From contig CAKZQD010000222.1 of NCBI GenBank assembly GCA_937139485.1, positions 1 to 36,148 on the forward strand: DNA of 36,148 bases. Direction: 5' to 3'. Within the stretch, counting starts at the first letter, position 1, and the number at the start of each line of letters is the position of its first letter. The stretch comes from an uncultured Bacteroidota bacterium. Lineage in GTDB: Bacteria; Bacteroidota; Bacteroidia; Chitinophagales; UBA8649. Position numbers and translations under genes: made by a program. The notes below the pieces were generated by a model. It was given only the letters and a program-made list of their open reading frames with translations. It had not been told where the DNA came from and did no database searches. Shown in pieces: positions 1-36,148 of the stretch.

Positions 1-284
1 TACGTTACAATCTCAATATTATAAAAATTTAGACCATATTCTAAATCTTCAACTTGAATTTCAGAAGTGTTCCCCATAAAATAAATATCTCCAAGTGCAC
101 CTTCTGTTAAAACCAATTGATTTTCATCTTTAGTTAAAGCCAATGCTTGTTTAACAAATTCTTCATCAACATCTAATTGGTCATTTATAACTTCAACACC
201 ATTGCTTGCTGTTTCTTGTGAACAAGAAAGGATTGTTAATAATACAAGACCTATATAAAAAAATGAACGGATACCTTTAATCAT
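1..284 (-). CDS. Putative lipoprotein, C-terminus cut off by the window edge
   Basis: The minus strand reads an open frame of 94 complete codons starting with ATG at 284 and running off the left edge. The N-terminus (MIKGIRSFFYIGLVLLTILSC) is a lipoprotein signal peptide: a short basic start, a hydrophobic core and the lipobox LTILSC with Cys21 as the lipidation site. The mature part begins SQETASNG and is then acidic (a VDEEF and KDEN region). I do not recognise a domain in the visible part. Its ATG overlaps the stop codon of the upstream kinase gene (TAATG), so the two are probably co-transcribed and translationally coupled. The frame and signal peptide are seen directly. Function is unknown. 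Confidence 0.7.
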   Translation of the reverse strand, partial: MIKGIRSFFYIGLVLLTILSCSQETASNGVEVINDQLDVDEEFVKQALALTKDENQLVLTEGALGDIYFMGNTSEIQVEDLEYGLNFYNIEIVT

Positions 285-856
285 TATATTTTTTCTTTTT
301 TTAAGTTTAATTTATCTTCAACAACTTTTTTAATCTTTTTATAAAACATTTCTCTTGTAGAATTGTTTTTAAATTTATAATTTGAAATTCTGATGCAAGT
401 AGCTAAGTTTTGCATATGAGGTTCGTCATTCTGCATTTCCTTTTGCTCTTCTGCCATAAAGGTATTAAAATCTATTCTGTCAGTTACACTTTTCCTTTCT
501 TGTACTCTTTCATATCTTAAATTTGGATCTGCATCTACTGCAAACAATACAAATTCTGAATGATCTTTTAGAAAATCTACTTCGCCTGGAGTTCTAATAC
601 TTTCAATAACACTATTCCCACCAACTTCTTGAGCTTTGTTAAACAAAACTTCGGCCAAATATGCAGGATGATTTTCTGCTCTTAGTCTATTGGCAAGTAT
701 AGACATTGTCAATCTATTTACTTCTTCCCCATCTTCCTCTAATTTTTCAATTAAATAATCTCTTACAGAAAAGTGTTTGAAATTATATTCAGTTTTCAAG
801 AGTTCCATTAAAGTATCCTTACCTGAACCAATTGTTCCTGTTATGCCTATTACCAT
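284..856 (-). CDS. P-loop nucleotide kinase (UPF0200/dephospho-CoA-kinase-like or dNMP kinase-like)
   Basis: This 190-residue protein starts with a Walker A motif almost at its N-terminus (GITGTIGSGKDT, residues 4-15), as in small nucleotide kinases. Residues 80-95 (SVIESIRTPGEVDFL) resemble the region after the second strand in AAA_18/UPF0200-type kinases, and an ERVQERK basic patch (about 115-121) could be the lid. The substrate cannot be told from sequence; dephospho-CoA or a (deoxy)nucleoside monophosphate are possible. Length is usual for such kinases. It is followed without a gap by a lipoprotein gene (TAATG overlap) and preceded by a recognisable -7 promoter element. The P-loop is seen; kinase activity is inferred from the fold. 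Confidence 0.7.
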   Translation of the reverse strand: MVIGITGTIGSGKDTLMELLKTEYNFKHFSVRDYLIEKLEEDGEEVNRLTMSILANRLRAENHPAYLAEVLFNKAQEVGGNSVIESIRTPGEVDFLKDHSEFVLFAVDADPNLRYERVQERKSVTDRIDFNTFMAEEQKEMQNDEPHMQNLATCIRISNYKFKNNSTREMFYKKIKKVVEDKLNLKKEKI

Positions 857-880
857 AGTTTACTTAATTTAAACGCTTTG

Positions 881-888
881 CAAAAATA
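881..888 (-). promoter_or_regulatory. Putative -7 promoter element of the P-loop kinase gene
   Basis: The minus strand reads TATTTTTG, an exact match to the Bacteroidota -7 consensus TAnnTTTG. It ends 24 nt before the ATG at 856. No good -33 TTTG was found at the usual distance, so the call rests on the -7 box and its position. Confidence 0.45.
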
Positions 889-963
889 AGCAATAAAAAA
901 TTCATTTTCGAAATTGTTTCATTTTTTTGTTAAAATTTAAGTGCTATTTCTACAATTTAGCTT

Positions 964-971
964 TAAATTTG
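964..971 (+). promoter_or_regulatory. Putative -7 promoter element just before the LEA-type gene
   Basis: The sequence TAAATTTG matches TAnnTTTG exactly and ends 6 nt before the ATG at 978, implying a transcript with almost no leader. No convincing -33 element was seen. Confidence 0.35.
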
Positions 972-977
972 ACGTTT

Positions 978-1472
978 ATGGACATATTTACTATCAAAAA
1001 AAATATTTTTAATACTCGATTTTATTTTACTTTACTACTTTTTATTTCTTTAAATACACTCAAAGCTGAACCAGAATCGCCAGAATATGTAAGAACAAAA
1101 AACTGGAATATTGAAACAGTAAATGCTAAAACGTTAATACTAACAGCTGATATTGTTTTTTTTAATCCCAATAAAGTTAAGGCAAAACTTAGAGAATTAG
1201 ATTTAGACATATATTTGAATGAGCGTGTTGTAGGCAAATTAATTCAACAAGATATTGTTTCTATAAAAGGAAAAAGTTCTTTTGATATACCTATCCGTAT
1301 TAAAATAGACTTAGCTAAAACTGAAATAAATTTAGCTAATGTTTTAGGCTTATTTTCAAACAAAAAATTTCTATTAGACTTAAAAGGTTATTTAAAAGCG
1401 CGTGTATTTCTAATTCCTTTTAAAATAAATATAGATGAACGTGAAGAATTTAAACTACAAGATTTTTTTTAA
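978..1472 (+). CDS. Secreted LEA14/WHy-type (LEA type 2) protein
   Basis: From the ATG at 978 the protein has 164 residues. The frame is open to a TTG at 927, but the ATG gives a proper signal peptide ([20 protein letters not shown] then a hydrophobic core ending LKA before Glu), so I chose it. The mature part has the layout of an LEA type 2/WHy domain: alternating strands with a [20 protein letters not shown] segment (NPN followed by a strand), an LNERVVGK strand and an IPIRIKIDL strand. Such proteins occur in Bacteroidota periplasm or outer membrane; a stress-related role is only inferred from plant LEA14. Its stop codon shares a TTAA tetranucleotide with the stop of the convergent panB gene. 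Confidence 0.65.
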
Positions 1473-2284
1473 TACTGTTCTTTTTCATTTGGAAAATCTA
1501 AACTTCTTACATCTTCTATATAATGTTCTATTGCTCCTTTCATTTCATCAAAAAGGTTTAAATATCTTCTTAAAAATCTTGGACTAAATTCTTTATTGAT
1601 ACCTAGCATATCATGTAGTACCAAAACTTGTCCGTCTACTCCAGAACCTGCGCCTATTCCTATTACAGGAATTTTTACTGCTTTAGCAACTTTTGCTGCC
1701 AATTTTGCTGGTATTTTTTCTACTACTATTGCAAAACAGCCTAATTCTTCAAGCAAACGAGCGTCTTGAACCAATTTATCTGCCTCTTCTTCTTCTTTTG
1801 CTCTTACTGTATAAGTACCAAATTTATAAATAGATTGTGGCGTTAAGCCCAAATGTCCCATTACTGGTATTCCAGCAGAAAGCACTCTTATTATAGATTC
1901 TTTAATTTCTGAGCCACCTTCCATTTTTACGGCGTGTCCACCACTTTCTTTCATTATACGTATAGAAGATTCTAATGCCGAACGAGAATTTCCTTGATAA
2001 GATCCAAATGGTAAATCTACTACAATCAAAGACCTTTTTGCAGCTCTTACTACAGATGAAGCGTGATAAATCATCTGATCTAATGTAATTGGCAACGTAG
2101 TTTCATGACCAGCCATTACATTTGAAGCAGAATCTCCAACTAATATAATATCAACTCCTGCTGCATCTACTATTGTTGCAAGAGAATAATCATAAGCCGT
2201 AAGCATCGAAATTTTCTCCTTGTTGTTTTTCATTGCTTGCACAGTGTGCACGGTTACTCTTTTAACATCTGAATGTACTGACAT
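1469..2284 (-). CDS. panB: 3-methyl-2-oxobutanoate hydroxymethyltransferase (ketopantoate hydroxymethyltransferase)
   Basis: PanB transfers a hydroxymethyl group from 5,10-methylene-tetrahydrofolate to 2-oxoisovalerate, the first committed step of pantothenate and CoA synthesis, in the cytoplasm. The 271-residue protein has the family hallmarks: [19 protein letters not shown] (about 27-45), the metal-site segment [19 protein letters not shown] (about 50-68), VKMEGG (about 119-124), GHLGLTPQ (about 143-150) and the late [19 protein letters not shown] with the active-site region. Length is normal. It begins 11 nt downstream of the PNGase F-like gene on the same strand, so the two may share a transcript although their roles look unrelated. 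Start codon and product are secure. Confidence 0.95.
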
Positions 2285-2295
2285 TTATTTTATTT

Positions 2296-3867
2296 TTATT
2301 TTTGAACAATAAACTTCTTCGTAGAACTATTTTTTCCGTTATATAAATCTACAAAGTAAATTCCGTTATCAAAATTAGATAAATCTATAACGACTTTATT
2401 ATTGCTTTTTAAAATACTTGCTGTACTCACTCTTTTCATTTTTTGACCTAATGAATTATGAATCAAAATAAAAGGTTGATTTTGATTAGAAAGTGTAATT
2501 GTAAGTTGATTTTTTGCTGGATTTGGAAACAATTCAAAATTAAAATTATCTACATTATCAACAGCAAGAGTTATTGGTCTAGATTTAGATTCCATTGGCT
2601 CATTATTGCTGTAGGTTAAGAAAGCAGTTCCAAATACATAATAAGGATTTTCTCCTGAGTTAGGATCACAACCCGTAACATTAGCAACATTAGGATGATT
2701 ATTATGACATAAATCAACATAATCTTCTTGATACTTATAATGTATATTTATTTCATCGTCTGCAAGGTAGTTTGTTAAATCATATTTAAAAGGGTAAGTT
2801 ATAGCTCCTGGACACCAACCTGCTCTATTATAAGTCCAAGTTCCTGCTTGACCTGTACAAGCATCTGGATTTGGGTTACAAATATTCCAAGGAGATTGAT
2901 CGATGCTATCACCATTTAAGTATAACTTGTTTGTTATTTGATAAAATTCTGCTGCATTGTTTGAATTGTTGTTACCCCAACCGTGACCAGAAAGCAACAT
3001 ATTTAATTGTGCTTTTTCAATATTGTCGTCAAAATCAAACTTTAATTCTTCAAATGGTTGTAAATTGGCATAATCTCCGAGTGCATAATTTCCACTGTAA
3101 ACAGAAACTGCATTTCCATATTTATAATCTGGTTCGCCAGCAAAATAATTAAAAGTTAAGTTATACTCCCAGCTACCTGCCCAAGTGTCTGTAAATATTC
3201 TAAATTCAACATTTCCTTCTAGCATAAATAAATATTCTGTTAAATCTATGCTATGGTTACAACTTGTACCATAAGGTGTCATATATCTTATCAATTCTAT
3301 CCAATTTCCATCTGGTCCTTTTGCTTCTATCCAAGCTTTTCTATCCCAAGGGTCGCAGTCTCCAGCTGGGCAAACTACATCAAGCTCTGCATACAAGCTA
3401 TCAAATGAGCCTAGATGATTTGGCAATTTTGCTGTTTCATAAACCGTTCTACCTGCGCCTCCAAATTTTACTAAAGCATCTTCAAATGCCACTACTGTCA
3501 TATCCAAAGCATTTTGTTTCAATTCAAAATCTACATCAGAAGTCGCTTCTCCGTCTGCAGAAGTTTTTGCAGTAAAACTTACATTATAGTTACCAGAAAC
3601 TGTTGGTGTCCACTCGCCTATAAAATATTCACCATATTCGTAAGCAAATATTTTATCTGAGCCAATCATAAAATAAGTATCTGTAAAAATAGAATTAGAA
3701 TCTGTTTTTGTTGCCTTGGCTTTTAGAATATATTTATCTAAAGCAGGCATGTATAAATCCATACCATCTGCAGGTTTTACCATACTTATATTTACAGTAT
3801 CTGTTTGAGCAAACAAATATGTATTTAAAAAGAAAAGAAATAAAAAACTAAGTAATATATTTTCCAT
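2296..3867 (-). CDS. Secreted PNGase F-like peptide-N-glycosidase with T9SS sorting domain
   Basis: The family cleaves N-glycans from asparagine. The frame opens further upstream, but ATG 3867 gives a clean signal peptide (MENILLSFLFLFFLNTYLFA, then Q), making 523 residues. Residues about 25-115 form an Ig-like domain. Residues about 125-420 match the two jelly-roll domains of PNGase F: CPAGDCDPWDRKAW (about 166-179) aligns with CPNKTCDEWDRYAN of the Elizabethkingia enzyme, including the catalytic Asp (here Asp175) and the Cys pair; FTDTW aligns with YTETW; AAEF carries the third acid (Glu307); RAGWCPG (348-354) is also conserved. The middle acid is Asp227 instead of Glu. Residues about 445-523 (FELFPNPAKNQL to the end) are a type A T9SS sorting domain, so the protein should be exported or surface-anchored. 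Activity on glycoproteins is inferred from alignment by eye. Confidence 0.8.
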   Translation of the reverse strand: MENILLSFLFLFFLNTYLFAQTDTVNISMVKPADGMDLYMPALDKYILKAKATKTDSNSIFTDTYFMIGSDKIFAYEYGEYFIGEWTPTVSGNYNVSFTAKTSADGEATSDVDFELKQNALDMTVVAFEDALVKFGGAGRTVYETAKLPNHLGSFDSLYAELDVVCPAGDCDPWDRKAWIEAKGPDGNWIELIRYMTPYGTSCNHSIDLTEYLFMLEGNVEFRIFTDTWAGSWEYNLTFNYFAGEPDYKYGNAVSVYSGNYALGDYANLQPFEELKFDFDDNIEKAQLNMLLSGHGWGNNNSNNAAEFYQITNKLYLNGDSIDQSPWNICNPNPDACTGQAGTWTYNRAGWCPGAITYPFKYDLTNYLADDEINIHYKYQEDYVDLCHNNHPNVANVTGCDPNSGENPYYVFGTAFLTYSNNEPMESKSRPITLAVDNVDNFNFELFPNPAKNQLTITLSNQNQPFILIHNSLGQKMKRVSTASILKSNNKVVIDLSNFDNGIYFVDLYNGKNSSTKKFIVQK

Positions 3868-3882
3868 AATAATTATTTTGTT

Positions 3883-3890
3883 CAAATTTA
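3883..3890 (-). promoter_or_regulatory. Putative -7 promoter element of the PNGase F-like/panB unit
   Basis: The minus strand reads TAAATTTG (TAnnTTTG), ending 15 nt before the ATG at 3867. The position supports that ATG over the longer open frame, which would start upstream of the promoter. A -33 element is not clear. Confidence 0.4.
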
Positions 3891-4029
3891 ATGTAAATAT
3901 GACAAAATTAAGGCTTAAAAGTGACATTAAAAGTAAAAAAATGACAAATTAGCATATAAAATGCCTTGGAATAAAAATTGATTTAGAGAAAATGTAAATA
4001 AAAATTTAAAACTTAAAATAATTTATAAA

Positions 4030-5925
4030 ATGGGAAAAATAATTGGTATTGATTTAGGTACTACAAATTCTTGTGTAGCTGTAATGGAAGGAGCAGATCC
4101 TGTAGTTATTGCAAACGAAGAAGGAGCAAGAACAACTCCATCTGTAGTTGCCTTTATGGACAACGGAGAAAGAAAAATTGGTGATTCTGCAAAAAGACAA
4201 GCAGTAACCAATCCAAAAAGAACAATTGCATCTGTAAAAAGATTTATGGGAAAAAGATTTAGCGAAGCTAAAAACTTAGACCGTGTAGCTTATGATGTAG
4301 TAAAAGGAGATAATGATACTATTAGAGTAGCAATAGACGATAGAAAGTATACGCCACAAGAAATTTCTGCAATGATATTGCAAAAAATGAAAAAAACGGC
4401 AGAAGACTATTTAGGTCAAGATATTTCTGAAGCAGTTGTAACTGTGCCTGCATACTTTAACGATTCTGAAAGACAAGCAACAAAAGAAGCTGGTCAAATA
4501 GCAGGATTGGAAGTGAAAAGAATTATCAACGAGCCAACTGCAGCAGCATTAGCTTATGGTTTAGATAAAAGAAACCAAGATATGACTATAGCTGTATTTG
4601 ATTTAGGTGGTGGTACTTTTGATGTTTCTGTACTAGATTTAGGAGATGGTGTATTTGAAGTAAAATCTACAAATGGAGACGTAAACTTAGGTGGAGATGA
4701 TTTTGATGATGTAATCGTAGATTGGTTAGCAGCAGAATTTAAAAAAGATGAGAATATGGATTTGAAAAAAGATCCTATGGCTCACCAAAGATTGAAAGAA
4801 GCAGCAGAAAAAGCTAAAATAGAATTGTCTGCATCTTCAGAAACAGAAATTAACTTACCTTATGTTACTGCTATTGATGGCGTGCCTAAGCACTTGGTTA
4901 AAAAATTATCGAGAGCTAAATTTGAGCAATTGGCAGATAATTTAATTCAAAGAACTTTAAAACCTTGTGAACAAGCATTAAAAGATGCAGGTTTATCAAA
5001 ATCTGAAATTACAGAAGTAATATTAGTAGGTGGTTCTACAAGAATCCCTAAAGTACAAGAAGTTGTTGAACAATTCTTTGGTAAAAAACCATCAAAAGGA
5101 GTAAATCCAGATGAGGTTGTAGCTTTGGGAGCTTCTATACAAGGTGGAATTTTGAGTGGAGATGTACAAGACGACATTGTACTTGTAGATGTTACGCCAT
5201 TATCATTAGGACTAGAAGTTATGGGTGGTGTTATGAATGTATTAATTGAATCTAATGCAACTATTCCAACTAAAAAATCTCAGGTTTATACAACGGCTCA
5301 AGATAATCAGCCATCTGTAGAAATTCACGTATTACAAGGTGAAAGACCAATGGCAAAGGACAATAGAAGCCTTGGAAGATTTCACTTAGACGGTATTCCA
5401 CCAGCACAAAGAGGTATTCCTCAAATTGAAGTAACTTTTGATTTAGATGCTAACGGTATTTTGAGCGTTTCTGCAAAAGATAAGGGAACTGGAAAAGAGC
5501 AAAACATTAGAATTGAGGCTTCAACAGGTCTTTCAGATGAAGAAATTCAAAAAATGAGAGATGAAGCTAAAGCAAATGAAGAAGCAGATAATAAAGAAAA
5601 AGAAAATGTTGAAAAATTGAACCAAGCAGATAGTTTAATTTTCCAAACAGAAAAACTTTTAAAAGAAAACGAAGACAAAATTCCTGCTGAAAAAAGAGCA
5701 CCAATTGATGAATCATTAGCAAGTTTAAAAACTGCCTACGAAGCAAAAGATATGGACGCTATAGATAAAGCAATGGAAGATTTGAACACGAAGTTTCAAG
5801 CAGTAAGCCAAGAAATGTATGCTCAGCAAGGTGCTGAAGGTGCACCAACTGCTGAACCAACTACAGATGCTGCCGCAGATGAAAATGCTGACGCTGAAGA
5901 TGTAGACTTTGAAGAAGTTAAGTAA
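4030..5925 (+). CDS. dnaK: Molecular chaperone DnaK (Hsp70)
   Basis: DnaK is the ATP-dependent cytoplasmic Hsp70 that binds exposed hydrophobic peptide segments, working with DnaJ and GrpE. The 631-residue protein has the nucleotide-binding domain (about 1-380) with [69 protein letters not shown] and [13 protein letters not shown]. The linker is [15 protein letters not shown], followed by the substrate-binding beta domain, a charged helical lid (about 500-600) and the acidic tail ending DVDFEEVK. Length is typical. It stands alone: grpE and dnaJ are not adjacent. No CIRCE operator (TTAGCACTC-N9-GAGTGCTAA) is present upstream, so heat control, if any, uses another route. A strong terminator follows. 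Confidence 0.98.
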
Positions 5926-5965
5926 ATATTATAGTACTTTAGTACAAAGTATTTAAGTAAATAGT

Positions 5966-6001
5966 AAAATCCACTTTGAAGTTTCAGAGTGGATTTTTTT
6001 T
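5966..6001 (+). terminator. Rho-independent terminator after dnaK
   Basis: The arms AAAATCCACTTTGAA (5966-5980) and TTCAGAGTGGATTTT (5983-5997) pair over 15 positions with one G-T wobble, and a T run continues to 6001. The stem starts 41 nt after the dnaK stop codon. Confidence 0.9.
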
Positions 6002-6703
6002 GTTTTACAAAACAACGAGCAATACTTTTTTTTGATAAATACTACTAGTTCTTATTATCTAGCAATCATTACACAAAAATTAATAATGAAATAATTTCTA
6101 AATTAACATAATGTAAGTTCGAGTAATAAGTGCAACAAATAAATTTAAAACAATTGGAGCTTGTTGCTTTTGTGTTTATTATTCTACTTTTTTGTTAAAC
6201 TTATAATTTCTGTATTCGTACAATTTTTTACATTGTAAATATTTACTCATATAATAATTCAATTATTTTACTATGTAAAAGTTTAACAACTAATATCTTA
6301 GACTATGTAATAATAATAATAGTAGCAATGAAACCGATGCTCAAGAATAAATTTAAGAATTATAATTTTATAAAATATAAACACCATGTGTTATAAATTC
6401 AAGAAAATGGCTGATTTCCACATAATTGTTTTGTTTTTTTAAATGATTTGCTAACATAATATAGTCTAATTTTATAAAGAACTACATAATTCTAAAATAT
6501 GTCCGATAATAGAAATTTGCACTTCTTGTACATAAATTAAACCAGTCAAAAAACTTAATTGTTGATTATTTGTGATTATTTTTTTGGAGAATTAATAATA
6601 TAAAATTTCCTTCCCTTTTAAAATACTTTTTACTTCAAGCTTTATTTGTTTAACAGTTTTCTTTGACTTTTAGATTTTTATAATCAATTTTTAATTTAAG
6701 TTT
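6002..6703. other. Gene-free AT-rich stretch between dnaK and the DUF2520 gene, with short dyads
   Basis: About 700 bases hold no credible coding frame, tRNA or rRNA. The sequence is very AT-rich. Three short dyads of similar type are visible: TTAACATAATGTAA (6103-6116), TTTACA-T-TGTAAA (6227-6239) and TTTTAC-TAT-GTAAAA (6266-6280). GCAACAA and TTGTTGC also form a 7-bp inverted repeat around 6133-6168. They could be operator-like sites or chance in AT-rich DNA. A box TACCTTTG (6711-6718) lies just inside the annotated start of the next gene. Confidence 0.5.
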
Positions 6704-7495
6704 ATGCTTACCTTTGTTTCAGTGAAAGAAATTAAAGTAGATATTATAGGTTCTGGAAATGTTGCTTCTCATTTGGCAAGTATTTTCATGTTTCATAAAA
6801 TAAAAGTTTGTAATATTTATAGTAGAAACTTTGATAATGCAAAGGAAATTGCTTTAAAAAACAATATTCAACAGGCTAGTAATATAGAAAAAATTGGACT
6901 AGAAAGTGATATAATTTTCTTAGCCGTTGCAGATGATGCCATTGAGAAAATAAGCAAATTATTAATAGTTGAAGATGCAATTATAGTTCATTGCTCTGGA
7001 ATAGCAAATACTGAAGTTTTAAAAGCTAGATCTAAAAATTATGGCTGCTTCTACCCTTTACAAACATTCACTAAAAATCATCCTGTAGATTTTAGTCAAA
7101 TTCCTGTTTTGATAACTGGCAGTAATGAAACTACTGTAAACACACTAAAAAACTTAGCAAATTTAATTTCTTTAAAAGTTGAAGTTATTACAGATGTTCA
7201 AAGGCAAAAACTACATTTAGCAGCAGTAATCGTAAATAATTTTACTAATCATTTGTTTACATTATCTTCAAACTATTTAGCTAAAAATGAAATAAATTTT
7301 GATTTATTGAAACCATTAATTCAAGAAACGGTAAACAAAATTTCTGTAAAAAAACCAAAAGAAAATCAGACTGGACCAGCAAAACGAAACGACACTTCAA
7401 CTATTGAAAAACATTTTAGTTTGATTGAAGACGAAGATTTAAAAGAAATCTATAAAATATTAACCAAAAGTATTTTCGATACGCATAATGGATAA
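6704..7495 (+). CDS. Rossmann-like and DUF2520 domain protein
   Basis: The 263-residue protein has an N-terminal NAD(P)-binding Rossmann fold (VDIIGSGNVASHLA, residues 12-25; DIIFLAVADDAI and IVHCSGIA follow as strands). The all-helical C-terminal part, with QRQKLHLAAVIVNNFTNHL and GPAKRNDTSTIEKH, is the DUF2520 signature, related to the 6-phosphogluconate/ketopantoate reductase fold. Substrate is unknown. The ATG at 6704 is taken, but a GTG at 6722 is equally placed relative to the Rossmann strand, and a TAnnTTTG box at 6711-6718 favours it. The gene overlaps the next (UbiA) gene by 8 nt, so they are co-transcribed; this pairing is one I recall as common in Bacteroidota. Confidence 0.8.
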   Translation: MLTFVSVKEIKVDIIGSGNVASHLASIFMFHKIKVCNIYSRNFDNAKEIALKNNIQQASNIEKIGLESDIIFLAVADDAIEKISKLLIVEDAIIVHCSGIANTEVLKARSKNYGCFYPLQTFTKNHPVDFSQIPVLITGSNETTVNTLKNLANLISLKVEVITDVQRQKLHLAAVIVNNFTNHLFTLSSNYLAKNEINFDLLKPLIQETVNKISVKKPKENQTGPAKRNDTSTIEKHFSLIEDEDLKEIYKILTKSIFDTHNG

Positions 7496-8336
7496 GTTAT
7501 TTGCTTTTTTAAAATTAGTTCGTTTTCCTAATTTGGTAATGTTGGTTTTGGTGCAAGTGATAACTGTTATTTGTTTTTATCCTAGTTTTTCATTAAAATG
7601 GAGTATTGCAATATCGTTTACTACTATTTTAATTGCTGCAGGTGGTTACGTAATAAACGACATTCAAGATTTTGAATTAGATAAGTTAAATAAAAATATA
7701 ATAACTATATTTTCAAAAAATGATTTAATAAAAACATACAAAATACTGATTATCATATCTTTGATAAGTTCTGTTTATATTTCTACTTTAACTAGTTTTG
7801 ATTTTATAATATGGTTCCTTATACCAATAATAGTACTTTGGCTTTATGCTTATTTCTTTAGTAAATATAAATTGATAGGAAATATAATAATCTCACTTTT
7901 GGTTGCTGAATCAATTTTAATAATTATTTTTTTTCTTAATTACCATCAAGATTTTTTACCAAATTCAAATTATACACTTTTACAATATTCTTTACTCGCC
8001 TTTTGGTTCAATTACATTAGAGAAATTGTAAAAGACATTGAAGATATTGAAGGCGATAATGCATTTGAAAGAAAAACGATTCCAATTCTTTTTGGGTTAA
8101 ATAAAACAAAAATTTATGTTGCCATACTTTTCAAAATAGCATTAATTTTTATATGGTTTAGCGGTTTTTACATTAGTTTTATTTGGCTAAAAGTAATTTT
8201 TACAATTCTAATATCAATAGTATTATTTTTACTTTTCAAGGCAAAACAAAAGCAAGATTTCAAGAATTTAAGTTTACAGATTAAACTTATAATGCTTTTA
8301 GGTTTACTTTCTCCACTTCTATTCTATTTTTCTTAG
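7488..8336 (+). CDS. UbiA-family prenyltransferase (geranylgeranylglycerol-phosphate geranylgeranyltransferase-like)
   Basis: UbiA enzymes are integral membrane proteins that move a prenyl chain onto an acceptor. The 282-residue protein has about eight hydrophobic segments and both Asp-rich motifs: NDIQDFELD (57-65, NDxxDxxxD) and DIEDIEGD (183-190, DxxDxxGD), which bind the Mg-diphosphate of the prenyl donor. The sequence most resembles the group annotated as geranylgeranylglycerol-phosphate geranylgeranyltransferase in Bacteroidota, an archaeal-lipid-type reaction. The true acceptor cannot be read from sequence; a quinone or another lipid remains possible. The start overlaps the end of the DUF2520 gene. 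Confidence 0.8.
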   Translation: MDKLFAFLKLVRFPNLVMLVLVQVITVICFYPSFSLKWSIAISFTTILIAAGGYVINDIQDFELDKLNKNIITIFSKNDLIKTYKILIIISLISSVYISTLTSFDFIIWFLIPIIVLWLYAYFFSKYKLIGNIIISLLVAESILIIIFFLNYHQDFLPNSNYTLLQYSLLAFWFNYIREIVKDIEDIEGDNAFERKTIPILFGLNKTKIYVAILFKIALIFIWFSGFYISFIWLKVIFTILISIVLFLLFKAKQKQDFKNLSLQIKLIMLLGLLSPLLFYFS

Positions 8337-8397
8337 CTAATAATATTGCTATTATTGCGTTTATTAATTATTCAAGCTAGTATATTTACAGCCTTTT

Positions 8398-9873
8398 ATG
8401 TCAAATATTCAAAAAAAACTTTTTACAAACATATTTATACTTGTTTTAGTTAATTTATTAATTAAACCTTTCTGGACTTTTGGTATAGATATAAAAGTTT
8501 TGAAGATTATAGGTGCAGAAAGTTATGGTTTTTATTATGCCGTATTCAATTTTACATTTCTGTTTCATATTTTTATTGATATTGGTATCAATCAGTTTCA
8601 CAATAGAGAAATAGCTCGCACACCAGAAAAATTGATGCTTCAATATAGCCAATTGTTAAATTTAAAGCTGTTTTTTTCCTTTATTTATATAATTATTACA
8701 TTTTCTGTTGCTTATTTTTATTACGGTTACGAAGTTTTACGATTCAAATTATTATTGATACTTGGTGTCAATCAAATTATTCATTCATTTATACTTTATA
8801 ATAGAGCAAATTTTACTGCACTTTTCAAGTTTAAATTAGATTCTTTTTTTTCTATTTTCGATAAACTATTGAGTATTATTATAGTTGCCTATATCTTTTA
8901 TTTAAGCCCAATAAAAAATAGCTTAGAACTAGATTTTAAGCTTGAATATTTTATATATGCGCAAACATTTTCTTTGCTGGTATCACTTATTTTTTCTACA
9001 AGTATTTTAGTTTTTAAAGAAAATCCCAAATGGCAAAAGCTAGATCTTAAAATATTTATTCCCTATTTAAAAAAGACACTTCCCTATGCTATTGCGGTTT
9101 TATTAATGGCTCTTTATACCAGAATAGATGCCGTAATGATAGAAAAACTATTACCAGAAACTGGTGATTATCAAGCTGGTGTGTATGCTGCTGGTTATAA
9201 AATTTTAGACGCTTTAAACCAAATTCCATATTTATTTGGTTTGTTTATTATTCCAGTATTTGCCAAAATGCTAAAACACAATGAAAACTTTAAACCTATA
9301 TTTTTTGCTGCTTTAAAAATACTCTTGAGTATTTCTATAGGTTTTACTATTGTTTCTTTATTTTGGGGAAAAGATATTTTACAACTACTATATAAAGACC
9401 TTTACAGGGACACTTGGTACAATTCGTATATTCTGCTTGTTTTTAGTTTTAATACCGCTGTGCTTATTTATACAACAGGTGGTTTACTAACAGCAAACAA
9501 TAATTTGATAGCCATAAGTAAAATGTCTATTGTGTGTATAGTTATAAATATAGTGCTAAATTATATTTTTATTTTGAAAGACGGAGCAGCAGGTGCAGCA
9601 CTTGCTACGCTTATTACACAAGCAAGTATGGCTGTAATGCAAATATTTTTAGTGCTAAAATTGTGGAAATTTAAGTTTGCTATTAAATATTTTCTCTACT
9701 TCTTCGTTTATACATTATTGCTCAGTATTTCATCGTATTTTTTGCAAGGAAACCTATTGAATATAGTAATTGTTGTATTTTTGGGAATTATAGTTGCACT
9801 TGCTTTAAATTTAGTAGAATGGAAAATATTTTTGCAAAACAAACAACTAAATAAGTCTTTAAATAGTAAATAA
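8398..9873 (+). CDS. Polysaccharide flippase (Wzx/MATE-like oligosaccharide transporter)
   Basis: The 491-residue protein is hydrophobic throughout with roughly 12-14 membrane segments and the usual features of PST/Wzx flippases: an N-terminal NLLIKPFWTFGIDIKVLKIIGAESYGFYYAVFNF stretch, and IGINQFHNREIAR between the early helices. A central LPYAIAVLLMALYTRIDAVMIEKL (about 230-253) is typical, as is the late DGAAGAALATLITQA. Its role is to move lipid-linked oligosaccharide units across the inner membrane. The stop codon overlaps the start of the next gene (TAATG), tying it to the Wzz-like protein. A weak TATATTTA box lies about 8 nt before the start. Confidence 0.85.
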   Translation: MSNIQKKLFTNIFILVLVNLLIKPFWTFGIDIKVLKIIGAESYGFYYAVFNFTFLFHIFIDIGINQFHNREIARTPEKLMLQYSQLLNLKLFFSFIYIIITFSVAYFYYGYEVLRFKLLLILGVNQIIHSFILYNRANFTALFKFKLDSFFSIFDKLLSIIIVAYIFYLSPIKNSLELDFKLEYFIYAQTFSLLVSLIFSTSILVFKENPKWQKLDLKIFIPYLKKTLPYAIAVLLMALYTRIDAVMIEKLLPETGDYQAGVYAAGYKILDALNQIPYLFGLFIIPVFAKMLKHNENFKPIFFAALKILLSISIGFTIVSLFWGKDILQLLYKDLYRDTWYNSYILLVFSFNTAVLIYTTGGLLTANNNLIAISKMSIVCIVINIVLNYIFILKDGAAGAALATLITQASMAVMQIFLVLKLWKFKFAIKYFLYFFVYTLLLSISSYFLQGNLLNIVIVVFLGIIVALALNLVEWKIFLQNKQLNKSLNSK

Positions 9874-10757
9874 TGAATAGAGAATATAATCTCATAGAAG
9901 TAGTTAGAACTTTATTGAAATGGAAATGGCATATTGCTTCAATTACAATTATAGGTGCTGTAGCTGCAGTGTTAGTTAGTTTATTTGTAATGAAACCGTA
10001 TTACCAAAGTTTTGCATTGGTTTATCCTACAAATCAATCTGCGGCAGATAGATCTGCACTTTTTTCTTTAGAAGGAAATGCTACCAATGGCGAAAGTTCA
10101 TACTATGGTACAAAACACGATGCCAATAGAATATTAACTATTGCAAATTCGTCTTTATTGATAAACTATGTTATAAAAGAATACGACTTGGTAAATCATT
10201 ATGAAAACCAAGATAAAAAATATAAAAACTCAGATACTTATGAAGAGTTTATGAAGAATTATGCTGTTTATAAAACCGATAAAGATGCCATAAGAATTAA
10301 TTTAATAGACACCGACAAAAAACTTGCGGCTACTATTGTAAACGATATAGTAGCAACTATTGAATATGAAACTTCAAAACCGATAAAAGCCAATAAAGAA
10401 AAACTAAGTAAATCATTTTCTGAAAAATTGCTAGACAAACAAGCAGATTTAGAAGTAAAATCTAAAGTTTTGACACAGTTAAAAGCAAATACAACTGCAT
10501 ACAATTTGGCATACGATGAATACGAAATTTTAAAAGACGAATACAAAGAATTAAAGAAACTCAACGAACAATATGAAATAGCAGCTGCCCAAGAAATGCC
10601 TGGTATTCAAATTATTGAAAATGCATATCCCGCAGAAAGAAAAATAAAGCCTGTTCGTTCTAAAATAGTAGTAGCAAGTACATTGATTATTTTCTTTTTT
10701 GCTTGTTTGGCAGCATTGCTCATCGAAGAAATAAAATACATCAAAGAACAATTGTAA
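9873..10757 (+). CDS. Wzz-type chain-length determinant protein
   Basis: Wzz/PCP proteins set the chain length of surface polysaccharides from the inner membrane, with a large periplasmic part between two membrane helices. This 294-residue protein has that plan. A cytoplasmic start (MNREYNLIEVVRTLLKWKWH) precedes membrane segment 1 (about 21-40) and the conserved KPYYQSFALVYP entry into the periplasm. A long helical charged region follows (about 150-235), then the Pro-rich IENAYPAERKIKPVRSK ahead of membrane segment 2 (about 265-284). No tyrosine-kinase domain is fused. It starts on the last base of the flippase stop codon. Confidence 0.85.
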   Translation: MNREYNLIEVVRTLLKWKWHIASITIIGAVAAVLVSLFVMKPYYQSFALVYPTNQSAADRSALFSLEGNATNGESSYYGTKHDANRILTIANSSLLINYVIKEYDLVNHYENQDKKYKNSDTYEEFMKNYAVYKTDKDAIRINLIDTDKKLAATIVNDIVATIEYETSKPIKANKEKLSKSFSEKLLDKQADLEVKSKVLTQLKANTTAYNLAYDEYEILKDEYKELKKLNEQYEIAAAQEMPGIQIIENAYPAERKIKPVRSKIVVASTLIIFFFACLAALLIEEIKYIKEQL

Positions 10758-10766
10758 ATTAATTTT

Positions 10767-11174
10767 ATGAAAAACACATTCTTTTTTTTTAGTTTTTTAA
10801 TATTACTAGCTTCATCTTGTGCTAAAATTGAAACTATTAATTATAAAATTACAGAAACATCTACACGTGCAGAAGATGATAAAACTATGGCAGATTTCTT
10901 TTTAGAAATAAAAGATGTATCTGAAAGTAAAAATTGTACCAATGCAGAAAATTGGCGTTATGTAGAATATGGTTCTAAAGCTTGCGGTGGACCAATTGCT
11001 TATATGGCTTATTCTATTCAAATTAATACCAAAGATTTTTTAAACAAAGTAGAAGTTTATACTGCATTAGAAAAAAAATTCAATACTAAATGGAGTATTA
11101 TTTCTGATTGTGGAATTACACCGTCTCCAAGAAGTATAAAATGTGTATATAATAAAGCAGAATTGTTTTACTAA
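10767..11174 (+). CDS. Small lipoprotein of unknown function in the polysaccharide gene run
   Basis: The 135-residue protein begins with a lipoprotein signal (MKNTFFFFSFLILLASSC, lipobox LASSC, Cys18). The mature part has four further cysteines at 57, 73, 115 and 126, which could form two disulfides in the periplasm, and a conserved-looking ACGGPIAYMAYSIQINT segment (72-88). I know similar CGGP(x)xYxAYS small lipoproteins from Bacteroidota but no assigned function. It lies 9 nt after the wzz-like gene and 5 nt before the ligase gene, so it is part of the same transcript. A role in polysaccharide assembly is only inferred from position. Confidence 0.7.
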   Translation: MKNTFFFFSFLILLASSCAKIETINYKITETSTRAEDDKTMADFFLEIKDVSESKNCTNAENWRYVEYGSKACGGPIAYMAYSIQINTKDFLNKVEVYTALEKKFNTKWSIISDCGITPSPRSIKCVYNKAELFY

Positions 11175-11179
11175 ATTTC

Positions 11180-12628
11180 ATGGATAAAGCAATTTTAAAT
11201 AAAACAACAAATTTAGAAACAATACTATTTTACGGTTTTGGACTATTAGTAATTGCTTGTACTTTATTATCTTATATTTTTCAGACTAAAATATTTTTAG
11301 CATTTCCAGCTTTATTTCCTTTGGTATATTTTGCAATTACAGATTTTCGTAAAATTTATTTTGCTTTACTTTTTTTACTGCCATTATCATTAGAATATCA
11401 GGTTACAGAAAGCCTAGGAACAGATTTACCAACAGAACCATTAATGCTTGGTTTAATGTTTGTTTTGTTGTTTTATTTTATAAAAAATATTCAACGAATA
11501 GATTTTTCTTTTTTTAAAAACTCAATAATGATATTGCTTATTGTTCATTTTTTTTGGATAGGAATTACATCTTTTACTTCATTAACACCTTTACTTTCAT
11601 TTAAATTTATACTTGCAAAAACTTGGTATATTTTTGCTTTTTTATTGGCTACAGCAGTTTTTATAAAATCTAAAAATGACATTAAAAAGTTTTTTTGGAT
11701 AATTTATATTCCGCTTACATTTACTGTTATCTGGGCTTTGTTTTGGCATGGTCTTACAAATTTTCATTTCGATACTATAAATAATTCTTTAACACCATTT
11801 TATAGAAACCATGTAGTATATGCAAATTTGCTTACCGTTTTTTTACCATTTGTTTTTTTAGCAAGAAACTGGTATTTGCCAGCAAGCACAAAAAGAAGAT
11901 TGCTAAACATGTCGGTAATAATTTATCTCGCAGCTATATATTTTGCTTACACAAGAGCAAGTTATTTAGCACTTTTTGCTATGTTTTTAGTTTATTTTAT
12001 TGTTAATTTCAAAATGATAAAACTTACAATATTTGCTAGTATTCTTGCTATTATTGGTGTTTTTAGTTTTATAACACACAATAATTATTATCTAAAATAC
12101 TCACCAACGGTAAAAACTGTTTCTCATCACGATTTATCTGGAATTATAGATGCTACTTTAAAAGGTACAGATGTTTCTAGTATGGAAAGAATTTATCGTT
12201 GGATAGCTGCAATTCATATGGCAAATGATAGACCAATTACTGGTTTTGGACCAAATGGTTTTGTGCCAAATTATGAAAATTATACTGTATTTATTTTTGA
12301 AACTTGGATAAGCGAAAATCCAGAACGATCTGGTGTACACAATTACTTTTTAATGACACTGGTAGAACAAGGTGTAATTGGTTTAATTATTTTTTTTAGT
12401 TTAATAGCAGTGTTTTTCATTTTTTCTGAAAACTTGTTTCATAAAATAAAAGACAAGGAACTTCAAAAAACGATAAAAGCTATTATACTTTCTATGACGG
12501 CAATAGTTGTAAGCTGCCTATTTAGTGATTTATTGGAAGTAGATAAAATAGGTTCATTTTTCTTTATTATGCTAGCTTTTATAGTTATAATAAGTAGAAA
12601 TTTTAAACCTTTTATTAAAGAAAAATAA
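11180..12628 (+). CDS. O-antigen ligase/polymerase family membrane protein (WaaL/Wzy-like)
   Basis: The 482-residue protein has about 11-12 membrane segments and a large periplasmic loop in its second half. The end of that loop has the Wzy_C/WaaL landmark: a GFGPNGFVPNYE stretch (about 355-366) and then RSGVHNYFLMTLVEQGVIGL (about 382-401), where the His and following helix are typical. It would either polymerise repeat units or attach the finished chain to an acceptor; sequence alone does not separate these. The gene closes the plus-strand run flippase-wzz-lipoprotein-ligase. No glycosyltransferase lies within this run, so sugar assembly genes must be elsewhere. Confidence 0.8.
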   Translation: MDKAILNKTTNLETILFYGFGLLVIACTLLSYIFQTKIFLAFPALFPLVYFAITDFRKIYFALLFLLPLSLEYQVTESLGTDLPTEPLMLGLMFVLLFYFIKNIQRIDFSFFKNSIMILLIVHFFWIGITSFTSLTPLLSFKFILAKTWYIFAFLLATAVFIKSKNDIKKFFWIIYIPLTFTVIWALFWHGLTNFHFDTINNSLTPFYRNHVVYANLLTVFLPFVFLARNWYLPASTKRRLLNMSVIIYLAAIYFAYTRASYLALFAMFLVYFIVNFKMIKLTIFASILAIIGVFSFITHNNYYLKYSPTVKTVSHHDLSGIIDATLKGTDVSSMERIYRWIAAIHMANDRPITGFGPNGFVPNYENYTVFIFETWISENPERSGVHNYFLMTLVEQGVIGLIIFFSLIAVFFIFSENLFHKIKDKELQKTIKAIILSMTAIVVSCLFSDLLEVDKIGSFFFIMLAFIVIISRNFKPFIKEK

Positions 12629-12633
12629 TAAAC

Positions 12634-13497
12634 TTAAATAGGCTCTGTTCCTATTTCTAACCAAAAAGAGCCTCCATGTTTTTCAACAGTATTTAAATTT
12701 GGATGCTTCCAAAAATAATCTAATTCTGAAGCTAAAGATTTATTTTCTGAAATATAATAACAAGGAAAAATAGTTTGGTAACGTTTAGGGTTTGCCATTA
12801 AATTTATAGCAAGACCATATTGTTCAGAATAAAATCTGTCACACATAAACTGAGGATAATCGTAAGGCAAATAAATATCGTGAATGTGAACAATTACTCC
12901 TTTTTTTAAAAACGGTAAAATTTCCATGTAAAAAACCATTCCATCAGAATTTGGCAATATTCTATGCGAATTATCAATAAATAAAACATCACCAGCTTCT
13001 AAGTTTAATACCTCTTTATAATCAGTATTTTCAAATGGTTTTTTAATAATAGTATCTGCTACTGCTCCTATCTCCTGCCTTGGATTTGGATCAATTGAAA
13101 CTATTTCCATATCCAATTTTAAATCATCTTTTGCTTTTCTAGCTACCTTTGTAGATGTACCAGAACCTACTTCAATATATTTTTTGGGTTTCAATTCGCC
13201 TAGTAAAGTGTATATAGCTACAATATCTAAACCTGGCAAATAGCCATTATTCCAACCTGGTTTTTTAGCATCATCTTTTTTAGCATCTTCTTCTATATTA
13301 TGAAGTGCATCAGTATATTTACTTACCGATTTCAAATGCTTTCTATAAATTTCATCTCTTGAAGAAATAATAGCATTCAAAGTCTTATGAGCGGGTTTTC
13401 CATGACCATAAATTGGCTTCATATCTACTGGATATTCTAAAAATAAATTTTGAAATTTTGGATTCAAAAAGTGATATAAATCTTTTATAAAGGACAT
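12634..13497 (-). CDS. Class I SAM-dependent methyltransferase (Methyltransf_24-like)
   Basis: The 287-residue protein carries motif I of class I methyltransferases, KKYIEVGSGTSTKVARKA (about 109-126). The acidic end of strand 2 (MEIVSIDPNPR) and a GDVLFIDNSHRILPNSD segment (about 170-186) follow, as in Methyltransf_24 proteins often found near polysaccharide genes. A VIVHIHDIYLPYDYPQ segment follows. There is no signal peptide. The substrate is unknown; a sugar or small molecule is plausible. It is convergent with the ligase gene (5 nt gap) and has a TAnnTTTG box 23 nt upstream. Confidence 0.75.
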   Translation of the reverse strand: MSFIKDLYHFLNPKFQNLFLEYPVDMKPIYGHGKPAHKTLNAIISSRDEIYRKHLKSVSKYTDALHNIEEDAKKDDAKKPGWNNGYLPGLDIVAIYTLLGELKPKKYIEVGSGTSTKVARKAKDDLKLDMEIVSIDPNPRQEIGAVADTIIKKPFENTDYKEVLNLEAGDVLFIDNSHRILPNSDGMVFYMEILPFLKKGVIVHIHDIYLPYDYPQFMCDRFYSEQYGLAINLMANPKRYQTIFPCYYISENKSLASELDYFWKHPNLNTVEKHGGSFWLEIGTEPI

Positions 13498-13520
13498 ATT
13501 TTATTGCTATAAATTCAAGT

Positions 13521-13528
13521 CAAAGTTA
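13521..13528 (-). promoter_or_regulatory. Putative -7 promoter element of the methyltransferase gene
   Basis: The minus strand reads TAACTTTG (TAnnTTTG), ending 23 nt before the ATG at 13497. No clear -33 element. Confidence 0.4.
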
Positions 13529-13563
13529 AGTGTTTTTTCAATAAATAATTCTATAATTATATT

Positions 13564-13571
13564 TAGATTTG
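13564..13571 (+). promoter_or_regulatory. Putative -7 promoter element of the proline dehydrogenase gene
   Basis: TAGATTTG matches TAnnTTTG exactly and ends only 4 nt before the ATG at 13576, so the transcript would start at or next to the start codon. Confidence 0.45.
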
Positions 13572-13575
13572 TGTA

Positions 13576-14757
13576 ATGGAAAACCAAACCAAAAAACTTT
13601 CATTTGATAATACTAAAATTGCTTTTAAACACTACTCAGATAGCCAACTAAAAAAATCGTATCGTATTTTTAAACTTCTGGGTTACGAAATTTTGAATGA
13701 TTTTGGTGTAACGCTTACAGAATTTGCACTTTCTATGAATTTGCCTATTACGCCAATAGTAAAACCATTGGTTTTTTCTATTTTTTGTGGTGGCGAAACT
13801 TTAGAAGAAACAAAAAAAACTGCCAAAATTCTTTCTGATAGGAATGTAAGATGTTTTTTGAATTATGGTGTTGAAGCTATTTCTAGTTTAGATGGTATAG
13901 AGCATACCACCGCAGTAAATATAGAGGCATTAAATTTTTCTAAAGACAATGATGGAATTATTGGAATACCTTGTAAACCTTCTTCTTTTGGGAAATTTGA
14001 ATTATTGCGCTTAAAACAACTTGGTACAAAATTTAATAAAGAACAGCAGAAACAATTTGACGATATGTTGCAGAGAATGGATTTAATATGCCAAACTGCA
14101 AGCCAAAATGGAGCAAAAGTATATTGGGATTCTGAAGAAACTTGGGTGCAAGAAGCTATAAATGACATTGTAGATGATTTAATGGAAAAATACAATAGAG
14201 AAAGACCTGTAGTTTACAATACCTTTCAAATGTATATTCATTTTAAATATAATTTTTTGCAAAATTCTATTTCTCGTGCACAAGAAAAAGGCTATATACT
14301 TGGAGCTAAGGTAGTAAGAGGCGCATATATGGAAAAAGAGCGCGAAACGGCAGCAAAAGAAAATCGTAAAGATCCTATCCACAAAACAAAAGCCGACACA
14401 GATGAAGATTATGACAAGGCTATTGCATTGTGTATCAAAAATATAAAAAAGGTTTCAGTTTGTGTAGCAACGCATAATGAAGAAAGCAATATTAAAGCCA
14501 CAAAACAAATGGAAAGTTTTAATATTGATAAAAATCATAAAAACGTTCATTTTTCTCAGTTATATGGAATGGGCGATCATATAACATTTAACCTTGCTGA
14601 TAATGCTTATAATGCTACAAAATACTTGCCTTTTGGACCTGTAAAGGAAGTAATACCATATTTAATAAGAAGAGCAGATGAAAATAGTTCTGTAGATGGG
14701 CAAATGGGAAGAGAATTGTCTATGTTGAAAAAAGAAATAAAAAGAAGGAAAATTTAG
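13576..14757 (+). CDS. Proline dehydrogenase (monofunctional)
   Basis: The enzyme oxidises L-proline to delta-1-pyrroline-5-carboxylate with FAD, the first step of proline use. The 393-residue protein is the separate Bacteroidota type, not fused to P5C dehydrogenase. Visible family segments are RCFLNYGVEA (about 92-101), an ILGAKVVRGAYMEKER barrel strand with the FAD-site Arg, CVATHNEESN, SQLYGMGDHITF, and near the end YLPFGPVKEVIPYLIRRADENSS, whose Arg pair binds the proline carboxylate. No partner P5C dehydrogenase gene is in the window. The start is supported by a -7 box just upstream. Confidence 0.93.
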   Translation: MENQTKKLSFDNTKIAFKHYSDSQLKKSYRIFKLLGYEILNDFGVTLTEFALSMNLPITPIVKPLVFSIFCGGETLEETKKTAKILSDRNVRCFLNYGVEAISSLDGIEHTTAVNIEALNFSKDNDGIIGIPCKPSSFGKFELLRLKQLGTKFNKEQQKQFDDMLQRMDLICQTASQNGAKVYWDSEETWVQEAINDIVDDLMEKYNRERPVVYNTFQMYIHFKYNFLQNSISRAQEKGYILGAKVVRGAYMEKERETAAKENRKDPIHKTKADTDEDYDKAIALCIKNIKKVSVCVATHNEESNIKATKQMESFNIDKNHKNVHFSQLYGMGDHITFNLADNAYNATKYLPFGPVKEVIPYLIRRADENSSVDGQMGRELSMLKKEIKRRKI

Positions 14758-14816
14758 AGTTCAATGCAGTAGTTACTAAAGCTATATTTATTGTTGATAA
14801 TAAAAGATTAAAATTT

Positions 14817-15443
14817 ATGAAATGGTATGATATATTTTCAAATATCTACGATACTTCTTTAGAGAAACTATATTTTGAAAGTAGAAAAAGAGCAGTAGAA
14901 TTATTGGACTTAAAATCTGGACAAGTAATAATTGATATTGCCTGTGGTACTGGAGCAAACTTTAAACATATAAAAGCTTCAGATAAAAATGTAAAGATTT
15001 ATGGAACTGATTTTTCTGAAGGAATGCTCAAAAAAGCTCAAACGACTATTTCTAAAAACAATTGGAATGATATTTCACTTTTTCAAGCTGATGCCAGAGA
15101 ATTAAGTGCTAATTTAATTAAAGAAAAGACAAAAAAAGACATAAGTTTCGATAGTGTTTTTTGTGTTTTGGGACTTTCTGTAATCCCAGATTGGGAACAA
15201 GTTTTGGATAAAATGCTTCACTTACTAAAAGAAAATGGAAAAATAGTGATTGTAGATGTTTTTGCTGAAAAGCGTGATTTTAATACTTGGATAGTTGAAA
15301 AATTTGCAAGAGCAGATTTGAATCGTAGAATTTGGCAAACACTAGAAAAAAAGACAAGTAATTTTCATTATGAATATTTGCCTGTAAAAGAAAGTAAAGT
15401 AGGTGGAAGATTATTTGTTGCTAGTGGAATAAAAAAATGCTAA
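14817..15443 (+). CDS. Class I SAM-dependent methyltransferase (UbiE/Methyltransf_11-like)
   Basis: The 208-residue protein opens MKWYDIFSNIYDTSLEKLYF, as in UbiE-like methyltransferases. It has motif I VIIDIACGTGANFKHI (about 38-53), the acidic strand-2 end IYGTDFSEGMLKKA (about 61-74), motif ALFQADA-type (LFQADARE) and a motif III-like ENGKIVIVDVFAE. The substrate is unknown; the C-terminal half (FHYEYLPVKESKVGGRLFVASG) is shorter than in true UbiE. It follows proline dehydrogenase by 59 nt on the same strand and may be co-transcribed. Confidence 0.8.
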   Translation: MKWYDIFSNIYDTSLEKLYFESRKRAVELLDLKSGQVIIDIACGTGANFKHIKASDKNVKIYGTDFSEGMLKKAQTTISKNNWNDISLFQADARELSANLIKEKTKKDISFDSVFCVLGLSVIPDWEQVLDKMLHLLKENGKIVIVDVFAEKRDFNTWIVEKFARADLNRRIWQTLEKKTSNFHYEYLPVKESKVGGRLFVASGIKKC

Positions 15444-15559
15444 TTGAGCAAAGAAATAATAATTAATTTACTACTTAATTTTATTGGTTACATATTTTTT
15501 AAGCAATATTAAACCATAATTTTTTTTAAAAGTAAGCTTTAGTAAGGGCAAACCAACCA

Positions 15560-16084
15560 TCACAAAACAATTTCCAAAGCTCCACTCCCATACTTTTCAA
15601 AACTAGCATCTTGAAAATTATACTTTTGTTTGTTTAATAAAATTTCTATTTCGTTTCTTAATTTTCCAGAACCAACTCCGTGAATGAAGACAATTTTTGA
15701 ATGAATTTTTCTGTCAATTCTATTTAAAGTTTCTTTTACTTTTTTAAGTTGCAATAAAACCATGTCGTGATTGGTCATATTTCTTGTAGAGCTAGTTAAA
15801 TGATGAATGTGTATATCTACTTCTAATACACTTCTTTTTAAATGACCAATACTTTGCTTTTTTTCTTCTTCTATAAACTCTTTTTGCTCTATTGCTATTA
15901 AAATATTGTCATTATTTAAATTATAATCGGCAATATTGGTTTGTAAACATAAATTGGTAAGTAAGACTTCAATTTCAAAACCATCTTCGTCTTCAATTAT
16001 TGCTTTGTAGCTTGTAAGTTGTAAAATTATTCCTTTTACATTATCATTTATAAGCTGAACTTTATCTCCTACAGAAAACAACAT
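15560..16084 (-). CDS. Short DUF2027/Smr-domain protein
   Basis: The 174-residue protein has an N-terminal KOW/Tudor-like piece (VGDKVQLINDNVKGIILQL and EDEDGFEIEVLLTNL, 5-45) as at the start of Bacteroidota DUF2027 proteins. The C-terminal Smr domain (about 95-174) has HIHHLT and IVFIHGVGSGKLRNEI, the HGxGxGxLR loop of Smr nucleases. From memory, family members are about twice as long, so the middle seems to be missing. Smr domains can nick branched DNA or cleave RNA; activity here is inferred. The ATG at 16084 directly follows the stop of the SDR gene (TAAATG), so the two are probably coupled. Confidence 0.75.
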   Translation of the reverse strand: MLFSVGDKVQLINDNVKGIILQLTSYKAIIEDEDGFEIEVLLTNLCLQTNIADYNLNNDNILIAIEQKEFIEEEKKQSIGHLKRSVLEVDIHIHHLTSSTRNMTNHDMVLLQLKKVKETLNRIDRKIHSKIVFIHGVGSGKLRNEIEILLNKQKYNFQDASFEKYGSGALEIVL

Positions 16085-17080
16085 TTATTTCAACCATTTT
16101 TTAAGTTTATACCAGTCTATGGCTACTTTTAAACCTTCGGCAAGGCTAACTTTTTGTTCAAAACCAAAATCTGCTTTTGCTTTTTCCATACTTCCAAGCC
16201 AAGCTTCTTCAATACCTTCTTTGGCTTTTTCATAATCAAAAGTTTGTGCTTTGCCTATAATTTTTCCATATAAACCAGAAAAGAAACCTGCTATTAATAT
16301 TATAAAATGTGGTAAAGCTAAAGTAAATGGCTTTTTACCCAGTAACTGAGCACAAACTTTAGCAATTTCTGACCAGGAATAAATATTTTCTGAGCATAAA
16401 AAATAGGCTTCGCTTGTAGTTTTTTCGGTAATTATCATTTTATAAAAAGAATCTAGTAAGTCTGAAATATGAATAATATTTACATACTTTTCTGAAAAAC
16501 CAACTTTTGGGTAAATTCCTTTATTAATACTTTGAATAAATTCAAACATTTCTACTTCTCTAGTTCCAGTTATTGGGCTTGGTCTGGCTATGGTAATATT
16601 TAGTTTGTCGAAATATTCTGCACAAAGTTTTTCTTGCTCCACTTTGGCTTTTCCATAACTTACTTTTGGGTTAAAACCATCACTTTCTTTCAGTGGTTTT
16701 TCCTTTGAAGTAGGACCGGAAACTGCTAAACTACTAGTAACCAATATTTTTTCTGGTTTAAATTCTAAAGCAGCAACAGCATCTAAAACATTTTTTGTTA
16801 AAGTTACATTTCCGTGAATATAAGTTTCATATTTTAAAGCCGCAACAGTACCCGCCAAGTGAAAAATGTATTTTGAAGCTTCAAAGGCTTTTGTTAAATC
16901 TGCTACATTTTCTAAACCTATTTTATGAAAGTGAAAACCTTTGTTTTCTAACCATTGTAAATTACTTGTACTTCTTACTATACAATGCACCTCAAACCCT
17001 TTAGCAGCCATATATTCTGCTAAATGACTTCCAATAAATCCATTTGCTCCAGTAATTACTATTTTATTTGATGTTGGCAT
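16085..17080 (-). CDS. Extended SDR, NAD(P)-dependent epimerase/reductase; candidate ceramide/ketosphinganine reductase (CerR-like)
   Basis: The 331-residue protein is an extended short-chain dehydrogenase: TGANGFIGSHL (10-20, TGxxGxxG), a VTSSLAVSG strand with the catalytic Ser, and YGKAK (Tyr142, Lys146). A late hydrophobic stretch (about 255-272, FIILIAGFFSGLYGKIIG) could touch the membrane. The frame is open upstream, but those codons run into the divergent SPT gene and MPTSNKIVITG is the natural start. The gene lies divergent from serine palmitoyltransferase. In Caulobacter and Bacteroides an SDR of this kind (CerR) reduces the keto group in bacterial ceramide synthesis, so that role is proposed from context. 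A sugar epimerase is the alternative. Confidence 0.7.
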   Translation of the reverse strand: MPTSNKIVITGANGFIGSHLAEYMAAKGFEVHCIVRSTSNLQWLENKGFHFHKIGLENVADLTKAFEASKYIFHLAGTVAALKYETYIHGNVTLTKNVLDAVAALEFKPEKILVTSSLAVSGPTSKEKPLKESDGFNPKVSYGKAKVEQEKLCAEYFDKLNITIARPSPITGTREVEMFEFIQSINKGIYPKVGFSEKYVNIIHISDLLDSFYKMIITEKTTSEAYFLCSENIYSWSEIAKVCAQLLGKKPFTLALPHFIILIAGFFSGLYGKIIGKAQTFDYEKAKEGIEEAWLGSMEKAKADFGFEQKVSLAEGLKVAIDWYKLKKWLK

Positions 17081-17144
17081 ATTTTTCTTTATTTCGTTAT
17101 GCAATAATAAGGAATAAACTATTTTTACACACAATTTAGAACTA

Positions 17145-17150
17145 TATAAT
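17145..17150 (+). promoter_or_regulatory. Possible promoter box upstream of spt
   Basis: The 99-bp divergent spacer between the SDR and SPT genes holds TATAAT, 29 nt before the SPT ATG. A TTTACA lies 15 nt further up, a spacing slightly too short for a sigma70 promoter. No TAnnTTTG box in a good place was found for either gene. Confidence 0.2.
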
Positions 17151-17179
17151 ACCAAACAAAGGCTAAACACAAGTAATTT

Positions 17180-18370
17180 ATGAAGACACTTGACAAATGT
17201 AACGACTACAAATACGCAGATGAGGTAAAAGAAAAAGGTATTTACCCATATTTTAGAGCCATACAAGAAGGCGAAGGCCCTGTAGTAAGAATGGAAGGAA
17301 AAGATGTTGTAATGGCTGGTTCTAACAACTACCTAGGTTTAACAACACACCCAAAAGTAAAAGAAGCAAGCAGACTTGCTATTGAAAAATATGGTACATC
17401 ATGCTCTGGATCTCGTTTTTTAACAGGAACTATAGATTTACATTTAGAAATGGAGCATAAAATTGCCAAATTTATGGGCAAAGAATCTGCATTATTGTTT
17501 AGTACTGGTTTTCAAGCTGGTCAAGGAACTATTTTTCCATTAATGGGTAGAAAAGATACCATTTTTTCTGATAGAGAAAATCATGCAAGTATTGTGGCTT
17601 CAAATATGTTGGCTTCTAGTCTAGGTGTAGATGTAGTGCGTTACAAGCACAATGATATGACAGATTTAGAAAAACGCCTTTCTAAATTAGATAAAGATGC
17701 TCCTAAACTTATAGCAACAGATGGTGTTTTTAGTACTTTTGGAGATATTGTAAAACTAGACGATTTAACAAAGCTTGCCAAAGAATACAATGCAAATGTA
17801 GTAGTAGACGATGCGCACGCTTTTGGTGTAATTGGTGAAGGTGGTAGAGGTACAGGACATCATTTTGGAGTTCAAGACGATGTAGATTTGACCGTTTGTA
17901 CATTTAGTAAAACACTAGCATCTATTGGTGGTTTTGTTGTAGGAGACGAAAGAGTTATTAATTATTTGAAACACAAATCGCCAGCATTAATTTTTAGTGC
18001 TTCACCTACTCCTGCCAATACTGCTGCGGCAATAGCTGCTTTAGAAATATTAGAAGCAAACCCAGATTTACCTTTAAAACTAGCCTCAAATGCTCAAAAA
18101 GTAAGAGATGGACTAATGCAAAGTGGATTTAATGTTGTAGATGGTGAAACAGCAATTGTACCTATTATTATTGGCGATGATGAAAAAACTTTCAAGATTT
18201 GGAAAATGCTTTATGATGAAGGAATTTTTGTAAATGCATTTATTGCACCAGCAACGCCTCCAGGTATGCAAATGCTAAGAACTTCATACATGGCTTCACA
18301 TACAGACGAGCATATAGATTACATTATTGAAACTTTTAAAAAGTTAGGAAGGCAATTAGGTTTGATTTAA
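17180..18370 (+). CDS. spt: Serine palmitoyltransferase (alpha-oxoamine synthase family)
   Basis: The enzyme condenses L-serine with an acyl-CoA to a 3-keto long-chain base, the entry to sphingolipids, in the cytoplasm with PLP. The 396-residue protein has the fold-I layout: GSNNYLGLTTHPKV (47-60), FSTGFQAGQG (107-116), His135 in NHASI, VVVDDAHAFGVIG (207-219; Asp210, His213), and the PLP Lys244 in TFSKTLASIGGF. KGIYPYFRAIQ near the start and FSASPTPA match Sphingobacterium SPT better than glycine C-acetyltransferase (which has TLGKALGG), so I prefer SPT. Kbl or BioF activity cannot be fully excluded. The stop shares TTAA with the convergent small gene. Confidence 0.85.
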   Translation: MKTLDKCNDYKYADEVKEKGIYPYFRAIQEGEGPVVRMEGKDVVMAGSNNYLGLTTHPKVKEASRLAIEKYGTSCSGSRFLTGTIDLHLEMEHKIAKFMGKESALLFSTGFQAGQGTIFPLMGRKDTIFSDRENHASIVASNMLASSLGVDVVRYKHNDMTDLEKRLSKLDKDAPKLIATDGVFSTFGDIVKLDDLTKLAKEYNANVVVDDAHAFGVIGEGGRGTGHHFGVQDDVDLTVCTFSKTLASIGGFVVGDERVINYLKHKSPALIFSASPTPANTAAAIAALEILEANPDLPLKLASNAQKVRDGLMQSGFNVVDGETAIVPIIIGDDEKTFKIWKMLYDEGIFVNAFIAPATPPGMQMLRTSYMASHTDEHIDYIIETFKKLGRQLGLI

Positions 18371-18657
18371 ATTGCAATACTGTGTACTCTATTTATAGGA
18401 ATTACCGTATTTCTTTTTAGAATTAAATAATTTTCGGTAATAGACCAAATTGTTGTTTCAACTTTTTTTAGAGATTCATTGTCTTCAAAAAATATTTCAA
18501 CTTTGTTTTTGAAAACATTACCAAGTTTCAAACCTTTTAAAAGATTTTTTGTTCTTGTAGAAATTGCTTTTTCATCTACTAGTACTTCAATTTTTGGAAA
18601 TGTAAATTTAGATATTTCTTCTTTTTCTACTAAAAACGGAATTATTGAATTTTTCAT
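18367..18657 (-). CDS. Small conserved-looking protein of unknown function (96 residues)
   Basis: The frame codes for a soluble, charged 96-residue protein without signal peptide or membrane segment. The predicted strands and the end KKVETTIWSITENYLILKRNTVIPINRVHSIAI resemble small hypothetical proteins I have seen in Bacteroidota, in which a W-(x)-TE-YI-LK-IPI-RI pattern recurs; I know no function. The strand pattern could be an SH3- or PH-like barrel, which is speculation. It overlaps the end of spt by four bases (TTAA), both stops being TAA. A long inverted repeat lies just upstream. Confidence 0.6.
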   Translation of the reverse strand: MKNSIIPFLVEKEEISKFTFPKIEVLVDEKAISTRTKNLLKGLKLGNVFKNKVEIFFEDNESLKKVETTIWSITENYLILKRNTVIPINRVHSIAI

Positions 18658-18661
18658 TTGA

Positions 18662-18705
18662 CTAAGATTTTTTTGCTTATATTAAAATACGCAAAAAAAC
18701 CTTAG
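18662..18705. repeat. Inverted repeat upstream of the 96-residue gene
   Basis: CTAAGATTTTTTTGC (18662-18676) and GCAAAAAAACCTTAG (18691-18705) are complementary over 15 positions with one mismatch, around a 14-nt loop. The T/A runs lie inside the stem and no T run follows on either strand, so it does not look like a normal terminator although it sits between two minus-strand genes. Confidence 0.6.
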
Positions 18706-18715
18706 ATAGTTTCAT

Positions 18716-19543
18716 TTATAACTGTAATTCAAACCTTTTCTTAATTTTTTCGATAATTGAATTAGTGATATTATGTTCATATTTTTTGTCACCATATTGT
18801 TTTACTGGCTGAATTAATCCCACAGCATTGGTTAAAAATATTTCATCAAAGCGTTCTAAATCATCTTGCAAACAAGCTGCATAAGTTATATTTTCTATTA
18901 TTTCTTCGCACAAAAACTTTTTCATTACACCATTTACACAACCTGTACTTGTAGATGGTGTATATATTTTACCTTCATGAACATAAAATACATTATTTGA
19001 AGCTGCTTCAATTATTTCAGTATTTGGATTCATTATTAAAACCTCATCAAAATTGTTTGCTTGTGCAAATTGTTTTGCAATTACATAATGTAAAGCATTT
19101 CCAGATTTTAAAAGCGAATAAATAGTTAATGGTTTTTTATTTTCTGAATAAACTCCTATTGTATTTATACTTTGAAAAAATTCTTTGGTGTATTCTTCTG
19201 CTTCTATTAAAACAAAACTTTTACTTCCATTTGGGGAATATAATTTTCCTTCTGCTCTAAAAACAGTAAGCCTTAGTCTTGCATATTTATCGAAACTATT
19301 TTTTTCTAAAAGTTCACTTATTACATCATCAAAAACTATTGTAGGAAAATCCAATTGAAGATATTCACAAGAATGTAGTAAACGTTTCAAATGATAATCT
19401 AATAAAGGAACTTTACCATTTACAGCAAGCATAGACTCAAATAAAGAATCGGCAAAGCGTAATCTTTGAAAATCTTTAAATCTTAAATCTTCAAATGGAA
19501 TAAATTCACCCTTGAAAAAACTAATATTTTTTGTCATTTTCAT
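18716..19543 (-). CDS. Class IV aminotransferase (BCAT/D-amino acid aminotransferase/ADC lyase family)
   Basis: This PLP fold-IV enzyme has the family's landmarks: FADSLFESMLAVNGKVPLLDYHLKRL near the start, the PLP lysine in SLLKSGNALHYVIAKQFA (Lys146 from this start), and EAASNNVFYVHEGKIYTPSTSTGCVNGVMKK, where the E-x2-SNNVF strand holds the PLP ring. The track of codons runs upstream to 19582, but those codons lie inside the terminator of the scoAB unit, so the ATG at 19543 (275 residues) or 19537 is right. Whether it acts on branched-chain amino acids, D-amino acids or 4-amino-4-deoxychorismate cannot be decided; no folate or branched-chain gene is adjacent. Confidence 0.8.
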   Translation of the reverse strand: MKMTKNISFFKGEFIPFEDLRFKDFQRLRFADSLFESMLAVNGKVPLLDYHLKRLLHSCEYLQLDFPTIVFDDVISELLEKNSFDKYARLRLTVFRAEGKLYSPNGSKSFVLIEAEEYTKEFFQSINTIGVYSENKKPLTIYSLLKSGNALHYVIAKQFAQANNFDEVLIMNPNTEIIEAASNNVFYVHEGKIYTPSTSTGCVNGVMKKFLCEEIIENITYAACLQDDLERFDEIFLTNAVGLIQPVKQYGDKKYEHNITNSIIEKIKKRFELQL

Positions 19544-19550
19544 ATTATTT

Positions 19551-19583
19551 AAAAACAAATGCTTGTTAGTCCTAACAAGCATT
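19551..19583 (-). terminator. Rho-independent terminator of the DUF4296-scoA-scoB unit
   Basis: AATGCTTGTTAG (19558-19569) and CTAACAAGCATT (19572-19583) form a perfect 12-bp stem. On the minus strand it is followed by TGTTTTT (19557-19551), 29 nt after the scoB stop codon. Confidence 0.9.
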
Positions 19584-19612
19584 ATATTATTATTAAGGTA
19601 TTTTGAATAATC

Positions 19613-20266
19613 TTAAAACTCCATTTCTTTAACATCATCTGCAACTATAAGTTTGCCTTCTGTAGCAGCTTTTACATCTTCTATCGTAACACCTGGAGCT
19701 AATTCTCTTAATATAAATGCACCATTTTCGATAGTCAAGTAGCCTAAATTTGTTACTACTTTTGTAATACAGTTTTTCCCTGTAAGTGGCAATGAGCATG
19801 CTTTTAATAACTTAGAAGCTCCTGCTCTATTGGTATGCATCATTGCTACAATAATATTATCTGTTCCTGCTACTAAATCCATAGCGCCGCCCATTCCTTT
19901 TACCATTTTCCCAGGAATTTTCCAGTTGGCTATATCTCCATTTTCGGCAACTTCCATAGCACCTAAAACGGTTAGGTCTACGTGCCCTCCTCTTATCATT
20001 TCAAAACTTTCTGCAGAACTAAACAAAGAAGAACCCGGCAACATTGTAACGGTCTGTTTTCCTGCATTTATTAAATCTGCATCTACATTTTCTTCCGTAG
20101 GAAATGAGCCCATTCCAAGCAATCCATTTTCAGATTGTAACGTAACATCTATTCCTTCTGGAATATAATTTGCAACCAAAGTTGGTATTCCTATTCCAAG
20201 GTTTACATAATAACCGTCTTGTAATTCTTTTGCTATTCTTTGTGCTATTTGATTTTTGTCTAACAT
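19613..20266 (-). CDS. scoB: 3-oxoacid CoA-transferase subunit B
   Basis: With ScoA this subunit moves CoA between succinyl-CoA and a 3-oxoacid such as acetoacetate. The 217-residue protein has the family's start (YYVNLGIGIPTLVANYIPEGIDV, 19-41), the catalytic glutamate in LQSENGLLGMG (Glu46) and the glycine-rich GAMEVAENGDIANWKIPGKMVKGMGGAMDLVAG (about 102-134). Length is usual. An unusual 139-nt spacer separates it from scoA, with a heptamer repeat starting 2 nt upstream of the start codon. A strong terminator follows. Confidence 0.95.
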   Translation of the reverse strand: MLDKNQIAQRIAKELQDGYYVNLGIGIPTLVANYIPEGIDVTLQSENGLLGMGSFPTEENVDADLINAGKQTVTMLPGSSLFSSAESFEMIRGGHVDLTVLGAMEVAENGDIANWKIPGKMVKGMGGAMDLVAGTDNIIVAMMHTNRAGASKLLKACSLPLTGKNCITKVVTNLGYLTIENGAFILRELAPGVTIEDVKAATEGKLIVADDVKEMEF

Positions 20267-20268
20267 TC

Positions 20269-20303
20269 TTTTGGCTTTTAGCGTTTGGTTTTTAGCTTAT
20301 AGC
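20269..20303 (-). repeat. Heptanucleotide tandem repeat in the scoB leader
   Basis: Five 7-nt units in a row on the plus strand: TTTTGGC, TTTTAGC, GTTTGGT, TTTTAGC, TTATAGC. On the coding (minus) strand the unit is GCYAAAA with variants. The tract ends two bases before the scoB ATG. Confidence 0.7.
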
Positions 20304-20352
20304 AAGCTTAGTCCAAAACATTAATACTTTATTGATTTATAAACTCTCAGCC

Positions 20353-20384
20353 TTTTTGGTTATCATAAATTTTCTTACCAAAAA
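20353..20384. repeat. Inverted repeat in the scoA-scoB spacer
   Basis: TTTTTGGT (20353-20360) and ACCAAAAA (20377-20384) are perfectly complementary over 8 bp with a 16-nt loop, 22 nt after the scoA stop on the minus strand. It lacks a following T run, so internal termination is unlikely; it may be an mRNA processing or stability element. Confidence 0.4.
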
Positions 20385-20405
20385 TCAGAAGCCAAGAGGC
20401 AATAC

Positions 20406-21098
20406 TTATTTAGAAACCGTTCTTTGCTCTATTCTTTTTTCGTAATCTGTTCCTTTAAATATTCTTTGCACATAAATTCCTGGTACGTGAATGTGGTTTG
20501 GGTCTAATTCTCCAGGCTCAACCAATTCTTCAACTTCTGCAACTGTAATTTTTCCTGCTCTTGCCATCATTGGGTTAAAATTTCTTGCTGTTCCCTTAAA
20601 TATTAAATTCCCCATAGTATCGCCTTTCCAAGCCTTTACTAAAGCAAAATCTGCTGTTAATGCTTCTTCCAAAACATACATTCTACCATTTATTTCTCTT
20701 GTTTCTTTTCCTTCTGCTACTTCTGTACCATAACCAGTAGCTGTAAAAAATGCTGGAATACCAGCTCCGCCAGCTCTACACTTTTCTGCTAGTGTTCCTT
20801 GTGGTGTTAGTTCTACTTCAAGTTCTCCAGAAAGCAATTGTCTTTCAAATTCTGCATTTTCTCCTACATAAGAAGAAATCATTTTTTTTACTTGGCGTTG
20901 TTCTAGCATTAATCCTATTCCAAAACCATCTACACCAGCATTGTTAGAAATACAAGTCAGGTTTTTTTGACCTGCTTTTACTAAAGCACTTATACAGTTT
21001 TCTGGAATGCCACAAAGTCCAAAACCACCTAACATTAAGGTCATTCCGTTTTCTAAACCTTTTATGGCTTCTGTTGCATTTTTAACTACTTTTTTCAT
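20406..21098 (-). CDS. scoA: 3-oxoacid CoA-transferase subunit A
   Basis: This is the partner of ScoB. The 230-residue protein has the family's glycine-rich entry [21 protein letters not shown] (about 21-41), [17 protein letters not shown] (about 49-65), the [45 protein letters not shown] core (75-119) and [35 protein letters not shown] near the end. Its ATG follows the stop of the DUF4296 gene by 11 nt, so both are probably on one transcript that also includes scoB. Confidence 0.95.
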
Positions 21099-21109
21099 TG
21101 TTATAATGT

Positions 21110-21466
21110 TTATTTTTCTTCTTTTGTTCCATTTACTTCTGCCTCTAAGGTAGATATTTCTATCATTACTTTCTCATAAATTTGAAACAATAATTCAGGG
21201 TTTGTTTCGTAAAAAGTTAAACTTTCTTCAAATTGCTCTAAAGTGATATTGTTTTTTTCTAAAGAAGATTCTAAATATAATTTCTTTACTTGGTTTAATA
21301 GCTTGGCATTAGAAATTTTACTGTTTATTGCCATTCCATCGGCTATGTGAATATCTACTAAGACATTAATCATAGAAGTTTCGTCCAAAATATTTTTAGG
21401 TGTTTTTACTTCATTGATATTACAAGCAAAACATAATATTATTAAAATAAGACTCATCCTTTTCAT
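21110..21466 (-). CDS. DUF4296 lipoprotein
   Basis: From the ATG at 21466 the protein has 118 residues, starting [15 protein letters not shown], a lipoprotein signal with the lipobox CFAC. The longer open frame would overlap the promoter box and is rejected. The mature part ([25 protein letters not shown], then [41 protein letters not shown]) matches the DUF4296 pattern, small helical lipoproteins of Bacteroidota with no known role. It opens the unit DUF4296-scoA-scoB. A TAnnTTTG box ends 5 nt before the start. Confidence 0.8.
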
Positions 21467-21471
21467 TATCA

Positions 21472-21479
21472 CAAAAATA
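21472..21479 (-). promoter_or_regulatory. Putative -7 promoter element of the DUF4296-scoA-scoB unit
   Basis: The minus strand reads TATTTTTG (TAnnTTTG), ending 5 nt before the ATG at 21466. A TTTTG lies about 14 nt further upstream, closer than the usual -33 distance. Confidence 0.45.
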
Positions 21480-21554
21480 TACTTCTTTATGTTCAAAATA
21501 TATTAATTAACAGATTTTATTTTTTAAAGCTTAAAGCTTTTGTAAATGAGTAAT

Positions 21555-21562
21555 TATCTTTG
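21555..21562 (+). promoter_or_regulatory. Putative -7 promoter element deciding the yggS start
   Basis: TATCTTTG matches TAnnTTTG and ends 4 nt before the ATG at 21567. It overlaps codons of the longer frame that begins at 21546, which favours the downstream ATG. A tandem AAAGCTT heptamer lies at 21526-21539. Confidence 0.4.
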
Positions 21563-21566
21563 GCAA

Positions 21567-22229
21567 ATGAACTTAGAATACTTTAAAGAATTAAACCAAT
21601 ACTGTACAAAAAATAAAATTAAACTTGTTGCAGTTTCTAAAACAAAACCAAAAGAAAATATTGAAGTATTATATTCTTTGGGGCAAAGGGTTTTTGGTGA
21701 AAACAAAGTTCAAGAACTAGTAGAAAAACATGAATTATTAGCAAAAGACATTGAATGGCATTTTATAGGTCATTTACAAAAAAACAAAGTTAAATACATT
21801 GCTCCATTTGTTTCACTAATTCACTCTGTAGACAGTATTAAATTGCTAAAAGAGATTAATAAACAAGCTAAAAAAAATAATAAAATTATAAATTGTTTTT
21901 TACAGGCAAAAATTGCTAAAGAAGAGACTAAATTTGGTTTATCATTTATTGAAATTGAAAATATTTTAAGTTCCGAAGAATTTGCTGCATTAAAAAATAT
22001 TAAAATTGTTGGTTTTATGGGAATGGCAACTTTCACCGATAATGAACAACAATTAGAAAAAGAATTTTCATCTTTAAAGAGCTTTTTCGATCAGCAAAAA
22101 CAACAAACTGAAACTGCAAACTGTAAACTGCAAACTTTGTCTATGGGAATGAGTGGCGATTATAAACTAGCTATAGAAAATGGAAGTACAATGATAAGAA
22201 TTGGTAGTTCTATTTTTGGTTCTCGATAA
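21567..22229 (+). CDS. yggS: PLP homeostasis protein YggS (YBL036C family)
   Basis: YggS/PROSC is a PLP-binding alanine-racemase-fold protein that buffers pyridoxal phosphate and influences amino acid pools. It has KLVAVSKTKPKENI with the PLP lysine (Lys25 from this start), VFGENKVQELVEKHE, EWHFIGHLQKNKVKYI, IHSVDSIKLLKEI, VGFMGMATF and the closing LSMGMSGDYKLAIENGSTMIRIGSSIFG. The ATG at 21546 is possible, but the ATG at 21567 puts the lysine at the usual distance and lies right after a -7 box. Just before LSMGMSGD, codons for TETANCKLQT come from a heptamer-like DNA repeat. The last 20 bases overlap the convergent aroK gene. Confidence 0.92.
   Translation: MNLEYFKELNQYCTKNKIKLVAVSKTKPKENIEVLYSLGQRVFGENKVQELVEKHELLAKDIEWHFIGHLQKNKVKYIAPFVSLIHSVDSIKLLKEINKQAKKNNKIINCFLQAKIAKEETKFGLSFIEIENILSSEEFAALKNIKIVGFMGMATFTDNEQQLEKEFSSLKSFFDQQKQQTETANCKLQTLSMGMSGDYKLAIENGSTMIRIGSSIFGSR
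22105..22137 (+). repeat. Short tandem repeat (AAACTG-type, 6-7 nt units) inside yggS
   Basis: Units in order: AAACTG, AAACTG, CAAACTG, TAAACTG, CAAACTT. The tract is translated in frame as part of the segment before the conserved LSMGMSGD motif. Confidence 0.75.
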
Positions 22230-22749
22230 ATAAGATCACTTCTTCTACCAATTTAGATTTGGATTTACACGCATCTACTTTCAGATGTGCTTGCTCGTAA
22301 AAAGGCTCTCTAGTTTTAAACAATTTAGAAATTTTTTCTTTCAACTTTTCTTCCTCAAGATTCTTAACCAAAGGTCTGTTTTCTTTATCGACTTTTAATC
22401 TTCCTAAAATATTTTTGAGTTCTAAAAAAAGGTAAATAACTGAACCATTTTCTTTTAATATTGCAATATTTTCTTTACTAAAAAAAGTTCCACCACCAAG
22501 AGCCAAAACAATATTTTCTGGATTATTATCTAAGGTTTTTCCTAAAATTTCTGATTCTATTCTTCTAAAATAATCTTCACCTTTTTGGTCAAATATTTCA
22601 TTAATAGTAGTTTGCTCAAAAAGTTCAATTTCTTTATCTAAGTCTATAAATTTTCGATCTAGTTTTTTTGCAATTTTTTTTCCTAGGCTACTTTTGCCAG
22701 AAGCCATAAAACCTGTTAAAAAAATATTTTTATTTGATTTGATAATAAT
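22210..22749 (-). CDS. aroK: Shikimate kinase, apparently without a standard start codon
   Basis: AroK phosphorylates shikimate at the 3-hydroxyl in the chorismate pathway. The frame encodes the P-loop GFMASGKSSLGKKIAKKL, the shikimate-binding FIDLDKEIE, ESEILGKTL with the FRRIE site, the LALGGGTF motif and the lid ENRPLV. The first ATG (22707) is inside the P-loop and cannot be the start, since the first Gly of the loop is upstream of it. Reading back, codons for KSNKNIFLTGF are in frame but no ATG, GTG, TTG or CTG occurs before the TAG at 22791-22789. I propose an ATT start at 22749 (or 22746), 5 nt after the TonB receptor stop. The coordinates given use 22749. A sequencing error is the alternative. 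Confidence 0.85.
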   Translation of the reverse strand: MIIKSNKNIFLTGFMASGKSSLGKKIAKKLDRKFIDLDKEIELFEQTTINEIFDQKGEDYFRRIESEILGKTLDNNPENIVLALGGGTFFSKENIAILKENGSVIYLFLELKNILGRLKVDKENRPLVKNLEEEKLKEKISKLFKTREPFYEQAHLKVDACKSKSKLVEEVILFIENQK

Positions 22750-22754
22750 CGAAA

Positions 22755-25127
22755 TTAAAATTCGTGCTGATATTGAACAGTAAAATATCTAGGATTTTCT
22801 ACTATACCAGGTCTTGTAGAATATTCTTCATTAAAAAGATTTTTTACAATAAAAGAAACTTTTGCCTTTTCTTTTATATCATAACGAAGCCTCATATCGA
22901 ATAAAATATAACCATCGTCATCTTTTTTTCTGTATTCTAAAACACCTGGCAATAATTCTTGAGAAGGTGAAATATTTATCATATTACTATTGTACAAACT
23001 TGCTACACCAAATGTTAATCTTTTGTATGTTGCTTCTATATCTGCTTTTACAGAGTGAAGGTTTCTAAAATTCAAAATTTTATCTTTATACTTTATGCTT
23101 TTACTATCTAAATTAATAGGGCTTGTAAATGTATAACCTGCTAAAAAATTTAATGGAATACCAAATAATTCTCCTTGACCAAGTGCTGTAATTTCCCCAC
23201 CAGAAATACGAGCATTTTCAATATTCTGAGCATTAAATTCAAAAATATTATTAGGATTTCCTGAACTTAAAAAATCAATATAATCGTAATATTCGGTAAT
23301 AAAACCTGCTAAATCAAAATATCCTTTCCATTTACCAACTTTTACTGCTTGCTTTACTCCTAATTCTGCACTCCAACCTCTTTCTGGTTTAAGTTCTGGG
23401 TTTGGTACTACCAATACACCTCTTGCTGTAAAAACAAAATATTCATTAATAGTAGGCACTCTAAAACCTTCGCCATAAGATGCTCTTATAAATGTTCCTC
23501 TTACTGGTTCATAGTTTAAACCAATTCTAATAATTGGTTTTACTGGACTATTTACAACGCCATTCTTTTTAAACCAAGAAAAGAATCGAATTTCATTTTG
23601 TGGTACAATAGAATCTACTTGATTATATTCTAATCTTACACCAGCAGAAACTGTTAGTTTATCAAAAAATTTCTTATCAACTTGAGCAAAAGCACCAGCA
23701 TTTGCAGCAAAATAAGTGTCATCTCCAAATGTTTTACCTTTTGTATTTGTGTAAAACCCAGAAATTCCTGTTGTGAAATTTACGCCTAATTCTTTAAAAT
23801 CTCTATAAAATGTATATTCTCCATATACATGATTGGTTATTAGCTCTTCGTAGCCAAAATTTGTATCATAGTTATTATAATAACGCAACTTTACGCTGTG
23901 TTTATTATCTTTTTTATCATAATAATTTACAAAAGGTGTCAGTTCTATTTTTCGTGATAAAAATGAAGTTCTTTGATCAGATTTTGGAACACCCAATGGA
24001 GGATTTGGACTTCCATCTGCATTAAAAGCTACTGGTGTAGCAGAAGGTAAATTTGCTAAACTATCTGCACCACTCCATAAAAAGAAAAATGCGCCATTTT
24101 CCCAAGCAGTATTCCAACCCATTCCTAAGGTAAGTCCTTCTACTTTTTTAGAAATATGTCTTATTTTCCCGTTCAAACGTACTCTTTGCAACTCATTATT
24201 TTTTCTAAAACCTTGATCTGCTCTATAATGCGCACCAAAAACTAGGTCAATATGCTTAAACTTTTGTCTGTGTTCATAAGTTAAATTTCCAAAAGCCGGA
24301 ATATGTTTTTCTTCTTTTTGCCAAGAATCTATATTTTTACTTCTATCATTAAATTTTTTAGTTTTAATTAATTTTGCATTATAACGTTGATAAAAACCAC
24401 CCGAAACTGTTAATCGTCTAAATACTTTATCTTTTTTTGGCCAAGCAGTTCTAAAATTAATTATTCCATTCATAGCAGAAGAACCGTACATAGCAGAAGA
24501 TGCTCCTTTTATTACTTCTACTTGCTGTAAGTTTTCTATTGGTAAATTAGAAAAATTTATAGATCCATTTTCTGCACTCAAAGCTGGCAAATCATCTACT
24601 AAAACCATAACTCTGCTAGATGCTCCAGCTGCAAAACCACTTCCTCCTCTTATGCTTGCGTTTTTTCCTATTTTGGTATATCCAGGTACTTTTGTTAATG
24701 CTTCATCTGCCTGTGCAGCATTGTTTTCAATAATATTTGCAGGCATTACTTCTATAGAAACGGTTTCTTCTCCAAGTTTTTTTTCGTATTTACCGCCTGT
24801 TATTGTTACTATATCTATCTGTGTTTCTTTGGTATTTAAAGTTACATCTAGTTTAAGTACTTGATTTTCAGTAACATTTATCTCACGTATTTCATTGTCC
24901 ATTCCTATATAAGAAAAGAGTACAAAATATTTCCCAGGATCTACTTTTAATGTATAAACACCATCAAAATTAGATTGTGTCGCTATTCCTTTTGATGCAT
25001 CTATAATTACATTACAAGCAAAAAGTGGTTCATTGTTATCATCTATTAAAGTACCTGTAATTGTAGCTTGCTGTGCAAAAACACATACAGATATAAAACT
25101 AATTAATAAAGTAAAAATATTTTTCAT
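22755..25127 (-). CDS. TonB-dependent receptor with CarboxypepD_reg-like N-terminus
   Basis: This is an outer-membrane active transporter driven by TonB. The 790-residue protein has a signal peptide (MKNIFTLLISFISVCVFA, then QQ) and a CarboxypepD_reg-like domain (about 20-105, ATITGTLIDDNNEPLFACNV). The plug follows (about 110-230: EETVSIEVMP, ADEALTKVPGYTKIGKNASIRGGSGF, QQVEVIKGASSAMYGSSAMNGIINFRT). The barrel ends KAKVSFIVKNLFNEEYSTRPG...YQHEF with the terminal Phe. The substrate is not evident; there is no SusD partner, so uptake of iron chelates, cobalamin or peptides is as likely as glycans. The neighbouring upstream gene is a paralogue. Confidence 0.93.
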   Translation of the reverse strand: MKNIFTLLISFISVCVFAQQATITGTLIDDNNEPLFACNVIIDASKGIATQSNFDGVYTLKVDPGKYFVLFSYIGMDNEIREINVTENQVLKLDVTLNTKETQIDIVTITGGKYEKKLGEETVSIEVMPANIIENNAAQADEALTKVPGYTKIGKNASIRGGSGFAAGASSRVMVLVDDLPALSAENGSINFSNLPIENLQQVEVIKGASSAMYGSSAMNGIINFRTAWPKKDKVFRRLTVSGGFYQRYNAKLIKTKKFNDRSKNIDSWQKEEKHIPAFGNLTYEHRQKFKHIDLVFGAHYRADQGFRKNNELQRVRLNGKIRHISKKVEGLTLGMGWNTAWENGAFFFLWSGADSLANLPSATPVAFNADGSPNPPLGVPKSDQRTSFLSRKIELTPFVNYYDKKDNKHSVKLRYYNNYDTNFGYEELITNHVYGEYTFYRDFKELGVNFTTGISGFYTNTKGKTFGDDTYFAANAGAFAQVDKKFFDKLTVSAGVRLEYNQVDSIVPQNEIRFFSWFKKNGVVNSPVKPIIRIGLNYEPVRGTFIRASYGEGFRVPTINEYFVFTARGVLVVPNPELKPERGWSAELGVKQAVKVGKWKGYFDLAGFITEYYDYIDFLSSGNPNNIFEFNAQNIENARISGGEITALGQGELFGIPLNFLAGYTFTSPINLDSKSIKYKDKILNFRNLHSVKADIEATYKRLTFGVASLYNSNMINISPSQELLPGVLEYRKKDDDGYILFDMRLRYDIKEKAKVSFIVKNLFNEEYSTRPGIVENPRYFTVQYQHEF

Positions 25128-25166
25128 TATGCTAAAAATTGGTTTGCTTTTTAAATATTAAGAGCG

Positions 25167-25174
25167 CAAATTTA
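25167..25174 (-). promoter_or_regulatory. Putative -7 promoter element of the 790-residue TonB receptor
   Basis: The minus strand reads TAAATTTG in the 80-nt spacer between the two receptor genes, ending 39 nt before the ATG at 25127. If real, the downstream receptor has its own promoter. Confidence 0.35.
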
Positions 25175-25207
25175 ATAAAATAATACTTCTATAATTTTTT
25201 TGAAAAA

Positions 25208-27820
25208 TTACTTAGTTTTTGGTTTGTGCTTTATACTGTACGAAAACTTAATTTGAACTTTTAATGGATCGCCCATTATTGCTGGTCTAACTGTATAGTT
25301 TGTATTTAGTAAGTTTTTTCCAATTAAAGAAATACTTGCATTATCAGAAAATCTATATGTTACTCTTGCACCAAGCAAAGCATTTCCAACTCTATTTGCT
25401 GTTCTTTCTTCCCAAGATCTTATTCCAGAAAACGCATTTGTACCTATTCCTTCTTCCATTGTTTTATCATCTGGCCCTAGAAATGCATTTGCAGATCCAT
25501 CTTGCAATTCATCTAAAACTATTGGATTTGTAATTTCATCTGTCAAAAATGGACTAGAAAAGAAATAATCTATGTTTTCAAACTTACTTTGAAATTGAAA
25601 ACTTATTCCAAAATCAAACCTTTTATATGTAGACTGTGCATCTAAAGTTAAAACGTGTCTACTTCTATACTTTAAAATATTTTTTTCTGAAGTAGATGTT
25701 CCAGCATAAGTTGTTTTTCTTCCATTTGAAGCTTCTGGTAAAAAACCCGAAATATCAATGTTTGTATATGCGCTATCACCTAGTTGAATAGCTTCGGCAT
25801 ATAAAATTTGCCCTGGCTTTATTTGGTCGCCACTTTTATTATAAAGCGTAATTTGTTCATCCCAATCTAAAGATGTAGGCTGTGTAAAAGTATAACCAAA
25901 CAATATTTGTAATGGGAAATTTCCTATTTTACCTTGACTAGCAAAAGAAAAATCTGCTCCCCAAATTTGTGTATTTCCTACATTTTGAAATGAAAAACCT
26001 AAACCAAATAAATCGTCTGTAGAATCTCCAAACTGACCAAAATTTGCCTCTATCATATTTTGGTATCTAGTAATAAAGAAAGCTGCATCTGCATATCCTT
26101 GCCAATTTTTTACTTTAAAACCTTGTTTTACACCTACTTCGCTATACCAACCTGTTTCTGCTTTTAAATTAGGATTTGGAAATACTTGTATTCCTCCTAA
26201 ATTTAAATTAACAAAAGATTCTGCTATTGAAGGAAAACGATAGCCTTCGCCAAAAGAGGCTCTTATAAATGTTGCCTTTGCTGCTCTAAAATTGGCACCT
26301 CCTCTAAAAAGTGGTCTTATTAATTTATCGTTATTATCTAAAGAAGTTTTTTGAAGTCCATCTACATCAAAGTTTATTGATTTTAAATTGAAATACTCAT
26401 ATCTTGCTCCAAATGTAAGATTCAATCTATCTGCAAATAATTTTTTTTCTAATTGAAAATATGGTGCTAAATTAAAAGAATTAAATTCTCCTGTAAGTGT
26501 ACCATCAGAACCTTTTACAGCACGAACCGTAGAATAACTTCCTACCAAACCAGCTACAATATTAAACTTAATTTTTTTGAAATATCTAGTATATTGTAAT
26601 TCGTTGTAGTAATTTGTAGGTACAGAACCTTGCCCTTGTTCTCCTTTATTTGTAGTATTAAAATATCTAAATTTATAACTAAAACGATTTCCTTTTTTGT
26701 CTCTATAATTTATAAAAGGATCAATTGTCCACCTTAAACTTTGATAATTTGTAGAAGTTCCCGGCATTGGTATTCTTTGTTTGTCATAGTCACCATCCCA
26801 AAGAAAAAAGTTTCTTCCCCAACCGTGAGAAATATTAGTATTGATACCTAAATTTAAACCTTGAACTTTTTTGGGTCTAAATCTAAATTTAAAACCACCT
26901 CTTGCTTGTGAATTTCCAGAACCTTGAAATGTAGATCTTTTTTGATTATACTGTCCGTGTACAACTATATCCAATTGACCTACTTTTCTTTTGTGCAGCA
27001 AACTAGCTCCAGCCTCAAACGGTGTTTGGTTTCCATCTTTCAACCACCAAGCACCTTCATAGTTTATGGGTGAGGCATAAGCACCACCAAAAATACTTAC
27101 TTTAGTTTCTGGTTCTTTTTTGGCGTAACCTGTTCTTACATTTATTACACCATTCAAAGCACCCGAACCGTATATAGAAGAAGCTGCTCCTTTAATTACT
27201 TCAATTTGTTCTACATTTTCCATAGGTATAAAGCCCCACTTTGCATCGCCACCTTCTGCAGATACCATAGGTAAGTCATCATAAAGTACTGCTACTCTAC
27301 TTCCAGCACCATAAGACCAGCCCGAACCACCTCTAATATTTGCTTGCCCTTCTGTAACTGTAACACCAGGTACTTTATTTAAACTTTCTTCTGCATCTAC
27401 TATATTATTGTTTTCTAAAAGATCATTGCTTAGCACTTCTATAGAAACAGTTTCCTCACTCAATTTCTTAGCATATTTAGAAGCCGTAACTACTATTGTA
27501 TTTATAAGTTCTGCTTTTTCATCTAAAGTTACATTTTGAATTGTAGTTTCATTTGCCTTTAGCGTCACAGTAACTATCTTATCTATTTTTCCTATATACC
27601 TATATAGTACAGCATATTTACCTGCTGGTACACTAAGTTCATAATTTCCTTCAAAATCTGTAGCTACCGCCCAGCCTTTAGAAACATCAATAATTACATT
27701 TGCCTGAATAACGCCCTCACCATTTGGCTCTAGTACTTTTCCTTTTAAAGTAGTATTTTGGGCATCAGAAAAAATAAAAAAAGTAAGTGTAAAAAATAAA
27801 AAAAGTAATATGTGTTTCAT
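25208..27820 (-). CDS. TonB-dependent receptor with CarboxypepD_reg-like N-terminus (paralogue of the next gene)
   Basis: The 870-residue protein has a signal peptide (MKHILLFLFFTLTFFIFSDA, then Q), a CarboxypepD_reg-like domain (about 22-110), a plug and a barrel ending NASISLIGKNLLNTNYTVRPAIMGD and IKHKPKTK. The plug (KKLSEETVSIEVL, AEESLNKVPGVTVTEGQANIRGGSGWSYGAGSRV, QIEVIKGAASSIYGSGALNGVINVRTG) aligns block for block with the 790-residue receptor downstream, so the pair arose by duplication. It is longer, with extra loop sequence (a NKSGDQIKPGQILYAEAIQL region). It ends in Lys, not in an aromatic residue. Substrate unknown; no SusD-like gene is present. Confidence 0.93.
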   Translation of the reverse strand: MKHILLFLFFTLTFFIFSDAQNTTLKGKVLEPNGEGVIQANVIIDVSKGWAVATDFEGNYELSVPAGKYAVLYRYIGKIDKIVTVTLKANETTIQNVTLDEKAELINTIVVTASKYAKKLSEETVSIEVLSNDLLENNNIVDAEESLNKVPGVTVTEGQANIRGGSGWSYGAGSRVAVLYDDLPMVSAEGGDAKWGFIPMENVEQIEVIKGAASSIYGSGALNGVINVRTGYAKKEPETKVSIFGGAYASPINYEGAWWLKDGNQTPFEAGASLLHKRKVGQLDIVVHGQYNQKRSTFQGSGNSQARGGFKFRFRPKKVQGLNLGINTNISHGWGRNFFLWDGDYDKQRIPMPGTSTNYQSLRWTIDPFINYRDKKGNRFSYKFRYFNTTNKGEQGQGSVPTNYYNELQYTRYFKKIKFNIVAGLVGSYSTVRAVKGSDGTLTGEFNSFNLAPYFQLEKKLFADRLNLTFGARYEYFNLKSINFDVDGLQKTSLDNNDKLIRPLFRGGANFRAAKATFIRASFGEGYRFPSIAESFVNLNLGGIQVFPNPNLKAETGWYSEVGVKQGFKVKNWQGYADAAFFITRYQNMIEANFGQFGDSTDDLFGLGFSFQNVGNTQIWGADFSFASQGKIGNFPLQILFGYTFTQPTSLDWDEQITLYNKSGDQIKPGQILYAEAIQLGDSAYTNIDISGFLPEASNGRKTTYAGTSTSEKNILKYRSRHVLTLDAQSTYKRFDFGISFQFQSKFENIDYFFSSPFLTDEITNPIVLDELQDGSANAFLGPDDKTMEEGIGTNAFSGIRSWEERTANRVGNALLGARVTYRFSDNASISLIGKNLLNTNYTVRPAIMGDPLKVQIKFSYSIKHKPKTK

Positions 27821-28073
27821 GTTATTTTGGTTTGTTTGAATGCTAAAGTAGAATTATTTTGTTTTACTAAACAAATATTTAGTCAAAAAAATTAACTTTG
27901 ATTAACATTACATAAATAAATTTTAATTCTAATAAATATCATAAATGCCTAATTTCCAATACAATGCATACATTGAATAATACAACAAACAAATATTCAA
28001 GGACTTAGCAAGCAAAAAAAAATCGATTTAAAAAAAAACATGTACATTTACTGCCAAATTAAAACCAACAATT

Positions 28074-30743
28074 ATGAAATTTAGATTTATACTATTAAGC
28101 TTTTTGCTTTTTTCAATTGGAAATTCTTTAAATGCACAATTTATTCCTTTTGATAATTTATGCGCTACTTGCTCACCATCTCCAAGTTCTTTTTCAAATC
28201 AAAGTAGTACTGCTTTAGGAATAGAGCCTTCATTTGCAATAATATCTCAAGGTATAGCTGTAGACTTACCATTAACATATATGATGCCTCAACAATTTGA
28301 AGTAGGTCCTCCAATTTCGCCAATACCTATTACGGCAGATGTGTATTTCATTAACTTAATTAGCATTAATTGGGGAGGTATAGTAGGATTATCTTGTACT
28401 CCTGATGCTTTAACTTACGACCCTGATGTAAATAGATTTGGTTGTATAAATATTTGTGGTACCACAAATTCAGCACCTGGAACTTATGATGTTTCTGTAA
28501 AAGTATATGCTGAAGGTGGTGCTGCCGGTCAAACAGGCGGAGATACTGCTTTAGTTGATTTTCAAGTATTAATTCTTCCTCCTGGAAATCCATATTTCAC
28601 AGCAACTCCTCCTGAATCTTGTCAAGACACAGCAAATATTGATTTAACAGTAAATGAAAATACTTTTGCAAGTTTATACGATTTAAATGTTTATCCAACA
28701 CAGTATGTGTGGAGCTTACCTTATGGAAATTCTGCTAATGGGGCAACACCTCCAAATTTTGATATTTACAGTACTGAAAGTGTAACCCTAACAGCTAATA
28801 GATATGAATATATAGTTACAGAAGTAGCTGTTACAAGTGTAAACGGAAATTGGTGGGCTGGATTATTTGATGATGGTGCTATTTTAGGTGGATCTGATCC
28901 AGATTTAGAATTCTCAATGTCTAATGGTTCTAATAGTACATCAGGTGGAGAAGTAGGGAATAACTTTAGTCCAGTTTGGGACTTAACTTCCAGTCCTTTT
29001 TCATTAACTGACCAAGCTATTTCAATTTCATTTCAAGAAAATGATCTTATAGGCTCTGATAATGGTGGAACTTATACTTTTACTGTTAATGGATCTGGAA
29101 ACTATAATTTTGGTACTTCAACATCAAACATTCAAGGTTATGTAACAATTGGAACACAACTAGTTGATTTTATTGAAACTACTGATACAATTAAAATTAA
29201 CCCTGCTCCATTTGTAACAAATGTTAGCATGTCTGATTCAATATGTCAAGGAGATTCTATTTTACTTTCTGCAAGCGCCAGTTTTACAGATTTTGAATGG
29301 TTTAATGAAAATGGTGTTTTAATTGATACTACCCAAACTATTTTTGTAAAAGATGAAGGTGCATATTATGTTAAAGCAAGAGTTAATTCTTCTGCTTTAT
29401 GTAAAGGAACATCTAACAATTACAATATTTATACTTTTCCAATTTCTACTCCAGTAATTGCAATTTCTTCTACAGGTGGCTTAGAAATAGACAATCCAAA
29501 CGGATACGATATTCAATGGTATAGCAATGGTGTTCCAATTCCTGGAGCAGTTACCGAAGAGTTATTAGATTTATCTAGTGGAAATCCATTTTCTGTAACA
29601 GTTACAAATGCTAACGGATGTACCACTTCAAGTGGTAACTTTACAGGCTGCTTAGGTGGCTACGCTGCTGCACCAAATGGTACAGATGTAGACGGAGATG
29701 TTGCTACTACTTTTGAAGCTATTGGTTTTTCTTATAATAGTCAAACAGAAATTGCATGGTCTGTAACTCCAGTAGCAGATGGTACGATAGCAACTGCAGC
29801 TGATGTAGCTGCTATAAATAATGCTAATGTTTATCAAGGAAATGGAAACCAAATTGATTTACTTTTAGATTGTAACACTTTACAAGGTGAAGGAGCATAT
29901 TACTTAACACCATTTTTAATTGAAGCAGTTGATTTACCAGAATTTCCATTCCCTTATTCAGACAGTACTTGTATACCTTCAATGAGTTTAGATATTAGCT
30001 TTGATTGTGTAAATACTGCTTGGGAAATTGGTAATGCAAGTGTTTTAGATCCTTCTGGAACTCCAATAGATTTACTTTCTTTATCTCCAGTTCCTATTAC
30101 TTATCCTATTCCTTCTACATTAGTTTGTGGAGCTTTAGGAGGAAATATACCAGGTGTCAATTTATTTGACATAGCACCAAATTCTAATCCAAATGGAACT
30201 TGGCAAATTGAAGTTGAAAACTCTGGAACAGTCGCTATGGATGTTACTATACCAGTATTTCAAGTGACTTTATTAGCTTCAGATTGTGGTGATATAAGTA
30301 CGGATATGATTTATGATTATGGCCCTTATAATATTTCTATTGAAGCTGGAGAAACAGAATCAATTTCTATAACGGTACCACCATTGCCTACAAATTATCC
30401 ATCTATAGCATCTTCTTGTTCAGCTTTTGGAACACCTGTAGAAATAGATGTAACAAATTGTGTAAGTGCTATTGAAGATTTAATAGAAATTGAAGCTATA
30501 AACTTATATCCTAATCCAAATAATGGTATATTTACACTTGATTTTGAAATGTATGAATCAAATACAGTTGAAGTGTCTATAATAGATATTAGTGGAAGAC
30601 AAGTATTAAATAGAAATTATGCAAATGTTCACGGACAGTTTTCTGAGAAATTTGATTTAAAGAACAATTTAAATACTGGTTTCTACTTTATGGAAATTAA
30701 AGTTGGAAACTACACAACACAAAAGAAATTTATCGTTAAATAA
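28074..30743 (+). CDS. Large secreted multidomain protein with T9SS sorting domain
   Basis: The 889-residue protein has a signal peptide (MKFRFILLSFLLFSIGNSLN, then AQ) and a C-terminal type A T9SS domain (about 810-889: NLYPNPNNGIFTLDF, then SGRQVL and TGFYFMEIKVGNYTTQKKFIVK). Between them are beta-rich segments: an Asp/Gly-rich C2-like or Ca-binding stretch (about 245-360, LFDDGAILGGSDPDLEF and ENDLIGSDNGGTYTF), Ig-like repeats (about 380-530, each with a Cys pair; SICQGDSILLSASASFTDFEWF) and a region with NPNGTWQIEVENSG (about 700-720) resembling the end of a proprotein-convertase P-domain. No enzyme motif was seen. It is followed by a lipoprotein gene 34 nt downstream. Confidence 0.8.
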   Translation: MKFRFILLSFLLFSIGNSLNAQFIPFDNLCATCSPSPSSFSNQSSTALGIEPSFAIISQGIAVDLPLTYMMPQQFEVGPPISPIPITADVYFINLISINWGGIVGLSCTPDALTYDPDVNRFGCINICGTTNSAPGTYDVSVKVYAEGGAAGQTGGDTALVDFQVLILPPGNPYFTATPPESCQDTANIDLTVNENTFASLYDLNVYPTQYVWSLPYGNSANGATPPNFDIYSTESVTLTANRYEYIVTEVAVTSVNGNWWAGLFDDGAILGGSDPDLEFSMSNGSNSTSGGEVGNNFSPVWDLTSSPFSLTDQAISISFQENDLIGSDNGGTYTFTVNGSGNYNFGTSTSNIQGYVTIGTQLVDFIETTDTIKINPAPFVTNVSMSDSICQGDSILLSASASFTDFEWFNENGVLIDTTQTIFVKDEGAYYVKARVNSSALCKGTSNNYNIYTFPISTPVIAISSTGGLEIDNPNGYDIQWYSNGVPIPGAVTEELLDLSSGNPFSVTVTNANGCTTSSGNFTGCLGGYAAAPNGTDVDGDVATTFEAIGFSYNSQTEIAWSVTPVADGTIATAADVAAINNANVYQGNGNQIDLLLDCNTLQGEGAYYLTPFLIEAVDLPEFPFPYSDSTCIPSMSLDISFDCVNTAWEIGNASVLDPSGTPIDLLSLSPVPITYPIPSTLVCGALGGNIPGVNLFDIAPNSNPNGTWQIEVENSGTVAMDVTIPVFQVTLLASDCGDISTDMIYDYGPYNISIEAGETESISITVPPLPTNYPSIASSCSAFGTPVEIDVTNCVSAIEDLIEIEAINLYPNPNNGIFTLDFEMYESNTVEVSIIDISGRQVLNRNYANVHGQFSEKFDLKNNLNTGFYFMEIKVGNYTTQKKFIVK

Positions 30744-30777
30744 AAAATATTAATTAATCACTAAACAAAAAAGAATT

Positions 30778-31236
30778 ATGAAAAAATTAGTAAGTCCATT
30801 TATTATTGTATTAGCTCTTGTAGTTTCATTGAGTGCATGTAAAAAAGAATCTTGTGAAATGTGTGGAGAATATACTGGTACTATTAGCGGACCAATTAAA
30901 GTATTATTTGCACCAGTTGTAGAAACAGATACAACTTTATCTGGTGTTGAATCTAAAGCATCTATTATTGAAACATCTTATGAAGATTCTGTTTCATTAA
31001 CAGTAGATATTGAAATAGCTGGTACACCAGTTTCTGTAAATGTAAACGCTTATAAAGATACTGAAACAACTTTTTCTGTAACAAATACTATATTTAAGTA
31101 TGGTGGTGCTGTACCAATTTTAGTTAACGGAACAGGAACTGCAGATGGTAAAACTTGTAAAGCTACAATTACTATAGCAGGTGCAGATGGTTCAACTACT
31201 GCAATTGATGGTAAATTAACTTTTACATCTAACTAA
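30778..31236 (+). CDS. Putative lipoprotein, beta-rich, unknown function
   Basis: The 152-residue protein begins MKKLVSPFIIVLALVVSLSAC, a lipoprotein signal with lipobox LSAC (Cys21), followed by KKESCEMCGEYTGTISGPIKV. The rest alternates short strands (SVSLTVDIEIAGTPVSVNVNAY, SVTNTIFKYGG, KTCKATITIAGADGSTTAIDGKLTF), as in small lipocalin-like or calycin-like lipoproteins common in Bacteroidota. The CxxC pair (CEMC) next to the lipid anchor is notable. It follows the large T9SS protein by 34 nt and is closed by a strong terminator, so the two form a unit. The function is unknown. Confidence 0.75.
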   Translation: MKKLVSPFIIVLALVVSLSACKKESCEMCGEYTGTISGPIKVLFAPVVETDTTLSGVESKASIIETSYEDSVSLTVDIEIAGTPVSVNVNAYKDTETTFSVTNTIFKYGGAVPILVNGTGTADGKTCKATITIAGADGSTTAIDGKLTFTSN

Positions 31237-31255
31237 TAACTAGAATATAATTAAC

Positions 31256-31293
31256 AAAAAAAACCTTGGAAAATATTTCCAAGGTTTTTTTTT
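31256..31293. terminator. Bidirectional Rho-independent terminator between the lipoprotein and hldD
   Basis: The arms 31256-31272 and 31276-31292 pair perfectly over 17 bp around the core ACCTTGGAAA/TTTCCAAGGT, with a T run on the plus strand (to 31293) and an A run before the stem that serves as T run on the minus strand. It sits between two convergent genes. Confidence 0.95.
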
Positions 31294-31312
31294 GCTTAAA
31301 TTTTAATATTAA

Positions 31313-32278
31313 CTAATCTAAAAGATATTCTTCAACATAATTTTTAACTCCTTCTTCTAATGAGTTTATCTTTTTATTGAATCCTTGGCTTCTAATTTTT
31401 TCCATTTTGGCTTCAGTGAAATACTGATATTTATCTCGTATGTCTTCTGGTGTTGGAATGTAAGAAATGTTGGGTTTTATATTCATTGCTTCAAAAGTAG
31501 CTAATACAAGATCATTAAAGGTTCTTGCCTTTCCAGTTCCAATATTATAAATCCCATCTTCTATTTTTTTATTTGTTTCAAATGCTTGCTGAAAAAAGCA
31601 ACACATTTCTACTAAATCTTTTACATAAATAAAATCTCTTTTTTGCTCTCCATTTTTAAAATCAATTCTATGAGATTCAAACAATTTCATTTTATTTGTT
31701 TCTTTAATTTGATTATAGGCGTGCATAATTACAGAAGCCATTCTTCCTTTATGCCACTCTCCTTTTCCATATACATTAAAGAATTTTAAACCTACAAACA
31801 TTGGTGGTGTTTTGGTTTGTTGTTGAACCCATAAATCAAAAATTTGTTTTGAATCTCCATAAGGATTAAGTGGTTTCAAATTAGCTATTGGTTTTTTATC
31901 GTCATATCCATTTTCGCCTTCGCCATAAGTAGCTGCAGATGATGCATAAACTAGAGGAATATTATTTTGAGTACAAATATTCCAAATAGATTTTGAATAA
32001 TTAATGTTTAGTTTCTTAAATATTTCTATATCAAACTCTGCTGTATCTGTTCTTGCACCAAGATGATATACAAAACTTACTTCATTTGCATTATTTTGAA
32101 ACCATTCAATAAAATCATTTCTATGGAAAATTTTATCGTATTGAAGACCAATAAGATTTCTATTTTTCTTTTGATTTTCGAGTTCGTCTACCAAAATAAT
32201 ATTTGTAATAGCTTCTTTATTTAATTTTTCTACTAAATTGCTAGCTATAAAACCTCTTGCTCCTGTAATTACTATCAT
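31313..32278 (-). CDS. hldD: ADP-L-glycero-D-manno-heptose 6-epimerase
   Basis: HldD converts ADP-D-glycero-D-manno-heptose to the L-glycero form for lipopolysaccharide core. It is an extended SDR with an N-terminal dinucleotide motif TGARGFIAS (5-13) where most relatives have GFIGS, the family strand VYASSAATYGEGENG, the catalytic YGDSK and FFNVYGKGEWHKGRMASV, which matches the FNVYGPREGHKGSMASV of E. coli HldD. RDFIYVKDLVE and IYNIGTGKARTFNDL follow. The ATG at 32278 (321 residues) is preferred to the upstream codons. No other heptose gene is in the window. Confidence 0.92.
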   Translation of the reverse strand: MIVITGARGFIASNLVEKLNKEAITNIILVDELENQKKNRNLIGLQYDKIFHRNDFIEWFQNNANEVSFVYHLGARTDTAEFDIEIFKKLNINYSKSIWNICTQNNIPLVYASSAATYGEGENGYDDKKPIANLKPLNPYGDSKQIFDLWVQQQTKTPPMFVGLKFFNVYGKGEWHKGRMASVIMHAYNQIKETNKMKLFESHRIDFKNGEQKRDFIYVKDLVEMCCFFQQAFETNKKIEDGIYNIGTGKARTFNDLVLATFEAMNIKPNISYIPTPEDIRDKYQYFTEAKMEKIRSQGFNKKINSLEEGVKNYVEEYLLD

Positions 32279-32299
32279 AGTGTAATATTGTATTTTATA

Positions 32300-32307
32300 C
32301 AAAGGTA
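32300..32307 (-). promoter_or_regulatory. Putative -7 promoter element of hldD
   Basis: The minus strand reads TACCTTTG (TAnnTTTG), ending 21 nt before the ATG at 32278. Confidence 0.45.
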
Positions 32308-32391
32308 AAACTTATGTTTTATAAATACTGTTGTCTTATAAAATTATCTAATTTTGTTGTAAAGTCAACTGGTGCACGCAAAACGTGTCCT

Positions 32392-32430
32392 AGCGCTTGG
32401 CTCTGCCGAGTGCTTAATCTACTAGCACTC
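32392..32430 (+). repeat. Two overlapping, mutually exclusive hairpins
   Basis: AGCGCTTGGC (32392-32401) can pair with GCCGAGTGCT (32405-32414) around a TCT loop, 10 pairs with two G-T wobbles. The inner part of the second arm, GAGTGCT (32408-32414), can instead pair perfectly with AGCACTC (32424-32430) across a 9-nt loop. The two stems share the same seven bases and exclude each other. Confidence 0.65.
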
Positions 32431-32483
32431 TCAAAATCATCATCACATTTTCATTGTTGCACCTTAAAAAATGTTCTTTCGCC

Positions 32484-32521
32484 TTTCTTTTGTCTTGATA
32501 CAAAAGAAACAAAAAATCAAG
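32484..32521 (+). repeat. Hairpin with loop complementary to downstream sequence (potential H-type pseudoknot)
   Basis: TTTCTTTTGT (32484-32493) and ACAAAAGAAA (32500-32509) form a perfect 10-bp stem. Its entire 6-nt loop CTTGAT (32494-32499) is complementary to ATCAAG (32516-32521), six bases after the stem. I recognise this core (CTTTTGTCTTGAnACAAAAG followed by a TCAAG) as a sequence often repeated between genes in Bacteroidota genomes; this is from memory. Confidence 0.7.
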
Positions 32522-32554
32522 CCTGAATTTATTTCTTAACGCAAAAATCACTTA

Positions 32555-32674
32555 AAAATCCTAATCTTAAAAAATTACATTGCTTGTAAATTCTTAAACT
32601 TTGTCGCACGAAAAAACCTTGTTTTAAATCCAGTAATTCGTTTCCGAAACCATTTTAAGATCTTAACGGATTTT
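32555..32674 (+). repeat. Large imperfect inverted repeat (three nested stem segments)
   Basis: Three segments pair in nested order: AAAATCC (32555-32561) with GGATTTT (32668-32674), ATCTTAAAA (32564-32572) with TTTTAAGAT (32653-32661), and AATTAC (32573-32578) with GTAATT (32633-32638). The first two segments are separated by 2 and 6 unpaired bases; the innermost is offset by a 14-nt bulge on the right side. A CTTAACG direct repeat lies at 32535-32541 and 32662-32668. Confidence 0.5.
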
Positions 32675-32908
32675 GAAGCAATTTTTACTAAAATAAATAA
32701 TGGCGAAAAAATTCACTTATTTAATCAAAATTCTGAGTTTTTTTATATCAATATTCTTTAATCGGTGTTTATTGTTGGTTTATCATTTTTATAATACGGT
32801 TTCTTATGCTCACGCATTAGCTGTATCTTTGAAATAAGTACAAATGCAAACCGAGAAGACTTTGTGAAAAAGTACAAATTGTTGAACATAATTATTCAAT
32901 AGACTAAT

Positions 32909-33259
32909 ATGACACTTTACGAAAGATATAAAAATGCTGAAACTATAGATTTATTAAGAATTGTAGAAGCTTCTAAAGATTACACAAAGGCTTGTGTAGA
33001 AGTAGTTTTAAAAATTCTTGTAGAAAGAAACATAAATTCTTCTAGCAAAAAAGACCTAATATTACTCGTCAATAGAGAGATAATTCGTAACAAATTAAAC
33101 AAGTTTAATCCATTGAAAAACAAAATTGTTTTTCATAAGAGTCAGTTTTTAAACGAAAACGAAATTGAAAAACTCTATAAAAATGAGTTAAAGAAATTTA
33201 TTCAAAAACAAGATCATTTTGGCTTTGATGTTTGGTCTTATGCTATTGGCGGATTGTAA
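32909..33259 (+). CDS. Small protein of unknown function (116 residues)
   Basis: The frame codes for a soluble, lysine-rich helical protein without signal peptide. The first 40 residues (MTLYERYKNAETIDLLRIVE, then DYTKACVEVVLKILVERNI) resemble a short helical module seen at the start of several Bacteroidota proteins, in which LL-IIE-x-DY-x-AVE-x-A-IL recurs; I know no function for it. The end (KFIQKQDHFGFDVWSYAIGGL) is less charged. It is isolated: 600 bp of gene-free DNA upstream and the convergent rimO 46 nt downstream. Translation is plausible but not proven. Confidence 0.55.
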   Translation: MTLYERYKNAETIDLLRIVEASKDYTKACVEVVLKILVERNINSSSKKDLILLVNREIIRNKLNKFNPLKNKIVFHKSQFLNENEIEKLYKNELKKFIQKQDHFGFDVWSYAIGGL

Positions 33260-33305
33260 ATTGATTTTTTTAAACGAAATGCAGTTTTTTTGTTTGTAAA
33301 TGCGT

Positions 33306-34619
33306 TTACGAAACCACTACGCCATACAAATCAAAATCTGTAGCTTCAGTTATTTTTACATTGGCAAAATCTCCAATTCTAATATAAGTATCTTCTGCAG
33401 CTACTAAAACTTCATTATCTACTTCTGGAGAATCAAATTCTGTTCTTCCTACAAAATAGTCGCCCTCTTTTTTATCAAAAATAACTTTTAAAGTCTGTCC
33501 AATTTTATCTTGATTTGTAGCATAAGAAATTTCTTGCTGTACAGCCATTACTTCTTGTGCTCTTCGCTCTTTTTCTTTTTGTGGTATATTATCGTCTAGT
33601 TTAAAACCTGGAGTACCATCTTCATGAGAATATGTAAAAATTCCAAGGCGATCAAATTTTACTTCTTCTATAAATTCTATTAATTCATCTATATCTTCTT
33701 GTGTTTCACCTGGAAAACCAACAAGCATTGTAGTTCGCAAACAAATATCTGGAATTATAGATCGTATTTCACGAATAAGTTCAGTGGTTTTTTCACGAGT
33801 AATTTTTCTATTCATAGCTTTTAGCATACTATTACTAGCGTGCTGCAATGGAAAATCTAAATAGTTGCAAACTTTAGGCAAATCTTTCATTTTATGAATA
33901 ATATCTATTGGAAACTGTGCTGGATATGCGTAGTGCAATTTTATCCATTCAATACCTTCAACTGCAGAAAGTGCTTCTAGCAGTTCTGGTAGTTTTCTTG
34001 TTTTGTAAATATCTAATCCGTAAAATGTTAATTCTTGGGCAATCAACATCAATTCTTTTACACCTTTTTTTGCTAATTCTTCAGCTTCTTTTACCAATTT
34101 TTCTATTGGAACCGAACGATGTTTTCCTCTAATAGTAGGAATAGCACAAAATGCACAAGTTCTGTTACAACCTTCAGATATTTTTAAATATGCATAATGC
34201 TCTGGTGTTGTTACAAATCGTTCTCCTACTAATTCGTGCTTATAATCTGCATTAAATTTTTCTAAAAGTTGTGGTAATTCTTCTGTTTTAAAAAATGCAT
34301 CAACTTCTGGTATTTCATCAATCAATTTATCTTTATATCTATTTGGAAGACAACCTGTTACGTATAGTTTTTCTATTTCGCCTTCTTTTCTATAATCTGC
34401 ATATTGAAGTATGGTATTTATAGATTCTTCTTTTGCTAAATTAATAAAACTACAAGTGTTTATGATAACGATATTACTATCGTCATTTTCTTGTTCGTGA
34501 CTTACGGCAATTTCATTTGCAGCCAACTGACCCAAAATAACTTCAGAATCTACTAAGTTTTTAGAACAACCAAGTGTAATTAGGTTTACTTTGTCTTTAT
34601 TGATAACTTTTGTCTTCAT
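33306..34619 (-). CDS. rimO: Ribosomal protein uS12 methylthiotransferase RimO
   Basis: RimO adds a methylthio group to a conserved aspartate of ribosomal protein S12 using two 4Fe-4S clusters. The 437-residue protein has the N-terminal UPF0004 domain with its three cluster cysteines (Cys18 in TLGCSKNLVDSE, Cys56 in NTCSF, Cys90 in VTGCLP) and the radical-SAM CxxxCxxC (Cys151, Cys155, Cys158 in GCNRTCAFCAIPTIRGKHRS). A C-terminal TRAM domain (about 370-437) completes it. GCSKNLVDSE is the RimO form and separates it from MiaB. A -7 box lies 8 nt upstream of the start. Confidence 0.96.
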   Translation of the reverse strand: MKTKVINKDKVNLITLGCSKNLVDSEVILGQLAANEIAVSHEQENDDSNIVIINTCSFINLAKEESINTILQYADYRKEGEIEKLYVTGCLPNRYKDKLIDEIPEVDAFFKTEELPQLLEKFNADYKHELVGERFVTTPEHYAYLKISEGCNRTCAFCAIPTIRGKHRSVPIEKLVKEAEELAKKGVKELMLIAQELTFYGLDIYKTRKLPELLEALSAVEGIEWIKLHYAYPAQFPIDIIHKMKDLPKVCNYLDFPLQHASNSMLKAMNRKITREKTTELIREIRSIIPDICLRTTMLVGFPGETQEDIDELIEFIEEVKFDRLGIFTYSHEDGTPGFKLDDNIPQKEKERRAQEVMAVQQEISYATNQDKIGQTLKVIFDKKEGDYFVGRTEFDSPEVDNEVLVAAEDTYIRIGDFANVKITEATDFDLYGVVVS

Positions 34620-34627
34620 ATTGTGTG

Positions 34628-34635
34628 CAAAGATA
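34628..34635 (-). promoter_or_regulatory. Putative -7 promoter element of rimO
   Basis: The minus strand reads TATCTTTG (TAnnTTTG), ending 8 nt before the ATG at 34619. Confidence 0.45.
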
Positions 34636-34719
34636 TGGATATTTCAGTAAGATGGAATTTTTAAAAGCTTGAAATAAATGAGAATTAAAATATTGTATCA
34701 AGTATTAATGAATACTTGT

Positions 34720-36148
34720 TTAATTGATTACAAATTTCTTTGTAAACTTTTTGCTTTCTTGAACTATTTCGATAATATATAAGCCTTTAGCTAAACTTAA
34801 ATCTAAGTTTAGAAAATTTTTTTGAGTTGCTATTTCTAAAAACTTTTCTCCTAATATATTTTTAACTCTTATTGTGTATTCTAAACTATTATTTTCAATC
34901 TCAAAATGAAATTTTCCAGAATTTGGATTTGGGTAAATATTAATATTTTTACTATCAGTTTCTATTTCAGGTATTGAAGTAAATAATTCACCCCATTCTT
35001 TATTTCCTTTTTTATAATAAATAAGTTTATATTCTTGATTCACTTGACCATTACTCAAATTTGTTATAGAAGAGTAAAAACGACCTCCTATACCTTCATA
35101 ATAATAGTTAAATTTTGAAACAGAACCACCACCATTATAACTTTTGCAACAAGTTCCATTTGAACGGATTTCAGATGTGAAATATGAAGTATAAATGAGT
35201 AAATCAACTTCCTTATCTTGAAAGCTGAAAACCATTTCTGTCCCGTTAGTGCTATTATAAAAAATATACGGATAAATTTTATTTTCAAATTTTTGAATAA
35301 TTGCGTCACTTTCAATCAACAAATCTTGTTCACTCACAGTTGTAGAATATTCAAACTCATCAATCTGTTGTTTATGAGTTCTTTCTATCAAATATTTAAT
35401 ATCACCATTTGATAATACTTCTTTTTCTTTAACTTCATTTGTTAAATAGTCTCCATCTGAACTACCCAAAAAACTTTGAAATACATCACCAACTTCATAA
35501 TTAAAATAATATTTCTTCTTCAATTCTTCTAAGGGATCTCCTTTTGCTCTAATTTCTTTTAAATGCATAATATGATAAGGTGTTTCGTTCATAAACATTT
35601 CTTTTACATTAGAATTATTAAATTCAATATTTGGAAACAAAGCGAAATCTATCGTAGACATTAAACCGTGATGTTTACTCAGTTCTAAATATGTAGCATT
35701 AATTTCATCTGAAATAAATATTCCATTAATATCCATCATTGTAAAATTTATTTTTAAAACGGTATCAAAAACTGTTGGGTAAATTTCTTTATAAGTAATT
35801 GAATTAACGCTTCCTTGAATTATTGTATTAGCATCTATTTCAAAAGCTGTCCAAGAATTATTCAACAAGGCTTTATTTTCAATAAATATAGAATCTCCAT
35901 TCATATTAAGTATAAGCCAATCATTGCTTCTTTTTACCATTGCTTTTCCTAGCATAGAATAACTAAATGAATTAATTCCTCTAGGTCTAGAAAAACCATA
36001 ATATATTGTATCTCCATTAATTTCTTCAAAAGAGTCTACAAGCAAAGCGTGCAAAAAATTAGAATTATCCCAAAAATAATTTACCTTATCTGGAATTACT
36101 AAATCGTAGTTTTGACTATACGATTTTATAGCAAAGAAAATTAATGTG
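34720..36148 (-). CDS. Secreted protein with T9SS sorting domain, N-terminus just outside the window
   Basis: The minus-strand frame is open to the right edge (475 codons visible). The outermost residues read TLIFFAIKSYSQ followed by NYDLVIPDKVNYFWDNSNF, which is the end of a signal peptide (cleavage after SYS), so only the first few residues are missing. The TTG at 36054 is not the real start. The body is beta-rich with repeated strand-turn patterns and a Cys pair (NGTCCKSY); I do not recognise a catalytic domain. The last 80 residues (NIYPNPNSGKFHFEIENN, then GLYIIEIVQESKKFTKKFVIN) are a type A T9SS sorting domain, so it is exported or cell-surface bound. Confidence 0.8.
   Translation of the reverse strand, partial: TLIFFAIKSYSQNYDLVIPDKVNYFWDNSNFLHALLVDSFEEINGDTIYYGFSRPRGINSFSYSMLGKAMVKRSNDWLILNMNGDSIFIENKALLNNSWTAFEIDANTIIQGSVNSITYKEIYPTVFDTVLKINFTMMDINGIFISDEINATYLELSKHHGLMSTIDFALFPNIEFNNSNVKEMFMNETPYHIMHLKEIRAKGDPLEELKKKYYFNYEVGDVFQSFLGSSDGDYLTNEVKEKEVLSNGDIKYLIERTHKQQIDEFEYSTTVSEQDLLIESDAIIQKFENKIYPYIFYNSTNGTEMVFSFQDKEVDLLIYTSYFTSEIRSNGTCCKSYNGGGSVSKFNYYYEGIGGRFYSSITNLSNGQVNQEYKLIYYKKGNKEWGELFTSIPEIETDSKNINIYPNPNSGKFHFEIENNSLEYTIRVKNILGEKFLEIATQKNFLNLDLSLAKGLYIIEIVQESKKFTKKFVIN

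Follow-up and report, generated by a model that had tools for sequence, protein, structure and literature searches.

The locus considered here raises the question of whether a hairpin in an intergenic spacer belongs to a conserved folded structure and, if so, on which strand this structure acts and what kind of unit carries it. The spacer (600 nt, divergent) is situated in the window, i.e., the whole stretch of 36,148 nt of DNA from an uncultured Bacteroidota bacterium that was analysed, and is flanked on one side by a minus-strand gene for an NAD-dependent epimerase (PF01370) and on the other by an ORF of 116 aa that has no Pfam match. On the plus strand, positions 32484-32493 (TTTCTTTTGT) and 32500-32509 (ACAAAAGAAA) form a perfect 10-bp stem enclosing the loop CTTGAT (32494-32499), which is complementary over all 6 nt to ATCAAG at 32516-32521, with the linker CAAAAA (32510-32515) lying between the stem arm and this partner. 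The original prediction had described exactly these parts, namely the 10-bp stem, its loop and the partner six bases on, and all of them are exact in letters and position. When the whole window was simulated 60 times with a first-order Markov model, a 10-bp hairpin (loop of 5-7 nt) with a complement of the whole loop within 20 nt never arose.

The repeat is larger than the part described in the prediction: it is a non-coding element of around 200-220 nt (32484-32704), composed of the pseudoknot and an interrupted hairpin of around 180 nt, and the pseudoknot at 32484-32521 is its 3' end on the minus strand (5'-long interrupted hairpin-pseudoknot-3'). Its parts and the adjoining flank are:

32433-32483, no strand: flank past the pseudoknot, common to the second copy in the same genome and outside the unit seen in other genera
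32484-32521, minus strand: H-type pseudoknot (arms 32500-32509 and 32484-32493; loop 32494-32499 pairing with 32516-32521), supported by conservation and co-variation
32510-32515, minus strand: linker, TTTTTG on this strand, the U-rich loop 1 of a short-linker knot, predicted to lie as third strand over AAAA in the long stem, as inferred from the mirror rule of long-linker relatives
32521-32561, minus strand: 3' arm of the long interrupted hairpin in the minus-strand fold, with the recurring internal-loop motif TTCTTAACGC (minus strand: GCGTTAAGAA)
32562-32667, minus strand: hairpin interior and apex
32668-32704, minus strand: 5' arm of the long hairpin, with the 5' end of the element at around 32704, to where the similarity to the second copy also extends

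The long hairpin, which lies 3' of the knot on the plus strand, exhibits internal loops that recur (GCGTTAAG / TAGC on the minus strand) and, at its apex, a motif (CTGTTTGAGC...GCGAGTT) found in Bacteroidota as well as in Variovorax. A coding reading is excluded, since linkers of 6, 13, 14 and more nucleotides leave no conserved frame. The genome itself (a draft of 242 contigs) contains one further copy (C137:15555; 78% identity over 250 nt), in which the hairpin is kept, the loop reads TTTGAT and the downstream partner is lost, such that one of the two local copies is without the pseudoknot.

Concerning distribution, a loop-blind pattern scan of genome contigs found the same hairpin in at least 120 stretches, mostly from Bacteroidota among the matches listed, and among these the partner sequence tracks the loop sequence in most copies. 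The exact core is present in 11 of 297 sampled Bacteroidota genomes, the reversed control pattern in none, which bears out the expectation of a common intergenic repeat in this phylum. The repeat is not limited to Bacteroidota: of 114 genomes from the class to which a Lysobacteraceae genome belongs, 6 carry a proteobacterial form (GTTACTTTCTTTTG / CAAAAGAAAGTAAC, linker CAAAGAAAA), which also occurs on Caballeronia and Variovorax megaplasmids as well as in Pasteurella multocida and the fusobacterium Ilyobacter. The family hence spans at least three phyla (Bacteroidota, Gamma-/Betaproteobacteria, and Fusobacteriota); metagenome-assembled genomes (MAGs) labelled Thermotoga, Phycisphaerales and Clostridia were left out of this count, as binning errors are possible. 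A sample of Clostridia MAGs gave three pattern matches, no excess over the reversed control, and nothing in a phage collection was convincingly homologous to the element of the window. At the gathering score, Rfam 15 matched nothing in the window, nor did it match the element at nine further loci, and a permissive threshold gave only weak sub-threshold matches, and no family, on 611 bases. The Acido-Lenti-1 RNA (RF01687) just reaches the gathering threshold at L069:272-317 in Chryseobacterium takakiae. The stem-loop families Pam-1 and Hin-1 were set aside, as they are described as uptake-sequence repeats (Cozzuto et al., PMC2267715). In the Melioribacteraceae (L071), a second intergenic repeat, CGCCGTATGGCGTGAAAC, adjoins the element and also occurs without it.

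Co-variation is seen in the loop-partner pairing as well as in the outer stem and the long hairpin, as is characteristic of a maintained H-type pseudoknot. In 51 distinct long-linker knots (26 different loops), selected by long stem and A-rich linker only and thus blind to loop-partner pairing, this pairing amounts to at least 4 consecutive bp in 44 cases, whereas swapping the partners among knots gave on average 6.3 and at most 12 in 200 swaps. The short-linker Bacteroidota set points in the same direction (28 of 50 vs 19.6); it is less diverse and includes hairpins in the wrong orientation. Among 36 Chryseobacterium copies, compensatory (double) changes occur in 25 of 52 pairs, a value reached by none of 500 shuffles, and 96.2% of the cells of the 203-nt unit are paired. 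The double-change counts are inflated by relatedness among the sequences; slid controls nevertheless fall to 36-59% paired. RNAalifold recovered the hairpin and the loop-partner stem unaided. In the Bacteroidota core, the inner long stem was fixed by the search pattern, such that co-variation could not be assessed there. Compensatory changes in loop and partner, which were to be sought in aligned copies, are consequently present, and the proposition that co-varying parts would indicate a conserved structure rather than junk is upheld by both co-variation and conservation. The prediction would have failed if no other copies existed or if these kept the hairpin and lost the complementarity; other copies exist and most retain it, the second copy in the same genome being an exception.

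The strand described originally is probably not the acting one. Non-Watson-Crick pairs in the long hairpin comprise 83 GU and 5 AC when read on the minus strand, but 9 GU and 29 AC on the plus strand, and the outer long stem shows 31 A.C vs 5 G.T on the plus strand. Furthermore, the folding energy is lower on the minus strand in 31 of 34 Chryseobacterium copies and in 115 of 155 copies overall, with -35.7 vs -21.0 kcal/mol (plus strand) for the window element. Because GU pairs fall on the minus and AC pairs on the plus strand, and because of the lower minus-strand energies, selection most likely acts on the strand complementary to that originally read; the predicted pseudoknot thus stands as a conserved, co-varying fold, but probably not with regard to its strand. 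That the fold acts as RNA and not as single-stranded DNA is likely, although not proven, as there are no transcript data and single-stranded DNA tolerates G.T too.

The linkers of the long-linker knots mirror the stem. Where the purine arm reads A(a1)GA(a2), the plus-strand linker reads CA(a2)GA(a1): b1 = a2 applies in 20 of 22 informative knots, whereas the direct-repeat reading, b1 = a1, applies in none of the 22. The observed (a1,a2) states are (3,3), (3,4), (4,3), (4,4), (4,5) and (3,5). On the minus strand, the linker U(a1)CU(a2)G is parallel to A(a1)GA(a2), which corresponds to the pyrimidine-motif triple-helix code (U.A-U / C+.G-C). In an H-type knot, the path of loop 1 runs across the long stem's major groove. 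Topology and code therefore agree, and the linker may represent the third strand of a major-groove triple helix; at present the code is met at the level of the letters only. For the window element, which is of the short-linker type, the triples would be limited to U4 over A4. To our knowledge, there is no other reason for a mirror repeat at this linker.

Telomerase RNA possesses a short first stem and an A-rich second stem, whose major groove accommodates the pyrimidine loop 1. The guanidine-III riboswitch equally is an H-type pseudoknot with a major-groove triple helix (PMC5696562). The element resembles both in being an H-type pseudoknot with a (predicted) pyrimidine loop 1 in the major groove; it differs from them in its third strand, a near-perfect mirror of 4-9 purines, and in its location in an interspersed repeat with a long hairpin, without ligand or gene class. 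In transposon RNAs of plants and fungi, the ENE forms a triple helix that clamps the poly(A) tail in an internal loop. Both would have in common a mobile-element RNA with a triple helix (predicted here) close to its 3' end, whereas the present element is bacterial and its third strand is the linker of a pseudoknot, not a clamped poly(A) tail.

Hairpin and knot together behave as one discrete block that is gained or lost. Comparison of orthologous Chryseobacterium spacers between argC and argD shows that locus L258 lacks exactly the stretch from hairpin base to knot end that is present in L256 and L263. To the left, the flank of L258 matches that of L256, and to the right that of L263; the site shows no terminal inverted repeat, and any target duplication is limited to one ambiguous base. 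It is the only clean empty site, and a gain is indistinguishable there from a loss. Several Chryseobacterium species are without the element at argC-argD. High copy number with sharp edges is found in a Chitinophaga-binned MAG (240-nt unit with inverted ends of around 18 nt) and on the Caballeronia replicon pNK81 (19 knots on 1.68 Mb), where near-perfect palindromes of around 600 nt carry one knot per arm (L198-L207). Terminal inverted repeats are hence present in these two units and absent at the Chryseobacterium empty site. Facing knots elsewhere are 330-504 nt apart (the 288 entry and the overlapping BACK entries of the pair list are artefacts of the self-complementary hairpin), and at these distances no gene-carrying version was found between them. 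Tandem arrays of 2-4 copies with a unit of 271-312 nt occur in Chryseobacterium (L069:2701-3800, L033, L026, L146), e.g., four units between argC and argD. Several argC-argD copies of this genus (L246, L262, L264) contain a GACTACGTCGAATCTTCGATT-like insertion of around 20 nt in the pseudoknot loop; similar letters also flank copies in Flavobacterium (L040, L066). On viral contigs (L157/L194 = IMGVR_UViG_3300045051_001524, L185, L187), knots are situated a few hundred to around 2,400 nt from the ends, on one of them oppositely oriented at the two ends, which possibly are prophage borders.

The element shares with REP, REPIN and BIME sequences and their RAYT proteins that it is short, non-coding, palindromic, intergenic and multi-copy and occurs in facing pairs, but it is much longer, pseudoknotted and not beside the sampled Y1 transposases. 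Like MITEs, it is non-autonomous, without ORF and sharply ended, with near-identical copies in some genomes; unlike in MITEs, the Chryseobacterium empty site shows neither terminal inverted repeats nor, beyond one ambiguous base, a target duplication, and the fold rather than the ends is conserved across phyla.

We propose that the pyrimidine/purine stem of 10-14 bp is locked when its loop forms 4-6 bp with the segment immediately upstream on the minus strand, and that the U-rich (or U-C) linker would lie in the major groove, parallel to the purine strand, as U.A-U and C+.G-C triples. The fold is presumed to act in RNA rather than in single-stranded DNA; copies might spread as non-autonomous mobile units whose 3'-terminal fold is recognised by an unidentified enzyme supplied in trans, and this fold may also resist 3' trimming. 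We are evenly divided on whether this reading as a whole, i.e., a non-coding repeat with a minus-strand hairpin and a 3' triple-helix pseudoknot, acting as RNA and mobilised in trans, is correct; triple helix, RNA action and mobility are inferences. Against it stand the lack of transcript data and of an identified mobilising gene, the single clean empty site, a triple helix deduced from nucleotide order alone, the loss of the pseudoknot in the second local copy, the Bacteroidota core stem fixed by the search pattern, and the independent A.C cases in stems, which by our own count amount to roughly nine lineages vs two. A wider interpretation, that the family is a cross-phylum class of mobile non-coding elements marked out by a triple-helix pseudoknot at their 3' end, of which the folded strand (RNA in a retroposon-like manner, or single-stranded DNA) is copied by an unidentified trans-acting enzyme, and thus a bacterial analogue of SINEs, remains tentative and rather unlikely.

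Among the competing explanations, chance palindromes or simple AT-rich repeats mistaken for a pseudoknot would fit the AT-rich sequence and the second local copy without partner, but co-variation has already refuted this explanation, and the reversed-pattern controls and the simulated windows also speak against it. It is improbable that the element is an RNA used by the host in untranslated regions, whether to stabilise mRNA or as a terminator or anti-terminator, and spreads only incidentally, though parts of the evidence suit it: its position is kept in many Chryseobacterium species, the Pasteurella copy lies between dapF and the DUF484-xerC genes, and the element tends to avoid promoter regions (de-duplicated neighbourhoods: 66 tandem, 27 convergent, 15 divergent), the copy in the window itself being situated in a divergent spacer. 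Raw counts had suggested a codirectional 3'-UTR element after stop codons; this was dropped, since with one count per neighbourhood the tandem contexts comprise 31 codirectional vs 35 opposite cases and show no strand preference relative to genes. Moreover, the sequences read show no T-run after the pseudoknot, and the absences from argC-argD also speak against a host function. All-against-all BLASTP of the neighbours revealed no gene family linking unrelated loci; what it did recover were Chryseobacterium loci inherited vertically and ABC-type ATPases, which are common.

Harder to dismiss, although still unlikely in our judgement, is a folded minus-strand single-stranded DNA that serves as substrate of a single-strand transposase or recombinase, as do IS200/IS605 or REP ends, without any RNA role. 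It would suit the empty site, with no terminal inverted repeats and at most one ambiguous base of target duplication, the strand-specific fold without codirectional gene bias, and the facing pairs, in which both strands carry a folded 3' end. Y1_Tnp genes are present in 15 of 17 carrier genomes, but also in 5 of 14 controls, with the background rate in Bacteroidota not measured, and no copy lay within about 1 kb of 20 sampled Y1_Tnp genes (scan control L069 positive); the conserved G-U pairs also fit RNA better. In one carrier genome (G108), ten Y1_Tnp matches were seen, several of them partial or with in-frame TGA. No tetranucleotide of GTAG/GGAG type was noticed 5' of a short palindrome in the copies read, without a systematic search. 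Of the functions suggested at the outset (small RNA, mRNA 3' element or REP-like unit), none is settled: the codirectional 3' element lacks support, and a link to RAYT was not seen.

The motif is outside Rfam, and no earlier description was found in the open-access literature searched for the letters of the motif and for repeats of this kind (subscription papers were outside the scope). If the fold is real, it would constitute a widespread, unannotated telomerase-type RNA or single-strand motif in interspersed repeats of bacteria from at least three phyla. It would offer a triple-helix model system that can be tested directly, with compensatory variants supplied by nature, and would raise the question of which enzyme recognises it.
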